Below are positions 1 to 64,000 of a stretch of DNA of 64,000 bases, piece after piece. Location of the stretch: assembly GCF_004364645.1 (NCBI RefSeq), contig NZ_SOAW01000001.1, positions 2,232,001-2,296,000 on the forward strand. Reading direction: 5' to 3'. The notes below the pieces were generated by a model. It did not search any database. It was given only the letters and a program-made list of their open reading frames with translations, and had not been told where the DNA came from. Both the position numbers and the translations under genes were made by a program. The DNA comes from Naumannella halotolerans (GTDB lineage: Bacteria > Actinomycetota > Actinomycetes > Propionibacteriales > Propionibacteriaceae). The first letter of the stretch is position 1. Every line of letters starts with the position of its first letter.

Positions 1-510
1 CAGCGCCAGCGGGCCGTACGGTGCGGCGGTGTAGCGCCAGACCGGAACCACCTGCTCGGCCCAGAACCCGGGCAGCTGGGAGACCCCGCCCACTCCGTAG
101 GGGTCGACCGCGTTGTGGATCAGCCACCCCTCCGCGGCGTAGGCGTAGGAGTCGTCGCTGAACACCGGCGGACCGAACAGCATCGGCAGTGTCCACAGCG
201 CGACCACCACCCGCATGTCGACCTGCGGCCGGTCGAACCGGGGCCGCAACCGGAACCAGGCGTCGGCCAGCATGATCACGCCGAACAGCGTCAGCCCGGT
301 GGTCAGGGCCCGTACCGGGTTGGTGGTGAGGAACGGGACCAGGTCGTACCACGGCGAGTTCTCCGGCAGGTACGCCGGGGAGATCGCCCCCAGGGCGACC
401 AGCAGGCTCGCCAGCATTCCCCGACGGACGGCCGGGACCGCCCAGGCTTCGCGTACCAGCCCGCTGACCACCAGCCAGCGGGCGTGCATCTGTGCCAACC
501 AGAGATCCAT
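1..510 (-). CDS. MptB-like polyprenol-phosphomannose alpha-1,6-mannosyltransferase, truncated by window edge
   Basis: This is the 5' part of an integral-membrane mannosyltransferase; its C-terminal half lies outside the window. About 170 residues can be read on the minus strand from an ATG at 510. They include the FSDDSYAYAAEG segment and the WRYTAAPYGPL segment typical of MptB-type GT-C enzymes, which extend lipomannan-like glycolipids from polyprenol-phosphate-mannose outside the membrane. It is clearly a tandem paralogue of the next gene upstream: both share NSPWxD, LRPR, ALWTLPML and DDSYA/QDSYA blocks in the same order. Its start overlaps the stop of that gene (TGATG), implying translational coupling. 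Family assignment is by motif; the exact acceptor is unknown. Confidence 0.72.
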   Translation of the reverse strand, partial: MDLWLAQMHARWLVVSGLVREAWAVPAVRRGMLASLLVALGAISPAYLPENSPWYDLVPFLTTNPVRALTTGLTLFGVIMLADAWFRLRPRFDRPQVDMRVVVALWTLPMLFGPPVFSDDSYAYAAEGWLIHNAVDPYGVGGVSQLPGFWAEQVVPVWRYTAAPYGPLAL

Positions 511-2036
511 CAGGCCACCGGATTCCCTACCGGCACCGGTTGCTTCAGCTCGGTGCCCCGGACATGGATCCGATCGTTCACCCAGGCCAGCCAGCAGAAC
601 GGGATGAAGGCGATCAGCCCGATGGCCAGCGCGCCGTTGAAGTAGCACAGCAGCACCACCGAGGCGTACATGCCGAGGGTGATCGCCAGGTAGGTCAACC
701 GCCGCAGCATCGGGGTGGGGTCACTGAACGGGAACAGGGTGAGCCCCCAGGTGAAGTACCACGGGTGCAGCGACGGTCCGCCGAGGGCGATCAGCGCCAT
801 CGCCGCTGCGCCGAAGTTGTTCGGCTTGCGCAGCAACCAGCGGCGGAACAGGGCGAGGATGGCGATGATGGTGACCGCGATCCCGGTGTCGGTGAAGATC
901 CGGCCCATCCGTCGCCCGATGTCGTAGAAGCCGAACTGGTTCATGATCAGACCGAGGAACTCACCGGTGGCCCGCCAGGGTGCCATCGTGACCACGATGC
1001 CCGGTACCGACAGTCCGGCGATCCAGCCCCAACCCAGGCCGCTGGCCATGGAGATCGCCAGGAAGGCCGCCAGGCTCAGGGCGGAGGCGACCGAGACGTG
1101 CAGGATGGCGGCGAACTCGCGGTGCCAGCGGCGGCCGGTGGTGGGTGGGGGGAAGGCGATCAAGGCGACCGGTACGGCCACCACGACGGCCGGCAGTTTG
1201 ATCGCGGTGGCCGCGGCGACACAGGCGCAGGCCAGCAGGAACCGATGCTTGACGGCCAGCCACAGTGCCAGCACCACCAGCCCGAGCATCCAGGCATCGT
1301 TGTGTGCCCCGCCGATCAGGTGGGTGATGGTCAGCGGGTTCACCGCGGCGAACCAGACCGCCGACTGCGGGTCCTTGCCGAAGTGACGGGCGATCGCCGG
1401 GGTGCAGCCGGCGATCAGTGCCACCCCGGCCAGCGACACCAGTCGCATGCCCAGGGTCGCCGACCAGTACGGGTTGTAGTTGAACAATCCGACCACGAGT
1501 TCGCTGATCTGCAGCGAGATCGGCCCGTAGGGGGCGATGGTGTAGCGCCAGACCAGCACCGCCTGCTCGGCGAACTCGCCCGGCATCATCCCCACCCCGA
1601 GGGTGTAGGGGTCGGCATTGTTGTGCAACATCCAGCCCTCGGCGGCCAGAGCGTAGGAGTCCTGACTGAAGATGGGCGGACCGAGCAGCATCGGCAGCGT
1701 CCACAGCGCGATCACGATCCGCAGGTCCGGATGCGCACGACCGATCCGGGGCCGCAACTGGAACCAGGCGTCGATCAGCATCAGCGTGCCGAGCACACTG
1801 AGCACCGAGGCGACGAGCTGCCAGCTGGCGGAGGTCTCCAGCCAGGGCAGCGCGTCCAGCCACGGCGAGTTCTCCGGGGTGAAGGCCCGGCTGAATCCAC
1901 CGATCGCGATCAACGAGGTGGCCAGCAATCCCCGTCGGACACCGCTGTGGGACCACGTCCGGACGGTCTCGGTGCGCAGCCATCGCAGCTGCCCGGCGGT
2001 TCGGGAGAGCAATGCCGAGGCGATGACGTGCGGCAT
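510..2036 (-). CDS. MptB-like polyprenol-phosphomannose-dependent mannosyltransferase
   Basis: A 508-residue multi-spanning membrane protein of the GT-C fold. The FSQDSYALAAEG loop after the second hydrophobic segment resembles the MptB signature, where an acidic residue is thought to be catalytic, and a C-terminal HPWYFTWGLTLF segment is also typical. Known MptB proteins transfer mannose from polyprenol-phosphate-mannose to lipomannan or lipoarabinomannan-like glycolipids. An upstream in-frame start exists at 2069, but the ATG at 2036 is chosen because GGAAGGAG lies 4 nt before it. It is the first gene of a coupled tandem pair, with the paralogue at 1-510 following. Substrate assignment is inferred from family. 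Confidence 0.78.
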   Translation of the reverse strand: MPHVIASALLSRTAGQLRWLRTETVRTWSHSGVRRGLLATSLIAIGGFSRAFTPENSPWLDALPWLETSASWQLVASVLSVLGTLMLIDAWFQLRPRIGRAHPDLRIVIALWTLPMLLGPPIFSQDSYALAAEGWMLHNNADPYTLGVGMMPGEFAEQAVLVWRYTIAPYGPISLQISELVVGLFNYNPYWSATLGMRLVSLAGVALIAGCTPAIARHFGKDPQSAVWFAAVNPLTITHLIGGAHNDAWMLGLVVLALWLAVKHRFLLACACVAAATAIKLPAVVVAVPVALIAFPPPTTGRRWHREFAAILHVSVASALSLAAFLAISMASGLGWGWIAGLSVPGIVVTMAPWRATGEFLGLIMNQFGFYDIGRRMGRIFTDTGIAVTIIAILALFRRWLLRKPNNFGAAAMALIALGGPSLHPWYFTWGLTLFPFSDPTPMLRRLTYLAITLGMYASVVLLCYFNGALAIGLIAFIPFCWLAWVNDRIHVRGTELKQPVPVGNPVA

Positions 2037-2078
2037 GTCACTCCTTCCGGGCTCGACTGGGCAGGGCACAACTGACCG

Positions 2079-2105
2079 CGAGCGGTGCCCGCTCGGGTCA
2101 GGTTA
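2079..2105 (-). promoter_or_regulatory. Candidate promoter and palindrome upstream of the MptB-like pair
   Basis: On the minus strand, TAACCT at 2105-2100 is a plausible -10 element about 64 nt before the ATG at 2036. A perfect palindrome CGAGCGG-tgc-CCGCTCG occupies 2079-2095, right at the expected transcription start, so it could be an operator or a leader hairpin. No convincing -35 is visible. Confidence 0.3.
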
Positions 2106-2270
2106 CGTGAGTCCGCGCCACTGTTCGATCGGTCCGTGGTCGTAGCTGCCGCAGATCCGGCCACCGGGCGGCGTCGGCGGACCGGCTGCACCCCGCCCGA
2201 TAGCCTGCCGGGGGTCTGTCGGTCGACGACGGGCCCCGTACGACAGCAGAAGCAGGACTGAGGAGGGGCG

Positions 2271-3362
2271 GTGGGTGATCGAGCAACCGATCCGGCCGGT
2301 GAGTTCGGTGCCCCCTCGGTGACCCCCGAGCCGGTGGCGGTGCCGGACGGGCAGGCCGATCGACGCGCCTCGCGCCGCGGTCTGGCGGCGGCCATCGGTG
2401 CCTACGTCTTCTGGGGTCTGGTTCCGCTGTTCTGGCCGTTGCTCGATCGCAGCGGTGCGGTGGAGTTGCTGGCCCATCGGATCGTCTGGGCCTTCGTGCT
2501 GGCACTGCTGATCGCCTTGCTGGTGGCCCGCCGGGAGCTCCGGCGTACCCTCGGCAGCCCGCGGGCGCTGCTGTTGCTCGCCCTCGCCTCGGTGGTGATC
2601 AGCGTCAACTGGGGTACCTACATCTGGGCGGTCACCCACGAGCAGGTGGTGCAGGCCTCGCTCGGTTACTACATCAATCCGATCCTCTCCATCCTGGCCG
2701 GGGTGTTGGTGCTGGGCGAGCGGTTGTCGGTGCCGCAGTGGGTGGCGGTTGGTCTGGCGGCTGCGGCGGTGGTCGTGCTCACCGTCGACTACGGACGCCC
2801 GCCCTGGGTGTCGCTGATCCTCGCGGCCAGCTTCGCCACCTACGGCGTCTGCAAGAAGTTCACCGATGCCGATCCGATCGTCACCCTGGTGATCGAATCC
2901 GGGTTCGTCCTGCTGCCCTCGATCGGCTACCTGGTCTGGCTGGGACTGCAGGGCCGCGGCACCTTCGGCGCCCTCGGGACCGGGTACTCCCTGCTGCTGG
3001 TGGTCAGCGGCGTGATCACGGTCGCACCGTTGCTCGGGTTCGCCTATGCGGCGACCCGGCTCGGTCTGTCGACGATGGGCCTGGCCCAGTACCTGGCACC
3101 GACCCTGCAGTTCGTCCTGGGGGTCTGGTGGTTCGGCGAACCGATGGGGACCGCCCGGTGGATCGGCTTCGGTCTGGTCTGGCTGGCCCTGCTGGTGCTC
3201 ACGGTCGGTGCACTGTTGCCCGCACCTCGGGTTAGGCTGAGGGCCGCCGACCACGCATCCGGGCACGACGGTACGACCGCCGGTCCGCCGACCCGGGGCC
3301 CCGGCGATCCGGGACGCAGGCGCAGGACCGATCGACACAGGAGGAGATCTGCCGATGGCTGA
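2271..3362 (+). CDS. rarD: EamA-family permease of the RarD type
   Basis: A 363-residue protein with about ten hydrophobic helices arranged as two EamA halves. The N-terminal GAYVFWGLVPLFW segment, the HRIVWAF segment and the NWGTYIWAV segment are characteristic of RarD, a DMT-superfamily inner-membrane transporter whose substrate is not established. GTG at 2271 is taken as the start because AGGAGG lies about 5 nt upstream; TAGCCT at 2201 could be its -10. The last 45 or so residues are Arg/Gly/Pro-rich, beyond the usual length of the family, and probably disordered. The 3' end overlaps the start of the next gene by 8 nt in another frame, suggesting co-expression. Confidence 0.85.
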   Translation: MGDRATDPAGEFGAPSVTPEPVAVPDGQADRRASRRGLAAAIGAYVFWGLVPLFWPLLDRSGAVELLAHRIVWAFVLALLIALLVARRELRRTLGSPRALLLLALASVVISVNWGTYIWAVTHEQVVQASLGYYINPILSILAGVLVLGERLSVPQWVAVGLAAAAVVVLTVDYGRPPWVSLILAASFATYGVCKKFTDADPIVTLVIESGFVLLPSIGYLVWLGLQGRGTFGALGTGYSLLLVVSGVITVAPLLGFAYAATRLGLSTMGLAQYLAPTLQFVLGVWWFGEPMGTARWIGFGLVWLALLVLTVGALLPAPRVRLRAADHASGHDGTTAGPPTRGPGDPGRRRRTDRHRRRSADG

Positions 3363-4629
3363 CAGGCCACGCCGGGCGGCCGACGAGGAGTTGGCCGCCG
3401 AGACCAACGTCCGCGGCTTCGACGCAGCAGACGTGGCGGCAGCCGGTCCGGCCACGCCGACCGATCCCCCCGCCGATCACCGGGCGGCAGACGATCCCGA
3501 CGCCACCCGGTTGATCACCGAACCGGGTACCGGGCAGGCCGGTGCCGAGGATCCCGCGGAGCAGACGATGCTGCGTACCTCGGCTGTCGCCGGATTCGAT
3601 CCCGAGGACGACGATGCCGACTACTCCGGTGACGACGACTACGACGAGGGTGAGGATCCGAAGGAGCGTCGGCGCCGGATCGCCGGTTGGGTGATCGTCA
3701 CCGTCCTCGCCCTGGTCGCGGCATCCGGCGCCTTCCTGGTCGCCCGCAATGCCTTCGGCGCAGCCGACCAGGCGATCAAACCGGACCGCTTCGTCGAGGA
3801 GTACCTGCAGGCGATCGCCGCCGGCGATGCCGAGGAGGTTCTGGGCTACGGTCCGCGACCGCCGGCGGACTCGCCGCTGCTGACCGACGAACTGCTTGCC
3901 TCGTCGAACAATCGCGCCCCGTTGACCGACATCGAGGTCGTGGCCAGCAACGACACCCAGGTGCAGGTCGAGTACCAGCGGGGCGGCCAGCCGGTCACCG
4001 GCATCTTCGACGTCAGCAAGGCCAACGGGCGCTGGACCATGCAGACCTGGGGGGTGCTGCAGGTCACCGAGAACGATCTGCGGATGCCGTTCCTGCTCGA
4101 CGGGGTGGAACTGCCCGGGCCGGGCGCCTACCCGGTCTTCCCGGGCAACTACCTGATCACCTCCAGCAGCGAGGCGCTGGACATCGACACCCGGTTGCAG
4201 GTGCCGGACAATGCTTCGGACCGACCGCTCGGCGTGGTGCCGATGGAACTCACCGATGCTGGCCGCCGCGACGCGCTGTCGCTGATCAGCAACGAGCTCG
4301 ACCGGTGTTTCGCCGCCTTGAACGAGGGCAACCTGACCCCGGACAACTGTCCGATCAGGGTGAACTCCGAGATCGACGGCGACGGTGAGGTGCTGCCGGA
4401 GACGATCGACGTGGAGATCCAGAACGACCCGCTGCACGGGGTCGAGGTCAACGTGGTCGACGACTCACCGATCGCGGTCGCCGATCTGAGCATCGACTAC
4501 ACCATCAGCGGCCAGGCCCAGCGGGCCGGCGAGACGCTGGACATCCTGCCCCGGACGCAGACCGCCGAGACCACCGCCACCGTGGCCTTCGACCAGGATC
4601 CACCGACGGTCGGCTGGGCGCAGCGCTGA
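3355..4629 (+). CDS. Single-pass membrane protein with acidic cytoplasmic tail and large exported domain
   Basis: I do not recognise a named family. The 424-residue product has an Ala/Asp/Glu-rich, probably disordered N-terminus (1-105) ending in a very acidic DDD-rich stretch. A KERRRR basic patch, one membrane helix (about 110-132) and roughly 290 extracytoplasmic residues follow. The exported part starts with a region resembling small NTF2/DUF4878-like folds (sequence AIAAGDAEEVLGY) and continues into beta-rich sequence. Topology therefore appears N-in/C-out. The ATG at 3355 has GGAGGAG 8 nt upstream. It overlaps the rarD 3' end and is probably in the same operon. A role at the envelope is only inferred. 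Confidence 0.7.
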   Translation: MADRPRRAADEELAAETNVRGFDAADVAAAGPATPTDPPADHRAADDPDATRLITEPGTGQAGAEDPAEQTMLRTSAVAGFDPEDDDADYSGDDDYDEGEDPKERRRRIAGWVIVTVLALVAASGAFLVARNAFGAADQAIKPDRFVEEYLQAIAAGDAEEVLGYGPRPPADSPLLTDELLASSNNRAPLTDIEVVASNDTQVQVEYQRGGQPVTGIFDVSKANGRWTMQTWGVLQVTENDLRMPFLLDGVELPGPGAYPVFPGNYLITSSSEALDIDTRLQVPDNASDRPLGVVPMELTDAGRRDALSLISNELDRCFAALNEGNLTPDNCPIRVNSEIDGDGEVLPETIDVEIQNDPLHGVEVNVVDDSPIAVADLSIDYTISGQAQRAGETLDILPRTQTAETTATVAFDQDPPTVGWAQR

Positions 4630-4644
4630 GCTGGGCTGGGCTGA
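4625..4644 (+). repeat. Pentamer tandem repeat overlapping a stop codon
   Basis: Four consecutive copies of gctgR (gctga, gctgg, gctgg, gctga) begin inside the last codons of the upstream gene, so that its TGA stop lies in the first copy. It is the smallest of the gene-end tandem arrays in this window. Confidence 0.6.
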
Positions 4645-4680
4645 TCGCACGCTCCCACCCTCGTCAGACTCGATCCGCGC

Positions 4681-5064
4681 TCAAGCATCAGGACCGTCAC
4701 CGCATCTCTTCAGCAAGTTCGGCCTCTGCGCAGCCTGTGGAGGGGCCGAACTTGCGGAAGGGATTGCCGTCGCCGGGCTCCACGAGAATAGACCCAGTTC
4801 CTGCACGGGCTCGAGCGCCTCCGGCAGCGCCCAGTAGTACACCCAGGTCCCGCGCCGCTCACAGTCGACCAGGCCCGCTTCGCGCAGCTTGCGCAGATGA
4901 TGGGAGACCGTCGGCTGGGAAACCCCGAGCTCACCCAGATCGCAGACGCAGATGGCCGCCCGGCTGCCGGCGATCCGCAGGTGCAGCCGAAACCGCACCG
5001 GGTCGCCGAGGACCTTGAAGATCTCCGCCGCCCGTAGTTCGAGTGAGTTCACCAGCTGATTCAC
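4681..5064 (-). CDS. arsR: ArsR/SmtB-family metalloid-responsive repressor
   Basis: A winged-helix regulator of about 127 residues. The ArsR core FKVLGDPVRFRLHLRIA is followed by CVCDLGEL (Cys39 and Cys41, numbered from the chosen start), the classical As(III)/Sb(III) sensing pair at the start of the recognition helix region, then SQPTVSHHLRKLREAGLV as the DNA-reading helix. It is divergent from arsM with 77 bp between starts, and a near-palindrome (5072-5089) lies between them. An ATG at 5082 would add six residues but lies inside that palindrome, so the GTG at 5064 is preferred; neither start has a well-spaced ribosome site. It probably represses arsM and itself until arsenite binds. Confidence 0.85.
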   Translation of the reverse strand: MNQLVNSLELRAAEIFKVLGDPVRFRLHLRIAGSRAAICVCDLGELGVSQPTVSHHLRKLREAGLVDCERRGTWVYYWALPEALEPVQELGLFSWSPATAIPSASSAPPQAAQRPNLLKRCGDGPDA

Positions 5065-5071
5065 CGCTCCA

Positions 5072-5089
5072 TATTGGCACATGTCAATA
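5072..5089. promoter_or_regulatory. Candidate ArsR operator between arsR and arsM
   Basis: TATTGGCACATGTCAATA matches its own reverse complement at 14 of 18 positions, with outer arms TATTG/CAATA, like known ArsR/SmtB operators. On the + strand TTGGCA (5074-5079) followed 17 nt later by GACGAT could be the arsM promoter, so a bound repressor would block it. Confidence 0.55.
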
Positions 5090-5141
5090 CAGCATCGACG
5101 ATTGATTCGACAGTCATCGAATCACTCCGACGGGAGCAACC

Positions 5142-6071
5142 GTGCCCGAACCGACCCCGACCGGAACACCCGAGGTCGAAACGACTCCGGCCGGAACACC
5201 CGAGGTCGAAACGACTCCGGCCGAGCACCCCAGGGACATCCGTGAACAGGTACGGCAGCGCTATGCAATCGCAGCCGGCCGACCGATCCGCCAGCCGGCC
5301 GGTTGTTGCGAACCCCGCACTCGCCCCGAGAAGCCGGACGTCATCGACACCGGCACCTCCACTGACACAGAGCCCACCGCCGACGCCGACGCCGATGCCC
5401 ACAGCGCGACCAGCGCAGGCATCGTCACCGACGGATCGGACGCCATGGCCTTCGGCTCTGCCCTCTACGCCGGTCTCGACCTGGCCGGGGCCGAGACCGC
5501 GGTCGAGGCCTCCCTCGGCTGCGGGCTTCCCACCGAGGTGGCCGATCTGCACCCGGGCGAGACGGTCCTCGACCTCGGTTCCGGTGCCGGCGGTGACGTA
5601 TTGATCGCGGCCGCCCGGGTGGGGCCCGGCGGCCGGGTGATCGGGGTGGACATGACCAGTGAGATGCTCGACCTCGCCCGGGCCAATGCCGCCGCGGCAG
5701 GCGTCTGCAACGTCAGCTTCGTCTGCGGTTACCTGGAAGACCTCCCACTGCCCGACGGGTCGGTCGACGTGGTGATCTCCAACTGTGTGATCAACCTCGC
5801 CGCGGACAAGTCGTCGGTGCTCACCGAAGCGGCCAGGGTCACCCGCTCCGGCGGCCGGTTCGCGGTCTCCGATGTGATTGCCGACGACGATCTGGACCAG
5901 GCCACCCGCGCCGACCTCGCCGCCTGGACCGGCTGCATCGCCGGCGCCCTGACCGAGGACGACTACCGCCGGCACCTGAGCGATGCCGGCTGGTCCAGCA
6001 TCGAGATCCGCTACACCCACCCGGTGCACACCCATGCCCGGGCAGCGATCATCCGCGCCGTTCGCCGATGA
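5142..6071 (+). CDS. arsM: Arsenite S-adenosylmethionine methyltransferase ArsM
   Basis: Methylates trivalent arsenic using S-adenosylmethionine, usually with thiols as reductant. The 309-residue sequence has the SAM-binding DLGSGAGGD (144-152) and the cysteines expected in ArsM: CysCys55-56, Cys127 in SLGCGLP, Cys215 in ISNCVINL and Cys265 in [12 protein letters not shown] at 5142 has GGGAG upstream. The N-terminus is unusual: residues 7-26 are an exact duplication of ten residues caused by a 30-bp DNA repeat, and an Asp/Thr-rich linker (66-90) follows the CysCys pair. No arsenite efflux pump or arsenate reductase lies nearby, so detoxification here appears to rest on methylation. Confidence 0.9.
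5161..5220 (+). repeat. Perfect 30-bp tandem duplication in arsM
   Basis: Two exact copies (5161-5190 and 5191-5220) of a 30-bp unit beginning ccggaacacccgaggtcg encode a repeated decapeptide ([10 protein letters not shown]-like) in the ArsM N-terminal extension. The unit is a multiple of three and keeps the frame. Confidence 0.9.
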
Positions 6072-6203
6072 GCCACGGCTCGGCGGGACCGGATCGATCC
6101 GCGCCCCGAGCCACCACCGAGGGGCCGAGCGGTGGATGCTGATCCTGCCGAGGACCACCGCCCCTGAACAAGGCGCGACCCTGGCGCCAACGCTCGCTCG
6201 GCC

Positions 6204-8573
6204 TCAGACCCTGGAGCGTTTCGCCAGCCGCAGCCAGGTCTCGACCACGGTGTCGGGGTTCAGCGACATCGACTCGATGCCCTGGTCCAGCAACCAGTCG
6301 GCCAGATCCGGGTGGTCCGAGGGACCCTGGCCACAGATGCCGACGTACTTGCCCTGCCGCCGGCAGGCCTCGATCGCCATCTGCAACATCTTCTTCACCG
6401 CCGGGTCACGCTCGTCGAATCCCGCGGCCACGAGTCCGGAGTCGCGGTCCAGTCCCAAAGTCAGCTGGGTCATGTCGTTGGAGCCGATCGAGAATCCGTC
6501 GAAGTGCTGCAGGAACTCGTCGGCGATCACCGCATTGCTCGGCACCTCGCACATCATCACCACCTGCAGATCGTTGCGGCCACGTTCCAGACCGTTGCGC
6601 CCCAGCAGTTCGATCACTCCCTCGGCCTCGGCGAGGGTACGGACGAACGGGATCATCACCTTCACGTTCGTCAGTCCCATGTCGTCGCGGACCAGTCGCA
6701 GCGCCTCGCACTCCATCGCGAAGCAGTCCTCGAAGTCCGCTGACAGGTACCGCGAGGCGCCGCGGTAGCCGAGCATCGGGTTCTCCTCGTCCGGCTCGTA
6801 GGCCTCACCGCCGAGCAGCCCGGCGTACTCATTGGACTTGAAGTCCGACATCCGGACGATCACCGGCTCGGGCCAGAACGCGGCAGCCAGCATGGACACA
6901 CCCTCGGCGACCCGCTTGACGAAGAAATCCCGCGGGCTGTCGTAGGCCGAGATCAGCGCCCGGATCTGCTCGGCCAGTTCGGCGGGCTGGTCGTCGAGTT
7001 CCAGCAACGCCCGCGGATGGATCCCGATCTGCCGGTTGATGATGAACTCCAACCGCGCCAACCCGATGCCGGAGTTCGGCAACCGGCTGAACTCGAAGGC
7101 CTGATCGGGGGTGCCCACGTTCATCATGATCTTCACCGGAATCTCCGGCATCTGGTCCAGGGCGGTCTCCTCCACCTCGAACTCGCGCCTGCCGTCGTAG
7201 ACGTAACCGGTGTCGCCCTCGGCACAGGAGACGGTGACCTCCCGGCCGTCGGTGAGTTCTCGGGTGGCGTTCCCGGTGCCGACCACGGCCGGGATCCCCA
7301 GCTCGCGGGCGATGATCGCGGCATGGCAGGTACGGCCGCCGCGGTTGGTGACGATCGCCGAGGCCCGTTTCATGATCGGTTCCCAGTCGGGATCGGTCAT
7401 GTCGGCGACCAGCACCTCACCGGGCTGGAACTCGTGCATCGCCTCGATCGAGGTGAGTGAACGCACCGCACCGGCGCCGACCTTCTGGCCGATCGCCCGG
7501 CCTTCGGCCACCACCGGCCCGCGTTCGAGCACCTTGTAGCGCTGCAAGGTCGACCCGGTGGCCCGCGACTGCACGGTCTCCGGGCGGGCCTGCAGGATGT
7601 AGAGCAGCCCGTCGTCACCGTCCTTGCCCCATTCGATGTCCATCGGCCGCCCGTAATGTTCCTCGATCGCCAGCGCATGCGTAGCCAGCTCGGTGACCTC
7701 GGCATCGGTCAGCGACAACCGCGCCTGGTCCTCGGGTTCGACGTCGACGAAATGCACCGTCTCCCCCACCACCTCGTCACCGGTGTAGATCATCTTCGTC
7801 GCCTTGGCACCGACCGATCGCTTCAGGATCGCCGGCCTGTCCTGGCGCAGTGCGGGCTTGTAGACGTAGAACTCGTCGGGGTTCACCGCCCCCTGGACCA
7901 CCCCTTCACCCAACCCGTAGGCCGAGGTGATGAAGACCGCCTCCCGGAAACCGGATTCGGTGTCCATGGTGAACATCACCCCCGACGAGCCGATGTCGGA
8001 GCGGACCATCCGCTGCACCCCGGCCGACAGTGCCACCAGCGAGTGGTCGTACCCGGCGTGCACCCGGTAGGCGATCGCCCGGTCGTTGTACAACGAGGCG
8101 AAGACCAGCTTGATCGCGTGCAGGATGTTGTCGATCCCGCTGATGTTCAAGAAGGTCTCCTGCTGGCCGGCGAAGGAGGCATCGGGCAGGTCCTCGGCGG
8201 TCGCGCTGGAGCGGACGGCGAAGGTCGCCCCACCCTGTTCGGCGGTGAGCTGGGCGTAGGCCGAACGGATGTCGTCGGCCAGGTCGTCGGGGAACTCCTG
8301 GGCCTCGATGTCGCCACGGATCTTCGCCCCGACCCGGGCCAGTTCCTTCACGTCGTCGACGTCGAGCCCGTCCAGGGCCTCGTCGATCGCGGCCTTCAAC
8401 CCGGTGTCGACCAAGAATCGCCGGTACGCCTCGGCGGTGGTGGCGAACCCGGTCGGTACCCGTACCCCAGCCTTCGACAGGTGCTGGACCATCTCACCGA
8501 GGGAGGCGTTCTTGCCACCGACGGTCTCCACGTCGCCCATGCCCAGGTCGGCGAACCATGCGATGTTGCTCAT
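6204..8573 (-). CDS. ppsA: Phosphoenolpyruvate synthase
   Basis: Converts pyruvate, ATP and water to phosphoenolpyruvate, AMP and phosphate (EC 2.7.9.2), the gluconeogenic step from pyruvate. The 789-residue length matches PpsA. The N-terminal ATP-grasp domain starts with [11 protein letters not shown], the swivelling phosphohistidine domain carries [18 protein letters not shown] with His417, and the PEP/pyruvate TIM barrel ends with [12 protein letters not shown]. The start at 8573 overlaps the upstream regulator gene by 4 nt (ATGA), so the two are translationally coupled. With the lactate genes elsewhere in the window it would provide carbon flow from lactate to sugars. It converges on arsM. 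Confidence 0.94.
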
Positions 8574-9448
8574 TGTCTGTCCTCTCCGCGGGGTCGGTTC
8601 CGACTCGCTCGTCGACGCCCCGATTTGCGGGTCTGAATGATCACTGCAGCCATCTCCTCGACCGACATGGACGAGGAGTTGATGTAGGGAATCTTGTTCG
8701 CCCGGAAGATCGCCTCGGCCCGGCGCAGCTCATAGGTGCACTGGGCCAGGGAGGCGTACGGCGAGCCCGGGCGGCGCTCATTGCGTACCTGACTGAGCCG
8801 AGATGCCGTCGACAACAGCCCGAAGCACTTGGCGACGTGGTCGCGGATCGGTCGCGGCAGCTCGTCGTCGTCGAAGTCCTCCTCGACCAGCGGGTAGTTG
8901 GCGACCTTCAGGCCGTACTGCAACGCCAGGTACATGGTGGTCGGGGTCTTGCCGCACCGCGAGGGCGCGGTCAGGATCAGGTCGGCGGCCTCCAGTTGGC
9001 GCAGGCTCTGCCCGTCGTCGTGTTCGATCGCGAACTCGACGGCCTGCATCCGGGCGTCGTACTCCCGGGGGTCCTTCACCCCGTGGGCGCTGTTGGCGTT
9101 CCGGGCGGCGTTGACGTGCAGCACCCGTTCGACGGTGCTCAGGTGGGAACCGAAGAGGTCGATGAACGCGCACTGGGTGGTGGCCAGAATCTCCCGGATC
9201 TCCTCCACCGCGACGGTGGAGAAGACCAGCGGGGTGACCTCCTCGGTCCGCGCGGCATCCATCGCCGCCACCGCTTCCCTGGCCTGGTGGACGGTCTTGA
9301 TGAACGGCATCTTGTCCCGCACGAAGGTCAGCCCGGGAAACTGCTGCAGCATCATGTTGCCCAGCGTCTCGGCCGAGATGCCGGTGCCGCCGGCCACGAA
9401 GAAGACCGGCGTTGCCGGAGTCTGAACATCGGTGTTCACAGGGTGCAC
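8570..9448 (-). CDS. ppsR: PEP synthase regulatory protein, DUF299 kinase/pyrophosphorylase
   Basis: Members of this family inactivate PEP synthase or pyruvate phosphate dikinase by ADP-dependent threonine phosphorylation and reactivate it by phosphate-dependent dephosphorylation. The 292-residue protein has the typical N-terminal [16 protein letters not shown] and a P-loop-like SRCGKTPT (163-170, Lys167); the more usual spelling is SRTSKTPT, so the Cys-Gly pair is a variant. Its 3' end overlaps ppsA by 4 nt, which supports PpsA as its target. GTG at 9448 is the longest start and has no clear ribosome site; GTG at 9439 is an alternative. Confidence 0.88.
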
Positions 9449-9569
9449 TTTGTCATATCGCGCGGGCCCGTACCTCGCTGACTGCCGGGTGTAACCACGA
9501 ACACGTGGTGGCGACGGTGGATCGGGGTCCGAACAGGCTCCTCGGCGAGGATCCGACGGGGATTTCGGT

Positions 9570-9575
9570 TAGCCT
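9570..9575 (+). promoter_or_regulatory. Leaderless -10 element of the M13 peptidase gene
   Basis: TAGCCT lies exactly 6 nt before the GTG start at 9582, with no Shine-Dalgarno sequence, as expected when transcription begins at the start codon. Confidence 0.5.
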
Positions 9576-9581
9576 CGGCAG

Positions 9582-11528
9582 GTGACTTCTGAGCTGATGC
9601 GTTATGCAGACACCTCGATCCGACCGCAGGACGACCTGTACCGCCATGTCAACGGCCAGTGGCTGCGGACCGCGACGATTCCCGACGATCAGCACTCCAC
9701 CGGGGCGTTCATCGAATTGCGCGACGCCGCCGAGGAGGCGGTCCGCGACATCATCACCGAGACCATCGAGGTCGCGGCACCCAATGCCTCCCAGCAGCGG
9801 ATCTCCGCGCTCTACCGCAGTTTCACCGATGTCGACGCCGTGGAGGCCCGCGGTGCCGGGCCGCTGCAACCGCTGTTGCAGCGGGCCGAGCAGATCGTCG
9901 ATGCCGATTCCCTGGCGGCCTGGACCGGATGGGCGATCCGGCACGGGGTGACCTCCGTGGTCTCGTTGTCGGTCGATGCCGACCCGGGGCAGCCGAGCCG
10001 GGTCGTGCTGTTCCTCGGGCAGTCCGGCCTGGGTCTGCCCGATGAGGAGTACTACCGGGCCGATGCGTTCGCCGAGATCCGGACCGCCTATGTCGGGCAT
10101 CTGGAGAAGGTCTTCGCGCTGATCGGCAGCCCGGACCCCGCAGCCGAGGCGGCCGCGACCATGCAGACCGAGACCGCGATCGCTGCCCGGCACTGGGACA
10201 AGGTACGCACCCGCGACATCCGTCAGATGTACAACCCGCAGACCCGGGACGAGCTGGCCTCGGCGACCGCCGGTTTCGACTGGCAGGCGGTCCTCGACGG
10301 TGGTGACCTACCGGCAGCGGCACTGGCCGAGATCGTGAACGCCCAGCCGTCGTACTTCGAAGGCTTGGCGGAGTTGATCGACTCGCTGCCGATCGAGCAC
10401 TGGCGCTCGTGGGCCCGGTGGCAGACCGCCACCGCCTTCGCCGGTTACCTCGACAGCCGGTTCGTCGACGCCGACTTCGCGTTCTACGGCACCACCTTGT
10501 CCGGTACACCGGCGCTGAAGGAACGCTGGAAGCGCGGCGTCTCCCTGGTCGAGGCCAGCATCGGCGAGGACGTCGGCAAGTTGTACGTGGACAAGCATTT
10601 CCCGCCAGTCGCGAAGGCACGGATGGACGAGCTGGTCGCGAAGGTGATCGAGGCCTACCGGCACTCGATCAGCGAGCTGGAGTGGATGACCGCCGAGACC
10701 CGGGCCGAGGCGCTGCGGAAGCTGAGCAAGTTCCGGCCGAAGATCGGTTTCCCCGCCAAGTGGAAGGACTACTCCTCACTGCAGTTCAGCACCGACGACC
10801 TGGTCGGCAACGTCCTGGCGGTACGTTCCTGGGTGATCGACGACGAGCTGGACAAGCTGACCCGGCCGACCGATCCCGACGAGTGGTTCATGACCCCGCA
10901 GACGGTGAACGCCTACTACCACCCGCTGCGCAATGAGATCGTCTTCCCGGCCGCCATCCTGCAGCCTCCGTTCTTCGACCCCGAGGCCGATGACGCGCTC
11001 AACTACGGCGGCATCGGCGCGGTGATCGGTCATGAGATCGGTCACGGTTTCGATGACCAGGGTTCGACCTGTGACGGCGACGGGGTGCTCCGCAACTGGT
11101 GGACCGATGCCGACCGGGCGGCCTTCGAGGAGCGCACGAAGGCACTGATCGAGCAGTACGCCCAGTTGTCGCCGGAGGGGGCCGACGGGCAGAAGGTGAA
11201 CGGTGAGCTGACGATCGGGGAGAACATCGGTGATCTCGGCGGCCTCTCGATCGCCCACAAGGCCTGGCTGCTGACCGGGGCCGATCCCGAGGAGTTGGTC
11301 GAGGACATCCCCTCCGGCAAACGCCTGTTCTACAACTGGGCGGCGGTCTGGCAGTCGAAGATGCGTCCGGAGGCGGTCAAGCAGCGCCTGGCCACCGATC
11401 CGCACTCGCCGCCGGAGTTCCGTGCCAACCAGACCGCCCGCAATGTCGATGCCTTCCACGACGCCTTCGGTACGACCGAGGAGGATGAGTTGTGGCTGGC
11501 TCCGAGCGAGCGCGTGAAGATCTGGTGA
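9582..11528 (+). CDS. M13 (neprilysin/PepO) family zinc metallopeptidase
   Basis: A 648-residue oligopeptidase. The zinc site is HEIGH (His484, Glu485, His488) with the third ligand Glu547 in GENIGDLGG; NAYYHP before the zinc site is the substrate-backbone-binding motif of M13 peptidases. The N-terminal PQDDLYRHVNGQWL block is also typical. There is no signal peptide or membrane anchor, so it is expected to be cytoplasmic, as in other actinobacterial PepO-like enzymes. GTG at 9582 is preceded by a leaderless-type -10. The 3' end overlaps the next gene (GTGA), beginning a run of five coupled genes. Confidence 0.92.
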   Translation: MTSELMRYADTSIRPQDDLYRHVNGQWLRTATIPDDQHSTGAFIELRDAAEEAVRDIITETIEVAAPNASQQRISALYRSFTDVDAVEARGAGPLQPLLQRAEQIVDADSLAAWTGWAIRHGVTSVVSLSVDADPGQPSRVVLFLGQSGLGLPDEEYYRADAFAEIRTAYVGHLEKVFALIGSPDPAAEAAATMQTETAIAARHWDKVRTRDIRQMYNPQTRDELASATAGFDWQAVLDGGDLPAAALAEIVNAQPSYFEGLAELIDSLPIEHWRSWARWQTATAFAGYLDSRFVDADFAFYGTTLSGTPALKERWKRGVSLVEASIGEDVGKLYVDKHFPPVAKARMDELVAKVIEAYRHSISELEWMTAETRAEALRKLSKFRPKIGFPAKWKDYSSLQFSTDDLVGNVLAVRSWVIDDELDKLTRPTDPDEWFMTPQTVNAYYHPLRNEIVFPAAILQPPFFDPEADDALNYGGIGAVIGHEIGHGFDDQGSTCDGDGVLRNWWTDADRAAFEERTKALIEQYAQLSPEGADGQKVNGELTIGENIGDLGGLSIAHKAWLLTGADPEELVEDIPSGKRLFYNWAAVWQSKMRPEAVKQRLATDPHSPPEFRANQTARNVDAFHDAFGTTEEDELWLAPSERVKIW

Positions 11529-12679
11529 GTCGGCGCAGTTCGCTGCGGGCCTTCTGGGCCTGTCTGCCACTGCCCTTCCTGGCCGCCGCCTACGTCGCCG
11601 GCAGGGCCCAAGGTGGGAGCTGGTCGCCCTTTGACCCGGCGATGGTCGACCTGCAGGCGATCATCGGTGCCGCCCAGCGGTTGCTGGAGGGGTCCCCGCT
11701 CTACGGTGTGGACGGCACTCCGTTCAGCATGCCGCCGGTGGTGGCCCTGCTGGCGGTGCCGCTGGCAGTGCTCGGGGTCGATGCCGCCGAGGTCTTGTGG
11801 GTGTTGCTGACCGCCGCCCTGGTCTGTCAGGGCCTGATCCGGCCGGTACTCGGCCGGCTGGGGACCGGATTCGGCCCGACCTCGCCCTGGGTGCCGTTGG
11901 TCGGTGCGTTGGTGATCGCGCTGGCAGCCCCGGTGAAGGACAACTTCTCGCTCGGCCAGGTCACCGTCATCGTGGCCTGCCTGCTGTTGGCCGATGCCTC
12001 GGTGCCGGTGACCAGGCTCGGACTCCCGCGCGGGGTGCTCACCGGGATCGCGGCGGCGGTGGCGATCTTTCCCGCCGCCGTGATCCTCACCTGGCTGTGC
12101 GTACCCCGCAGCCGGCGAGCCGGGTTCGTGGCGCTGTTCACCGCCGCGGCCCTCACCCTGATCACCTGGCTGCTGGCCCCGGCATCCTCGGCACGCTATT
12201 TCGCCGCCGCGCTGACCGGTGGACATCTGGCCGAGGACAATGCGCTGGACCGCAGCAGCAACGGTTCGCTGGCCGCGATCGTGCACCGGGTGACCGATGG
12301 CGAGTCCGCCACCGTGCTGACGATCGTCCTGGTCGCGGTGGTGGTCGGGGCGGCCGTGCTGGCCGGCTGGGCACTGGCGAGTGAGGGACACCAGCTGCTC
12401 GCGATGCTGACCGCCGCACTGGGCGGGGTGGCCGCGATGCCCCTGGCCTTCCCCCACGCCTGGGTGCTGGCGATCGTCCTCGCCGCGGTGGTGGTGACCG
12501 GTCGCTACCGACCCGGGTGGCAGCTGTGTGCTGCGGTGCTGGGGGTGTGGGCGGTCGTGATGCCGGTGAACCGGGTCAGCGGCTCGGAGCTGGTGGCCGC
12601 CGGTACCGCGATCGGTGTGATCGCCTGGCTCTGCGTCGTCAGCTTCGGGTTGCGACGTCGACCGGTGAGTGCCCGGTGA
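11525..12679 (+). CDS. GT87/DUF2029-family polytopic glycosyltransferase, paralogue 1
   Basis: A roughly 384-residue membrane protein with about ten hydrophobic helices, first of three tandem GT87-like genes. GT87 enzymes such as PimE use polyprenol-phosphate-mannose. The family start LPLPFLAAAY is conserved, but the first extracytoplasmic loop reads VDLQAIIGAAQ where its two neighbours read DLDVYRRTA or DLDVYLQAA, and YPP becomes MPP, so catalytic residues may have diverged. GTG at 11525 overlaps the peptidase stop (GTGA) and is preferred over the in-frame ATG at 11492. Activity and acceptor are unknown. Confidence 0.7.
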   Translation: MSRRSSLRAFWACLPLPFLAAAYVAGRAQGGSWSPFDPAMVDLQAIIGAAQRLLEGSPLYGVDGTPFSMPPVVALLAVPLAVLGVDAAEVLWVLLTAALVCQGLIRPVLGRLGTGFGPTSPWVPLVGALVIALAAPVKDNFSLGQVTVIVACLLLADASVPVTRLGLPRGVLTGIAAAVAIFPAAVILTWLCVPRSRRAGFVALFTAAALTLITWLLAPASSARYFAAALTGGHLAEDNALDRSSNGSLAAIVHRVTDGESATVLTIVLVAVVVGAAVLAGWALASEGHQLLAMLTAALGGVAAMPLAFPHAWVLAIVLAAVVVTGRYRPGWQLCAAVLGVWAVVMPVNRVSGSELVAAGTAIGVIAWLCVVSFGLRRRPVSAR

Positions 12680-13914
12680 GCACGGCGCTGCGATCGAGAC
12701 CGCGACGGCCGATGCCGAACGGCCTGACCCTGGTGGCTCTGCCCCTGCCGTTCCTGGCGGCCTTGGCGATGACCGGCGGCTGGCCGTGGAACCCGATGTC
12801 GGTCGACCTCGACGTGTATCGGCGTACCGCCGAGGATCTGCTGTCCGGTACGCCGCTCTACGCCACCGAACCCGGCGACCTGCCGATGACCTATCCCCCG
12901 TTCGCCGCCATCGCAGCCCTGCCGTTGCTGTTGTTCGGCGCCGAGAGCGGTTACGTGGTCTGGCCCTTGGTGAATGCCGCGGTGGCGACTGCGGTGTTCG
13001 CCCGGGTGGGAGCACGTGGCTGGCAGGCGCCGATGCTGGCCGCGGTCATGATCATGATCGGCGGACCGTACGATCAGGTGGTCTTCCTCGGACAGGTGGG
13101 GATCGTGCTGATGGGCCTGTGCTTCCTCGACCTCGCTCCCGGCCCGACCCTGCTGGGACAGTTCTTTCCCTCCCGTCCCCGGTTGCTTCCGCGCGGAGTC
13201 CTGACCGGTCTGGCCGTGGCGATCAAGATGACCCCGGCGTTGTTCGTGGTCGCCCTGTTCGCGGTCGGTCGCCGCCGCCCGGCGCTGATCGCCGGTGGTG
13301 CGGCACTGGCCGCCACGGCCGTCGCCTGGCTGGTCCGCCCCGCCGACTCCGCGCTCTACTGGGGAAATCTGCTCGGCGGCGACCTGCCGCAGGAATCGGA
13401 CTCGTTGTACCGCACCACGAACCAATCGCTGGGATCGCTGGTGGTGCGCTTCGGTGGTGATCCGGAACGGTGGCAGACCGCGGCCCTGGTGGCCTGCGCC
13501 GTGGCCGCTGCGGCGGTGCTGGTGGCCGCCTGGGCACTGTTCCGCGCCGGTGAACCGACCATCGCACTGTTGGTGGTCGGGCTCGGCACCTCGCTCGCCT
13601 CGCCGGTGGCCTGGACCCACACCTTCACCTGGGTCGCCCCGCTGGCGTTGATGATCCTGCGCCGCCGTGCACCCCAACCGCTGGCGCTGTTGGCCGCGGT
13701 GTACTGGGGGTGGACGACGGTGGAGCCGTTCAAGGCTATCGACGCCAGTGGGGATGCCGCGCTGCAGCTGACGATCCTGCAGCAGATGGTGGTCGGCCTG
13801 GGCCCGCTGCTGGCGTTGGTGCTGTGTCTCGGCCTCACCCGTTGGGCGCGGGTGCTGGGCAGACAACGGGCAGCGGTGGGGATGGGCCCCTCGACCGTGC
13901 AGGTGAGTTCGTGA
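12676..13914 (+). CDS. GT87/DUF2029-family polytopic glycosyltransferase, paralogue 2
   Basis: A roughly 412-residue membrane protein. The short Arg-rich N-terminus leads into LPLPFLAALAMTGGWPW, then an extracytoplasmic VDLDVYRRTAEDLL loop with the conserved Asp pair and an MTYPPFAA segment, then a GGPYDQVVFLGQVGI block shared with paralogue 3. Additional motifs AIKMTPALF and SPVAWTHTFTW are also shared, showing these two arose by tandem duplication. GTG at 12676 overlaps the previous stop by 4 nt (GTGA). A role in assembling a mannosylated envelope glycolipid is inferred from family only. Confidence 0.75.
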   Translation: MSTALRSRPRRPMPNGLTLVALPLPFLAALAMTGGWPWNPMSVDLDVYRRTAEDLLSGTPLYATEPGDLPMTYPPFAAIAALPLLLFGAESGYVVWPLVNAAVATAVFARVGARGWQAPMLAAVMIMIGGPYDQVVFLGQVGIVLMGLCFLDLAPGPTLLGQFFPSRPRLLPRGVLTGLAVAIKMTPALFVVALFAVGRRRPALIAGGAALAATAVAWLVRPADSALYWGNLLGGDLPQESDSLYRTTNQSLGSLVVRFGGDPERWQTAALVACAVAAAAVLVAAWALFRAGEPTIALLVVGLGTSLASPVAWTHTFTWVAPLALMILRRRAPQPLALLAAVYWGWTTVEPFKAIDASGDAALQLTILQQMVVGLGPLLALVLCLGLTRWARVLGRQRAAVGMGPSTVQVSS

Positions 13915-15209
13915 GCACGACGGTACCGCCGGCCGACGCGGCACCTGACCGGGACGCCGGTGGCCGGGCCCGCCGACGGCGGTTGGCGTTGTTTCTGGTG
14001 GCGTTGCCGTGGCCGTTCCTGGCCGGTCTGTACGCCGCCGGCGGCTGGCCCTGGCAGCCGACGCCGTTCGACCTCGATGTCTACCTGCAGGCTGCGCACC
14101 GATTCCTGGTCGGTGAGCCGATCTATCCCCAGCCCGAGCCCGCACTGCCGATGATCTACCCGCCGGTGGCCGCCCTGCTGGCCGTGCCCCTGCAGCTGAG
14201 CGGGGCCGCCGCACCGGCGATCTGGTCGTTGATCAACTCGGCCTTGGTGGTCGCGGTTTTCCTCCGGATCGGCTTGCACGGTTGGCATGCGCCGATGGTC
14301 GCCACCGTGGCGATCGGCCTCGGCGGGCCGATCAATCAGGTGTTCTTCCTCGGCCAGGTGGGAATCGCACTGATGGCCATGTGCATCCTGGACCTGGCTC
14401 CGGGGCCGACCCTGATCTCCCGGCTGGGCGCCTGGCTGCCGGACCGGGTCCGGTTGCCCGAGAAACTGCTCCCGGTCGGCACGCTGGTCGGCGTCGCGAC
14501 CGCGATCAAACTCACCCCGGCGCTGTTCATCGTCGCCCTGGTACTGCTCGGACGGCATCGTGGCGCCGTGGTGGCGACGGTCTCGGCACTGGTAGCCACC
14601 GGTGTCGGGTTCGTGGTCCGGCCGGCCGAGTCGCTGGACTACTGGCTGGGGATCGCCACCGGCGATTTTCCGGGCGCCGCCGATTCGGCGTATCAGATCA
14701 CCAATCAGTCATTGGCGGCGATCGGCGCGCGGTTCCTGGCCGTCGCCGAGCGGCCGATCTGGCTCACCCTGGCCGGCGGTCTGCTTCCGGTGCTGCTGTG
14801 CCTGCTCGCCGCTGTCGTGGTGCACAGAGCCGGTGAACCGATGCTGGCATTGCTGCTGGTCGGTCTCGGGTCGACCGTGGCCGCGCCCATCTCCTGGACC
14901 CATGCCTACACCTGGCTGGCCCCGATCGCGGTGCTGGTGCTGCTGCGCCCGGTGGGTGAATGGGTACGCCTGCTCGCGGTGCTGACCTGGGCATGGTTCG
15001 CCTTCGAACCCTTCCAGGACCTGAACACCGACACCGAGGTCGGCCTTCGCCTGTCGTTGCCCGCGCAGGCGGCCACCGCCGCCGGCGCCCTGCTGAGCCT
15101 GCTCCTGCTGGTGGTCGCCTGGGCCTGGGCCCGTACGGCACGCCCTGCTCGCGTCCCACCGCCGGCGGATCTGGGCCCGCTCACCACCGAGGGAAGGAAA
15201 CTGCGATGA
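13911..15209 (+). CDS. GT87/DUF2029-family polytopic glycosyltransferase, paralogue 3
   Basis: A roughly 432-residue membrane protein. DLDVYLQAAHRFL follows the first helix, and MIYPPVAALL, GGPINQVFFLGQVGI, AIKLTPALFI and APISWTHAYTW correspond one for one to blocks of paralogue 2. GTG at 13911 overlaps the previous stop by 4 nt (GTGA), and its own stop overlaps the following ATG (ATGA). All three GT87 genes must therefore be made from one transcript in similar amounts. The donor is presumably polyprenol-phosphate-hexose; the acceptor cannot be told from sequence. Confidence 0.75.
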   Translation: MSTTVPPADAAPDRDAGGRARRRRLALFLVALPWPFLAGLYAAGGWPWQPTPFDLDVYLQAAHRFLVGEPIYPQPEPALPMIYPPVAALLAVPLQLSGAAAPAIWSLINSALVVAVFLRIGLHGWHAPMVATVAIGLGGPINQVFFLGQVGIALMAMCILDLAPGPTLISRLGAWLPDRVRLPEKLLPVGTLVGVATAIKLTPALFIVALVLLGRHRGAVVATVSALVATGVGFVVRPAESLDYWLGIATGDFPGAADSAYQITNQSLAAIGARFLAVAERPIWLTLAGGLLPVLLCLLAAVVVHRAGEPMLALLLVGLGSTVAAPISWTHAYTWLAPIAVLVLLRPVGEWVRLLAVLTWAWFAFEPFQDLNTDTEVGLRLSLPAQAATAAGALLSLLLLVVAWAWARTARPARVPPPADLGPLTTEGRKLR

Positions 15210-15868
15210 CCGAGCAACTGCCCGGCTGGCACCCGCGGCCTGTACCGCAACCGAGCGTCCTGCCCGGCCGCTGGGTACGCCTGGAGCCGCTGACCGAGGC
15301 TCACGTCGATGATCTCTTCGTGGCTTGCTCGGCTCCGGGGGCGACCGACCGCTTCCGCTTCCTGCCCGACACCGTGCCGACCGATCGGGCAGACCTGGCG
15401 AGCTGGATCGCGCGGTCGGCCGGCGGTACGGATCCGATGTTCTTCGCCGTGGTCGACAACGACACCGGGCGGGCGCTCGGCAGGCAGGCCCTGATGCGGA
15501 TCGATCCGGCCAACGGTGTCGCCGAGATCGGCAACATCTTGTGGGGACCCGGGCTCACGCGTACCCGTGGCGCGACCGAGGCGCTGTTCCTGTTCGCCGA
15601 TCATCTGTTCTCGTTGGGCTATCGGCGCTTCGAGTGGAAGTGCGATTCCCTGAACGAGCCCTCGAAGCGGGCGGCCGCTCGGTTCGGGTTCACCGCCGAG
15701 GGCGTGTTCCGCCAGCACCTGGTGGTGAAGGGGCTGAACCGCGACACTGCCTGGTTCTCGATCATCGACGGCGAGTGGCCGCCGCTGCGCGAGGAATACC
15801 TGCGCTGGCTCTCGGCCGACAACTTCGACGCCGATGGAAATCAGCTGACACGATTGTCCGTGCGCTGA
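15206..15868 (+). CDS. GNAT-family N-acetyltransferase (RimJ/RimL-like)
   Basis: A 220-residue acetyltransferase. RWVRLEPLTEAHVDDLF is the usual GNAT beginning, LWGPGLTRTRGATEAL occupies the acetyl-CoA pyrophosphate-binding position, and WKCDSLNEPSKRAAARFGF is the typical C-terminal half of the fold. The ATG at 15206 sits in ATGA with the previous stop and has GGAAGGAA 7 nt upstream. It is the last gene of the coupled run that starts with the M13 peptidase. The substrate is unknown; a small molecule or protein N-terminus is possible. Confidence 0.82.
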   Translation: MTEQLPGWHPRPVPQPSVLPGRWVRLEPLTEAHVDDLFVACSAPGATDRFRFLPDTVPTDRADLASWIARSAGGTDPMFFAVVDNDTGRALGRQALMRIDPANGVAEIGNILWGPGLTRTRGATEALFLFADHLFSLGYRRFEWKCDSLNEPSKRAAARFGFTAEGVFRQHLVVKGLNRDTAWFSIIDGEWPPLREEYLRWLSADNFDADGNQLTRLSVR

Positions 15869-16052
15869 CAGCAGATCTGCGCACGGCAGATTCGCTGGTC
15901 GACGTGTTCGGTGGTGATCATGATCGACACATGGGAATCCAGAACGATGATCAACTCCTCGACCGATTGCTGAACGACAATCCATGGGATCCCGCGCGAG
16001 GCACGGGTGACGATCGACCTCTGAGGACACTGCCGGCCGTAAGGAGCGTTTC

Positions 16053-16775
16053 TCACCAGAGGGTCCGAGCGGCACTGCGGATGTGCTGTTCGGACAACTC
16101 GGCGGCACGTTGAGGCTCTCCCGCCTCCAAGGCGGCGAGGATCGCCCGGTGCTCGCTCAGCAACTGTTCGACCACGTCCTCCCAGTGGGATTGCGTCTGC
16201 ATCGCCGCCAGGATCCGGTGCCGCACCGAACCACGAATGGCTGCGGTCAGTGCTGCCACCAGATCATTGCCGCCGGCTTCGGCGATGGCGAGATGGAAGG
16301 CGGTGTCGGCATCGTTGAACCTTTCCCGGTCCGCGCCGGCCGCTTCCATTCGAGCCAGTGACCGACGTACCGGTTCCAAAGCCTCGCTGCCCTGCTCTGC
16401 AGCAGAGATGGCACTGGCACGCTCCAACAGGACCCGGGCCTCGATCACATCATCGATGGCGAAGTTGGCCAGACCGACGTGCAGCCGCAGGAACTGGGTC
16501 AGCGCATCCCTGGTGGACGCGGCAACCACCGTCCCCGAGTCCGGCCCGGCTCCCTGCCGGGAGGTGAGGATCCCGATGTGCTCCAGAACCCGGACAGCCT
16601 CCCGCACACCCGCCCGGCTGACCTGCAAACGAGCCGCGAGTTCGCGTTCGGGGGGCAGGGAATCCCCCACCTTGAGCGCGCCGGCCATCACCTGTTCTTC
16701 GATGGCCTCGATCACCAACTCATGGGCGCGGCGTCGCCTCAACGGCACCCAGTTCGGTTCGGCAGCATCGCTCAT
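16053..16775 (-). CDS. lldR: GntR/FadR-family regulator, probable lactate-utilisation repressor (LldR-like)
   Basis: A 240-residue FadR-subfamily regulator. The N-terminal winged helix contains SLPPERELAARLQVSRAGVREA, and the C-terminal all-helical FCD domain carries the His-containing segments FHLAIAEAGG, SEHRAIL and SEQHIRSA that bind metal and a carboxylate ligand in this group. It is divergent from lctP and lldD, whose promoter carries a perfect 13-bp GTnnnAC-type palindrome. That arrangement is the basis for naming it LldR-like. Ligand binding (L-lactate expected) is inferred, not visible. Confidence 0.8.
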   Translation of the reverse strand: MSDAAEPNWVPLRRRRAHELVIEAIEEQVMAGALKVGDSLPPERELAARLQVSRAGVREAVRVLEHIGILTSRQGAGPDSGTVVAASTRDALTQFLRLHVGLANFAIDDVIEARVLLERASAISAAEQGSEALEPVRRSLARMEAAGADRERFNDADTAFHLAIAEAGGNDLVAALTAAIRGSVRHRILAAMQTQSHWEDVVEQLLSEHRAILAALEAGEPQRAAELSEQHIRSAARTLW

Positions 16776-16810
16776 GCGCCTTTACTACCACGGTCATTCC
16801 ACAGAGACCA

Positions 16811-16839
16811 TTGACATCCACAAACCCCATATCTACAGT
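16811..16839 (+). promoter_or_regulatory. Promoter of the lactate operon
   Basis: TTGACA (16811-16816), a 17-nt spacer and TACAGT (16834-16839) make the best consensus promoter in the window. Transcription is expected to start at about 16846, some 54 nt before the lctP GTG. Confidence 0.7.
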
Positions 16840-16846
16840 CCATCGA

Positions 16847-16859
16847 AAGGTCTAACCTT
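16847..16859. promoter_or_regulatory. Candidate GntR/LldR operator at the lactate promoter start site
   Basis: AAGGTCTAACCTT is a perfect palindrome (AAGGT-CTA-ACCTT) with the GTnnnAC core used by FadR-type regulators. It lies at about +1 to +13 of the predicted transcript, so bound repressor would block initiation or early elongation. Confidence 0.6.
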
Positions 16860-16899
16860 CGCAGTAACAAACACCGTCGTTTGAATCGGAGGAGCCCCC

Positions 16900-18588
16900 G
16901 TGCTCTACACCCCAGAGCTCGCGCCGATCGCGCAGAGCCTCGCCCTGTCCTCCCTGATCGCAGCACTTCCGCTGCTGACCGTCTTCGTCACCCTCGGCGT
17001 CCTCCGCTGGAAGGCCCACTTCGCTGGATTGGCCGGACTCGCGGTGGCCCTCCTGGTGGCCATCGTCGGATACAAGATGCCGATCCATCTCGCAGGGCTC
17101 TCGGCCACCCAGGGCATCGTCTTCGGATTGTTCCCGATCATGTGGATCGTGCTGAACGCCATCTGGCTCTACGAGCTCACCGTCGCCAGTGGTCGGTTCG
17201 AGGACCTGCGGAAGGTGATCAACCGGATCTCCGACGATCCGCGGATCCAGGCGGTGATGATCGCCTTCGGCTTCGGCGGACTGCTGGAGGCCTTGGCCGG
17301 TTTCGGCGCCCCGGTCGCCATCACCGGTGTGATGCTGCTCGCCGTCGGGTTCACCCCCATGCGGGCGGCAACCGTGGTGTTGCTGGCGAACACGGCTCCG
17401 GTCGCCTTCGGCGCGATCGGCATCCCGATCATCACCGCCGGCAATCTCACCGGCATCGACTACCACACCATCGGCGCCTACGTCGGGCATCAGACCCCTG
17501 TGATCGCGCTGTTCGTCCCGCTCTTCCTGGTTCTGCTCGCCGACGGCCGCCGCGGGGTGACGCAGGTCTGGCCGTTGGCTCTCGTGGTCGGCGCGGTGTT
17601 CGCCGTCACCCAGTGGGTCAGCGCGACCTGGATCTCCACCGAGCTCACCGACATCATCGCCTCCCTCTCCGCGATCGCCGCCGCCGTGATCATGCTCCGG
17701 TTCTGGAAGCCCCAGGGCAGCGCCGAGGCCCGCGAGCGCCTGCTCCGCGAACGGATCGCCGAGGAGGAGGCAACCGGCCAGGAACCGACCGGCACCCCCG
17801 GCGGCGGAGTGGACACCGTCACCGTCACCACCACCGACCTCACCACCCGTCGGGTCGTGATGGCTCTCTTCCCGTACCTGCTGGTGATTGCGGTGTTCTC
17901 CTTGGCCAAGTTGTGGACGCCACTGACGAACGCCTTGGCCGCCACCGACGTGAAGATCCCCTGGCCGGGCCTGCACGGCAGCATCGTCAACTCCGCCGGG
18001 GAGGCCGTCAGCTCCACGACCTACACCCTGACCTGGCTGTCCGGGGCAGGATCACTGTTGCTGATCTGCGGGGTCATCACCGCCATCGTCTATCGCGTCG
18101 GTGCCCGCCGCACGATCGGCCTGTGGGGGGCCACGGTCAGCAAACTGCGATTCTCGATCCTCACCGTCGGGGCCGTCCTCGGCCTGGCCTATGTGATGAA
18201 CCAGTCCGGGCAGACGATCACCATCGGCACCTGGATCGCCGGGACCGGTGCCGCCTTCGCCTTCCTCTCACCGATCCTCGGCTGGTTGGGTACCGCGGTC
18301 ACCGGATCCGACACCAGCGCCAACGCACTGTTCGCCACCTTGCAGCAGGCGGCAGCCGAACGCGCCGGCCTGGACCCGACCCTGCTGGTCGCCGCCAACA
18401 CCTCCGGAGGCGTGGTCGGAAAGATGATCAGCCCGCAGAACCTGGCCATCGCCGCCACCGCGGTCGGCCTGGTCGGACGCGAATCGGAGATCTTCCGCAA
18501 GGTCATCGGTTGGAGCATCGGCCTGCTGTTGGCTCTGTGCCTGCTGGTCGGTCTGCAGTCCTCGGTCCTGTCCTGGATGCTCCCCTGA
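16900..18588 (+). CDS. lctP: L-lactate permease, LctP family
   Basis: A 562-residue membrane protein with about 13 hydrophobic segments that imports lactate with protons. The FGGLLEALAGFGAPVAITG and VLLANTAPVAFGAIG segments are signatures of the LctP family, and TGSDTSANALF with NTSGGVVGKMISPQ near the C-terminus completes the pattern. A hydrophilic loop at about 265-320 holds a long acidic and Gly/Thr-rich insert. GTG at 16900 has GGAGGAG 6 nt upstream. It is the first gene of the lactate operon, downstream of a strong promoter with an operator. Confidence 0.94.
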   Translation: MLYTPELAPIAQSLALSSLIAALPLLTVFVTLGVLRWKAHFAGLAGLAVALLVAIVGYKMPIHLAGLSATQGIVFGLFPIMWIVLNAIWLYELTVASGRFEDLRKVINRISDDPRIQAVMIAFGFGGLLEALAGFGAPVAITGVMLLAVGFTPMRAATVVLLANTAPVAFGAIGIPIITAGNLTGIDYHTIGAYVGHQTPVIALFVPLFLVLLADGRRGVTQVWPLALVVGAVFAVTQWVSATWISTELTDIIASLSAIAAAVIMLRFWKPQGSAEARERLLRERIAEEEATGQEPTGTPGGGVDTVTVTTTDLTTRRVVMALFPYLLVIAVFSLAKLWTPLTNALAATDVKIPWPGLHGSIVNSAGEAVSSTTYTLTWLSGAGSLLLICGVITAIVYRVGARRTIGLWGATVSKLRFSILTVGAVLGLAYVMNQSGQTITIGTWIAGTGAAFAFLSPILGWLGTAVTGSDTSANALFATLQQAAAERAGLDPTLLVAANTSGGVVGKMISPQNLAIAATAVGLVGRESEIFRKVIGWSIGLLLALCLLVGLQSSVLSWMLP

Positions 18589-18650
18589 TCGGCCGCTGAC
18601 CCACCGGAGACCAACAACCACCGTCACCCCCACGACCCAAGTCCCCGTCC

Positions 18651-18701
18651 ATCCGACCCTGCGATGAATCCGACCCTGCGATGAATCCGACCCTGCGATG
18701 A
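18651..18701 (+). repeat. Three exact 17-bp tandem repeats before the lldD ribosome site
   Basis: atccgaccctgcgatga occurs three times without gap at 18651-18667, 18668-18684 and 18685-18701, and is followed directly by aggag and the lldD ATG at 18712. Each unit contains an ATGA. The array fills much of the lctP-lldD intergenic space and is not a multiple of three. Confidence 0.95.
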
Positions 18702-18711
18702 AGGAGAGCCC

Positions 18712-19980
18712 ATGCCCATCCACGTGACCCGGCAGATCCCACGCCCCGGCGAGATCTTCGACCTGCTCCACCTCAAGACCCCCGAGTTGAACGGCCGCAA
18801 ACGGCGGCTGGCATCCGCGCTGACGATCGAGGACCTGCGGCGGATCGCCAAACGTCGTACCCCGGCTGCGGCGTTCGACTACACAGATGGCGCGGCGGAT
18901 GACGAGATCTCGCTGGCGCGTGCCCGTCAGGCGTTCGCCGATGTCGAGTTCCATCCCTCGATCCTGCGCGACGTTTCCCAGGTGGACACCAGCACCGAGA
19001 TCTTCGGCGGCCCGTCTGCGATGCCGTTCGGGATCGCGCCCACCGGTTTCACCCGACTGATGCAGACCGAGGGCGAGCTCGCCGGCGCCACCGCCGCCGG
19101 GAAGGCGGGCATCCCCTTCGCGCTGTCCACCTTGGGCACCACCTCCATCGAGGACGTGCGCGCAGCCAATCCCCATGGCCGGAACTGGTTCCAGCTGTAC
19201 GTGATGAAGCAGCGCAAGATCTCCTACGGGCTGGTCGAGCGGGCCGCCGCAGCCGGCTTCGACACCTTGTTCTTCACCGTGGACACCCCGATCGCAGGGG
19301 CCCGCCTTCGGGACAAGCGCAATGGCTTCTCGATCCCCCCGCAGATCTCCTTGTCGACCATCGCCAATGCGATCCCGCGTCCCTGGTGGTGGTGGGACTT
19401 CCTGACCACACCCCAACTGCAGTTCGCCTCACTCTCCTCCACCGGAGGTACGGTCGGCGAGCTCCTGGATTCGGCCATGGATCCTTCGATCTCCTTCGAG
19501 GACCTGAAGGAGATCCGGAGCCTCTGGCCCGGCAAGCTGGTGATCAAGGGCGTGCAGAACGTCGAGGATTCGCGGGCACTGGCCGACCTCGGTGTCGACG
19601 GGATCGTGCTGTCCAACCACGGAGGCAGGCAGCTCGACCGGGCGCCGGTTCCCTTCTGGTTGCTGCCCGAGGTGGTCCGTGAGGTCGGCTCCGATCTGGA
19701 GGTCGCCGTCGACACCGGGATCATGAACGGTGCCGACGTGGTCGCCTGCATCGCCCAGGGCGCGAAGTTCACCATGGTCGGCCGTGCGTACCTGTACGGC
19801 CTGATGGCCGGTGGCCTCGAGGGTGTCGAACGGATGATCGAGATCCTGTCCGAACAGGTGATCCGGACCATGAAGCTGCTGCAGGTCGGTTCGGTGGCCG
19901 AACTGCGGCCCGAGCATGTCAGCCAACTGACCCGGCTACGCCCGGTCCATGGTGCCGATCGGCGCGAGCTGACTCGCTGA
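18712..19980 (+). CDS. lldD: FMN-dependent L-lactate dehydrogenase (quinone)
   Basis: Oxidises L-lactate to pyruvate and passes electrons to menaquinone at the membrane. The 422-residue TIM-barrel sequence has [25 protein letters not shown] and [12 protein letters not shown] with the catalytic base His303. The FMN-phosphate region reads [11 protein letters not shown] where DGGIxxG is more common, then [12 protein letters not shown]. The length and C-terminal pattern fit the actinobacterial LldD group better than glycolate oxidase. ATG at 18712 has AGGAG 6 nt upstream, placed immediately after the 17-bp repeat array. It follows lctP in the same operon. Confidence 0.9.
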
Positions 19981-20013
19981 CGAACACCCGGGCGCCGTGG
20001 TGGCAGCCCCCAC

Positions 20014-20019
20014 TAGGCT
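20014..20019 (+). promoter_or_regulatory. Leaderless -10 element of the amidase gene
   Basis: TAGGCT lies exactly 6 nt before the ATG at 20026 and no Shine-Dalgarno sequence is present, indicating a transcript of its own rather than only read-through from lldD. Confidence 0.5.
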
Positions 20020-20025
20020 GCGGCA

Positions 20026-21435
20026 ATGAGCGACTTCTCCGATCTCTCGGCAGTCGAGCTCTCCGCGGCCATCAGATCGGGAGAAGTGTCGATCGACGAG
20101 GTCACCACTGCTGCCCTGGAGAAGGCGTCGAACGACGTGTTCGGCGCCTTCGTCGTCGTGGCCGAGGCCGATGCCCGAGTCTCGGCCGAGTCGGCCAAGG
20201 CAGCGCTGGCCGCTGGTTCGCAATCCCCGCTGCTGGGCGTACCCTGCCCGATCAAGGACTTGAACGAGGTCGCGGGGTTGCCCTTCGAGCTCGGCAGCCG
20301 TGCGTTCGGCGGGAATGTCGGCGGTCGCGATGACGGGATCGTGACCCGGTTGATCCGGGCAGGCACGATCATGATAGGCAAGACCAGCACCCCGGAGTTC
20401 GGACTGCCCTGCTACACCGAACCGGACGTCGGCCCACCTGCCCGCACTCCATGGGACCCCGGTCGATCCGCCGGAGGATCCAGTGGCGGCGCAGGTGCAG
20501 CGGTGGCATCGGGCGCCGTACCCATCGCCCAGGGCAGCGACGGTGGCGGATCGATCCGAATCCCGGCCTCCGCCTGCGGCCTGGTCGGTATGAAACCGAG
20601 CCGCGGTGTCGTCAGCCCGGGCCCTTTCGGGGTCGACGGACCGGGCCTGGCCAGCCAGGGATTCCTGACCATGACCGTCGCCGACACCGCAGCTGGCCTG
20701 GATGCGGTCGCCGAGGGCTGGCCCGGCGATCATTTCCCGGGAAGCGGTGGAGGCTTCCTGGCCAGCCTCGGCGAACCCCTGCCTCGGCTTCGAGTCGGCC
20801 TGCTCACCACCCCGGTGCTGGTGCCCGCCGCGCCGGTCCATCCCGAATCCCTCCGCGCTGCCGAGCGGACGGCCACCCTGCTGGAAGCACTGGGACATCG
20901 GATCGAGCCTGTCCCGCCTCCTTTCGGGCCGACCGAATGGGAGGCGTTCGGAGCGGCCTGGTCGGTGGGAGCGTGCTTGGCCCCGGTCCCCCCGGAGCGC
21001 GAGCACCTGTTGACAGCGCTCACCCGTCACCTGCGGACACAGGGCCAGGCAGTCACCGGCCCGCAGCTGGCCTCGGCACTGGCCCACGCTCAGCAACTGG
21101 AAAGGACCGTGGCGAAGGCGTGGGCGAATGTCGACGTGGTCCTCAGTCCCACCCTCGCGCAGCCTCCGGCCCCGATCGGCAGCCTGCGCAATGACGACGA
21201 TCCGGCCGCGGACTTCCTGGCCCAGACCGCCTTCACCCCGTGGACCTCGGTGTACAACCTCGTCGGCCGCCCGGCCATCAGCCTGCCATTGCATCGGGCC
21301 ACGGTGGATGGGGCCGAGCTGCCGTTCGGCGCGATGCTGAGCGCCCCCGCTCGCGAGGACCACCTGCTCCTGCGGTTGGCAGCCGAACTGGAAACGGCAG
21401 ATCCTTGGCCCCGGCGGGCGCCCTCGCTGCTCTGA
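20026..21435 (+). CDS. Amidase-signature hydrolase
   Basis: A 469-residue amidase of the AS family. The Ser-cisSer-Lys triad is visible: Lys77 in PIKDLN, cis-Ser in AGGSSGG (152-153) and nucleophile Ser176 in GSDGGGSIRIPAS. It begins with the usual LSAVELSAAIRSGEVS. It is not GatA by context, because no gatB or gatC is near and the C-terminal region is short of the GatA motifs. Substrate is unknown (amide, carbamate or nitrile-derived). It lies 45 bp after lldD but has its own leaderless-type promoter. It converges on the polyprenyl synthase gene, with only 21 bp between stops. Confidence 0.85.
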   Translation: MSDFSDLSAVELSAAIRSGEVSIDEVTTAALEKASNDVFGAFVVVAEADARVSAESAKAALAAGSQSPLLGVPCPIKDLNEVAGLPFELGSRAFGGNVGGRDDGIVTRLIRAGTIMIGKTSTPEFGLPCYTEPDVGPPARTPWDPGRSAGGSSGGAGAAVASGAVPIAQGSDGGGSIRIPASACGLVGMKPSRGVVSPGPFGVDGPGLASQGFLTMTVADTAAGLDAVAEGWPGDHFPGSGGGFLASLGEPLPRLRVGLLTTPVLVPAAPVHPESLRAAERTATLLEALGHRIEPVPPPFGPTEWEAFGAAWSVGACLAPVPPEREHLLTALTRHLRTQGQAVTGPQLASALAHAQQLERTVAKAWANVDVVLSPTLAQPPAPIGSLRNDDDPAADFLAQTAFTPWTSVYNLVGRPAISLPLHRATVDGAELPFGAMLSAPAREDHLLLRLAAELETADPWPRRAPSLL

Positions 21436-21456
21436 TGGCCACCCGGGGATCCGGGC

Positions 21457-22461
21457 TCAGCTGGTACGGGTGACGACCTGGTCGCAGAGGGCGAACAACG
21501 CATCCCGGGAATCGCCCGGGGGCAGCGGCTCCAGAAGCGCCCGTGCCTGATCGGCCCGACGGGCCACCTCGGCCCGTGCCTTGTCGATCACCGGATGTGC
21601 CCGCAACCGCTGCAGGACCTCGGCCAGTTTCGCGTCCTCGGACAGGTCCTCGGCGATCATCGCCCGCAGCTCCAGGTCCTCGGCCGCATCGCCCAGCAAC
21701 AGCGTGGGCAGGGTCGGGATTCCCTCTCGCAGATCGATCCCGGGCACCTTGCCGGTGGTGTCGCTGGTGACGTCGATGATGTCGTCGGAGAGCTGGAAGG
21801 CCGTACCGATCACCTCACCGAACTCGGTCAACGCCTCGACCACCGCAGCACTCGCGCCGGAGACCATCGCCCCGAATCGCGCCGAGGTCGCGATCAGCGA
21901 AGCGGTCTTGTCCGAGACCACCTGCAGGTAGTGCGCCAGCGGATCGCCACCGTCGGCCGGACCGACGGTCTCGGCGAGCTGGCCGTGGACCAGCCGGGCG
22001 AAGGTGTCGGCCTGGATCTTCACGTACTCGGTGCCCAGGGCCGACACCACCGAGGAGGCGCGGGCGAACAGCAGATCGCCGATCAGGATCGCCTGCAGGT
22101 TCCCCCAGCGACTGTTGGCACTCGGCGCACCGCGCCGCAGCTCGGCCTCGTCCATCACATCGTCGTGGTAGAGGCTCGCGACATGGGTCAGCTCGACCAC
22201 CACCGCGGCGTCGATCAGGCGGTCCTCGTCGATCTCGGCGGCCGGCGCACCGAAATGGGAGGCCAGCAGCACCAGCAACGGCCGGAAACGCTTGCCACCG
22301 GCGGAGATGATGTGGCCGGACTTCTCGCTGACCAGAGCGGTACGGCCTCGGGAGGCTTCGAGCAGCCGGGTCTCGACCAGGTCGAGCTGTCGGCGCACGG
22401 TGTCTGCGGACTCACCCGCCAACTGGCCGTCGGGCGTCACGTCCTCGGCTCGCGGGAGCAA
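21457..22461 (-). CDS. Trans-polyprenyl diphosphate synthase (menaquinone side chain)
   Basis: Condenses isopentenyl diphosphate units to a long all-trans prenyl diphosphate. About 334 residues. GGKRFRPLLVLL, the first Asp-rich motif HDDVMDEAELRRG and the second SDDIIDVTSD are all present. The residues before the first Asp motif are small or polar (VASLY), consistent with a long product such as C40-C45 for menaquinone. The longest frame starts with TTG at 22473, but GGAGG at 22472-22468 lies 5 nt before a TTG at 22461, so that is chosen. It follows nuoN by 69 bp; the same menJ-nuo-synthase neighbourhood makes a quinone role likely. Confidence 0.87.
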   Translation of the reverse strand: MLPRAEDVTPDGQLAGESADTVRRQLDLVETRLLEASRGRTALVSEKSGHIISAGGKRFRPLLVLLASHFGAPAAEIDEDRLIDAAVVVELTHVASLYHDDVMDEAELRRGAPSANSRWGNLQAILIGDLLFARASSVVSALGTEYVKIQADTFARLVHGQLAETVGPADGGDPLAHYLQVVSDKTASLIATSARFGAMVSGASAAVVEALTEFGEVIGTAFQLSDDIIDVTSDTTGKVPGIDLREGIPTLPTLLLGDAAEDLELRAMIAEDLSEDAKLAEVLQRLRAHPVIDKARAEVARRADQARALLEPLPPGDSRDALFALCDQVVTRTS

Positions 22462-22473
22462 GCGCACCTCCAA

Positions 22474-22501
22474 AACAGATCAGGCAGAACAGATCAGGCG
22501 G
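22474..22501 (-). repeat. Two 14-bp tandem repeats in the leader of the polyprenyl synthase gene
   Basis: aacagatcaggcag at 22474-22487 is repeated at 22488-22501 with one mismatch, directly upstream of the GGAGG ribosome site. Confidence 0.85.
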
Positions 22502-22520
22502 GTCGAAAAGCTGACGACTC

Positions 22521-22526
22521 ACCGTA
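22521..22526 (-). promoter_or_regulatory. Candidate -10 of the polyprenyl synthase gene
   Basis: TACGGT on the minus strand, 60 nt before the TTG start, would give a leader of about 53 nt made up mostly of the 14-bp repeats. Read-through from nuoN is an alternative. Confidence 0.35.
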
Positions 22527-22530
22527 GCGG

Positions 22531-24105
22531 TCAGCGGAGGAACTCACCTGCCTGGGCCGAGAAGGTGAGCAACCATCCCGGCACGACGGCCAGCACCACC
22601 GTGAGCCCACAGCTTACGGCCAAGACCGCCTTGGTCCCCCATCCGGCACGGCCGACCTCGGCGTCGCCGGAGTCGGTGGTGAAATACAAGGTGACGACCA
22701 CCCGGATGTAGAAGGCCGCTGCCAGCAAGCTGGCGAGGACCGCCACCACCACCAGCCAGAGGTAACCGCCCCGCCAGGCGGTGGAGAACACCGCCCACTT
22801 GGCGATGAAACCGGCGGTCAGCGGCAGTCCTGCGAAGCTCAACAAGAAGTAGGTGAAGAGCCCGGCCGTGACCGGGGACCTGCGCCCGAGCCCGGCCCAG
22901 GACGTCATCGAGTTGGCCTCACCCGACCGGTTGCGCACCGTGGTCAGGACTGCGAAGGCGCCCATGGTGGCACCGCCGTAGGCGATCAGGTAGAACAGCA
23001 CCGCGCCCAGGCTGCTCAGTTGCGAACCACCGGGCTGAAAGGCGCCGGCGACGGCCACCAGCAGGAAGCCTGCATGGGTGATCGAAGAGTAGGCCAGCAT
23101 CCGCTTCATGTCGGTCTGCACGATCGCCAGCAGCGAACCGATCACCATCGAGGCGACCGCCACGGCCGCCATCATCGGCTGCCAGTCCCAGCGCAGTCCG
23201 CCGAAGGCGACGAAGAACACCCGGGCGAGTCCGACCATCGCGGCGACCTTGGTGCAGACGGCCATGAAGGCGGTGACCGGGCTCGGCGCCCCGCCGTAGA
23301 CGTCGGGCACCCAGGCTGCGAACGGTACGGCTCCGACCTTGAACAACAGGCCGACCCCGATCATCACCAGCCCGGCCAGCAGGACCGGTGATCCGTCGGG
23401 TCGAAGCGCGATGGCCGAGGCCAGACCGGGAGTGGCCGACTGACCGTCCACGTCGCCGCCGAGGTCGAACGATCCGGCGAAGGCATAGACCAGGGCGATG
23501 CCGAAGACGAAGATCGCCGAGGACAGGGCACCGAGCAGGAAGTACTTCATCGAAGCCTCCTGCGACAGCAGTCGCCGTCTCCTGGCCATGGCACACATCA
23601 CGTACAGCGGCAGGGAGAAGATCTCCAGCGCGACGAACATGATCAACAGGTCGTCGGCGGAGGCGAAGAGCATCATCCCGGTGAGCGCGAAGAGGGTGAG
23701 CGGGTAGAGCTCGGTCTGTTCGACCCGTTTCTCGATCGCCTCCCGTTCGTCGGCCGATCCCGGAGTCGCGGCCGCCTGCGGGGCGAAGGCGGTGCCGCCG
23801 GCGTACAGCGTCCGCTCACCGATGAGCAAGAGCGACAAGATGCCGAAGAAGAGCAGGATCAGCCAGCTGGAGTAGCTCGGCAGGTCGACCATCACCGAAC
23901 CGGCAGCCGCCGGCCCGAGCAGACCGGCGGACGCGTTCACCGCAGCGGTCGCGAATCCGGCCACGATCGCACCGTAGGCGATCAGCCGTTGTGCACCATG
24001 ACGTCGTTCACGGGGGACGAGGGTCTCCACCAGCACCCCGGCCACCCCGCCGACGAACACCAACAGCATCGGTGCCAGCAACTGCCAGTTGATCACGTAC
24101 GGCAT
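22531..24105 (-). CDS. nuoN: NADH:quinone oxidoreductase subunit N
   Basis: Antiporter-like proton-pumping subunit of complex I, 524 residues with about 14 transmembrane helices. The Lys-containing GLLFKVGAVPFAAWVPDVYGG segment and the discontinuous-helix segment PSPVTAFMAVCTKVAAM are the hallmarks of the family. The ATG at 24105 overlaps the nuoM stop by one base (TGATG). It is the last gene of the nuo operon. Confidence 0.97.
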   Translation of the reverse strand: MPYVINWQLLAPMLLVFVGGVAGVLVETLVPRERRHGAQRLIAYGAIVAGFATAAVNASAGLLGPAAAGSVMVDLPSYSSWLILLFFGILSLLLIGERTLYAGGTAFAPQAAATPGSADEREAIEKRVEQTELYPLTLFALTGMMLFASADDLLIMFVALEIFSLPLYVMCAMARRRRLLSQEASMKYFLLGALSSAIFVFGIALVYAFAGSFDLGGDVDGQSATPGLASAIALRPDGSPVLLAGLVMIGVGLLFKVGAVPFAAWVPDVYGGAPSPVTAFMAVCTKVAAMVGLARVFFVAFGGLRWDWQPMMAAVAVASMVIGSLLAIVQTDMKRMLAYSSITHAGFLLVAVAGAFQPGGSQLSSLGAVLFYLIAYGGATMGAFAVLTTVRNRSGEANSMTSWAGLGRRSPVTAGLFTYFLLSFAGLPLTAGFIAKWAVFSTAWRGGYLWLVVVAVLASLLAAAFYIRVVVTLYFTTDSGDAEVGRAGWGTKAVLAVSCGLTVVLAVVPGWLLTFSAQAGEFLR

Positions 24106-25625
24106 CAGCCCTCCCCTGGTTCGAACCTGTCCGGATCGGTCATCCCGAGCAGCTGCATGGTGTGGGCCGAGGCCGGTTCGATCAGGTCGAGCATCGGTGC
24201 GGGGAACAACCCGAGCAGGACGATCAGCACGACCAGCGGCGCCATGGCGACCCGTTCCCGCCCGTTCAGGTCGACCGCGAGGGTACGGCGCACCTGTTCA
24301 CCGGGCGATCCGGTCATGGTCTTCAGGTACATCGTCAGTACGTAGGCAGCGGTGAGCACCAGACCGAACACGGCGGCGACCGCCCAGATCGGATGCCTGG
24401 AGAAGGTTCCCGACAACACCAGGAACTCGGAGACGAAACTGGACAGGCCAGGGAGTGCCAGTGCCGACAGACCGGCGAACAGGGTCAGACCGGCCAGTAC
24501 CGGGGCGACCTTGACCACGCCGCCGAAGTCGGCCATCTGCGCCGATCCGCGGCGCTTCACCGCGAAACCGAGCACCAGCAGCAGCGCCGCTGTCGACAGT
24601 CCGTGGTTGAACATGTAGAAGGTCGCACCGGTCAGCGAGGGGGTGGTGAAGGCGAAGATGCCGAGCACGATGAAGCCGAAGTGGCTGATCGAGGAGTAGG
24701 CGACGAACCGGTACAGATCGGTCTGCACGAGGGCGGCCAGGGCAGCCCAGATGATGGAGACCACCGCCCAGGTCAGCAGTACCGGCGCAGCCCATTTCGA
24801 GGTGGCGGGGAAGAGCTCGAGACAGATCCGGATCATGCCGTAGGTGCCGATCTTGTCCAACACCCCGACCAGCAGCACCGTACCCCCCGGTGTTCCCTGC
24901 TGAGCGGCGTCGGGCAACCAGGTGTGGATGCCGATCATCGGCGCCTTCACCGCGAAGGCGAAGAGGAACCCGAGGAAGATCCAACGGCCGACGCCGGTGT
25001 CCAGATCAAGCTGGGCCAGTTCGGTCAGCAGGTACGTGGGCTGCCCCTGACCGGCCGAGACCCCGTACAGACCGATGATCGAGCCGAGCATGACCAGACC
25101 ACCCGAAAGGGAGAAGATCAGGAACTTCATCGCCGCCCGGCCTCGATGTTCTCCGCCGAAGCCACCGATCAGGAAGTACATCATCACCAGCGAGGCCTCG
25201 AAGACGATGTAGAACAACAACACATCGGTGGCCATGAAGGTGAACAGGGCGAAACCTTCCACCGCCAACACCAGGGCGAAGTAGGTATTGGCGTCCCAGT
25301 GTCTTCCCCGGCCGAGGTGGTCGGGATCGGACCAGGTCCCCAGCAGCACCAAGGGGGTCAGCAGCGCGGTCAGCAGCAGCATGCTGACCGACAACCCGTC
25401 GACCGGTCCGAGGGAGAACCAGGCGCCGATCACGGTGATCCAGGGCACCTGGGTGATCAATTCCACGCCGCCGGCGGTGAGGACGGTGACACCGGCGGCC
25501 ACGGCGAGGGTGGCCAGGGCGAACACCAGTCCGACCACCCGGGCGACCCTCCCGGTCAACATGATCACCACCGCAGCACCGAGCAGGGGAAGGACGCCGA
25601 GCAGCACCAGCCAGGGAAAGCTCAT
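24105..25625 (-). CDS. nuoM: NADH:quinone oxidoreductase subunit M
   Basis: Second antiporter-like subunit, 506 residues, about 14 helices. FEASLVMMYFLIGGFGG holds the key Glu of helix 5, AFAVKAPMIGIHTWLPDA holds the pumping Lys, and GTVLLVGVLDKIGTYG follows. An in-frame GTG six bases upstream (25631) directly abuts AGGAG, whereas the ATG at 25625 is 5 nt from it and is chosen. Twelve to thirteen bases separate it from nuoL. Confidence 0.97.
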   Translation of the reverse strand: MSFPWLVLLGVLPLLGAAVVIMLTGRVARVVGLVFALATLAVAAGVTVLTAGGVELITQVPWITVIGAWFSLGPVDGLSVSMLLLTALLTPLVLLGTWSDPDHLGRGRHWDANTYFALVLAVEGFALFTFMATDVLLFYIVFEASLVMMYFLIGGFGGEHRGRAAMKFLIFSLSGGLVMLGSIIGLYGVSAGQGQPTYLLTELAQLDLDTGVGRWIFLGFLFAFAVKAPMIGIHTWLPDAAQQGTPGGTVLLVGVLDKIGTYGMIRICLELFPATSKWAAPVLLTWAVVSIIWAALAALVQTDLYRFVAYSSISHFGFIVLGIFAFTTPSLTGATFYMFNHGLSTAALLLVLGFAVKRRGSAQMADFGGVVKVAPVLAGLTLFAGLSALALPGLSSFVSEFLVLSGTFSRHPIWAVAAVFGLVLTAAYVLTMYLKTMTGSPGEQVRRTLAVDLNGRERVAMAPLVVLIVLLGLFPAPMLDLIEPASAHTMQLLGMTDPDRFEPGEG

Positions 25626-25638
25626 CTCCACTCCTCTC

Positions 25639-27543
25639 TCAGGCCAGCCGACCGAGGATCAGCACCGCAGCGACCGCCAGGGCGCCGATCACCATCACCA
25701 GGGCGTAGCTGCGGACGTAGCCGTTCTGCACCCCGCGGATCACCTCGCCCAGACCGGACAGGGTCTGCCCGGTTCCGGTGAACAACCGGTCGATCCCGCG
25801 GTTGTCGATCCTGACCAGGGCCTTCGACACCGCTTCGGCCGGTGCCACCACCAACGCTGCGGCCAGCGCATCGCCGTAGAGATCGTCGGCCCCGGCCGCG
25901 GTGACCGGATTCCGGTGCTCGGGCGCCCGGGCGGCGATCTGCCTGCGTGGCCCGAACACCAGCCAGGCGACCAGCACGCCGAGGGCGACCAACAGCAGGG
26001 TGATCACCGCGACCGGGCTGAGCGCGAGCACCGGATAGCTGGTGTGGTGCGGTTCGATGCCCAGGGCTGGGGACAGCCATTCGCCGATCCGGTTGTTCAG
26101 CACCAGACCTGCCACGGCCGAGAGCACTGCGAGGATGATCAACGGAACGGTCATCACTGCCGGCGACTCGTGTGGATGGGCACCCTTGCGCCAACGCCGG
26201 CTCCCGACGAAGGTCATCAGCATCAACCGAGTCATGTAGAAGGCCGTCACCGCCGCGCCGATCATCGCCAGCACCCCGACCAGCCGGTTGTGCGCGAAGG
26301 CTGCCTCGATGATGTGGTCCTTGGAGTAGTACCCCGACAGGAAGGGGAAACCGATGATCGCCAGGTAGCCGATGCCGAAGGTGAAGCTGGTGATCGGCAG
26401 CAACCTGGCCAGGCCGCCGTAATGCCGCAAGTTCACGTCGTCGTCCATCGCGTGCATCACCGAGCCGGCGCCGAGGAACATGTTCGCCTTGAAGAACCCG
26501 TGGGTGAGCAGGTGGAAGATCGCATAGGCGTATCCGGCCGGGCCCAGCCCGGCGGCGACCATCATGTAGCCGATCTGGGACATGGTCGAACCGGCCAGCA
26601 CCTTCTTGATGTCGTCCTTGGCACAACCGATCCAGGCACCGGCCAGCAAGGTGACCGTACCGACCACGACGACCGCGCTCGTGGCGATCTCGGAGGTCTC
26701 GAAGATCGCGTGGCCGCGTACCACCAGGTAGACACCGGCGGTGACCATGGTCGCGGCGTGGATCAATGCCGAGACCGGTGTCGGGCCCTCCATCGCATCC
26801 AGCAGCCAGGACTGCAGCGGCACCTGGGCCGACTTCCCGCAGGCCCCGAGCAGCAGCATCAGCCCGATCAGGGTGGCCCAGAACGGGCTCAGCGACGCTG
26901 CCTCGGCGTCCACCACGCCGAATGCCACGGAGCCGAACAGGGCAAGCATCGCCATGATCGCGACCACCATGCCCAGGTCACCGACCCGGTTGATCACGAA
27001 GGCCTTCCGGGCCGCTGCTGCCGCACTGGGTTTGTGTTGCCAGAACCCGATCAGCAGGTAGGAGGCCAGGCCGACGCCCTCCCAGCCGACGAACAGCACC
27101 AGGTAGTTGTCGGCCAGCACCAACAGCAGCATCGCGGCGATGAACAGGTTCAAGAAGGCGAAGAACCTGCGCCGACCCGGGTCGTGGGACATGTACCCGA
27201 TGGAGTAGACGTGGATCAACAGACCCACCCCGGTGATCAACAAGGCGAAGACGATCGACAACTGATCGATCAGCAGACCGACGGTGATGGTCCATCGCCC
27301 CGAGCTCAACCACTCGTACACCCCGACGTCCACCGAGCGCTCGGCGGCGGGCCGACTGAGCAGCTCGAGGAACAACGCCAGGCCGAGCACGAACGAGCCG
27401 AGGACGGCGGCGGTGGCCAGCAGATGCCCCCAGGAGTCGGCGATCCGCCCGGCGAGCAGGAGCAGACCGGCGCAGGCGAGAGGGACCGCGATCATCAACC
27501 ACGACAGGGCGAACAGGCCGGTGGCGGGTGCAGAGGTGTCCAT
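25639..27543 (-). CDS. nuoL: NADH:quinone oxidoreductase subunit L
   Basis: Largest antiporter-like subunit, 634 residues, including the long lateral helix and an extra C-terminal membrane anchor. GWEGVGLASYLLIGFWQHKP carries the conserved Glu, GKSAQVPLQSWLLDAMEGPTP the conserved Lys region, and HAATMVTAGVYLVVR follows. ATG at 27543 has GGAG 5 nt upstream. It follows nuoK by 12 bp. Confidence 0.97.
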   Translation of the reverse strand: MDTSAPATGLFALSWLMIAVPLACAGLLLLAGRIADSWGHLLATAAVLGSFVLGLALFLELLSRPAAERSVDVGVYEWLSSGRWTITVGLLIDQLSIVFALLITGVGLLIHVYSIGYMSHDPGRRRFFAFLNLFIAAMLLLVLADNYLVLFVGWEGVGLASYLLIGFWQHKPSAAAAARKAFVINRVGDLGMVVAIMAMLALFGSVAFGVVDAEAASLSPFWATLIGLMLLLGACGKSAQVPLQSWLLDAMEGPTPVSALIHAATMVTAGVYLVVRGHAIFETSEIATSAVVVVGTVTLLAGAWIGCAKDDIKKVLAGSTMSQIGYMMVAAGLGPAGYAYAIFHLLTHGFFKANMFLGAGSVMHAMDDDVNLRHYGGLARLLPITSFTFGIGYLAIIGFPFLSGYYSKDHIIEAAFAHNRLVGVLAMIGAAVTAFYMTRLMLMTFVGSRRWRKGAHPHESPAVMTVPLIILAVLSAVAGLVLNNRIGEWLSPALGIEPHHTSYPVLALSPVAVITLLLVALGVLVAWLVFGPRRQIAARAPEHRNPVTAAGADDLYGDALAAALVVAPAEAVSKALVRIDNRGIDRLFTGTGQTLSGLGEVIRGVQNGYVRSYALVMVIGALAVAAVLILGRLA

Positions 27544-27555
27544 GGCAGCTCCGTC

Positions 27556-27855
27556 CTAGTTCCGCAACAGGTTCGCGTCGTCGACCGAGGCCGAGCGGCG
27601 GGTACGGAAGATGGTGATGATGATCGCCAGCCCGACGACCACCTCGGCGGCTGCCACCACCATCACGAAGAAGCTGGCGACCTGGCCGTCCAGGTTGCCC
27701 CACTGTCGGGCGGAGGTGACCAGCACCAGGTTGGCCGAGTTCAACATCAACTCCACCGACATGAACATGATCAGCGCATTCCGGCGCACCAGGAAGCCGA
27801 CCAGGCCGATGCTGAAGAGGATCGCGGCCAGGATCAGGTACGGGTCCGAGCTCAT
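27556..27855 (-). CDS. nuoK: NADH:quinone oxidoreductase subunit K
   Basis: A 99-residue three-helix subunit of the membrane arm. Glu35 in [12 protein letters not shown] and Glu70 in [13 protein letters not shown] correspond to the two buried glutamates (Glu36 and Glu72 in E. coli) required for proton translocation. Start overlaps the nuoJ stop by 4 nt. The C-terminal tail after FRTRRS is cytoplasmic. Confidence 0.97.
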
Positions 27856-28832
27856 GCCCCACCTCCGGGGCGTTCCGGCGTCTTGTCGGTTGCCGGACCC
27901 GTACCGGTTCCCGGATCGGTATCGGCATCCGGATCTGCCGGCTCCGGTGCCCCGCCGGCGGAGGTGGCTGTCGGTGCGGGTGCCGGCGGCAGGGCCCCGG
28001 AGAGACCGTCGGTGTGATCGTTGCCGACCGCCAGGTCCGTCCCCCGTGACTGCGGGTCATCCAGCGCAGCGATCACCCGGGCAGTCGGCGCCGCTACCTG
28101 CCGGGGGTCGAGCACCTGCCCGCGTGCCCTCAGGGTCTGCGAGACCGAGTTCGGCGCGGGGCTGCCGTCGGGCAGCAGAGCCGGGACGTCCACCGCGGTA
28201 CGACGCGCGTAGTAACCCGGAGTCGGCAACGGCCCGGGGTGTTCCCCGGTCTCGGCATAGCGCTGCATCCGGCCACGCATTCGGGCGGCCTGGTCCGGTG
28301 GTGTCCTGAGACGTTCCCGATGGGCCAGGATCAAGGCGGCGACCGTGGCGGTCAACAACAGCGCACCCGCAGCCTGGAAGATCATCACGTAGCGGCCGAA
28401 GATCAACCCGGCAAGCGCGGTGACATTGGTGCCCCCGGCGGAATCGACCTGGTTCAAGCCCACCGGGTCGGTGGTGAAGGCACTGCCCACCGCGCCGACC
28501 AGCAACGCCAGGACCGCAGCCCCGGCCAGGCCGGCGAGCACCCGCTGCCCCTGCAACACCTCCACCAGGGAATCGCGGGAATCGACGCCGACCAGCATCA
28601 CCACGAACACGAACAACATCAGGATCGCTCCGGTGTAGACGATGATCTGCACCGCGAACAGGAACGGGGCGTCCAGGGCGGCGTACTGCACCGCAAGACA
28701 GAGCATCACCGTGGCCAGGCAGAGCGCCGAGTGCACCGGTTTGCGGGTCATGATCATCACGATCGCCGCCAGCACCATCACCGGCGCCAGCAGCCAGAAC
28801 GCCGCCGCCTGCCCGGTCGCCAAGACACTCAT
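27852..28832 (-). CDS. nuoJ: NADH:quinone oxidoreductase subunit J with long C-terminal extension
   Basis: Membrane-arm subunit with five helices in the first ~170 residues; [19 protein letters not shown] is the family signature containing the pi-bulge helix. At 326 residues it is far longer than the ~165-200 usual for the family. The extra ~150 residues are rich in Pro, Ala, Asp and Thr, contain no hydrophobic segment, and look disordered and cytoplasmic. Both ends overlap neighbours by 4 nt (nuoI and nuoK). Confidence 0.95.
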
Positions 28833-29443
28833 CGACCCCGCCCCCGGGTCGGCTGCTGTTCGTCCCGCCGCTGCTCCGCACGGTACGCATCGACCTGTGG
28901 CTGGCTCTGCCCGGTGCCGGGGAGACCGAGAAAGTAGGCCTGTTCGTCATCTCCCAGCCTGCGGTCGTGCGGCGGTGCCTCCATCCCCGGAAGCAACGGC
29001 GCCAGTAGCCGCTCCTTGGTGTAGATCATCGATTCGCGGGTGCTGTCGGCGAGCTCGAACTCCCGGGTCATCGTCAGCGCCCGGGTCGGACAGGCCTCGA
29101 CGCAGAGCCCGCAGAGGATACAGCGCAGGTAGTTGATCTGGTAGACGCGCCCGTAGCGCTCCCCGGGGGAGAACCGCTCCTGGTCGGTGTTGGATGCTCC
29201 CTCGACATAGATCGCATCGGCCGGACAGGCCCAGGCACACAGTTCGCAACCAACGCATTTCTCCAGGCCGTCGGCCCAGCGGTTCAACTGGTGCCGACCA
29301 TGGAAACGGGGCGCCCCCACCTGCTCGGCCGAACCGGGCCCGTACCCGCGTCCGCGTCCCTCGGGGTAGGACTCGGTGAAGGTCTTGTCGAACATGGTCT
29401 TGAAGGTCACGCCGAATCCGGCCCAGGCGTCGAAGATTCCCAT
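28829..29443 (-). CDS. nuoI: NADH:quinone oxidoreductase subunit I, 2x[4Fe-4S] ferredoxin-like
   Basis: A 204-residue subunit that carries clusters N6a and N6b towards the quinone site. Two ferredoxin motifs are intact: Cys63, 66, 69 and 73, and Cys108, 111, 114 and 118. The first Cys of the set follows an amphipathic N-terminal helix. ATG at 29443 overlaps the nuoH stop (TGATG), and its stop overlaps nuoJ by 4 nt. Confidence 0.97.
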
Positions 29444-30846
29444 CAGTGCTCCTGCTGCTCGTCCGGATCGGGGGTCGCCGACGCGGGTATGGGCCCGGGT
29501 CGGCCACCGGAGGCCGGGTCGGCCGGTGGGGTGCTCGCCGATCCTCCGCCCGAGCCCCGGTTCTCGGTCTCACCGGCCAGCACCCCGGTGAGTTCGGGCA
29601 ACTGCTGACCGTGCCGTGGAGGTACGGGATAGCCGCCGGCGAAGGCGTCGAAGCGCCCGGAGGCATCGACCTGGTCGAGCTCACCGTCCTCGACATCGGG
29701 TTCGGAGCCTTTGCCGCCGAACATGATCACCAGGAAGAGGATCACGATCAGTGCGACACCGAGGACGAACAGTGCCGGTTCCCGTTCCCGGTTCGGGTCG
29801 GTCAGTGCCTGCAACACCGCGACCATCACCAGCCAGAGGACCGACAGCGGGATCAGCCAGTACCAGCCCAGCTTCATGAACTGGTCGTAGCGCAAACGCG
29901 GCAGACTTCCCCGCAGCCAGATGAAGACGAAGATCAGGGACAGCACCTTCAGGGTGAACCAGACCGGGCCCAGCCAGGGGTTGTTCAGCACCGGCAGGTC
30001 GAACGGCGGCAGGTAACCACCGAGGAACAAGGTGGTCGCCAGCGCCGAGACGGTCACCATGTTGATGTACTCGGCGAGGAAGAACATCGCGAACCGCATG
30101 CCGGAGTACTCGGTGTGGAATCCGCCGACCAGCTCGCCCTCGGCCTCCGGCAGGTCGAACGGCGCCCGGTTGGTCTCACCGACCATCGAGATGCAGTAGA
30201 TGACGAACGAGGGCAACAGCAGGTACCAGTACCACTGCTGGAACGGTGTCTCCACGCCGAGAAAAGGCAGCACCAGCGGTTGGGCCTGGGCTTCGACGAT
30301 GTTGGCGGTCGACATCGAATGCGCGTAGAGGAAGACCGCCACCAGTGACAGCCCCATGGCGATCTCGTAGGAGATCATCTGGGCGCTCGACCGCAGGCCG
30401 CCGAGCAGGGAGTAGGTCGACCCTGAGGACCATCCGGCCAGCACGATGCCGTAGATGCCGATCGAGGCCAGGGCGAGGATCAGCAGGACACCGACCTCGG
30501 AGTCGGCCAACTGCAAACGGGTGATGATCCCGCCGGGCAGGGTCACCTCGCCACCGAAGGGGATCATCGCAAAGACGGTGAATGCCGGGATGGCGATCAG
30601 GAACGGGGCTAGGTTGAAGACGATCCGGTCGGCATTGCGCGGCCGGAAGTCCTCCTTGAACATCAGTTTCATACCGTCGGCCAGGGATTGCAGCCACCCA
30701 CCGGGGCCATTCATCGTGGGCCCCTTGCGATGCTGCATCCGGCCCACGACCTTGCGTTCGAACACGATGTTGAACAGCGTGATCAACAGCAGGAAGACGA
30801 AGATCGCCACGGCCTTGACCAGCACCAGCCACCACGGATCGTTCAT
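29443..30846 (-). CDS. nuoH: NADH:quinone oxidoreductase subunit H
   Basis: Membrane subunit forming the quinone chamber with NuoB and NuoD, 467 residues. [24 protein letters not shown] and [20 protein letters not shown] are the conserved loop segments lining the quinone and E-channel. The ATG at 30846 is chosen over an upstream extension because it overlaps the nuoG stop (TGATG) and has GGGAGGG upstream. After the last helix comes an unusual ~85-residue hydrophilic tail rich in Gly, Pro, Asp and Glu. Confidence 0.96.
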
Positions 30847-33308
30847 CACTGCCCTCCCCTGCCAGTAGCGGTGGGGGCCGACGGCCCGAGCGCCTCGATC
30901 GAGATCAGTTCCCCGGGTCCGACGCCGAGCAGTTCGGCCAGTGGCAGTCCGGGCGCGTTCCACGGCAGCCAGGCCACCCGGTCCACCAGGTCGGGCAGGA
31001 TCATCACCTCGACCGTCGCTCCGGGCCGCTGCGGGTCACCACCGACGCGGGCCAGGCTGCCCTCGCTGAGCCCGAGTTCGGTGGCGGTTGCAGGTGAGAG
31101 CTTCAATCGTGGCGACCGGGCGGTCGCCAGGAGATCGTCGGCACCGTCATTGGACCGGGAATCGTCGATCATGGTCCGCCAGCTGGCCAGGACGGCCTGT
31201 CCCGGCTCCGGTACGGGCGGCGCGGCATCGACCCCGACACCGGGTTGCGGCAGGTCCTCGTGCCGCCACTTCCCCAGCTCATCCAGCTCGGCCATCGCCG
31301 GCTCGGGGTGGCGGATACCCAGCGGCCGGCCGAAGGCATCGGCCAAGGCGGCCAGGATCCGCAGGTCGGTCATCGCATTGCGTCCCGCGACGGCACGGTT
31401 CAGTTCCCGCCGGCGACCCTCGAAGTTCAGGAAGTGCCCCGAGCGTGCGGTCAGGTCGGCGATCGGGAACACGACATCTGCCCTGGTTGCCGCCTCCGAC
31501 AAGCGGGCCTCGATGCTGACCACGAATCCTGCCCGCGCCACAGCGGTCCGGGCGAGCCACGGGTCGGCGAAGTCGGCCAACTCCACTGCGCCCACCACCA
31601 ACCCGGCGAGCTCACCGCCGGCTGCGGCGGCCAGCAGGTCGGTCGCGTTCATTCCCGGTTCGGCCGGCAGCCGCTCGGCCTTCCAGACCGCGGTCGTGTC
31701 GACCCGTGCCCGCGGATCGTCGACCGGGCGGCCGCCGGGGAGCAGCCCGGGCAGACATCCCGCCTCGACCGCACCGCGGTCCCCGGCCCTGCGTGGCACC
31801 CACACCAGTCGGGCGCCGGTGCGATCGGCGAGCCTCGCCGCCGCGTTCAGGGCACCGGGGCTCAGCCCAGCCCGTTCCCCGACCATGATCACCGAGCGTG
31901 GCCCGAGGTCGGCCTCACCCCATTGGTCGAGCCGGCGGGCCTCGGCACCCGGAACGGTGGGCAGCACCCGGGCGCCCAGCTTCCGGCTACCCCAACTGGC
32001 GAACGGAGCCACGGTGGTGATCGCCAGGCCGCTGCGGCGGTACGCCTTGCGGAGCCGGAGGAAGACCGCTCCGGCCTCGTCCTCGGGTTCGAATCCGACC
32101 AGCAGCACCTGATCGGCCCGTTCCAGGTCCTCGAAGGTCACCGACCGCCCCCGACCCGCCACCTCGCGGGCGAGGAAGTCCTGCTCCTCGCGCGTCATCG
32201 GCCGGGCCCGGAAATCGATCGAGTTCGTCCGCAGCACCGTGCGGGCGAACTTGGCGTACCCGTAGGCGTCCTCCAGTGTCAGCCGGCCGCCGGTGAGGAC
32301 CCCGACATTGCTGCCGGCTGCCCGCAGTCCCTCGACGGCGACGTCGATCGCCTCCGGCCAGGAGGCGGCGTGCAGCACCCCGTCACGACGTACCAGCGGC
32401 ATGCCCAAGCGATCCTCGGCAGCCCAGGATCGGAAGGCGAAGCGGTCCCGGTCGGTGATCCATTCCTCGTTCACCTCCGGATCGTCACCGGCCAGCCGGC
32501 GCACCACCGTCCCCCGTCGGTGGTCCACCCGGATCGCCGAGCCACAGGCGTCGTGCTCGCCCACCGACGGTGTGGAGACGAGGTCGAACGGGCGGGCGCG
32601 GAATCGGTAGTCGGCCGAGGTGAGCGCACCGACCGGACAGATCTGGATCACATTGCCCGAGAAATAGGAGTCGTAGGGTTCGGATTCGTAGATGCCCACC
32701 TGCTGCAACGCCCCGCGTTCGACCAGGGCGATGAACGGGTCACCGGAGATCTGCTCGGAGAACCGGGTGCACCGCGCACAGAGCACGCACCGTTCGCGGT
32801 CCAACAGCACCTGTGCCGAGATCGCGATCGGTTTCGGATAGGTACGCTTCACCGCCTCGAACCGACTCTCTCCGGCACCGGCGCTCAGGGCCTGGTTCTG
32901 CAGCGGGCACTCCCCACCCTTGTCACAGATCGGACAGTCCAACGGGTGGTTGATCAACAACAGTTCGATCATGCCCCGCTGCGCCTTCTCTGCCACCGGG
33001 GAGGAGACCTGGGTCCGGACGACCATGCCCTGGGCGACCTCGACCGTGCAGGAGGCCTGCGGTTTCGGCATCCCCCGCCCATTGCCGGCATCGGGGATCT
33101 CCACCAGGCACTGTCGACAGGCCCCCACCGGGTCCAGCAACGGGTGGTCGCAGAACCGCGGGATCGCGGTGCCGATCATCTCGGCAGCCCGGATCAGCAG
33201 GGTTCCCTTCGGCACCGAGACCTCGGTGTCATCGATGGTGAGCGTGATCAGCTCCTCCACCTGCGCACCCTGTTCGTCGGTGCCGCGGCTGCTGCTGGTG
33301 AGGGTCAT
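30846..33308 (-). CDS. nuoG: NADH:quinone oxidoreductase subunit G
   Basis: An 820-residue iron-sulfur subunit of the peripheral arm. The N-terminal 2Fe-2S ferredoxin region (GACRQCLVEIP), the His-ligated cluster region, DCPICDKGGECPLQ and CVLCARC, then ICPVGAL, are in the normal order. The C-terminal two-thirds is the molybdopterin-oxidoreductase-like domain, which is not catalytic in complex I. It starts 4 nt inside the nuoF gene and ends in TGATG with nuoH. Confidence 0.96.
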   Translation of the reverse strand: MTLTSSSRGTDEQGAQVEELITLTIDDTEVSVPKGTLLIRAAEMIGTAIPRFCDHPLLDPVGACRQCLVEIPDAGNGRGMPKPQASCTVEVAQGMVVRTQVSSPVAEKAQRGMIELLLINHPLDCPICDKGGECPLQNQALSAGAGESRFEAVKRTYPKPIAISAQVLLDRERCVLCARCTRFSEQISGDPFIALVERGALQQVGIYESEPYDSYFSGNVIQICPVGALTSADYRFRARPFDLVSTPSVGEHDACGSAIRVDHRRGTVVRRLAGDDPEVNEEWITDRDRFAFRSWAAEDRLGMPLVRRDGVLHAASWPEAIDVAVEGLRAAGSNVGVLTGGRLTLEDAYGYAKFARTVLRTNSIDFRARPMTREEQDFLAREVAGRGRSVTFEDLERADQVLLVGFEPEDEAGAVFLRLRKAYRRSGLAITTVAPFASWGSRKLGARVLPTVPGAEARRLDQWGEADLGPRSVIMVGERAGLSPGALNAAARLADRTGARLVWVPRRAGDRGAVEAGCLPGLLPGGRPVDDPRARVDTTAVWKAERLPAEPGMNATDLLAAAAGGELAGLVVGAVELADFADPWLARTAVARAGFVVSIEARLSEAATRADVVFPIADLTARSGHFLNFEGRRRELNRAVAGRNAMTDLRILAALADAFGRPLGIRHPEPAMAELDELGKWRHEDLPQPGVGVDAAPPVPEPGQAVLASWRTMIDDSRSNDGADDLLATARSPRLKLSPATATELGLSEGSLARVGGDPQRPGATVEVMILPDLVDRVAWLPWNAPGLPLAELLGVGPGELISIEALGPSAPTATGRGGQ

Positions 33309-34627
33309 CGGGCACCTCCGACCCGTTCGGGCAGCTCGAACAGCGCACTGCGCCGGTACGGGAAGAGCTCCCAGGCCGGTGTGTGATAGCCGGCTTCGAA
33401 CTCCTCACGGAAGTGCCTGATCGCCGAGGTGAGACAGCCGACGGCCCCGTCGGCCAGAGCGCAGAAGGAACGACCGCCGATGTTCTCGCACAGGTCGAGC
33501 AGCTTCTCCACATCACCCTCCTCACCCTGTCCGGCCTCGATCCGCATCAGGACCTGCACCAGCCACCAGGTGCCCTCCCGGCAGGGGGTGCACTTGCCGC
33601 AGGACTCGTGTTTGTAGAACTCGATCCACCGCAGCGTGCTGCGGACCACCGAGGTGGTCTCGTCGAAGATCTGCAGTGCCTTGGTGCCGAGCATGGTTCC
33701 GGCGCCGGCCATCGACTCGTAGTCCAGTGGCAGGTCCAGGTGTTCGGCGGTGAGGATGGGGGTGGACGAGCCACCCGGGGTCCAGAACTTCAGCCGGTGC
33801 CCCTGCCGCACGCCTCCGGTGAGCTGCAACAGCTGCCGCAGGGTGATCCCCATCGGCGCCTCGACCTGACCGGGATTGGCCAGGTGACCCGACAGGGAGT
33901 AGATGGTCATCCCGTTCGACTTCTCCGTACCCATGGCGGCGAACCACTGCTCCCCGTTGGCGATGATGCTCGGCACCGAGGAGATCGACTCCACGTTGTT
34001 GATCACCGTCGGACAGGCGTACAGACCGGCCACGGCCGGGAACGGCGGGCGCAGCCGCGGCTGTCCCCGTCGCCCCTCCAGGGAGTCGAGCAGGGCCGTC
34101 TCCTCACCACAGATGTAGGCACCGGCACCGCTGTGCACGGTCACCTGCAGGTCGTAACCGGATCCCAGGATGTCGGTGCCGATGTACCCGGCGGTGCGGG
34201 CTGCGGCCACGGCTGCCTGCAGCCGGCGGGTGACCTGCAGCACCTCACCCCGGACGTAGATGAAGGCATGTGCCGCACCGATCGCGTAGGCCGCGATGAT
34301 CACCCCCTCGACCAGGGTGTGCGGGGTGGCCATCATCAGCGGGATATCCTTGCAGGTACCGGGTTCGGACTCGTCGGCGTTGACCACCAGGTACGTCGGG
34401 TTCGGATTGTCCTTGGGGATGAACGACCACTTCACACCGGTGGGGAATCCGGCCCCGCCGCGGCCGCGGAGTCCGGCGGCCTTGACCTTCTCGATCACCT
34501 CCTCCGGGGTCAGTTGCAAGGCCTTGCGCAGGGCTCCGTACCCGCCCCGGCGTTCATAGACCTGCCGCTGCCAGGCCCGCTCGGTACCCCAGTCGGCGGT
34601 CAGCACCGGGGTGATCGGATCAGCCAT
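33305..34627 (-). CDS. nuoF: NADH:quinone oxidoreductase subunit F, NADH/FMN-binding
   Basis: The 440-residue subunit that takes hydride from NADH via FMN. LRGRGGAGFPTGVKW binds FMN, NADESEPGTCKD is the NADH-site loop, and SCGKCTPCREGT with a later Cys (SFCALAD) binds cluster N3. The ATG at 34627 is preferred to longer frames because the family start aligns there. It overlaps the nuoE stop by 8 nt. Confidence 0.97.
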   Translation of the reverse strand: MADPITPVLTADWGTERAWQRQVYERRGGYGALRKALQLTPEEVIEKVKAAGLRGRGGAGFPTGVKWSFIPKDNPNPTYLVVNADESEPGTCKDIPLMMATPHTLVEGVIIAAYAIGAAHAFIYVRGEVLQVTRRLQAAVAAARTAGYIGTDILGSGYDLQVTVHSGAGAYICGEETALLDSLEGRRGQPRLRPPFPAVAGLYACPTVINNVESISSVPSIIANGEQWFAAMGTEKSNGMTIYSLSGHLANPGQVEAPMGITLRQLLQLTGGVRQGHRLKFWTPGGSSTPILTAEHLDLPLDYESMAGAGTMLGTKALQIFDETTSVVRSTLRWIEFYKHESCGKCTPCREGTWWLVQVLMRIEAGQGEEGDVEKLLDLCENIGGRSFCALADGAVGCLTSAIRHFREEFEAGYHTPAWELFPYRRSALFELPERVGGAR

Positions 34628-35363
34628 GGTCGGCCTCCGATGCCTCGTCGGCCTCCACGACTGCGGTCGGCGAGGGCGCCGACCAGCCGTTCTCGGCCGC
34701 CAGGCGCACCCCCAGCAGCGAAGCCGGCCCCGCGGTCGGCCCCTGATCGACCCGGCCGTCGGGGAAACCGGCGAGTACCCGCTCGGCCTCGCGCCAACTG
34801 GTGATCTCCGCACCCCGGGTCGAGCTGATCGGCTGGTCGCTACGCAGGGCTTCGACCAGGGCATCGGTCGAGACCGGGTCCATCCGGTCGAAGAACTCCC
34901 AGTTGACCATGATCACCGGGGCGTAGTCACAGGCGGCGTTGCACTCGATCTGCTCCAAGGTGATCTTGCCATCGGCGGTGGTCTCGTCGATGCCGATCCC
35001 CAGCTCGGCCTGCAGCTGGGCGAGCAGCTCGTCGCCGCCCATGATCGCGCACAAGGCGGTGGTGCAGACCCCGACCAGGTGCTTGCCCACCGGTTTGCGC
35101 TTGTACATGGTGTAGAAGGTGGCGACCCCGCTGACCTCGGCGGTGCTGATGCCGAGGATGTCGGCACAGGCCTCAATGCCCTCGGTGGTGATCCTTCCCT
35201 GCACGCTCTGGCACAGGTGCAGCATCGGCAACAGGGCCGAACGCCGGCGCGGATAGCGGTCGGCGATCTGCTCCAGCTCACCGATCACCTCCGGTGCGAG
35301 AGCGCGCTGCTCCCCGGTGATGTCGTAGCCCCCGGACTCGGGGAAGTAGGTGGTGAACTTCAT
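34620..35363 (-). CDS. nuoE: NADH:quinone oxidoreductase subunit E
   Basis: Thioredoxin-like 2Fe-2S subunit (cluster N1a). Ligands are Cys100, Cys105, Cys141 and Cys145 in VCTTALC and ECNAACD. The protein has 247 residues; the ~60-70 residues after the conserved domain are a low-complexity extension, Ala/Glu/Pro-rich. Start overlaps the nuoD stop by 4 nt. Confidence 0.96.
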
Positions 35364-36715
35364 CGGTCGACCCCTCCCATCACCGGATCGATGGAGGCGA
35401 CCGCCACCACCACGTCGGAGACCATGCCGCCCTCGCAGACCGCGGGAACCGCCTGCAGGTTGTTGAAACTGGGGTCACGGAAATGCGCCCGCCACGGCCG
35501 GGTGCCGCCGTCGGAGACGACATGGGCACCCATCTCACCCTTCGGCGACTCGATCGGTACGTAGGCCTGCCCCGCCGGCACGGCGAACCCCTCGGTGACC
35601 AGCTTGAAGTGATGGATCAGCGCCTCCATCGACTCGCCCATGATGTGCCTGATGTGTTCTGGTGAGTTGCCGATGCCGTCGGTACCGACCGAGAGCTGGG
35701 CCGGCCAGGCGATCTTCGGGTCGTCGACCATCACCGGTTGCCCCTGCGTGGACTGCAGGCGCTCATAGGCCTGTTTGACGATCCGCAGGGACTGCCACAT
35801 CTCCTCCTGCCGGACCCGGAAGCGACCGTAGGCATCAGCGGTGTCCCAGGTGGATACGTCGAACTCGTAGGTCTCGTAACCGCAGTAGGGCTGCTGTTTG
35901 CGCAGATCCCAGGCGAAGTCGGCCGAGCGCAGCATCGGACCGGTGATCCCCAGCGCCATGCAACTGGCGAGGTCCAATTTGCCGACGCCGCCGAGCCGGC
36001 CGATGAAGATCGGATTCTCGTTGCAGAAGGCCGCGTACTCCGGCAGCCGTCTCTCCAGCCAGTCGATGGCCTCGGCGATCTTCGTCATCCCATGATCATC
36101 GATGTCGGCCGCGACACCACCGGGCCGGAAGTAGGCGTGGTTCATCCGTACCCCGGTGACGGCCTCGAAGACGTCCAGGATCATCTCCCGATCGCGGAAT
36201 CCGATGGTCATCACCGTCAGCGCGCCGATCTCCATGCCACCGGTGGCTATGCAGACCAGATGGGAGGAGATCCGGTTGAGCTCCATCATCAACACCCGGA
36301 TGATCTTGGACCGTTCGGTGATCTCGTCCTCGATCCCCAACAACCGCTCGACACTGAGCACATAGGCAGCTTCCTGGTGGAGCGGGGTCAGGTAGTCCAT
36401 CCGGGTACAGAAGGTGACGCCCTGGGTGAAGCTGCGTACCTCCATGTTCTTCTCGATCCCGGTGTGCAGGTAGCCGATGCCGCAGCGGGCCTCGACCACC
36501 GACTCCCCCTCCAGTTCCAGGATCAGTCGCAGCACACCGTGGGTGGAGGGATGCTGCGGCCCCATGTTGACCACCAACCGCTCGTCGCCACGTTCGGCCT
36601 GGGCAGCGACGATGGCATCCCAGTCGGCACCGCCGGCGGTGTAGACGGTGCCTTCCTCGGCGCCGGCTGTCGCATAGGGATCGAAACCGCTGCGATCGTT
36701 CGTGGTGGCGCCCAT
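35360..36715 (-). CDS. nuoD: NADH:quinone oxidoreductase subunit D
   Basis: The 49-kDa-type subunit that builds the quinone site with NuoB, 451 residues. [15 protein letters not shown] contains the His involved in quinone binding; [17 protein letters not shown] and [10 protein letters not shown] are also conserved. The ATG at 36715 overlaps the nuoC stop (TGATG) and has AGGAG 9 nt upstream, which is why a longer upstream frame is rejected. Confidence 0.97.
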
Positions 36716-37524
36716 CAGAGGTAGCTCCTGCGCTCGTCCGGCGGCGGGATCGTCGCCCCCTTGTACTCCACCGGGATGCCTCCCAGTGGATAGTCCTTGC
36801 GTTGCGGATGACCCGGCCAGTCGTCGGGCATCAGGATCCGGGTGAGCGCCGGATGGCCGTCGAAGACCACCCCGAACATGTCCCAGGTCTCGCGTTCGTG
36901 CCAGTCCGCGGCGGGGTAGGTCGGCACCACCGAGGGGAGGTGCGGGTCGGCGTCGGGGCAGGTGACCTCGAGCCGTAGTCGGCGGTTGTGGGTCATCGAC
37001 TGCAGGTGGTGCACCACATGCAGTTCCGCACCGGTGTGCTCGGGGTAGTGGACCCCCGACACCGAGGCGCAATGCTCGAACCTCAGGTACGGATCATCGC
37101 GGAGCACCGGGGCCAGCTCGCCCAATCGGTCCCGCGGGATCAGCAGGGTCAGTTCGCCCCGGTCGACCACCACCTGGGCGATCGCCCCGGGGCGCAGTTC
37201 GCCGATCCGGTCCACCACCTCGTCGAACCAGCCGCCGTAGGGGCGGGCCGTCGGCGCCGGTGGTTCGATGATCCGGCGCATCCGGCCGTACCCGCTGGTG
37301 TCACCGGAACCGCGACCGGCACCCCACATTCCGTGGCGGACCTTCGGGCTGCCACCGACCCCTCCGACCGGTCCGGGCTCGGTGACCGCCACCTCGGCGA
37401 CCCGGTCCGAGGCCGGTGCATCCTCCCGCTCGATCCCGGCCTTCGGCCCGGGCTCGGCCGAGCGCGGTTTCTCCTTGATCGTCTGGTCCTCGTCGGGGGT
37501 CTTCGGTCCGGGCCGGTCGGTCAT
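36715..37524 (-). CDS. nuoC: NADH:quinone oxidoreductase subunit C with N-terminal extension
   Basis: The 30-kDa-type subunit. The conserved C-terminal half includes [22 protein letters not shown] and [12 protein letters not shown]. About 85 residues of charged, Pro/Gly-rich sequence precede the domain, longer than in most bacteria but seen in some actinobacteria. The start overlaps the nuoB stop by 4 nt, which supports translation of the long form. Confidence 0.95.
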
Positions 37525-38075
37525 CGCAACAGACCCTTCTGTTCGCTGATCGGGATCGCCGCCAGCGCCTGCTGCTCGCGCTCGATCGCCTGGTCTCGCG
37601 CATGGATCCCGATCCTGGTCTGCTGCACCTGTTCGCGAAGCTTGAACATCGCATCGATCAACATCTCCGGGCGCGGAGGACAGCCGGGTACGTAGATGTC
37701 GACCGGTACGATGTGGTCGACGCCCTGGACGATGGCGTAGTTGTTGAACATCCCGCCGGTGCTGGCGCAGACCCCCATCGACAGCACGAACTTCGGGTTC
37801 GGCATCTGGTCGTAGATCTGTCGCACCACCGGGGCCATCTTCTGGCTCACCCGGCCGGCGACGATCATCAGGTCCGCCTGGCGCGGGGAGGCCCGGAAGA
37901 CCTCCTGACCCCAGCGACCGGAGTCATAGCGTGGCGCACCGTAGGTCATCATCTCGATCGCACAACAGGCCAGGCCGAAGGTCGCCGGCCAGAACGAGGC
38001 CTGCCGCATCCAACCGAACAAGCCCTCGACGGTGGTCAGCAGGAACCCGCTGGGAACTTTCTCCTCAACCCCCAT
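37521..38075 (-). CDS. nuoB: NADH:quinone oxidoreductase subunit B
   Basis: The PSST-type subunit carrying cluster N2, the last iron-sulfur centre before quinone. Ligands are the tandem Cys37-Cys38 in ACCAIEMM, Cys103 in [10 protein letters not shown] and Cys132 in GCPPRPE. It has 184 residues. The stop overlaps nuoC by 4 nt. A 48-bp gap separates it from nuoA. Confidence 0.97.
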
Positions 38076-38123
38076 GGACGCCCCCTCGATGCCGAAGCGG
38101 TGCGGGAATGCAGTTGCTCGTGA

Positions 38124-38486
38124 TCAGTCCCATTCCAGGCCTCCGCGCCGCAGTTCGTAGAAGTAGGCGATCATCACGATCGCAATGAAGATCACGACCT
38201 GGACCAGGGCGAAGGTGCCCAGTTGATCACTGGCGACCGCCCACGGATAGAGGAAGACGATCTCGATGTCGAAGACGATGAACATCATCGCGGTGACGTA
38301 GTACTTGACCGGGAAGCGGCCGCCGCCGATCGGCTGCGGTGTGGGCTCGATGCCGCACTCGTAGGAGTCGTACTTGGCGCGGTTCATCCGCTGCGGTCCG
38401 ACCAGGACGCTGGTGATCACCGACACCGCCACGAAGGCGGCGGCGATCACCAGCAGCACCAGCAGCGGTGCATACGGGTCGTTCAT
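38124..38486 (-). CDS. nuoA: NADH:quinone oxidoreductase subunit A
   Basis: A 120-residue three-helix membrane subunit. KYDSYECGIEP carries the conserved loop Cys near the quinone site and MMFIVFDIEIVFLYPW is the family signature. The ATG at 38486 is preceded by GGAGGAACGAGC, the best ribosome site of the operon. It follows menJ by 46 bp on the same strand. Confidence 0.97.
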   Translation of the reverse strand: MNDPYAPLLVLLVIAAAFVAVSVITSVLVGPQRMNRAKYDSYECGIEPTPQPIGGGRFPVKYYVTAMMFIVFDIEIVFLYPWAVASDQLGTFALVQVVIFIAIVMIAYFYELRRGGLEWD

Positions 38487-38532
38487 GCTCGTTCCTCCAA
38501 GTCGTCGTTGACTGGTGAGCGGGTGTTTCGGT

Positions 38533-39807
38533 CTAGACCGAGGGTGCTGCTTTCGACAATCCGTTGATGATCCGGTCCATCGCGTCACCGTCGGCCGAAT
38601 CGGTCAGATTGGCCAGCAGCTTCAGCACGAACCGCATCAGGGTCTTGCGGGGAAGGCCGTACTTCGTGGCCAACTTCATGATCCGCGGGTCACCGATCAA
38701 CTTCACGAAGACCGTGCCCAGTCGGTAGTAACCACCCAGACGCTGCTTCAGTGCAGTCGGGTAGCCCTGCAGGGCCAGCTCTGCGCTGGCCGTACCCACT
38801 CCGCGGTAGTGGGCTTCGGCGATCGCATCGGCAGCGAGTTCCGCCGACTCCATCGCATAGGCGATCCCTTCACCGTTGAAGGGGTTCACCATGCCGCCGG
38901 CGTCGCCGACCAGCAGCAGTCCGCGGGTGTAGTGGGGGGTGCGGTTGAAACCCATCGGCAGTGCCGCGCCGAGCACCTTGCCGATCCGGTTCTCGTCGCG
39001 GAATCCCCATTCGGCCGGGGTGTTGTCCAGCCACCGCTTCAGCAGATCCTTGTAATCGGTCTTGCCGAAGGCCGAGGAGGTGTTCAGGATCCCGAGGCCG
39101 ACATTGGAGGTACCGTCGCCCATGCCGAAGATCCAGCCGTACCCCGGCAGCAGATCCGAGGCCCCGGGTTTGCCGTCCCACAGCTCCAGCCAGGATTCCA
39201 GGTAGTCGTCATCGTGCCGTGGGCTGGTGTAGTAGGCGCGGACCGCGACCCCCATCGGCCGGTTGTCCTTCTTCTCCAGACCCATCGCCACACTCAGCCG
39301 GGTGGAGTTGCCGTCGGCGGCGACGACCAGCGGCGCGGAGAAGACCCGGTCGTCGCGGGTACGTACCCCGATGATCCGGCCGGTACGGTCGTCCAACACC
39401 GGAGAGGTGACATTGCAGTTCTCCAGCATCTTCGCCCCCGCGGCCACGGAATGCCGGGCCAGCAGGTCGTCGAAGTCCGAGCGCGGACGGACCAGGCCGT
39501 AGGGCGGGAAATCGGTCAACTCGGGCCAGGGAAGCTCGAACGAGGTGGAGCCGCCGTAGATCCGCAACCCTTTGTTGTGCAGCCAGCCGGCCTGTTCGCT
39601 GGTGTCGATGCCGAGCCGGATCAACTGGCGGGTCGCTCGCGGGGTCAGCCCGTCGCCGCAGACCTTCTCCCGGGGGAAGGTCGACTTCTCCAGCAGCAGG
39701 ACATCCAGTCCGCGGCGGGCGAGGTAGGCGGCAGCGGTCGACCCGGCAGGCCCTGCACCGACGACGATCACGTCGGCTTCGGCCTCGGCCGCCAACCGTT
39801 CCGGCAT
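38533..39807 (-). CDS. menJ: Geranylgeranyl-reductase-family flavoprotein, probable menaquinone side-chain reductase MenJ
   Basis: FAD-dependent reductase of 424 residues. The dinucleotide fold VIVVGAGPAGSTAA (GxGxxG at 17-22), EKVCGDGLTPRA and LVGDAGGMVNPFNGEGI are typical of this family. Its mycobacterial relative saturates one isoprene unit of menaquinone. Its place directly upstream of nuoA, with a prenyl synthase at the other end of the operon, supports the same role here; archaeal-type lipid reduction is less likely. ATG at 39807 has GAGGTGG upstream and is preferred over an extension to 39897. Confidence 0.83.
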   Translation of the reverse strand: MPERLAAEAEADVIVVGAGPAGSTAAAYLARRGLDVLLLEKSTFPREKVCGDGLTPRATRQLIRLGIDTSEQAGWLHNKGLRIYGGSTSFELPWPELTDFPPYGLVRPRSDFDDLLARHSVAAGAKMLENCNVTSPVLDDRTGRIIGVRTRDDRVFSAPLVVAADGNSTRLSVAMGLEKKDNRPMGVAVRAYYTSPRHDDDYLESWLELWDGKPGASDLLPGYGWIFGMGDGTSNVGLGILNTSSAFGKTDYKDLLKRWLDNTPAEWGFRDENRIGKVLGAALPMGFNRTPHYTRGLLLVGDAGGMVNPFNGEGIAYAMESAELAADAIAEAHYRGVGTASAELALQGYPTALKQRLGGYYRLGTVFVKLIGDPRIMKLATKYGLPRKTLMRFVLKLLANLTDSADGDAMDRIINGLSKAAPSV

Positions 39808-39847
39808 CCTGCCACCTCGCTTGTGAATCCGTTCACCAATGGGGGAC

Positions 39848-39853
39848 AGTCTA
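39848..39853 (-). promoter_or_regulatory. -10 element of the menJ-nuo operon
   Basis: TAGACT on the minus strand lies 41 nt before the menJ ATG, giving a leader of about 34 nt. Upstream of it, 39911-39962 is conspicuously AT-rich for this genome and may hold regulatory sites. The -35 region is weak. Confidence 0.5.
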
Positions 39854-39963
39854 AGCCCACCCGGCCGCCGACCGCACTCCCCCGAGTCATCCGGCAATCG
39901 TGGGCTGACCAGGAAAAACGACGATCATTTAACCAACAATCGGCTTGCCTAATTGAAGCAAGG

Positions 39964-40269
39964 TCAACTGTCGGCGAGGTGCCGCTCCAGCTTCGCCATC
40001 TGCACCCGCAATGCGCCGAGCAGTTCATGGTCACTGATCCCGACCGTCTGGATCTCCCAATGCTCGCCGCCGGAGCCCTCGATCTTCACCAGCGCGGCGA
40101 CGCCGACCGCACCCTCGGGAACGTCGAGATAGGCCACCCGGCCATTGATCTCGGGGTCGGTGGTGTTGGCATCGTGACGGGCACGGGCGCCCGTGGCCGG
40201 GCGATCACGGTCCACTCCCCAGCCTGCCGAACGTGCCGGGGGGATCCACGCACCGGGTTCTGGTTCCAT
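39964..40269 (-). CDS. Small hypothetical protein
   Basis: About 101 residues; I do not recognise the family. The C-terminal half (GRVAYLDVPEGAVGVAALVKIEG through QMAKLERHLADS) looks like a small folded domain with a final amphipathic helix; the N-terminal ~40 residues are Pro/Arg/Ala-rich. ATG at 40269 with AGGACGA upstream is preferred over 40302. It has its own candidate promoter (40345-40372) and lies upstream of, but 156 bp away from, menJ. Confidence 0.55.
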   Translation of the reverse strand: MEPEPGAWIPPARSAGWGVDRDRPATGARARHDANTTDPEINGRVAYLDVPEGAVGVAALVKIEGSGGEHWEIQTVGISDHELLGALRVQMAKLERHLADS

Positions 40270-40344
40270 TCGTCCTGTCCTGTCGCGCTGCGTACCGACC
40301 ACCCGGGCGTCAGCGACCCGCGCTCCCGAGGTGACCCAGCGGCA

Positions 40345-40372
40345 ACACTAGTCCCGCGATCGGCTTCTGCAA
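40345..40372 (-). promoter_or_regulatory. Candidate promoter of the small hypothetical gene
   Basis: On the minus strand TTGCAG (40372-40367), a 16-nt spacer and TAGTGT (40350-40345) resemble a housekeeping promoter. Confidence 0.4.
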
Positions 40373-40411
40373 CCCCCGGAGGAATGTTCGCCCCAGAACC
40401 CCTCCGCCGGA

Positions 40412-41995
40412 CTAGCGGCGATCCCGGCCCGCGTTCATCGCCTTGCGCTGCTCCGCCTGCTGTCGCTGCGCCTCCTCGACATCGATACCGCCGGTGATCA
40501 GCACCGCGCCGACGACGACGGCGAGCACCACCGAGATCACCACGGGCAGCCCGAAGACGAGCGGGATCGTCACCAGGAGCACCACATCGAAACCGCGCAC
40601 CAGATTCGCGATCATCCCCGTCGGCAGGGCACCGGCCGGGCTGGCGACCGCGGGTGCCTGGTAGTTCGCCGGTTTGGCGGTCACCCAGCGGATCGCGCCG
40701 AGCAGACCGGCCACCGCGGTCATCAGTGACACCTGCAGTGCCTCACCCAGGGTCCGGGTGGCATCGACGCCGAATCCGACATAGGCCGGTGCGGTGGCGA
40801 TCGCGAAGGCCAGCGCCACGGCGGCCGGGATGGCCGACTGGGCCATCCGGATCCGGGAGGTCGGCATCGGCAGCATCCGGGCCAGCCCGCTGGTACGGGC
40901 CAGCACCCGCAACCCGCCGAACAGCGGGACCAGGGCCAGGAACAGAGCCACCGCGGCCAAGGGCGAGGTGACCGCACCGAGGCCGAGCGCACCGGTGGCA
41001 TAGGGGACGACGGCGGCGATCAGCGGACCGAGCAGCACCTGCGGACGCCGCAGCAACCGCTGCAGATCGCGCAACAGCAGGGCGCCGGCGCCCGTACCAC
41101 TGCCCCGGGTGGGCCGGACCTGGCCACGCTCACGAGCGCGCTGTTCGGTCAGGATGTCGTGGGCGAGCCCGAAGTCCAGGGCGTAGAAGGATCCGGCCAA
41201 CCCGCTGGCCAGCGATCCACCGGTGGTCAGCCGTACCCGCCGCAGATGCTGCAGCCGCCGGCGGGCCACCACCAGTGCCAGTATCAACAGCAACGCTGCC
41301 AGCCCGGCCACCACGAAGGCCAGCTCGGTCTCGGCCGAGGAACTGACGTGCAGATCCACCCAGCCGGCGGCGATGCCGACGACCAACAGCACCGCACCCA
41401 CCCCGACGATGCCGAACACCGCCTCGGCGACCCGGACCAGGAAGCTGCGCTCGGCGCCCTGTTCGGCCGCGGCGAAGGCGGTCAGGGCCGCGGCCGACAG
41501 GCCAGTTGCTGCGGCCCAGGCGATCACCCCGCCGGTGGAGATACCGGTGAGCAGGGAGATCAGGGCACCGGCGAGGGCGCCGGTCCCGGCCGTCGCAGCG
41601 ACCACCGCGAACAACCGGTTGGCGAGCAGCCGACCTCGGTTCAACGGCGCATCCATCAACCAGAAACCCTCGGCCGCCGAGGCCACCACCGGCCCGATCA
41701 GCCGCGACACCGCGAGTGCGAGGGCTCCGAGACCGGCCCAGGTCGCGACCGGGAGCAGGGTACGGGCGGAGACACAGGCGCCCTCCAGGCACTGCCCGGC
41801 GCTGACCTGGGCGCTCAGCAGCACATTGGCCAACATGGCACCGAAGACCACCAGCGCGAACAAGGCGACATAGGCATCGGACAGGGCCTCGGTGAGCTTC
41901 TTGGTGGCGCGACCCTGGCGCCACTCCTTGATCTGAGCGCGGAGTTCGGACTCCAGCCGCGGATCGGGGCCGTGGGTCTCGATCTGTCGGGTCAT
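40412..41995 (-). CDS. ABC-type export permease, DUF6297-like
   Basis: A 527-residue protein with about 12 predicted membrane helices and a basic cytoplasmic loop around 250-300 (RRRLQHLRR). It resembles the actinobacterial DUF6297 family, which I name from overall pattern rather than a catalytic motif. The start overlaps the stop of the ATP-binding gene by 4 nt (ATGA), so one nucleotide-binding subunit and one large permease form the transporter. No substrate-binding protein is encoded here, which suggests export. Substrate is unknown. Confidence 0.75.
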   Translation of the reverse strand: MTRQIETHGPDPRLESELRAQIKEWRQGRATKKLTEALSDAYVALFALVVFGAMLANVLLSAQVSAGQCLEGACVSARTLLPVATWAGLGALALAVSRLIGPVVASAAEGFWLMDAPLNRGRLLANRLFAVVAATAGTGALAGALISLLTGISTGGVIAWAAATGLSAAALTAFAAAEQGAERSFLVRVAEAVFGIVGVGAVLLVVGIAAGWVDLHVSSSAETELAFVVAGLAALLLILALVVARRRLQHLRRVRLTTGGSLASGLAGSFYALDFGLAHDILTEQRARERGQVRPTRGSGTGAGALLLRDLQRLLRRPQVLLGPLIAAVVPYATGALGLGAVTSPLAAVALFLALVPLFGGLRVLARTSGLARMLPMPTSRIRMAQSAIPAAVALAFAIATAPAYVGFGVDATRTLGEALQVSLMTAVAGLLGAIRWVTAKPANYQAPAVASPAGALPTGMIANLVRGFDVVLLVTIPLVFGLPVVISVVLAVVVGAVLITGGIDVEEAQRQQAEQRKAMNAGRDRR

Positions 41996-42636
41996 CCGCG
42001 TGGCTCGCCGAGTTCGACGGTACGGGTCGCGACCTGTCGGCTGAGCATCTCGTCATGGGTCGCCATGACGATCGCGGTGCCGGCCGCCCGATCGGCCCGC
42101 AGGCGTTGCGCCAGCCACTCCACACCCTCGGTGTCGAGGCGCTGTTCGGGCTCGTCCAGGACCAACAGCTTGGCCGGTCGGACGAAGGCGGTGGCCAGGG
42201 CCAACCGTCGTCGCTGTCCCGAGGACAAGGTGCCGGGCAGCTGCCCCGACTGCGGCACGAGCTGCACCTCGTGGAGCACCGCGTCGACCACCTCGTCGGG
42301 ATCGGCGACCCCGTGGGCACGGGCGAGCAGGTCGAGATGTTCGACCACGCTGAGGTCGGGGAAGAAGTCGAGGTCGTCGATCACCGCCGCCAGGTTGCGG
42401 CGGATCTGCGGATCGGTCTCGCTGACCGCCACCCCGTCGAGTTCGATCGTGCCCTCATTGGCCCGGTCGGCGCCGATCAGGCAGCGCAGCACCGTGGACT
42501 TGCCGGCACCGTTGCGCCCGGTGAGCGCCACTGCCTCACCGGCTCGGACACTGAGATTGAGGTTGTCGATGATGGTGGTCGAGCCGTACCGCTTGGTCAG
42601 CTTCTTCACCTCGAGCACGAGCTCGCGTTTGGCCAT
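41992..42636 (-). CDS. ABC transporter ATP-binding protein
   Basis: A 214-residue nucleotide-binding subunit. Walker [10 protein letters not shown] (40-48), ABC signature [11 protein letters not shown] (137-147) and Walker B LLVLDEP (157-163) are all intact, followed by MATHDEML with the switch His. The D-loop region reads EQRLD where GLD is usual. It is the first gene of the pair with the DUF6297-like permease. The ATG at 42636 has no ribosome site but CACAAT lies 7 nt upstream, the leaderless pattern. Confidence 0.92.
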
Positions 42637-42643
42637 GCAGCCG

Positions 42644-42649
42644 ATTGTG
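42644..42649 (-). promoter_or_regulatory. Leaderless -10 element of the ABC ATPase gene
   Basis: CACAAT on the minus strand lies 7 nt before the ATG at 42636; no Shine-Dalgarno sequence is present. Confidence 0.35.
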
Positions 42650-42702
42650 CCGCTTCGGCCCCGATTCCTCGATTCGGGTGGCTCCGGGCGAGACCACCAA
42701 GA

Positions 42703-42780
42703 CGAACGTCACACTCGATCACCCGGGCACCCCCTGGTGGCGGCGGGTCGCGGGGAATCCTCGATCCAGTGTGACGTTCG
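42703..42780. repeat. 78-bp inverted-repeat element between divergent ABC and ubiE promoters
   Basis: The left arm at 42703-42720 and the right arm at 42763-42780 are complementary at 17 of 18 positions (core CGAACGTCACACT/AGTGTGACGTTCG), separated by a 42-nt GC-rich centre. It lies between the predicted -10 elements of the two divergent genes, so it is probably not transcribed. It may be a palindromic mobile unit, a cruciform or a paired protein site. Confidence 0.8.
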
Positions 42781-42869
42781 GCGTGTCCGACCGGGCCGGG
42801 CACAGGCGAGGGCAGGGCTCCTCCGGCGCCGGTGAACTGCCGACGATTCAACCCGTCAGTCTTGTCTGC

Positions 42870-42875
42870 CAGACT
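42870..42875 (+). promoter_or_regulatory. Leaderless -10 element of ubiE
   Basis: CAGACT lies exactly 6 nt before the GTG at 42882; no Shine-Dalgarno sequence is present. Confidence 0.45.
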
Positions 42876-42881
42876 GGGCCG

Positions 42882-43583
42882 GTGACTCCGAATGGCTACC
42901 GCGCATCCCTGAACAAGCGCCGCACCGAGGTGGCGGCGATGTTCGACAAGGTGGCCGGGCGCTATGACCTGACCAACAACCTGCTCTCCCTGGGCCTGAC
43001 CGAACAGTGGCGCAAGGCCGTGCTGCGGGCGATCGATCCGCGGCCGGGGGTGCGGATCCTGGATCTGGCCGCCGGCACCGGCACCTCCACCATTCCGCTC
43101 ACCGAGGCCGGGGCCACGGCGATCCCGGTCGATCTGTCGTTGGGGATGCTGGAGGTGGGCAAGCAGCGCCATCCGGAGTTGCCCTTCCTGGCCGGTGACG
43201 CACTGTCCCTGCCCTTCGGTGACGAGGTGGCCGATGTGGTGACCATCTCCTTCGGGCTGCGGAATGTGGAGGACACCGTCGCCGCACTTACCGAGTTCCG
43301 CCGGGTCACCCGCCCAGGCGGAAAGCTCGTGGTCTGCGAGTTCTCCACCCCGACCTGGGAGCCGTTCCGACGGCTCTACGACTTCTACCTGCAGACGGCC
43401 CTGCCCCTGGTGTCGCGGGCGATGTCGTCCAACCCTGCTGCCTACAACTATCTGATCGAGTCGATCCGGGACTGGCCGAACCAGCCTGGACTGGCCGAGC
43501 TGATGCAGCGGGCCGGTTGGCACGACATCGCCTGGAACAACCTCGCCGGTGGGGCAGTCGCCATCCACCGCGCGATCGCATGA
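42882..43583 (+). CDS. ubiE: Demethylmenaquinone C-methyltransferase
   Basis: Performs the last step of menaquinone synthesis, SAM-dependent methylation of demethylmenaquinone. The 233-residue protein has [19 protein letters not shown], the SAM motif [10 protein letters not shown] (61-70), FGLRNVED and the CEFSTP segment of the family (also called MenG). GTG at 42882 gives the normal N-terminus; longer upstream frames run through the inverted repeat and are rejected. Its TGA overlaps the ATG of the nuclease gene (ATGA). Confidence 0.94.
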
Positions 43584-45292
43584 CCCGCCTGCTGCTCGAC
43601 GCCTACGCCGCCCGCTCGTGTGCGGTGAAGACCCACAACCAGTTCGACCGCACGATCTCGCTGCCGGTCGTCGACCTGGTCGAGGCGGCCAACGAGGAGA
43701 TCGTCAACGAGGCGTTCATCGGTGGCACCGAGCATCGCCGGCTCGCCTGCGACGAACTGCTCGGCGCCATCACCGATTCGATCGATCTGCGCGAATCCAC
43801 CGATCGGCGCGCTGCCACCGCCGAAGCGGTCCACGCGAGCACGGTGCTGATCGTCGCGCCGCTGCTGCCCAGTGATCTCGTCGGTCACCGCCGGGGAGGA
43901 CCGACCGCGCTGTTGCGGGGTCCGAACCGGCGGGACGGATCACCTGGCTACTACCCGGTGCTGACGCGATTCAGCAAGGTGCTCGAACGATTGCGACAGT
44001 CGAAGGCAAGTGAGTCCCGCCGGGGTTCGGTGGTACGGCTGGCACCGCTGGGCTCGCCACAGTTCGCCTGTTCCCGCGGCCGCGCCGACCTTTCGGTACG
44101 GTCGCGCCAGCAGGCCACCTTGCTGGAGGCGAGCCACCACTGGCGGATGCTGCAGGCGGCGGGTTGGGCGCCTGACTCGGCCGGCCGGGCGGCCATCATC
44201 AGCACCGATGACCAAGGTCTGATCTGGGTCGACCTGACCCAGGAGTTCATCCGTACCTATTCGGCGAGCAGCGAGACCGGTTGGCGGTTGCGCAGCCCGC
44301 TGCAGCGCTATGACCACGAGCACGACTTCCGGGTACGGGTGGCCGAGCGGGCACTGTCCCGTACCGGCGCCGCCGACGACCCACCACCGCTGGTCCGCCC
44401 GATCCGGGTCCGCGAATGCGACAACTGCCAATGGTGGCAGGTCTGCCGCGACCAGTTGGATTCCGATGACCTGTCGGTACGGATCGACAAGGCCCCGCTG
44501 GATGTGCGGGAGATCGCGGCCTTGCGCACCCTCGGGGTGGAGACGACCCACGACCTGATGAACGCCGATCTCGACCTGTTGAAGATCGACTACCTGCCCC
44601 GGGTCCGGCACCGCCACGGTGCCGAACGCCGGATCGAGATGGCCGCCCGGCGGGCCCGTCTGCTCGCCCGCGGGGTGGAGCTGGAGCGGATCACCAACGG
44701 TCCGATCGAGCTCCCGCAGGCCGATATCGAGGTCGACTTCGACATCGAGACCTCCCGCGCCGAACGTGTCTATCTGTGGGGTTTCCGGGTCCACGACCGC
44801 GGCCGTGACGAGCCACCGACCTTCGTCGAGTTCTCCGCCTGGCACGAACTGGACGCCGACGCCGAACGTGAGCTCGGCGCCCGCGCCATGCGGTGGCTGC
44901 GCTCGTTGACCGACACCGGTCGTTCGGTCCGGGTCTACCACTACTCCGACTACGAGGTGGTCCAGTTGCGACGGCTGGCCGCCGAGGGCGATCCTGACCT
45001 GCGTTGGGGGCTGGAGTTCGCCAAGGACGGTTTCTGCGACCTGTTCCGGGTGGTCGCCGACCACTTCTTCGGCGCCCACGGGCTGGGCCTGAAGACCGTT
45101 GCCACCAAGGGCGCCGGTTTCCACTGGCGCGACGCCGATCCGGGCGGGCTGAACTCGCTGACCTGGTTCGACACCGCCGCCCATGCCGCCGACCCGGTCG
45201 AGCGGGAGACCGCCCGCCGACGGGTGCTGGCCTACAACGAGGACGACGTGATCGCGACCTTCGAGCTGCGCCGATGGCTGCGGGAACAGTGA
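43580..45292 (+). CDS. TM0106-family RecB-like nuclease
   Basis: A 570-residue protein of the TM0106 type. The N-terminal half is a RecB/Cas4-like nuclease region that ends in a Cys cluster, [11 protein letters not shown] (Cys280, 283, 289), like the metal-binding cysteines of AddB/Cas4. Next comes a helix-hairpin-helix-like region ([20 protein letters not shown]). The C-terminal half is a DnaQ/RNase H-like exonuclease with DFDIET (Asp388, Glu390) and YNEDDV near the end. It is translationally coupled to ubiE (ATGA), an odd partner. A role in nucleic-acid processing is inferred from the domains; no specific pathway is known. Confidence 0.83.
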
Positions 45293-45337
45293 GCCGGATC
45301 GCAACAGCAGGCGGAGCCTCGCCCGCTCGACTGGCGG

Positions 45338-45343
45338 TACGCT
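45338..45343 (+). promoter_or_regulatory. Leaderless -10 element of the 71-residue membrane protein gene
   Basis: TACGCT lies exactly 6 nt before the ATG at 45350. Confidence 0.5.
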
Positions 45344-45349
45344 GCGAGC

Positions 45350-45565
45350 ATGCGTGACACCTATCCCGTGCGGTTGTTCGGCTCGCTCGGACTGATCATC
45401 GTCGGGGCCGCCCTGGCCTCGATCCTCGCGGCCAACCTGACCGGTGTCGCCTCCAAGGTCCTGCTGGTGTCCGGTCTGGTGATCGCCGGGCTGGGAGTGG
45501 CGTTGCTGATCTTCACGATGATCCGACCGCGGCACCCCGATCCGGATTCGGTCGACCACGGCTGA
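45350..45565 (+). CDS. Small two-helix membrane protein
   Basis: A 71-residue protein with two hydrophobic helices (about 9-29 and 36-58) joined by a short loop and ending in a charged RPRHPDPDSVDHG tail. I do not recognise the family. The start is supported by a leaderless-type -10, and a strong hairpin follows the gene. The function is unknown. Confidence 0.6.
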   Translation: MRDTYPVRLFGSLGLIIVGAALASILAANLTGVASKVLLVSGLVIAGLGVALLIFTMIRPRHPDPDSVDHG

Positions 45566-45655
45566 ACCGCCGACATCGGTCGCCATCGCCTTGCAGAACG
45601 GTTCGGGTCGATCTGGCCGGCGCACCCGTCCGACACGACATCCGATACGACAATC

Positions 45656-45696
45656 GGTCCCGGCATGATCACCTCTGGTGTGATCATGCCGGGCCC
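45656..45696. terminator. Strong bidirectional hairpin between convergent genes
   Basis: A 17-bp stem with one mismatch (inner 14 bp perfect, CCCGGCATGATCAC at 45659-45672 and its complement at 45680-45693) encloses a 7-nt loop. It stands between the converging small membrane protein gene and poxB. There is no T-tract on either side, as is common for actinobacterial terminators. Confidence 0.75.
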
Positions 45697-45725
45697 GATC
45701 ATGTCGGCAGCCCGCGCTCGGAGGC

Positions 45726-47444
45726 TCAGAAGACCTGACGCAGGTTCGTCCGCGCCAGATCGATCAGCTCATCGCCCTTGCCGCTGAGCACGGTCCGGAT
45801 CGCATAGAGCGCGAATCCCTTCGCCTGTGCCGCGGTCACCGCCGGTGGCATCGACAGCTCCTGACGCTCGGTGACGACGTCGAGCAGGGCCGGGCCGGGG
45901 TGGGCGAGGAAATCGTCGACCGCCTTCGGCAGTTGCTTCGACTCGGTCACCCGCCGGCCGTGGATACCCATCGCCTCAGCCATGGTCGCGAAATCGGGAT
46001 TGACCAGTTCGGTGCCGAAGTTGACGATGCCGGCCGCCTTCATCTCCAGCTCGACGAAGTTCAGCGACGAGTTGTTGTAGACCACCACCTTCACCGGCAG
46101 CTTGTTCTGGGTGAGGGTGATCAACTCACCCAGCAGCATGGTCAGGCCACCATCACCGGTCAGCGCGATCACCTGTCGCTGCGGCTCCGCGGCCTGAGCG
46201 CCGATCGCCTGGGACAGTGCATTGGCCATCGACCCGTGGCTGAAGGATCCGATCAGCCGCCGGCGACCGTTCATGGTCAGGTAGCGGGCCGCCCACACCA
46301 CCGGGGAACCCACGTCGGGCAGGAACACCGCATCGTCCGCGGCGCCCTGGTTCAGCAACCGAGTCAGGTACTGCGGGTGGATCGGTCGTCCACGCCGGCT
46401 CGGTGCGGCCAGTTCGTCGAGGTCCTGGCGGGTGCGCTGGTAGTGCTTGGTCATCCGCTTCAGATGCGCATCCGACCGATTGCCCTTCACCAGCGGCAGC
46501 AGTTCCTTCACGGTCGCTGCGACGTCACCGACCAGGCCGACGTCGATCGGGGTACGCCGTCCGAGGTTCTCACCGCGGATGTCGACCTGGACCACCTTCG
46601 CGGTCGGATAGAACTGCTGGTACGGCAGGTCGCTGCCGAGGACCAGCAGCGCGTCCGCCGATTCCATCGCGCGATAACCGGAGGAGAATCCGAGCAGGCC
46701 GGTCATACCGACGTCGTAGGGATTGTCGTGCTCGACATACTCCTTGCCCCGCAGGGCATGCACCACCGGCGCCTGCAACCGGCCGGCGATCTCCAGCAGC
46801 TCGGTGTGCGCATCGGCGCACCCGGCGCCGGCAAGGATGGTGACGTTCTTCGCACCGTTCAGGATGTCGGCTGCGCGGGCCACCTCGGTCAATGACGGGC
46901 TGGTGACCGATTCGGCCCGGACCACCGTCTGCGTCTCGGCCTCCAACTCGGCCAGGGCGACATCACCGGGGATCACCAGCACCGCGACCCCCCGCTGCTG
47001 GACGGCCGCCCGCATGGCCAGCCGCAACATCCGAGGCAGTTGCTCGGCGTGGGCGACGTGGGCGGTGAAGACGCTGCAGTCGGCGAAGAGCTGCTCGGGC
47101 CGGGTCTCCTGGAAGTAGTTCGACCCGATCTCCTCGCTGGGGATCTGGGCAGCGATCGCCAGTACCGGTACCCGGGAGCGATGGGCATCGTAGAGACCGT
47201 TGATCAGATGCAGGTTGCCCGGGCCGCAACTACCGGCACAGACGGCCAGCTCCCCGGTCACCGCGGCATCGGCGGCGGCGGCGAACGCCGCGGCCTCCTC
47301 GTGCCGCACGTGCACCCAGTCGATCGTCTTCTCCCGGCGCAGACTGTCGGTGAAACCGTTCAGGGAGTCGCCGGGAATGCCATAGACCCGCTTCACCCCA
47401 CTCGCTGCCAAGGTGTCGACAATGTGGTCGGCTGCGGTTGCCAT
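45726..47444 (-). CDS. poxB: Pyruvate dehydrogenase (quinone), ThDP/FAD-dependent
   Basis: Oxidatively decarboxylates pyruvate to acetate and passes electrons to membrane quinone. The 572-residue sequence has the three ThDP-enzyme domains: VKRVYGIPGDSLNGF with the HEEAAAF Glu region at the N-terminus, a central FAD-binding domain, and the ThDP/Mg motif GDGGLTMLLGEL with NNSSLNF at the C-terminus. ATG at 47444 has GAGAGGAC 5-6 nt upstream; an extension to 47519 is rejected. It follows menD on the same strand but 182 bp away, so it may have its own promoter. Confidence 0.92.
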   Translation of the reverse strand: MATAADHIVDTLAASGVKRVYGIPGDSLNGFTDSLRREKTIDWVHVRHEEAAAFAAAADAAVTGELAVCAGSCGPGNLHLINGLYDAHRSRVPVLAIAAQIPSEEIGSNYFQETRPEQLFADCSVFTAHVAHAEQLPRMLRLAMRAAVQQRGVAVLVIPGDVALAELEAETQTVVRAESVTSPSLTEVARAADILNGAKNVTILAGAGCADAHTELLEIAGRLQAPVVHALRGKEYVEHDNPYDVGMTGLLGFSSGYRAMESADALLVLGSDLPYQQFYPTAKVVQVDIRGENLGRRTPIDVGLVGDVAATVKELLPLVKGNRSDAHLKRMTKHYQRTRQDLDELAAPSRRGRPIHPQYLTRLLNQGAADDAVFLPDVGSPVVWAARYLTMNGRRRLIGSFSHGSMANALSQAIGAQAAEPQRQVIALTGDGGLTMLLGELITLTQNKLPVKVVVYNNSSLNFVELEMKAAGIVNFGTELVNPDFATMAEAMGIHGRRVTESKQLPKAVDDFLAHPGPALLDVVTERQELSMPPAVTAAQAKGFALYAIRTVLSGKGDELIDLARTNLRQVF

Positions 47445-47591
47445 GATCGTCCTCTCGAAGTGGTGAGCGTGCTGACCCCCGTACCCATCCTGCCCGACGG
47501 GCGAGCCGGGGTCGAGCACGCGGCCGAGGTACCGGCCGTCTTCGATGGCCGGACATCTGCTTGGCCGTCGTCTCCAGTCCTACCACTCCCC

Positions 47592-47609
47592 GTCGGGACT
47601 CAACCCGAC
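47592..47609 (-). terminator. Weak hairpin after menD
   Basis: GTCGGG-actcaa-CCCGAC forms a 6-bp stem with a 6-nt loop, 18 bp downstream of the menD stop. There is no T-run, so this is only a candidate. Confidence 0.3.
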
Positions 47610-47626
47610 CCGGGGCAACCGCCGGT

Positions 47627-49282
47627 TCAGTTCGCCGAGAGCGTGATCTGCGCGCCCAGATCCTGCAGTCGCTGCTGTTCGGCGCGGCGTTCGGAGCGGT
47701 CCACCACCACCTCCAGCACCTCGATCCCGTGGACAGGTCGGCGCAGTTCGGCGGCCAGGTCGGTGGCGGTGTCGACCCGGCGGTAGCGCGCCCGGTAGCC
47801 CTCGACCAGTTGCGCCAACCCAGACCCGTGGGGAGCGCCGAAGATCCGCTCGAAGGCATCCGCGTGTTCAACAGCCCCCTGCTCGAGGGTGCCGAAGATG
47901 GCTCCTCCGTCGTCGTTCACCACGACGAACCGCACCTCCGGACGCGGTTCCTCGGGGCCGATCAGCAGGCCGTTGAGGTCGTGCAGGAAGGTCAGGTCGC
48001 CCAGCAGGGCGTGCACTGCGTGACCGGCCCCCAGCGCCAGACCGACGGCGGTGGAGACGGTCCCGTCGATCCCGGCCAGTCCGCGGTTGGCATGCACCCG
48101 CGGTGCATGTGGCCCGACCGGAGCAAGATCGACATCGCGGATCAGCTGGGAGGAGCCGAGCACCACGAGCTGTTCCTCGGCCAGGCCGGCGAGCACCGAC
48201 CAGAAGATCGATGCCGTCCGCGCCCCGCCGAGTTCGGTACCCGCCGCGGACTCCTCGGCGGTGATCCGCCGGCGCAGTTCACGATCGGCGCCCTGCCACC
48301 GGGCCAGCCATTGCGGGTCCCCCTGGCCGCGCGGTTGCACTGCGTCGACGACCCGGTCGACCGCCAGCCCGGGATCGATCCACTGGGCCGTCTCGGTGAC
48401 CATGATCAGTTCCAGGTCGGTACGCGCCAGCAACTGCTGCACCGGTCGGGACAAGGTGGGATGGCCGAAGCAGATCACCTGCTCGATCTCCGGCGCGAAT
48501 CCGGGCAGCAGCAACCGGTAGGTCCCGATCGCCGGTCCCCGGCGGGCATTGCTGGAGGGCTCGGCCAGCAGCGGCAGACCGGTTGCCTGGGCCAACTCGA
48601 CCGCCTGCCGGCCGGTCGGTGCCGAGGCGTCACCGGCGACGACCACCGACCGTGCGGCGACGTCAACGGCTGCCGGTACGGGCGGCGGCAGGGACTGCCC
48701 CTCGAAACGACCCGCATCGACCGGGTCATGATCAGCTGCGCCCGGCACCAGGGGCGGGCGCAACGCGACGTTCAGCTGCACCGGGCCGGGGCTGCGGTCG
48801 CGTACCCCGGTCGCCGCCACCACGGCCCGGCGGACCGCCGAGCGCCAGTGCTCGGGCTGGTCGTCGGCATCGGCGAGCTGCCAGATCCCGCGCAGGGCAG
48901 CGCCGAAGATCCCCTGCTGCACCGTGGTCTGGTTGGCACCCGATCCGATCAGCGTGGCAGGTCGATCGGCACTGATGACGATCAACGGCCGCCCCGCATG
49001 GGCTGCCTCCAGCACGGCCGGGTGCAGATTCGCCACCGCCGTACCGGAGGTGGTGATCACCACCACCGGGGAATCGGTGCCTACGCTGAGACCGAGCGCG
49101 GTGAAACCGGCCGAGCGTTCGTCGATCCGCACATGGAGCCGGATCTCGCCGCGCTGCTCGGCGGCGAAGGCCGCGAAGCCGAACGGTGCATTGCGCGAAC
49201 CCGGGGCGAGGACGAAATCGCGCACCCCGGAGTTGATCAACTCCGCACAGATGATCTTGGCCGTCTCGATTGCGGTTGCCAC
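47627..49282 (-). CDS. menD: SEPHCHC synthase MenD
   Basis: ThDP-dependent condensation of 2-oxoglutarate with isochorismate, the first committed step of menaquinone synthesis (EC 2.2.1.9). The 551-residue protein has the N-terminal FVLAPGSRNAPF and RIDERSAGFTALG blocks specific to MenD, and a C-terminal ThDP region VVNDDGGAIFGTLEQ. The GTG at 49282 overlaps the menC stop in TAGTG, so the two are coupled; an upstream frame to 49369 would run inside menC and is rejected. Confidence 0.94.
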   Translation of the reverse strand: MATAIETAKIICAELINSGVRDFVLAPGSRNAPFGFAAFAAEQRGEIRLHVRIDERSAGFTALGLSVGTDSPVVVITTSGTAVANLHPAVLEAAHAGRPLIVISADRPATLIGSGANQTTVQQGIFGAALRGIWQLADADDQPEHWRSAVRRAVVAATGVRDRSPGPVQLNVALRPPLVPGAADHDPVDAGRFEGQSLPPPVPAAVDVAARSVVVAGDASAPTGRQAVELAQATGLPLLAEPSSNARRGPAIGTYRLLLPGFAPEIEQVICFGHPTLSRPVQQLLARTDLELIMVTETAQWIDPGLAVDRVVDAVQPRGQGDPQWLARWQGADRELRRRITAEESAAGTELGGARTASIFWSVLAGLAEEQLVVLGSSQLIRDVDLAPVGPHAPRVHANRGLAGIDGTVSTAVGLALGAGHAVHALLGDLTFLHDLNGLLIGPEEPRPEVRFVVVNDDGGAIFGTLEQGAVEHADAFERIFGAPHGSGLAQLVEGYRARYRRVDTATDLAAELRRPVHGIEVLEVVVDRSERRAEQQRLQDLGAQITLSAN

Positions 49283-50262
49283 TACTGCCCCGCCCCGATC
49301 CGGCTCAGCCGACTCGTCGCACCGAGCCGATGTCGCCAGCGTTCGGCATCCGCCGGGCCGGCCAGGCACAGCGACGGATCGACCTTCTCCCGCATCACCA
49401 GTGCCTGCTGCACCTCGATCCGGCCGTCGACGGTGGCCAGTGGTTCGCTCACCAGGTCACCGATCAACAGCGCCGAGGTGTTCAGCCCGCAGGCGAACGG
49501 GAGCCTCGGCAGGGCTGCTGCCAGGACCACCCCGGCGGCCAGACCGACCGAGGACTCCAAGGCGCTGGAGACGACCACCGGCAGCCCCAGACGCTCGGCG
49601 AGTTCCAGACAGGCCCGTACCCCACCGAGGGGCTGCACCTTCAACACCGCCACATCGGCGGCTTCGAGCTCGGCCACCCGCTCGGGGTCACCACTGCGAC
49701 GGATCGACTCGTCGGCGGCGATGGCCACGTCGATCCCGTGGCGTGCCAGCCGACGTCGCAACTCGGCGAGCTCGGTGACGCTGCGGCAGGGTTGTTCGAC
49801 GTACTCAACGTCCAGGTGCCGCAGCCGGCCGATCGCCTCGGCGGCCTGCTCGACGGTCCAGGCGCCGTTGGCATCGAGGCGTACCGCACCGTGCGGGCCC
49901 AGGGCCGAGCGGACCGCGGTGACCCGGTCGAGGTCCTCGGCGAAGCCCTGCCCGGCCTCGGCCACCTTCACCTTCGCGGTCCGGCACCCGGAGTCGGCGA
50001 CGATCGCCGCGGCCCGCTCGGGCCCGACCGCCGGTACGGTCACATTCACCGGGACACTGTCGCGACACGGGGTCGGCCAGTCCTCCTCGGCGGCCTCGTG
50101 TGCGGCAGCCAGCCACGGCACCAGCTCGGGGCCGTCGTAGTCCAGGAAGGGGCTCCACTCGCCCCAACCCCGGCGCCCGCGCAGCAACATCCCCTCCCGG
50201 GTGGTGATGCCGCGGAATCGGAGCGACATGTCCAGACGCCAGGTCAACTCGTGGTGTTCCAC
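49282..50262 (-). CDS. menC: o-Succinylbenzoate synthase MenC
   Basis: Enolase-superfamily dehydratase (EC 4.2.1.113), 326 residues. The catalytic Lys in TAKVKVAEAG and metal ligands in RLDANGAW, YVEQPC and IAADESIR are in the expected order, and the second Lys lies in AVLKVQPLGG. The GTG at 50262 is chosen because TAGGTT lies 7 nt upstream with no ribosome site. It is the first gene of a menC-menD unit divergent from menE-menA. Confidence 0.92.
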   Translation of the reverse strand: MEHHELTWRLDMSLRFRGITTREGMLLRGRRGWGEWSPFLDYDGPELVPWLAAAHEAAEEDWPTPCRDSVPVNVTVPAVGPERAAAIVADSGCRTAKVKVAEAGQGFAEDLDRVTAVRSALGPHGAVRLDANGAWTVEQAAEAIGRLRHLDVEYVEQPCRSVTELAELRRRLARHGIDVAIAADESIRRSGDPERVAELEAADVAVLKVQPLGGVRACLELAERLGLPVVVSSALESSVGLAAGVVLAAALPRLPFACGLNTSALLIGDLVSEPLATVDGRIEVQQALVMREKVDPSLCLAGPADAERWRHRLGATSRLSRIGAGQ

Positions 50263-50269
50263 AGCACCC

Positions 50270-50275
50270 AACCTA
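50270..50275 (-). promoter_or_regulatory. Leaderless -10 element of menC
   Basis: TAGGTT on the minus strand lies 7 nt before the menC GTG. Confidence 0.5.
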
Positions 50276-50280
50276 TCGCG

Positions 50281-50299
50281 GCCGGCTCTCGCAGCCGGC
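50281..50299. promoter_or_regulatory. Palindrome between divergent menC and menE promoters
   Basis: GCCGGCT-ctcgc-AGCCGGC is a perfect 7-bp inverted repeat. It occupies the -35 region of both predicted promoters in the only 64 bp between the two starts, so it is a candidate shared operator. Confidence 0.45.
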
Positions 50300-50314
50300 T
50301 GCTCGGTGTCGGCG

Positions 50315-50320
50315 TAAGGT
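50315..50320 (+). promoter_or_regulatory. Leaderless -10 element of menE
   Basis: TAAGGT lies exactly 6 nt before the menE GTG at 50327. Confidence 0.5.
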
Positions 50321-50326
50321 GTCGGG

Positions 50327-51445
50327 GTGCTGACGGTCGACGCCACCCATCCGGATCTGCTGGTTCCGGCATTGCGGCGCACCCTGGCCGGTGGTCCGGC
50401 GTTGCTCCCGCTGCCGTCCGGAACCACTGCAGCGCGGGCGATCACCGGTGCGGTACGGCCGGCCGAACCCGCCGCTCCCGGCACGGTGATCGTCACCACC
50501 TCCGGATCCACCGGGCAGCCGAAGGGGATCTGTCTGTCCGCCGCAGCGATCACCGCCTCGGCAGAGTCGACCCTGCGCAGTCTGGGCGGTCCGGGTGCCT
50601 GGCATCTCGCGCTGCCCGCGCACTACGTGGCCGGGTTGATGGTGATCGCCCGGGCGATCGTCTCGGATGCACAGGTGCTCACCGTGCGCAGTGACCTCGA
50701 CGACCTCCACCCCGTCGCCGGTGGCCGCAACTATCTGTCGATCGTCCCCACCCAGGCCGCCCGTGCCCTGCAGCAGCCCGCCGTACTGGAGCGGTTGGCG
50801 GCCTTCGACGCCGTCCTCCTCGGTGGCGGCGCAGCCGGCGGCGAACTGCTGGACAGATTGACCGCACAAGGGGTGCGGGTACGCACCACCTATGGCATGT
50901 CGGAGACCTGCGGAGGGTGTGTGTACGACGGTTCACCGTTGGACATCACCGAGGTACGGATCGGTGCCGGGCAGCGGATCGAACTACGCGGGCCGATGCT
51001 GTTCGACGGGTATCGACTGCAGCCCGAACTGACCGCCCGGGTCCTGGCCGATGGCTGGTTCGTCACCAGCGATCGCGGTGAACTGGCCGGTGACCGGCTG
51101 CGCGTCCTCGGTCGGGTCGACGACGTGGTGATCTCCGGCGGGGTGAACGTCGACCTCGCCCGGTTGCAGACCCGGCTGGACGGCCTGACCACCGACGGCC
51201 TGGGCCCCGGCCGGGCAGTCGCCCTGGGGGTTCCCGACCCCGAATGGGGTCAGCGGGTGGTGGTCGCCACGACCGCTCCGATCGGGCTGACAGCACTGCG
51301 GGACCGACTGACCGACCTCGTCGAGCCGGCTGCCCTGCCCCGTGGGCTCGGCCGGGTCGACGAGCTACCGTTGCTCAGCAGCGGGAAACCCGACCGCCGG
51401 TCCTTGATCGAGAACTGGCCGATGATCGAGGAGGAACGCCGGTGA
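50327..51445 (+). CDS. menE: o-Succinylbenzoate-CoA ligase MenE
   Basis: AMP-forming CoA ligase (EC 6.2.1.26). The 372-residue length is the short actinobacterial form. VTTSGSTGQPKG (57-68) is the adenylate P-loop, TYGMSETCGGCVYDG the A5 motif, and ISGGVNV with SSGKPDRR at the C-terminus holds the catalytic Lys. The start at 50327 is supported by a leaderless -10. Its stop lies in GTGA with menA. Confidence 0.93.
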   Translation: MLTVDATHPDLLVPALRRTLAGGPALLPLPSGTTAARAITGAVRPAEPAAPGTVIVTTSGSTGQPKGICLSAAAITASAESTLRSLGGPGAWHLALPAHYVAGLMVIARAIVSDAQVLTVRSDLDDLHPVAGGRNYLSIVPTQAARALQQPAVLERLAAFDAVLLGGGAAGGELLDRLTAQGVRVRTTYGMSETCGGCVYDGSPLDITEVRIGAGQRIELRGPMLFDGYRLQPELTARVLADGWFVTSDRGELAGDRLRVLGRVDDVVISGGVNVDLARLQTRLDGLTTDGLGPGRAVALGVPDPEWGQRVVVATTAPIGLTALRDRLTDLVEPAALPRGLGRVDELPLLSSGKPDRRSLIENWPMIEEERR

Positions 51446-52341
51446 GCCGGTCTGCGACCCTGGCCGACTGGGTGGAGGGGGCGCGCCTGCGTACCCTGCC
51501 GGCGGCGATCTCACCGGTGGCCGCCGGTACCGGCCTGGCGATCTTCCACGACGCCTTCGATCCGCTGCTGGCGCTGTTGTGCCTGCTCCTGGCCCTCTCC
51601 CTGCAGGTGGGGGTGAACTATGCCAACGACTACTCCGACGGGATCCGCGGGACCGACGCCGAGCGGGTCGGGCCGCTGCGGTTGGTCGGTTCGGGTCTGG
51701 TGGAACCCCGCCGGGTGAAGTTCGCCGCCTTCGGCTGTTTCGCGCTCGGCGCGCTGACCGGACTGGTGATCACCGCGGTGACCGGCTGGTGGTGGTTGCT
51801 GATCATCGGCGCGTTCTCGATCCTGGCTGCCTGGTACTACACCGGCGGATCGCGCCCGTACGGTTACTCGGGTCTGGGTGAGGTGTTCGTCTTCGTTTTC
51901 TTCGGGCTGGTCGCGACCTCCGGGACGGCACTGGTGCAGACCGGGTTCGGCGCCGCGGTGATCGGGCAGTGCCTGCTCGCCTCGACCGCGATCGGGCTGC
52001 TCGCCTGCGCGATCCTGATGGCGAACAACATCCGCGACATCGCCGGGGACGCCGAGGCGGGCAAACACACCCTGGCGGTACGACTGGGCGAGCGCCGAGC
52101 ACGGCTCGGGTACCTGATCATGGTCGTCATCGCGGCACTGTGCTGCGTCTGGCTGGCCGGGTCGACCACCTGGTGGGCGCTGCTCTCACTGATCTTCTGT
52201 GTGGTGGTCGCGCCCGGTACGCGGCGGTTGCTGCGGGGTGCCGGCGGCAGGGAACTGATCGGGGTGCTGAAGGCGACCGGGATCGCCGAACTGGTCTGCG
52301 CCCTCGGCCTGCTGGCCGGTCTTCTCCTCGGCTCCCTCTGA
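51442..52341 (+). CDS. menA: 1,4-Dihydroxy-2-naphthoate polyprenyltransferase MenA
   Basis: UbiA-type integral membrane prenyltransferase, 299 residues with about nine helices, that attaches the polyprenyl chain to DHNA. The two Asp motifs NDYSDGIRGTD and NNIRDIAGDAEAGKHTLAVR bind Mg-diphosphate and are specific to MenA. GTG at 51442 overlaps the menE stop by 4 nt and has GAGGAGG upstream; a longer frame is rejected. The last codons and stop are part of a tandem repeat array. Confidence 0.95.
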   Translation: MSRSATLADWVEGARLRTLPAAISPVAAGTGLAIFHDAFDPLLALLCLLLALSLQVGVNYANDYSDGIRGTDAERVGPLRLVGSGLVEPRRVKFAAFGCFALGALTGLVITAVTGWWWLLIIGAFSILAAWYYTGGSRPYGYSGLGEVFVFVFFGLVATSGTALVQTGFGAAVIGQCLLASTAIGLLACAILMANNIRDIAGDAEAGKHTLAVRLGERRARLGYLIMVVIAALCCVWLAGSTTWWALLSLIFCVVVAPGTRRLLRGAGGRELIGVLKATGIAELVCALGLLAGLLLGSL

Positions 52342-52413
52342 GAAGGCGATCCCTCTGAGAAGTCGATCCCCCTGAAGTCGATCCCCCTGAAGTCGATCCC
52401 TCTGAGAAGTCGA
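52334..52413 (+). repeat. Five-unit tandem repeat containing the menA stop codon
   Basis: Units at 52334-52350 and 52351-52367 (17 bp, ccctctgagaagtcgat type), 52368-52382 and 52383-52397 (15 bp, ccccctgaagtcgat) and 52398-52413 differ mainly by loss of 2 bp. Every unit carries a TGA, and the first TGA is the real menA stop. The array fills most of the space to the converging mobA gene. Confidence 0.9.
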
Positions 52414-52433
52414 GGAGTGAAGCTCAACCGACC

Positions 52434-53003
52434 TCAGTCGCTCTCGCCGGGATCGCGTTCGATCAACTGCTGCAGATCGTCGGGAGTGTCCACGTCGAGT
52501 GCGACCTGATCGGTGTCGGTGACGATCAGTGGCGCCACGCCTGCGGCCAACGAGCGCACCGATCGACCGGCCGGCGGTGTGGCGGCCAGTTGCCGTCGCA
52601 GCAGCCCGACCTGCCAACAGGCGCACAGCCATTGCAGGCGTCCGTTGCTGGAGGTGACGACGCAGTCCGCCTCGGCGTCGACCAGCCGCCGGAGGTGGTG
52701 CGCGGTGAGCAGCGGCAGATCGGCGGCCAGCACCAGCAACCGGTCGGTGTCGTCCAGCTCGGCGCCGAGATGTTCCAGCCCGGTGGCGATCCCGGCGACC
52801 GGCCCGGCGCCCGGTTCGGTGTCGGGGATCACCGGGGCGCTGACCACCCCGTCGGGCCGGCCGACCACCACCGGCCGGTAGGCGAAGGCAGCCAGCAGGA
52901 CGCGCTCCACCAGGGACGTGCCGTCGACCTCGATCGCCGGTTTGTGCCGGCCCATCCGGGAGGACTCGCCACCGGTCAGGACCAGGGCTCGGGTCTGTGC
53001 CAT
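52434..53003 (-). CDS. mobA: Molybdenum cofactor guanylyltransferase MobA-like
   Basis: Nucleotidyltransferase that adds GMP to molybdopterin. The 189-residue sequence begins with the signature LTGGESSRMGRHKPAIEV and has VLAADLPLL for metal binding. The start at 53003 has CACAGT 6 nt upstream. It is divergent from fdhD, which serves Mo-dependent formate dehydrogenases, so the pair forms a small Mo-enzyme maturation locus. The related enzyme MocA (cytidylyltransferase) is the main alternative. Confidence 0.85.
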   Translation of the reverse strand: MAQTRALVLTGGESSRMGRHKPAIEVDGTSLVERVLLAAFAYRPVVVGRPDGVVSAPVIPDTEPGAGPVAGIATGLEHLGAELDDTDRLLVLAADLPLLTAHHLRRLVDAEADCVVTSSNGRLQWLCACWQVGLLRRQLAATPPAGRSVRSLAAGVAPLIVTDTDQVALDVDTPDDLQQLIERDPGESD

Positions 53004-53009
53004 GAACTC

Positions 53010-53015
53010 ACTGTG
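53010..53015 (-). promoter_or_regulatory. Candidate leaderless -10 element of mobA
   Basis: CACAGT on the minus strand lies 6 nt before the ATG. It is embedded in an imperfect inverted repeat (TCACTG 53008-53013 with CAGTGA 53040-53045, GCGGG with CCCGC inside), a possible regulator site for the divergent mobA/fdhD pair. Confidence 0.3.
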
Positions 53016-53072
53016 CGGGCCTCGTCCCCGCCTGGCAAGCAGTGAACCGGGCGCCTGTGCGACGTACGCTCC

Positions 53073-53078
53073 TAAACT
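53073..53078 (+). promoter_or_regulatory. Leaderless -10 element of fdhD
   Basis: TAAACT lies exactly 6 nt before the ATG at 53085. Confidence 0.5.
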
Positions 53079-53084
53079 TGCCGC

Positions 53085-53924
53085 ATGGGACGCCTCACCA
53101 CCCGCCGCAAGGTGCACACCATCGACCTCGATCACGACTCGGCGCAGCGGAGCCGGATCGACACCCTGATCGTCGAGGAGCCGATGGAGCTGCGGGTCGA
53201 CGGCACTTCCCTGGCGGTGACCATGCGCACACCCGGCCATGACATCGAGTTGGCCCACGGATTCCTCCTCACCGAGGGAGTCATCGGCCATCGCGAACAG
53301 GTGCTGAACGCGCGCTACTGCGCCGGTTCGGTCGACGGTGAGAACACCTACAACATCATCGACGTCACCGCCACCGAGGAGGTGACGGTGCCCGAGGGCC
53401 GCAACTTCTACACCACCTCCTCCTGCGGGATCTGCGGGAAGGCGAGCATCGAGGCGATCACCACCCGACTGCGGTTCGACCCCGCCGCCGACCAGACCGT
53501 CTGGCCGGCGGAGTTGATCATGCAACTGCCGGAGTTGTTGCGCGAACGGCAGGCGGCCTTCGACCGTACCGGTGGACTTCACGCTGCCGGGCTCTTCACC
53601 CCCGACGGCCGGCCACTGGTGGTACGCGAGGACGTCGGGCGGCACAACGCGGTGGACAAGGTGATCGGCTGGGCTGTGCTGAACGACCGCTTGCCGTTGA
53701 CCGGCACCGCCCTGGTGGTCTCCGGACGCGCCTCGTTCGAACTGGCGCAGAAGGCGGCGATGGCCGGGATCAGCGTGCTGGTGGCGGTCTCGGCACCGTC
53801 GTCGCTGGCGGTCGAGTTCGCTGACGGTGTCGGCCTGACGATCGCCGGTTTCACCCGCGGGAGAAGGACCAATGTCTACTCCCGTCCCGATCGCATCGGC
53901 ACCGCGGTGCTGTCCGAGGCCTGA
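53085..53924 (+). CDS. fdhD: Formate dehydrogenase accessory sulfurtransferase FdhD
   Basis: Transfers sulfur from a cysteine desulfurase to the bis-MGD cofactor of formate dehydrogenase. The 279-residue protein has the catalytic CxxC loop SSCGICGKAS (Cys114, Cys117), HGFLLTEGVI and REDVGRHNAVDKVIG, then SGRASFELAQKA, all conserved. No formate dehydrogenase gene is in the window, so its client must lie elsewhere. It ends 21 bp from the converging LysR gene. Confidence 0.94.
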   Translation: MGRLTTRRKVHTIDLDHDSAQRSRIDTLIVEEPMELRVDGTSLAVTMRTPGHDIELAHGFLLTEGVIGHREQVLNARYCAGSVDGENTYNIIDVTATEEVTVPEGRNFYTTSSCGICGKASIEAITTRLRFDPAADQTVWPAELIMQLPELLRERQAAFDRTGGLHAAGLFTPDGRPLVVREDVGRHNAVDKVIGWAVLNDRLPLTGTALVVSGRASFELAQKAAMAGISVLVAVSAPSSLAVEFADGVGLTIAGFTRGRRTNVYSRPDRIGTAVLSEA

Positions 53925-53945
53925 GCCCGCCCGTACCCGATCGCC

Positions 53946-54827
53946 TCAGCCGCTGCGGGTGATCACCTGGCCGACCCGTACCAGCTCAGTCAGCATCAGC
54001 TGCGTCGGCCGGCTGCGCCGCGACTCCTCCCGCATCACCGCCCAATAGGCGAGGTCGTGGTGGAAATCGGGCAGCACCCGGATCAACTCCGGATGCTTCC
54101 TGGCCATGTAGGTCGGGACCAGCCCGATGCCGGCGGAGAGTCGGGTGGCCTCGATCTGGGCGAAGACCGAGGTGGAGGCGATGTTGCCCTTCGGCTCGGG
54201 GAGCCGTTGGGTCGCCTCATCGAGCTCGTCGACCTGCAGGGCGGACTCGATGTAGTAGTTCAGCGGGTGGTCGGCGAGGTCGCCGATCCGTTCGGGCGTT
54301 CCCGCCAGGTCCAGGTACTGCGCGGTGGCGTACAGGCCGAGGCCGTAGTCACCGAGGTGGACCGCCACCGCCCGTTGCACCTTCGGTTTGCTCACCACCA
54401 CCTCGATGTCCACACCGCTGCGGTGGGTACGCAACCGCTGGGTGGCAGCGATCAGCTCACAGTCGATCAGCGGGTGCTGTGACCGCAGGGCAGCCGCCGC
54501 CGGGACCACGCCGTGGATCGCGAATCCGTCGGGTGAGGCTACCCGGACGGTGCCCCCGACCTGTTCGGTACCGCTGATGGAGGCCGCCAGGGACTGCATC
54601 GAGCGTTCGATCTGCTCGGCGACGACCAGCATCTGGCGCCCCAGGTCGGTCAGCTCCCAGCCTCCGGAGGTCTGCACCAGTGCACGACCACCGATCTCCC
54701 GTTCCAGGGCGGCGAGTCGTCGCGAGACCGTCGTGTGGTTGACCCCGAGGACGTCTGCTGCTGCGGTGAATCGCCCCAGACGCGCAACCGCCAGCAGGAC
54801 CAACAGATCGTCAGGGTTCACCGCCAC
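53946..54827 (-). CDS. LysR-family transcriptional regulator
   Basis: A 293-residue LTTR. The N-terminal helix-turn-helix has RFTAAADVLGVNHTTVSRRLAALEREIG, and the remainder is the periplasmic-binding-protein-like effector domain. It is divergent from mmsB with 116 bp between starts, so it is the natural candidate regulator of the mmsBA operon. GTG at 54827 has CACACT 6 nt upstream (leaderless pattern), so it is preferred over the longer frame from 54863. The inducer is not evident. Confidence 0.85.
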   Translation of the reverse strand: MAVNPDDLLVLLAVARLGRFTAAADVLGVNHTTVSRRLAALEREIGGRALVQTSGGWELTDLGRQMLVVAEQIERSMQSLAASISGTEQVGGTVRVASPDGFAIHGVVPAAAALRSQHPLIDCELIAATQRLRTHRSGVDIEVVVSKPKVQRAVAVHLGDYGLGLYATAQYLDLAGTPERIGDLADHPLNYYIESALQVDELDEATQRLPEPKGNIASTSVFAQIEATRLSAGIGLVPTYMARKHPELIRVLPDFHHDLAYWAVMREESRRSRPTQLMLTELVRVGQVITRSG

Positions 54828-54873
54828 CGGACCAGTGTGCAGGAATGCAGAACGCTGTTGCAAAGTTTGTCAC

Positions 54874-54893
54874 GTCCCGCGCGTTGCCGGGAC
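54874..54893. promoter_or_regulatory. Palindrome over the mmsB promoter -35
   Basis: GTCCCG-cgcgttgc-CGGGAC is an inverted repeat with 6-bp arms and an 8-nt centre. It overlaps the mmsB -35 element, so it is a candidate operator, possibly for the divergent LysR protein. Confidence 0.4.
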
Positions 54894-54913
54894 TTCGGCG
54901 CGGTGCCTACGCT
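54884..54913 (+). promoter_or_regulatory. Promoter of mmsB-mmsA
   Basis: TTGCCG (54884-54889), an 18-nt spacer and TACGCT (54908-54913) precede a predicted leader of about 24 nt with an AGGAGAG ribosome site. Confidence 0.5.
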
Positions 54914-54943
54914 GGTCGGGTCACCCACTCAACGAGGAGAGAA

Positions 54944-55852
54944 ATGAGCACTGTCGCTTTCATCGGCCTGGGCAACATGGGCCGCCGGATGGCTGCGAAC
55001 CAGGTGAAGTCCGGCAACGAGGTACGCGGTTACGACGTCGTCCCCGAGGCGGTCACCGCCGCCATCGCCGACGGTGTCACCCCCACCGGATCGATCGCCG
55101 AAGCCGTCCAGGGAGCAGACGTGGTGGTGACGATGGTGCCGAAGGGTGACCATGCCCGCGAGGCCTATCTCGCCGACGGCGGGATCCTTGCCAGCGCCGA
55201 TCCGAAGACCCTGCTGATCGACTCCTCCACGATCGATGTGCAGACCGCACAGGATCTGCACGATGCCGCTTCGGCCAAGGGATTCCGTTTCGTCGATGCG
55301 CCGGTCTCCGGTGGCATCAGCGGCGCCGAGGCGGGCACCCTCACCTTCATGGTCGGTGGCGGAGCCGCCGATGTGGCCGAGGCCGCGAAGTACATCGAGC
55401 CGATGGCCGGGAACATCATCCCCACCGGCGGACCGACCTCGGGCCAGGCGGCGAAGATCTGCAACAACATGATGCTGTTCATCAACCTGCAGGCCTGCGC
55501 CGAGGGCGCGGTCCTCGCGCGCAAGTTCGGCCTGGACGCGAAGGTCTTCCACGACATCGCCAAGGTGTCCTCGGGAAACTCCTGGGCGCTGCAGACCTGG
55601 TACCCGGTGCCGGGGGTGACCGAGACCGCAGCCGCCAACCGCGAGTTCGCCGCCACCTTCCGTACCGATCTGGCCCTGAAGGATGTGGGCCTGGCCCTGG
55701 CCGGCGCCGAACAGGTCGGGGTCGACCTGCCGGCGGCGAAGCTGGTGGCCGGCGAGTTCGAGAAGGTGATCGCCGAGGGCGATGCCGACCTCGACTGCAG
55801 TGTGATCATCCGCAACATCGACCCCACCTCCCCCGGCCTGCCCCAGCGCTGA
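54944..55852 (+). CDS. mmsB: 3-Hydroxyisobutyrate dehydrogenase
   Basis: Oxidises 3-hydroxyisobutyrate to methylmalonate semialdehyde in valine breakdown. The 302-residue protein has the NAD fold FIGLGNMGRRMA (GLGNMG 8-13), FVDAPVSGGISGAEAGTL for substrate binding and the catalytic Lys171 in GQAAKICNN. ATG at 54944 has GAGGAGAG 4-5 nt upstream and is preferred over the frame from 54845. mmsA follows in the same operon; tartronate semialdehyde reductase is a less likely alternative given that partner. Confidence 0.92.
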   Translation: MSTVAFIGLGNMGRRMAANQVKSGNEVRGYDVVPEAVTAAIADGVTPTGSIAEAVQGADVVVTMVPKGDHAREAYLADGGILASADPKTLLIDSSTIDVQTAQDLHDAASAKGFRFVDAPVSGGISGAEAGTLTFMVGGGAADVAEAAKYIEPMAGNIIPTGGPTSGQAAKICNNMMLFINLQACAEGAVLARKFGLDAKVFHDIAKVSSGNSWALQTWYPVPGVTETAAANREFAATFRTDLALKDVGLALAGAEQVGVDLPAAKLVAGEFEKVIAEGDADLDCSVIIRNIDPTSPGLPQR

Positions 55853-55906
55853 GCGGCCATCTGAAACCCTCCGGGCACAGCGCCCACCCGAGAACTAGGA
55901 GAGACA

Positions 55907-57388
55907 GTGAAGAGAATCGGACACTACATCGACGGCCAGCTCGTCGAGGGTGGGGACGAGACCAGCCCGGTCTTCAACCCGGCCACCGGTGAGCAGACCG
56001 CGGAGCTGGCGCTGGCCGGACCGGCCGAACTGGACAGTGCCGTCGCGGTCGCCCGCAAGGCCGCCGACGGCTGGCGCAAGATGTCCTTGGCGAAGCGTTC
56101 CAATGTGATGTTCAAACTGCGCCAGATCATCGTCGAGCGCACCGACGAGCTCGCCCGGATCATCACCTCCGAGCACGGCAAGGTCGTCTCCGACGCTGCC
56201 GGCGAGGTCGCCCGCGGCCTGGAGAACGTGGAGTTCTGCGCCGGTCTGATGCATCACCTGAAGGGCGAGTACTCCGAGCAGGTCGCCACCGGCGTCAACG
56301 TGCACCAGGTACGTCAGCCGCTCGGTGTGGTCGCCTGCATCACCCCGTTCAACTTCCCGGCGATGGTTCCGCTGTGGATGATCACCACCGCCATCGCCGC
56401 CGGCAATGCGGTGATCCTGAAGCCCAGTGAGCGCGACCCCTCCGCGGCCATCTGGATCGCCGAGGCCTTCGCCGAGGCTGGGCTGCCGGCCGGTGTGCTG
56501 AATGTGGTGAACGGTGGCGCCGACACCGTCAACGGCATCTTGAACCACGACGGGATCGACGCGGTCAGCTTCGTCGGTTCGACCCCGATCGCCCAGCACA
56601 TCTATTCCACCGCTGCCGCCAACGGCAAGCGGGTGCAGGCACTCGGTGGCGCGAAGAACCACATGGTCGTGATGCCCGATGCCGATCTGGACTCGGCTGC
56701 CGATGCCGCCATCTCGGCCGCCTACGGTTCTGCCGGTGAACGCTGCATGGCCGTCTCGGTGTTGGTGGCCGTCGGTGAGATCGCCGACGAGCTGGTGGAC
56801 AAGGTCGCCCAGCGGATGCCCGGTCTGAAGATCGGCGACGGCACCGATCCGGAGTCGGAGATGGGTCCGCTGATCACCGCCCAGGCCCGCGATCGGGTCG
56901 CCTCCTATGTCGCCGCAGCGGCCGACGAGGGCGCCACCGTGGTGGTCGACGGCCGGGAGCGGAAGTTCGACAACGACGGCTTCTTCATCGGCGTCAGCCT
57001 GGTGGACAACGTGAAGCCCGGGATGAAGGTCTACGACGATGAGATCTTCGGCCCGGTGCTCTCGGTGGTCCGGGTGGACACCTACGACCAGGCGGTGGAG
57101 TTGATCAACTCCAACCAGTTCGCCAACGGTGTCGCGGTCTTCACCCGTGACGGCAAGACCGCCCGCGAGTTCGAGTTCGACATCGAGGTCGGCATGGTCG
57201 GGGTGAACGTACCGATCCCGGTGCCGATCGGCGCCTACTCCTTCGGCGGCTGGAAGAAGTCGCTGTTCGGCGACACCCACATGTACGGGCCGGAGTCGTT
57301 CAACTTCTACACCCGCCGCAAGGTGATCACCACCCGGTGGCCGGAGCCGTCGGAGAGCCAGATCAGCCTGGGCTTCCCCACGCACTGA
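55907..57388 (+). CDS. mmsA: Methylmalonate-semialdehyde dehydrogenase (CoA-acylating)
   Basis: Converts methylmalonate semialdehyde to propionyl-CoA, feeding propionyl-CoA metabolism. The 493-residue ALDH-fold protein has nucleophile Cys280 in GERCMAVS. In GGAKNHMVVMPDAD it has Asn251 at the position where ordinary aldehyde dehydrogenases carry the general-base Glu, a known hallmark of the CoA-dependent enzyme. GTG at 55907 has AGGAGAG 4 nt upstream. It is the second gene of mmsBA and is followed by a strong terminator. Confidence 0.94.
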   Translation: MKRIGHYIDGQLVEGGDETSPVFNPATGEQTAELALAGPAELDSAVAVARKAADGWRKMSLAKRSNVMFKLRQIIVERTDELARIITSEHGKVVSDAAGEVARGLENVEFCAGLMHHLKGEYSEQVATGVNVHQVRQPLGVVACITPFNFPAMVPLWMITTAIAAGNAVILKPSERDPSAAIWIAEAFAEAGLPAGVLNVVNGGADTVNGILNHDGIDAVSFVGSTPIAQHIYSTAAANGKRVQALGGAKNHMVVMPDADLDSAADAAISAAYGSAGERCMAVSVLVAVGEIADELVDKVAQRMPGLKIGDGTDPESEMGPLITAQARDRVASYVAAAADEGATVVVDGRERKFDNDGFFIGVSLVDNVKPGMKVYDDEIFGPVLSVVRVDTYDQAVELINSNQFANGVAVFTRDGKTAREFEFDIEVGMVGVNVPIPVPIGAYSFGGWKKSLFGDTHMYGPESFNFYTRRKVITTRWPEPSESQISLGFPTH

Positions 57389-57408
57389 CCCGACCGGATC
57401 GGTCGGTC

Positions 57409-57436
57409 GTGGCCACGGACAAGTGGCCACGGACAA
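57409..57436 (+). repeat. Two exact 14-bp tandem repeats after mmsA
   Basis: gtggccacggacaa occurs at 57409-57422 and 57423-57436. The second copy runs into the left arm of the terminator hairpin. Confidence 0.9.
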
Positions 57437-57467
57437 CGGGAGCAGACCTCGGGTCTGCTCCCGTTGT
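57433..57467 (+). terminator. Terminator of mmsB-mmsA
   Basis: A perfect 16-bp stem (57433-57448 with 57452-57467, ACAACGGGAGCAGACC and its complement) has a 3-nt loop and is followed by gcgttt. It is the most stable simple hairpin in the window. Confidence 0.85.
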
Positions 57468-57504
57468 GCGTTTCGGCACGAGGCACCGCAGTCGTTGCGG
57501 CGTC

Positions 57505-57510
57505 TAGACT
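57505..57510 (+). promoter_or_regulatory. Leaderless -10 element of the PLDc_N gene
   Basis: TAGACT lies exactly 6 nt before the ATG at 57517. Confidence 0.5.
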
Positions 57511-57516
57511 TGGTTC

Positions 57517-57771
57517 ATGATCCGCTATCTGCCCATCGTCGTGGCGGTCGCGCTCATGATCTTCTGCATCGTCGAGGTGGCCCAGTCACCGAAGGATGCC
57601 GTGCGATTGATGCCGCGCTGGCTGTGGTTCTTCGCCATCGTGCTGCTGCCGGTGGTCGGTGCGATCCTTTGGCTGGTCTTCGGCCGCCCCACCGCCCGTA
57701 CCCTGGCCGAGAACGACCAGACCAAACCGGCCTCGCCCGACGACGACCCGGACTTCCTGCGCCGACTCTGA
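57517..57771 (+). CDS. Small membrane protein with PLDc_N (phospholipase D nuclease N-terminal) domain
   Basis: An 84-residue protein with two hydrophobic helices (about 3-21 and 35-58). The spacing RLMPRWLWFFAIVLLPVVGAILWLVFGRP matches the PLDc_N membrane module found as stand-alone proteins in actinobacteria, where it has no enzymatic part. The charged C-terminal tail is cytoplasmic. The final codons and TGA form the first unit of a tandem repeat. The function is unknown. Confidence 0.8.
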   Translation: MIRYLPIVVAVALMIFCIVEVAQSPKDAVRLMPRWLWFFAIVLLPVVGAILWLVFGRPTARTLAENDQTKPASPDDDPDFLRRL

Positions 57772-57837
57772 CCCCGGTCGACTCTGAACTGGCCGACTCT
57801 GAACTGGCCGATGCTGAACTGGCCGAGCTGAACCAAC
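57763..57837 (+). repeat. Five-unit tandem repeat containing the PLDc_N gene stop codon
   Basis: Units of 14-16 bp (cgactctgaactggc type) lie at 57763-57778, 57779-57793, 57794-57808, 57809-57823 and 57824-57837. The second and third are identical. Each contains TGA, and the first TGA is the gene's own stop, as at menA. Confidence 0.9.
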
Positions 57838-57935
57838 CGAGCCCGCACCGACCTGCCTGCACCGACCGACCCCGGGACGGGTCGGGCAGCATCGACTCGT
57901 CGGCCGAGCCCGGACCGATTGTCCGACGCACTGGC

Positions 57936-57941
57936 TACGGT
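57936..57941 (+). promoter_or_regulatory. Leaderless -10 element of the pyridoxamine-oxidase-like gene
   Basis: TACGGT lies exactly 6 nt before the ATG at 57948. Confidence 0.5.
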
Positions 57942-57947
57942 GAGCCG

Positions 57948-58451
57948 ATGAGTTCTCCGCAGGTCTCCAGGCCCACGATGCCCGATGGGTACGGGCTGCC
58001 CGATTCGCCAGCAGGTCTGCTCGACTGGCCCACCGTGGCGCAGCGGCTGATCGACGCCAAGCACTACTGGTTGTCCACGGTCCGCCCCGACGGCACCCCG
58101 CATTCGGTCCCCCGATGGGGAGTCTGGGTGGACGACCGGTTCTACTACGACGGCGCCCCGACCACCCGCCACGTCCGCAATCTGCAGACCAATACCGCCG
58201 TCACACTGACCCTGGAGTCCGGTGCCCAGGCGGTGATCGTCGAGGGACGCTCGGTCGCCACCTGTGCCGACCCCGAGACACTGGGTGCGCAGTTGTCGGC
58301 AGCCTTCGCCAAGTACGCCGGCGACGGCTACTCCCCCGGTGCCGACGCCTGGTCCGGCGCCGACGGTGGTGGGCTGCGGGTGATCGTGCCCGAACGGGTC
58401 CTGGCCTGGTTGGACTTCCCGACCGACTGCACCCGGTTCACCTTCGGCTGA
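57948..58451 (+). CDS. Pyridoxamine 5'-phosphate oxidase-like split-barrel flavoprotein
   Basis: A 167-residue protein of the FMN/F420-binding split-barrel group. YWLSTVRPDGTPHSVPRWGVWVDDRFYYDG followed by TRHVRNLQTNTAVTL is the standard beta-barrel pattern of this superfamily, and VIVEGRSV is the next strand. It lacks the C-terminal region that true PdxH enzymes use for pyridoxal binding, so it is more likely an F420- or FMN-dependent reductase of unknown substrate. It stands alone with its own leaderless promoter. Confidence 0.8.
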   Translation: MSSPQVSRPTMPDGYGLPDSPAGLLDWPTVAQRLIDAKHYWLSTVRPDGTPHSVPRWGVWVDDRFYYDGAPTTRHVRNLQTNTAVTLTLESGAQAVIVEGRSVATCADPETLGAQLSAAFAKYAGDGYSPGADAWSGADGGGLRVIVPERVLAWLDFPTDCTRFTFG

Positions 58452-58583
58452 ACGCCCCGTCGCGCTCGCTCCCACGGCCGGCGGCAGGCCGACCCACGCG
58501 GGAGACCCGCAGCAGACCGGTCCGCGAGCAGACCGGTTCGCGAGCGGGGCTGGCGACAGGCACCACCCTGATCGCAGAACCAC

Positions 58584-58658
58584 CCCGTGCCAGACCGACC
58601 AGAGACAGACCGACCCGTGACAGACCGACCCGTGACAGACCGACCCGTGACAGACCGA
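58584..58658 (+). repeat. Five-unit 15-bp tandem repeat between convergent genes
   Basis: cccgtgacagaccga is exact at 58614-58628, 58629-58643 and 58644-58658, with diverged copies at 58584-58598 and 58599-58613. The array stands in the 259-bp space between the split-barrel gene and the flotillin gene; I see no gene or clear terminator in the rest of that space. Confidence 0.92.
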
Positions 58659-58710
58659 CGGCCCGGTCGACCATCGAGGTCGATCCGGGCCGCCGAGGTT
58701 CTGCAGCCGC

Positions 58711-60237
58711 TCAGCTTTGTTCGTCGGGCAGCACCACCGCATCCGGCGACGGTGCGGACGAGGCTCCATCGGAGTACTTCTCCACCAGCTTCGACAGATC
58801 GACCCCGGTGGTGTTCTTGATCAACTCCATGGTCTCGACGATGTTGCCGGTGACCTGTTTGGGCAGTTCACCCGCACCGTCGGTGGACACCACGGTGAGC
58901 TTGTCGATCGCCTGCATCGGCGCCGCCACCTCGCGAGCCACCTGCGGCAGTGCCTCGACCAGCATCTGCAACACGGCCGCCTCGTTGTAGCGGGCGAAGG
59001 CATCGGCACGCTTGTTCATCGCCTCGGCCTCGGCCTCACCCTTGGCCAGAATGGCGGCCGCCTCGGCCTCACCCTCGGCCCGGGTGGCATCGGCCTCGGC
59101 GGTACGCCGGGCCCGCTCGGCCTCACCGCGCTTGGCACCCTCGATCGCCTCGGCCTCGGCCAGGGCATTACGCCGGGAACGTTCGCCCTCACCGGTCAGG
59201 CGGGACTTCTCGGCCTCGGCCTCGGCTGCGGCGATCGCGGCGGCCTTGTGCGCCTCGGCCTCCAGGATCTCGGAGTTCCGGCGGCCCTCGGCCTCGGTCT
59301 CCACCCGGTACCGCTCGGCGTCGGCGGGTTTGCGTACCTCGGTGTCGAGCTGTCGTTCCTTCAGCGCCGCCTGCCGGACGGCCACCTTCTCCTGCTCGCT
59401 CAACACCGCCTGGTCCCGATCGGCCTGGGCCAGCGGGCCGGCCGCGGCCGCCTGCGCCGAAGCCGCATCGGTCTCGGACTTGATCTCGGCCTGCTTCAGC
59501 ATCAACGTCCGCTGGGCAACCGCGATCTCCTGCTCGGCAGCGATCGAGGCCTGTTCGGACTCCTGCCGGGCAGCCGCCTCGGCGATCGCCGCGACCTGTC
59601 CGACGCGGGCCGACTCCGGGCGACCGAGATCGGCCAGGTACGTACCGTCATCGGTGATGTCCTGGATCTGGAAGGTGTCGAGCACCAGCCCCTGACCGGT
59701 CAGCGAGGACTCCGACTCATCGGCGACCCGCTGGGCGAATGCGGCCCGGTCGCGGATGATCTGCTCCACGGTCAGCGAACCGACGATCGAGCGCAACGAA
59801 CCCGCCAGGGTCTCCTGGGTGAAGGTCTCGATCTCGTCCTGCTGGGCGAGGAACCGCTGGGCGGCCGCACGGATCGAGTCCTCGTTGCCGCCGACCTTGA
59901 CGATCGCCACCCCGTCCACGTTCAGCTTGATGCCCTGACCGGAGACGGCGCCGCGGATCTGCACCATGATCCGTCGCGAGGAGAGGTCGAGGATGTGCAG
60001 CCGCTGGACGAACGGGATCACGAAGACCCCGGCACCCATGACCACCTTCTGCCCCGACAGGTCGGTGGTGACCTCACCGGTCTCGGGGTTCTTCACCGGC
60101 TTCGCGCCCCGGCGGCCGGTGACGATGTAGGCCTCGTTCGGACCTGCGACCTTGTATCGGCGGGCGATGAAGATGATCACGATCAGGACCACCAGCACGA
60201 TCAGCACGATCGGCAGGAACGCCATCAATTCGAACAC
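58711..60237 (-). CDS. floT: Flotillin-like SPFH-domain membrane scaffold
   Basis: About 508 residues. An N-terminal membrane segment (AFLPIVLIVLVVLIVIIFIA) anchors the protein. The SPFH/band-7 domain follows, with NEAYIVTGRRGAK at its start and RIMVQIRGAVSGQGIKLNVDGVAIVKVG in its core. A long Ala/Glu/Arg coiled-coil region (about 245-430) rich in EAEA repeats comes last. Flotillins organise membrane microdomains. GTG at 60237 is chosen because AAGG lies 7 nt upstream; ATG at 60225 is possible. It follows the nfeD-like gene, as in the B. subtilis yuaF-floT pair. Confidence 0.88.
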   Translation of the reverse strand: MFELMAFLPIVLIVLVVLIVIIFIARRYKVAGPNEAYIVTGRRGAKPVKNPETGEVTTDLSGQKVVMGAGVFVIPFVQRLHILDLSSRRIMVQIRGAVSGQGIKLNVDGVAIVKVGGNEDSIRAAAQRFLAQQDEIETFTQETLAGSLRSIVGSLTVEQIIRDRAAFAQRVADESESSLTGQGLVLDTFQIQDITDDGTYLADLGRPESARVGQVAAIAEAAARQESEQASIAAEQEIAVAQRTLMLKQAEIKSETDAASAQAAAAGPLAQADRDQAVLSEQEKVAVRQAALKERQLDTEVRKPADAERYRVETEAEGRRNSEILEAEAHKAAAIAAAEAEAEKSRLTGEGERSRRNALAEAEAIEGAKRGEAERARRTAEADATRAEGEAEAAAILAKGEAEAEAMNKRADAFARYNEAAVLQMLVEALPQVAREVAAPMQAIDKLTVVSTDGAGELPKQVTGNIVETMELIKNTTGVDLSKLVEKYSDGASSAPSPDAVVLPDEQS

Positions 60238-60255
60238 TACGGTGCCTTCTTCCTG

Positions 60256-60274
60256 ACCCCTGCCGGACAGGGGT
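60256..60274 (-). promoter_or_regulatory. Palindrome in the nfeD-flotillin gap
   Basis: ACCCCTG-ccgga-CAGGGGT is a perfect 7-bp inverted repeat lying 19 nt before the flotillin start in the 115-bp intergenic space. It may be an operator or an mRNA hairpin affecting relative expression. Confidence 0.35.
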
Positions 60275-60352
60275 GCGGTTGGGGTTCCCCGCAATTGCAG
60301 GGATCGTCGTCCAAGGGGTCGGCAGCGCCCGCAGCGAGCCGCCGTGTGCGGA

Positions 60353-60907
60353 TCAGTCCAGCAACTCTGCCGGGCCGTCGGGTTCAGCCGGGTGTGTCGG
60401 GACAACCATGGCAGACGTGGCGGTCAGAACGCGATCCACCTGCACCGGGGTCCCGGACGTCAGCGGTTGCTCGGCCCGCGCGTTGAGTCGGGTCACATGT
60501 CCGTTCACGGTGACCTGCACGACCCCCAGTCCATCGCTCGGAATGTCGGTGATCACCCGCCCCCGCGATCCCACCACCGAGTCCCGGCGGACGGTCGAGG
60601 TGTCACCGGCATCGGACTTCAGCTTGGCGGTGAGGAATCCGGCCAGGGCGCCCAGACCGATCGCCGCCACCACCCCGCCGCCGATCGCGATCGGAACCGA
60701 CAGGCCGAACATCAGCAGCGCGGCGGCGCCGAACCCGAAGGCGGCGATCGCGCCGGAGACACCGGCCAGGGAGAAGAAGTCACCGCCGAAGTCCTGCAGC
60801 CCGTCGAACACCTGCAGCCCGTCGAAGAAGTCACCGAGAACCATCGCGACGATCAGGATCGCGGCCCCGACACCGCCGACCACCATGAAGGCCACAGCCA
60901 TCGTCAT
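60353..60907 (-). CDS. NfeD-like membrane protein (flotillin partner)
   Basis: A 184-residue protein with membrane helices at about 3-25 and 45-95 and a C-terminal soluble OB-fold-like domain (VVGSRGRVITDIP through VDRVL), the NfeD1b layout lacking the ClpP-like protease. NfeD proteins of this kind pair with flotillins. Between the helices is a duplicated FDGLQ hexapeptide due to an 18-bp repeat. The ATG at 60901 has better ribosome-site spacing (GGAGG 9 nt) than the ATG at 60907; both are kept open. TAGGAT at 60926-60931 is a likely -10. Confidence 0.78.
   Translation of the reverse strand: MTMAVAFMVVGGVGAAILIVAMVLGDFFDGLQVFDGLQDFGGDFFSLAGVSGAIAAFGFGAAALLMFGLSVPIAIGGGVVAAIGLGALAGFLTAKLKSDAGDTSTVRRDSVVGSRGRVITDIPSDGLGVVQVTVNGHVTRLNARAEQPLTSGTPVQVDRVLTATSAMVVPTHPAEPDGPAELLD
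60793..60828 (-). repeat. 18-bp in-frame tandem duplication in the nfeD-like gene
   Basis: cctgcagcccgtcgaaca at 60793-60810 is repeated at 60811-60828 with one mismatch, encoding FDGLQD then FDGLQV-type hexapeptides. It is a multiple of three, like the arsM repeat. Confidence 0.85.
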
Positions 60908-60925
60908 CCCCTCCCCCGCGCATCA

Positions 60926-60931
60926 TCCTAG
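60926..60931 (-). promoter_or_regulatory. -10 element of nfeD-floT
   Basis: TAGGAT on the minus strand lies 18-24 nt before the two possible starts, giving a short leader with a GGGGGAGG ribosome site. Confidence 0.45.
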
Positions 60932-60974
60932 AGGGGTGGGGTCCGAGCGCCTGGGCCTGATCGCCGCGGTGTCC

Positions 60975-61051
60975 CACCGCTGATGTGGCTCCAGATCGGA
61001 TTTCGGTCCCGATTCGGTCCGGTTCGGGCAACTGGAGCCACTGCAGCGGTG
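60975..61051. repeat. 77-bp inverted-repeat element between divergent nfeD and phosphoribosyltransferase promoters
   Basis: Arms of 20 bp at 60975-60994 and 61032-61051 match at 18 positions (inner perfect arm GTGGCTCCAG/CTGGAGCCAC, outer CACCGCTG/CAGCGGTG). The centre of 37 nt contains its own small hairpin (ATCGG/CCGAT). An extra GCGGTG at 60966-60971 can pair alternatively with the outer left arm. The element lies between the two predicted divergent -10 elements. Confidence 0.8.
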
Positions 61052-61067
61052 TTCACGGTCAGTGAAC
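61051..61067. promoter_or_regulatory. Short palindrome upstream of the phosphoribosyltransferase gene
   Basis: GTTCAC-ggtca-GTGAAC is a perfect 6-bp inverted repeat about 37 nt upstream of the -10, adjoining the right end of the 77-bp element. It is a candidate activator or repressor site. Confidence 0.35.
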
Positions 61068-61103
61068 GTGACCAACCCGGCGGCGGGCGAGACCGAAGCA
61101 CGG

Positions 61104-61109
61104 CAGGAT
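61104..61109 (+). promoter_or_regulatory. Candidate leaderless -10 element of the phosphoribosyltransferase gene
   Basis: CAGGAT lies exactly 6 nt before the ATG at 61116. Confidence 0.35.
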
Positions 61110-61115
61110 GGAGCC

Positions 61116-61622
61116 ATGGCATCCGATCCCTCACCCGAACGCGAGATCCTCACCTACGCCACCTTCGGCAGCGCCATCCGAGAGCTCGCCCAGACCGTGG
61201 CCGATTCGGGGTACGAACCCGACATCGTCTTGTCGATCGCCCGCGGCGGGCTGCCGGTCGGCGGCGCCCTGGGCTATGCACTGGGGGTGAAGAACGTGTC
61301 GGTGGTCAATGTCGAGTTCTACACCGGTGTGGACGAGCGTCTGGACCTGCCGGTGATGCTGCCGCCGACACCGGATGTGGTCGACCTGGCCGGTGCCAAG
61401 GTGCTGATCGCCGATGATGTCGCCGACAGCGGCAAGACCCTGGAACTGGTCCGCGCCTACTGTGCCGATCAGGTCGCCGAGGCACGTACGGCGGTGCTGT
61501 ACACCAAGCCGCGATCGATCATCCAGCCCGAGTACAGCTGGAAGGACACCGATCAGTGGATCGTCTTCCCCTGGTCGGCCGAACCGCCGGTGACGGCCAA
61601 TGCCGTGCAGACCGAGGCCTGA
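61116..61622 (+). CDS. Phosphoribosyltransferase-domain protein
   Basis: A 168-residue type I phosphoribosyltransferase. The PRPP-binding loop VLIADDVADSGKTLEL (96-111) is intact, and LSIARGGLPVGGALG forms the first PRPP-contact loop. It resembles xanthine/hypoxanthine-type enzymes, but the specificity hood is too short to name a base. YTKPRSIIQPEYSWKDTDQWIVFPW is typical of actinobacterial members annotated only as phosphoribosyltransferase. ATG at 61116 is preferred over the frame from 61062. Confidence 0.82.
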   Translation: MASDPSPEREILTYATFGSAIRELAQTVADSGYEPDIVLSIARGGLPVGGALGYALGVKNVSVVNVEFYTGVDERLDLPVMLPPTPDVVDLAGAKVLIADDVADSGKTLELVRAYCADQVAEARTAVLYTKPRSIIQPEYSWKDTDQWIVFPWSAEPPVTANAVQTEA

Positions 61623-61634
61623 CCCGCCGACCCC

Positions 61635-61659
61635 GGCGTCCGGGTCGGGGCCCGACGCC
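61635..61659 (+). terminator. Hairpin after the phosphoribosyltransferase gene
   Basis: GGCGT-c-CGGG pairs with CCCG-ACGCC around a 6-nt loop (9 bp with one bulged base), beginning 13 nt after the stop. No T-run follows. Confidence 0.4.
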
Positions 61660-61704
61660 CAGGTCCGATCCGACGCCCAGGTCCGAACCCACGCCCGGGT
61701 TGAG
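61652..61704 (+). repeat. Three-unit 17-18-bp tandem repeat upstream of the rhomboid gene
   Basis: ccgacgcccaggtccgat at 61652-61669 is followed by a near-identical copy at 61670-61687 and a diverged one at 61688-61704, ending just before the rhomboid -10. Confidence 0.75.
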
Positions 61705-61712
61705 ACGATTCG

Positions 61713-61718
61713 TAGACT
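61713..61718 (+). promoter_or_regulatory. Leaderless -10 element of the rhomboid gene
   Basis: TAGACT lies exactly 6 nt before the ATG at 61725. Confidence 0.5.
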
Positions 61719-61724
61719 GAGCCC

Positions 61725-62330
61725 ATGAGTCAGGCGCTGAGCACCCGCGGATCCACCGAGGGCGTCCTCGCCCGAGCCCTGCCACCGGCTGTACTGGCCG
61801 CCCTGATGTGGGTCAGTGAACTCATCGACACCGTCCTCGGCGGATTCCTTGATCGGTTCGGGATCCAGCCCCGGGACGTCGACGCGCTGCCCGGCATCCT
61901 GGCCGCGCCGTTCCTGCACGGCGACCTGGCCCACCTGATCGCGAACACCGGCACGTTCGTCGTACTCGGCATCGGGGTCGCCCTGCTCACCCGCCACTTC
62001 TGGTCGGTGACCATCGGGGTGACGGTTCTCGGCGGTCTCGGAGTCTGGCTCCTCGGCCCCCCGAACACCGTGCACATCGGCGCCAGCGGCGTGATCTACG
62101 GGTACCTGACCTTCCTGGTCTGCTACGGCTTCGTCGCCCGCAAGACACTGGCTATCATCGTCGCCGTCGCCGTCTTCCTGCTCTACGGCGGGATCGTCTG
62201 GGGCGTCCTTCCGGGCACCCCGGGAGTCTCCTGGCAGGGCCACCTGTTCGGTGCCATCGCCGGCGTGCTGTTGGCGATCTGGTTGGGCCGCCGGGACCGG
62301 CGCAAGCGCACCCCCTCGCTCGGCCACTGA
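61725..62330 (+). CDS. Rhomboid-family intramembrane serine protease
   Basis: A 201-residue membrane protein with about six helices. The catalytic Ser121 lies in HIGASGVIYGY and the His173 in WQGHLFGAIAG, and HGDLAHLIANT supplies the conserved HxxxN oxyanion segment. All residues for activity are present. The substrate is unknown. It ends 46 bp from the converging metY gene with a shared hairpin between. Confidence 0.92.
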   Translation: MSQALSTRGSTEGVLARALPPAVLAALMWVSELIDTVLGGFLDRFGIQPRDVDALPGILAAPFLHGDLAHLIANTGTFVVLGIGVALLTRHFWSVTIGVTVLGGLGVWLLGPPNTVHIGASGVIYGYLTFLVCYGFVARKTLAIIVAVAVFLLYGGIVWGVLPGTPGVSWQGHLFGAIAGVLLAIWLGRRDRRKRTPSLGH

Positions 62331-62331
62331 A

Positions 62332-62362
62332 CGGCCCCGCATCCACCGAGGATGCAGGGCCG
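62332..62362. terminator. Bidirectional hairpin between rhomboid gene and metY
   Basis: CGGCCC-c-GCATCC pairs with GGATGC-a-GGGCCG around a 5-nt loop, a 13-position stem with one mismatch, starting 2 nt after the rhomboid stop and ending 15 nt before the metY stop. Confidence 0.75.
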
Positions 62363-62376
62363 CTCTCGGCTGACGC

Positions 62377-63681
62377 TCAGGCCTTGGCCAGCGCCGCATC
62401 CAGGTCGGCGATGATGTCGTCGACGGCCTCGATGCCGATCGACAACCGCACCATGTCCTCCGGTACGCCTGCCGCCTGCAGTTCCTCCGGCGTCAACTGT
62501 GAATGCGTGGTGGTCGCGTTGTGGATCGCCAAGCTCTTCGCATCACCGATGTTGGCCAGATGGCTGAACAGCTGCAGCGACTCGATGAAGCCACGACCGG
62601 CGTCGCGGCCGCCGACGATGCCGAAGGAGACCAGGCCGCCGTACCCGTGTCCGGTGAAGATCCGGTCGGCGACCTCCTTGTCCGGGCTGCCGGGCAGTCC
62701 GGGATAGTTCACCCAGGCCACCTTCGGATGCTCCGACAGGTACTGCGCGACGGCCAGGGCGTTCGCACTGTGGCGTTCCATCCGCAGGTGCAGGGTCTCC
62801 AGCCCCTGCAGGAACAGCCAGGCGTTGAACGGTGCGACCGAGGCGCCGGTGTTGCGCAGCAGCACGGTACGGGCGCGGATGATGTAGGCGGCCGGGCCGG
62901 CGGCCTCGGTCCAGACGACACCGTGATAGGCCCCGTCGGGCCCGGTCAGGTTCGCGAACCGGGCAGCGTGGGCGTTCCAGTCGAACCTGCCGGAGTCGAC
63001 GATCACGCCACCGATGGAGGTTCCGTGACCACCGATGTACTTGGTCGCCGAGTGCACCGCGACATCCACACCGTGATCGAATACTCGCGCCAGATAGGGC
63101 GTGGTGGCGGTGTTGTCGACGATGAAGGGCAGTCCGAGGGCGTGCGCGGCGGCGGACCAGGCGTCGAGATCGATCACATTGATCTTCGGATTGCCGACGG
63201 TCTCGCCGAACAACAGCTTGGTCCGGTCGTCGACCAGTTCGGCCAGTGCCGCCGGATCGGCCGGGTCGACGAACCGTACCTCCACCCCGAACTGGGGCAG
63301 GGTGTGGGCGAACAGGGCGTAGGTGCCGCCGTAGAGGGTCGACAGGGCGACGATGTTGTCCCCCGCCCCGGCCAGATTCAGCACCGCGTACGTGGTTGCG
63401 GCCGATCCCGATGCGGTGGCCAGGGCGCCGATGCCGCCTTCGAGTGCGGTGATCCGCTCCTCGAACACGTTCTGTGTCGGGTTCATGATCCGGGAGTAGA
63501 TGTTGCCCGGTTCCCGCAGCGCGAACAGATCGGCGGCATGTTCGGTGGAGTCGAAGACGTAGGACGTGGTCTGGTAGATCGGCACCGCCCGGGCATTGGT
63601 CGCCGGATCGGGTTGTTCCTGTCCGGCATGCACGGCCAGGGTCTCGGGTGCCAGCTGCCGTTCGGCGGCAGATTCGGTCAT
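62377..63681 (-). CDS. metY: O-acetylhomoserine sulfhydrylase / aminocarboxypropyltransferase
   Basis: PLP enzyme that makes homocysteine from O-acetylhomoserine and sulfide. The 434-residue sequence has PIYQTTSYVFDSTEHAADLF, YSRIMNPTQNVFE and GDNIVALSTLYGGTYALF typical of MetY, and PLP-Lys214 in SATKYIGGHGT. Two ATGs are close together (63687 and 63681). AGGAG lies 7 nt before the second but only about 1 nt before the first, so 63681 is chosen. There is no metX next to it in the window. Confidence 0.93.
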   Translation of the reverse strand: MTESAAERQLAPETLAVHAGQEQPDPATNARAVPIYQTTSYVFDSTEHAADLFALREPGNIYSRIMNPTQNVFEERITALEGGIGALATASGSAATTYAVLNLAGAGDNIVALSTLYGGTYALFAHTLPQFGVEVRFVDPADPAALAELVDDRTKLLFGETVGNPKINVIDLDAWSAAAHALGLPFIVDNTATTPYLARVFDHGVDVAVHSATKYIGGHGTSIGGVIVDSGRFDWNAHAARFANLTGPDGAYHGVVWTEAAGPAAYIIRARTVLLRNTGASVAPFNAWLFLQGLETLHLRMERHSANALAVAQYLSEHPKVAWVNYPGLPGSPDKEVADRIFTGHGYGGLVSFGIVGGRDAGRGFIESLQLFSHLANIGDAKSLAIHNATTTHSQLTPEELQAAGVPEDMVRLSIGIEAVDDIIADLDAALAKA

Positions 63682-63691
63682 CGTCATACTC

Positions 63692-63729
63692 CTTTGTTCA
63701 CGGGCTTTGTTCACGGGCTGGTTCACGGG
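63692..63729 (-). repeat. Three 12-13-bp tandem repeats in the metY leader
   Basis: ctttgttcacggg is exact at 63692-63704 and 63705-63717, with a diverged copy ctggttcacggg at 63718-63729. The array ends at the metY ribosome site, like the array before lldD. Confidence 0.9.
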
Positions 63730-63740
63730 GGCCGACGACC

Positions 63741-63746
63741 AGTCTG
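63741..63746 (-). promoter_or_regulatory. Candidate -10 element of metY
   Basis: CAGACT on the minus strand lies 60 nt before the start at 63681, giving a leader of about 53 nt composed largely of the repeats. Confidence 0.35.
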
Positions 63747-63797
63747 GACACGAAAGTGGACCGTTTCGCTGTGTATTGGCATCCGGTACGTGCTCGG

Positions 63798-64000
63798 TCA
63801 GCCGCCGATCGCGGTGGTTCCGGCGAGCCGCTTCAGCAGATCGGCCGTGGGCGCCACCCCACCGTGGGTGACCACCTCGGTCCGTCCGCCACCCCCGTCT
63901 GCAGGGATCCGGCGCAGCGTCTGGGCCACCACCGCCGCCGAGGAGTCGAAGATCTCCACCCCGGGGAGGAGTGCCCGGATCCGGTCGGCGACCAGCGGAT
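63798..64000 (-). CDS. murI: Probable glutamate racemase, C-terminal fragment at window edge
   Basis: A minus-strand frame open from the window edge to TGA at 63798 encodes the last 66-67 residues of a protein. PLVADRIRALLPGVEIFDSSAAVV matches the C-terminal region of glutamate racemase, where the GCTHYPLL catalytic Cys would lie just outside the window. The enzyme makes D-glutamate for peptidoglycan. The fragment is too short to be certain; it lies 111 bp upstream of metY on the same strand. Confidence 0.5.
   Translation of the reverse strand, partial: PLVADRIRALLPGVEIFDSSAAVVAQTLRRIPADGGGGRTEVVTHGGVAPTADLLKRLAGTTAIGG

Follow-up and report, generated by a model that had tools for sequence, protein, structure and literature searches.

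In the genome of Naumannella halotolerans, intergenic inverted repeats form families whose members are alike in their arms and in their length but hardly in their centres, and a layout of element, gene and element recurs at some DUF559 genes of relatives of this bacterium and in Tsukamurella. The reading that we favour, and that we believe rather more than we doubt, is that of a REPIN-like system with its own AbiEi-like/DUF559 nuclease. The arms of a 78-bp element located at positions 42703-42780 of the window (the whole stretch of 64,000 nucleotides that was analysed) would be putative recognition half-sites of that protein. Taken together, the sequence comparisons point to an undescribed repeat-plus-nuclease system. 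A broader proposal, to which we lean somewhat less than we lean away, is that these repeats might represent a widespread, previously unnoticed self-spreading class in which each AbiEi-like/DUF559 protein recognises its own arms, brackets its gene with them and seeds solo copies via duplex DNA.

The 42703-42780 element is 78 bp in total length, and its arms, CGAACGTCACACTCGATC and GATCCAGTGTGACGTTCG, are complementary at 17 of 18 positions. The left core arm (42703-42720, forward strand) is common to 37 copies, the centre of 42 bp (42721-42762) has kept its length while its sequence has mostly diverged, and the right core arm (42763-42780, reverse strand) was recognised by arm pairing and by a family scan. 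Together with outer 8-bp extensions of its arms, the element covers positions 42695-42788, the full arms being of about 26 bp (consensus CAACAAGACAAACGTCACACTCGATC). It is flanked by divergent genes that are outside the proposed system: its distance to the start of an ABC transporter ATP-binding protein gene (41992-42636, reverse strand) is 66 bp, and to that of the demethylmenaquinone methyltransferase gene menG/ubiE (42882-43583, forward strand; NF001241, 340.7 bits, cut-off 327) it is 101 bp. A sequence-only reading of this DNA had described a 78-bp inverted repeat between divergent ABC and ubiE genes, and both its pairing and its length are confirmed. The same reading had pointed to a second element of nearly the same size but with unlike arms; the sizes are indeed 78 and 77 bp, and the arms belong to two separate families, which are here called A and B. 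The family B element (60975-61051, 77 bp, arms CACCGCTGnnGTGGCnCCAG), located by a family scan of the genome, has 20-bp arms that are 90% complementary and a weak inner palindrome, aatcGgcc..ggcCgatt. A further small inverted repeat of the window (4709-4759; TTCAGCAAGTTCGGCC..) clusters with repeats at L103:3089 and L103:3315. A plasmid match to the ABC-menG region was uninformative.

BLAST and pattern searches followed by a scan of the N. halotolerans genome (G000; 3,473,971 bases in 6 contigs) detected at least 37 copies of family A and at least 26 of family B, so that the class is larger than had been supposed from the two elements in 64 kb. These counts are lower bounds, since stretches were taken around good matches and some weak ones were left out; the A catalogue also excludes four combinations that reuse a neighbouring partial arm (60, 96, 117 and 120 bp). 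Chance is not the explanation, since this genome has 10 matches to the exact pair pattern AACGTCACACT-N30-60-AGTGTGACGTT and none to its reversed control. The A consensus given above was derived from 74 arms, and that of family B, which is about ACACCGCTGnnGTGGCnCCAGatcg, from 52. Measured from core arm to core arm, A elements are of 77 (4 copies), 78 (12), 79 (3), 83 (1), 89 (6), 90 (10) and 102 bp (1). Family B is more uniform still in a scan that permitted 55-140 bp, with lengths of 76 (1), 77 (23) and 78 bp (2). None of the 63 elements overlaps a predicted gene according to codon-model gene calls. Neither of the objections that had been named as possible, a lack of other such elements and an equal frequency inside genes, is thus what was found. 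The earlier suggestion of a class defined by geometry rather than by sequence stands with respect to the geometry, which is shared by elements of unrelated arms, but not with respect to the sequence, since within the genome the arms do form sequence families, each with its own arms and a nearly fixed length. An additional A element, of 78 bp by manual count, is split across contig ends (G000 C4 106914-107062, at the end of L107, and C2 1-133, at the start of L097) by what looks like an insertion sequence, perhaps of the IS3 type.

The connection with DUF559 genes was first sighted at two places, L102, where such a gene lies between A elements, and L174, where another lies near elements of a further family, D. 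Loci matching PF04480 (E up to 0.01) number eight in the N. halotolerans genome, one in G001, a genome of the same genus, five in G018 and five in G005. The gene called A-type (L277:1492-2415; G000 contig C2, C2:450168) sits between family A elements, which are found at -634, -328 and +1579 bp from its DUF559 match. This cassette is loose, with two elements 3' of the gene, a third about 660 bp upstream and a 57-aa reductase fragment between. The B-type gene (L283, L122:3651-4238; C3:294935) sits between two B elements, at -414 and +373 bp from its DUF559 match. Two more DUF559 genes of the same genome are bracketed by 47-bp and 40-bp repeats (L290, L291), and two 98-bp repeats (arms CGCACTTTTCTG) enclose the sole PF04480 gene of G001. 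The outer spans are 1097 bp (L290), 1106 bp (L291), 1115 bp (L275) and 865 bp (B cassette); in L275, L290 and L291 one of the repeats ends about 73-80 bp from the chosen start codon. The other four of the eight N. halotolerans genes (L273, L280, L286 and L289) are without a bracketing pair: L280 has a repeat on one side only, L286 and L289 have none, and the three D elements near L273 are 1.5-2.3 kb away and all on one side.

The same layout was found in a member of another order, Tsukamurella. The best match of the A-type protein in the plasmid collection is Tsukamurella tyrosinosolvens WP_068740572.1, which is annotated as DUF559 (37% identity over 52%), and two 41-bp repeats, alike in their arms (TGCGGTGGAT) and unlike in their centres, stand on either side of its gene. 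In the same record, EL451_RS09310 lies between 42-bp repeats (arms AGCGTTCTG), and for EL451_RS09230 a single repeat was found, on one side only (400 bp scanned each way), so that two of the three annotated DUF559/AbiEi genes in 150 kb of this record are bracketed. At least five of the 13 gene-linked arm sets scanned (L290, L291, L284, L276 and L287) have further copies of the same length within 1 bp, one of those of the L284 type overlapping a predicted gene. For the 98-bp arms (800 kb examined), the Tsukamurella 41-bp repeat (150 kb) and some other gene-flanking repeats, no further copy was present in the DNA examined. Two single repeats also adjoin DUF559 genes. A perfect repeat (CGGACACTCGATCG..; L280:2361-2417, G000 C3) lies directly upstream of its gene and has ACACTCGATC in common with the family A arm, which suggests related specificities for L280 and family A. 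In G018, a repeat resembling family H (L278:1794-1870; arms CCTGGTTCTGCAGACGCAGTG) lies directly past the DUF559 match, on one side only.

The bracketing was evaluated by means of a flank score, defined as the summed matches among four 14-bp arms, taking one repeat per side of equal total length (tolerance 1) and reaching a maximum of 84. In the final test the flank limits were independent of gene ends. The threshold of 66 was set after the discovery set had been seen and before the validation loci, which come from 28 genomes outside that set, were obtained. A score of at least 66 was obtained at 12 of the 19 loci used for discovery and at 5 of the 28 used for validation; among the controls it was obtained for 10 of 2162 mispaired combinations of a left with a right flank and for 7 of 347 random genes. 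For the validation loci alone, Fisher's test gives p = 9e-6 against their own mispaired flanks (5/756) and 9e-4 against random genes; the other 23 of the 28 are below the threshold. L302, which looks positive by eye (76/76 bp), scores 56 and is counted as a miss. One of the seven random-gene positives is the G001 DUF559 gene itself, and two others (L210:10107-11003 and L202:9757-10668) are class members according to an HMM built from the class, the L210 protein having no Pfam match. In unbiased stretches, where about half of the genes outside the class were sampled, a score of 68 was reached by three of six class members, one of them the G001 gene already in the discovery set, and by two of 553 other genes. 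One of these two is a SAICAR synthetase gene of G018 (L208:15050-15919), which is without a DUF559 domain and has matching 91-bp inverted repeats on both sides. An earlier flank test based on exact 9-mers was too strict (1/19 against 3/849 controls), and earlier tests with guessed gene ends missed L277 and L283, or L275 and L283. The bracketing association holds for part of the DUF559 genes and not for all of them.

An alignment of six class I proteins (326 columns) has an invariant D240 and an invariant E251-I-D-G in the C-terminal half (residues are numbered after the first sequence of alignment A1). By our own reading, these residues fit a PD-(D/E)XK nuclease in that half of the protein. 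Pfam gives DUF559 and REase_MTES_1575 matches, and a PDB profile search matches 3hrl, an endonuclease-like protein, over the C-terminal part (4.7e-4). In the N-terminal half, AbiEi_1/AbiEi_4 matches in Pfam are below the cut-offs (E 0.0013 to 0.08), and the AbiEi models of PADLOC match better, with a best value of 3.7e-9 and 6e-4 for the A protein. Similarity of the B-type protein to the others begins only at about residue 73, which means that its N-terminal domain is lost or broken, and B arms are more decayed than A arms. These two data points are only suggestive of family B being an ageing family whose gene is without the N-terminal domain. DUF559 genes are frequent in this order, having been detected in 75 of the 117 genomes searched (E up to 1e-5). 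As far as our searches show, these genes have no settled function.

The arms are much better conserved than the centres. Mean pairwise identities of arms and centres are 0.93 and 0.47 in the 78-bp A elements (shuffled centres, 0.33), 0.92 and 0.44 in those of 90 bp (0.34), 0.96 and 0.41 in those of 89 bp (0.32), and 0.82 and 0.47 in the 77-bp B elements (0.29). Part of the centres of the 78-bp A copies have, by eye, GCGACACGCC in common, and these copies are therefore probably old relatives. The A/T content of the centres is periodic around the dyad, with periods of 10.25 bp in the 78-bp A elements (n=12) and 9.75 bp in the 77-bp B elements (n=17); neither was reached by any of 1000 shuffles. 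This periodicity is weak in the A elements of 89 bp (n=5) and 90 bp (n=8), at 0.18 and 0.08 over all periods, respectively, and 0.013 and 0.043 at 10.5 bp. The main A length classes are about 12 bp apart. From the period of about 10 bp, the fixed lengths and this spacing, we infer a protein complex that would bridge both arms of a bent duplex DNA. Left and right core arms are without clear covariation, whether one element per locus is taken (permutation fractions of 0.20 in A and 0.27 in B) or every copy (0.06 and 0.57), and this is what half-sites recognised in a duplex would show. Covariation is seen in the outer 8 bp of the A arms (153/224 against 138 after permutation, fraction 0.008), and a model based on duplex DNA alone would not lead one to expect it. 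The centres show no clear excess folding (loop z of -0.36 and -0.27 for A, -0.08 and -0.41 for B, and -0.30 and 0.17 for flanks). Inspection by eye revealed no consistent target-site duplication in the flanks of 37 A and 26 B elements, only scattered 3-bp matches, and no clear inner palindrome or GTAG tag within an arm in either consensus (74 arms of A, 52 of B).

Further families came to light when intergenic inverted repeats in sampled DNA of four genomes were clustered de novo and arm scans were added. In N. halotolerans, family C (53 bp, arms GTTCCGCAGGAnnTGCA; one 89-bp combination set aside) has 11 copies (L104:6714 and 6935; L090:3036 and 3731; L119:12097; L161:13734; L164:13651 and 14682; L165:9453 and 9562; L166:1815), and no gene linked to it was found. 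Family D has, by arm scan, four copies within one 20-kb stretch; this count refers to copies of 82 bp, and the clustering also joined an 86-bp and a 54-bp repeat to the family. Besides the 98-bp pair that flanks its PF04480 gene, G001 contains families E (65 bp, four copies, one 117-bp combination set aside), F (86 bp, two copies, by clustering and arm scan) and G (92 bp, four copies, weak arms). In G018, family H is of 76 bp, with three of three exact matches in the whole genome. Clusters of mixed length, mostly GC-rich hairpins, and the G005 clusters were left out of the family count. As with C, no gene is linked to families E, F and G; the only PF04480 gene of G001 goes with the 98-bp pair, so these three would need a gene missed by Pfam or another agent. 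In a cross-scan, families A to F and H to J were confined to their source genome; for G, one weak match appeared in each of two other samples. A class of repeats that share their geometry and have unrelated arms, each family being nearly fixed in length, is supported by these comparisons. Two observations were made in G018: families of 51-52 bp and 55 bp alternate in an array with a period of about 160 bp (L198:17052-17650), and there are many CCTGAGCCTGTCGAAGG inverted repeats of varied length (for instance, L213:8125, L204:5166 and L214:18318).

The distribution of families A and B is narrow. Each exact pair pattern occurs in one of 96 genomes, N. halotolerans itself, and one A pair pattern has no locus in a collection of genome contigs. 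A looser A pattern matches four single loci in unrelated taxa, which is near the estimated chance number (about 7), and eight viral contigs have one single A arm each. Neither family was found in the scanned part of G001 nor, by exact pattern, anywhere in that genome. Six of the 63 elements could be compared at five gene pairs whose two flanking genes are adjacent in G001, and none has an A or B element there. The intergenic gaps of G001 and N. halotolerans at these pairs are 97/245 (menG), 138/355, 111/307, 1235/792 and 602/208.

The proposed system would work as follows. Its protein would join an AbiEi-like DNA-binding N-terminus to a Vsr-like DUF559 nuclease of the PD-(D/E)XK type; a larger protein with such a binding domain on wider-spaced half-sites would fit the geometry. 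Two molecules may dock onto the two arms of the duplex and bend the DNA between them, as the constant spacing and the A/T steps every 10 bp suggest. The nuclease might then act at the element, and repair or copying could scatter solo elements through intergenic DNA, in a spread akin to that thought for RAYTs on REPINs, with an unrelated enzyme. What the comparisons establish is that repeats and genes are associated and that arms and length are constrained. Several observations speak against the reading: the DUF559 genes that are not bracketed, the families C, E, F and G to which no gene is linked, the gene-flanking repeats for which the DNA examined has no dispersed copy, the loose layout of the A cassette, the covarying outer arms of A, the lack of a consistent target-site duplication by eye and the weak AbiEi match of the N-terminus in Pfam. 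If this reading is right, scattered doublets that have their own gene would also have arisen around an enzyme with no relation to RAYTs. The broader proposal given at the outset would mean that the REPIN/RAYT lifestyle was invented twice, independently, and it would explain the presence of several diverged DUF559/AbiEi genes per bacterium. Tying some DUF559 genes to a specific DNA element would provide a cheap and immediate test of their role, and unexplained intergenic repeats would gain a likely owner. The repeat/nuclease pairs would also be a naturally occurring collection of proteins and sites whose specificity changes fast.

The elements could instead be operators, the AbiEi-like protein acting as a transcription factor that represses its own gene and a nearby regulon and the nuclease being secondary, which we consider rather unlikely. 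Paired 23-bp inverted repeats are bound by AbiEi and by Rv2827c, each in its own promoter, according to the available part of PMC7319586. Paired inverted half-sites do lie upstream of the AbiEi-type gene at bracketed loci, and the distance of about 73-80 bp between one repeat and the start codon in L275, L290 and L291 also fits this possibility. However, a second repeat lies downstream of the gene and others are dispersed, so that they are not confined to promoters, and several A and B elements are hundreds of bp from the nearest gene start. Family A elements lie in divergent (9), convergent (7) and tandem (20) gaps and at a contig end (1), and B elements in divergent (7), convergent (7) and tandem (12) ones (7, 9 and 10, respectively, with another gene model). 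Intergenic bases of unbiased stretches of this genome, in gaps of at least 100 bp, are 27% divergent, 9% convergent and 63% tandem. The preferred placement between divergent promoters that had been supposed is not borne out (9/37 A and 7/26 B elements), and it is convergent gaps that look over-represented, with 14 of 63 elements against 9% of intergenic bases. Elements between convergent genes are unexpected for operators, and so is the lack of A and B in the same-genus genome, within the scan and pattern search described above.

Ordinary MITEs, that is, ends of a DDE transposon whose autonomous copy has been lost or is unseen, with DUF559 genes as passengers, would agree with the size, the terminal repeats, the intergenic dispersal and the absence at comparable loci of the sister genome. 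They are improbable since the centres are hardly common between copies, no consistent duplication was seen by eye, and no long arm-to-arm transposon was visible among arm matches of the N. halotolerans genome with up to 1 mismatch; the bracketing of DUF559 genes by gene-specific repeats would also be left unexplained. A role in defence or conflict, with the nuclease as a guard of the genome and the repeats as protected sites or decoys, is likewise hard to credit. AbiEi-type and Vsr/REase domains occur in conflict systems (PADLOC matches; PMC3710099, consulted in part), but no methylase or toxin gene was noticed beside two cassette neighbourhoods (L102 and L174), and a search with the A-type protein gave nothing in the phage collection and three partial matches in plasmids. 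An RNA-level element (bidirectional terminator, processing hairpin or structured RNA) is very improbable: a transcript could form a long stem, but no Rfam match exceeds the gathering score in the 64-kb window, loop folding is near that of the flanks, the core arms are without clear covariation and gene orientation is unconstrained. True REPINs mobilised by a RAYT (Y1, HUH) transposase, which share with these elements the inverted doublet, conserved ends, variable spacer of set length, extragenic location and one flavour per dedicated gene (PMC3116915, in its available part), can be practically dismissed, since PF01797 has no match in the N. halotolerans genome (E up to 1), nor in a search of that genome (G000) together with G001, G018 and G005 (0.1), control genomes giving matches in both searches, and neither a clear palindrome or GTAG within an arm, by eye, nor excess folding of the spacers was found.

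Among known systems, VsrA of Caulobacter also has a DUF559 domain of the PD-(D/E)XK superfamily; in contrast to the protein proposed here, it is treated as an enzyme of mismatch repair with a link to cytosine methylation, and the accessible portion of that report mentions no repeats (PMC12907096). MITEs are, as the present elements, short and non-coding with terminal inverted repeats, but here the centres are hardly common between copies and neither a parent transposon nor a consistent duplication was seen. The operators of AbiEi and Rv2827c resemble the elements in that a winged-helix protein is placed on paired long inverted half-sites. According to the available part of PMC7319586, AbiEi binds two 23-bp inverted repeats and bends DNA, and Rv2827c binds pairs 13 bp apart. 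However, their half-sites are 3 or 13 bp apart and at one promoter (PMC7319586, same part), whereas 37-66 bp separate the arms in A and B (less in the smallest families), the repeats here occur on both sides of the gene and are also dispersed, and the C-terminus of the candidate protein is a putative nuclease domain.

In the open literature that was searched, we found no published account of a DUF559/AbiEi gene paired with dispersed repeats, nor reports of REPIN/RAYT in Actinobacteria. The CGTC-tagged REPs (Di Nocera 2013) are also dispersed dimers seemingly without a dedicated transposase, and some REP dimers of that study have spacers similar in length and not in sequence, in the portion consulted (PMC3733652). 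In contrast to the arms described here, they are palindromic units with a CGTC tag and belong to other phyla, Actinobacteria being unmentioned in the main text (PMC3733652). A close parallel is provided by REPIN/RAYT systems, or REPtrons. In the part of PMC3116915 available, REPINs are doublets whose spacer matters by its length and hairpin capacity, and RAYTs are distinct, single-copy genes with the repeat in their own flanks. The elements share with them the inverted doublet, the conserved ends, the spacer of set length, the extragenic location and the many copies (PMC3116915, same part). They differ in that the arms are without a clear palindrome or GTAG and look like half-sites of duplex DNA, in that the spacer shows no excess folding, and in that the candidate enzyme is an AbiEi-like/DUF559 protein and not a Y1/HUH RAYT.
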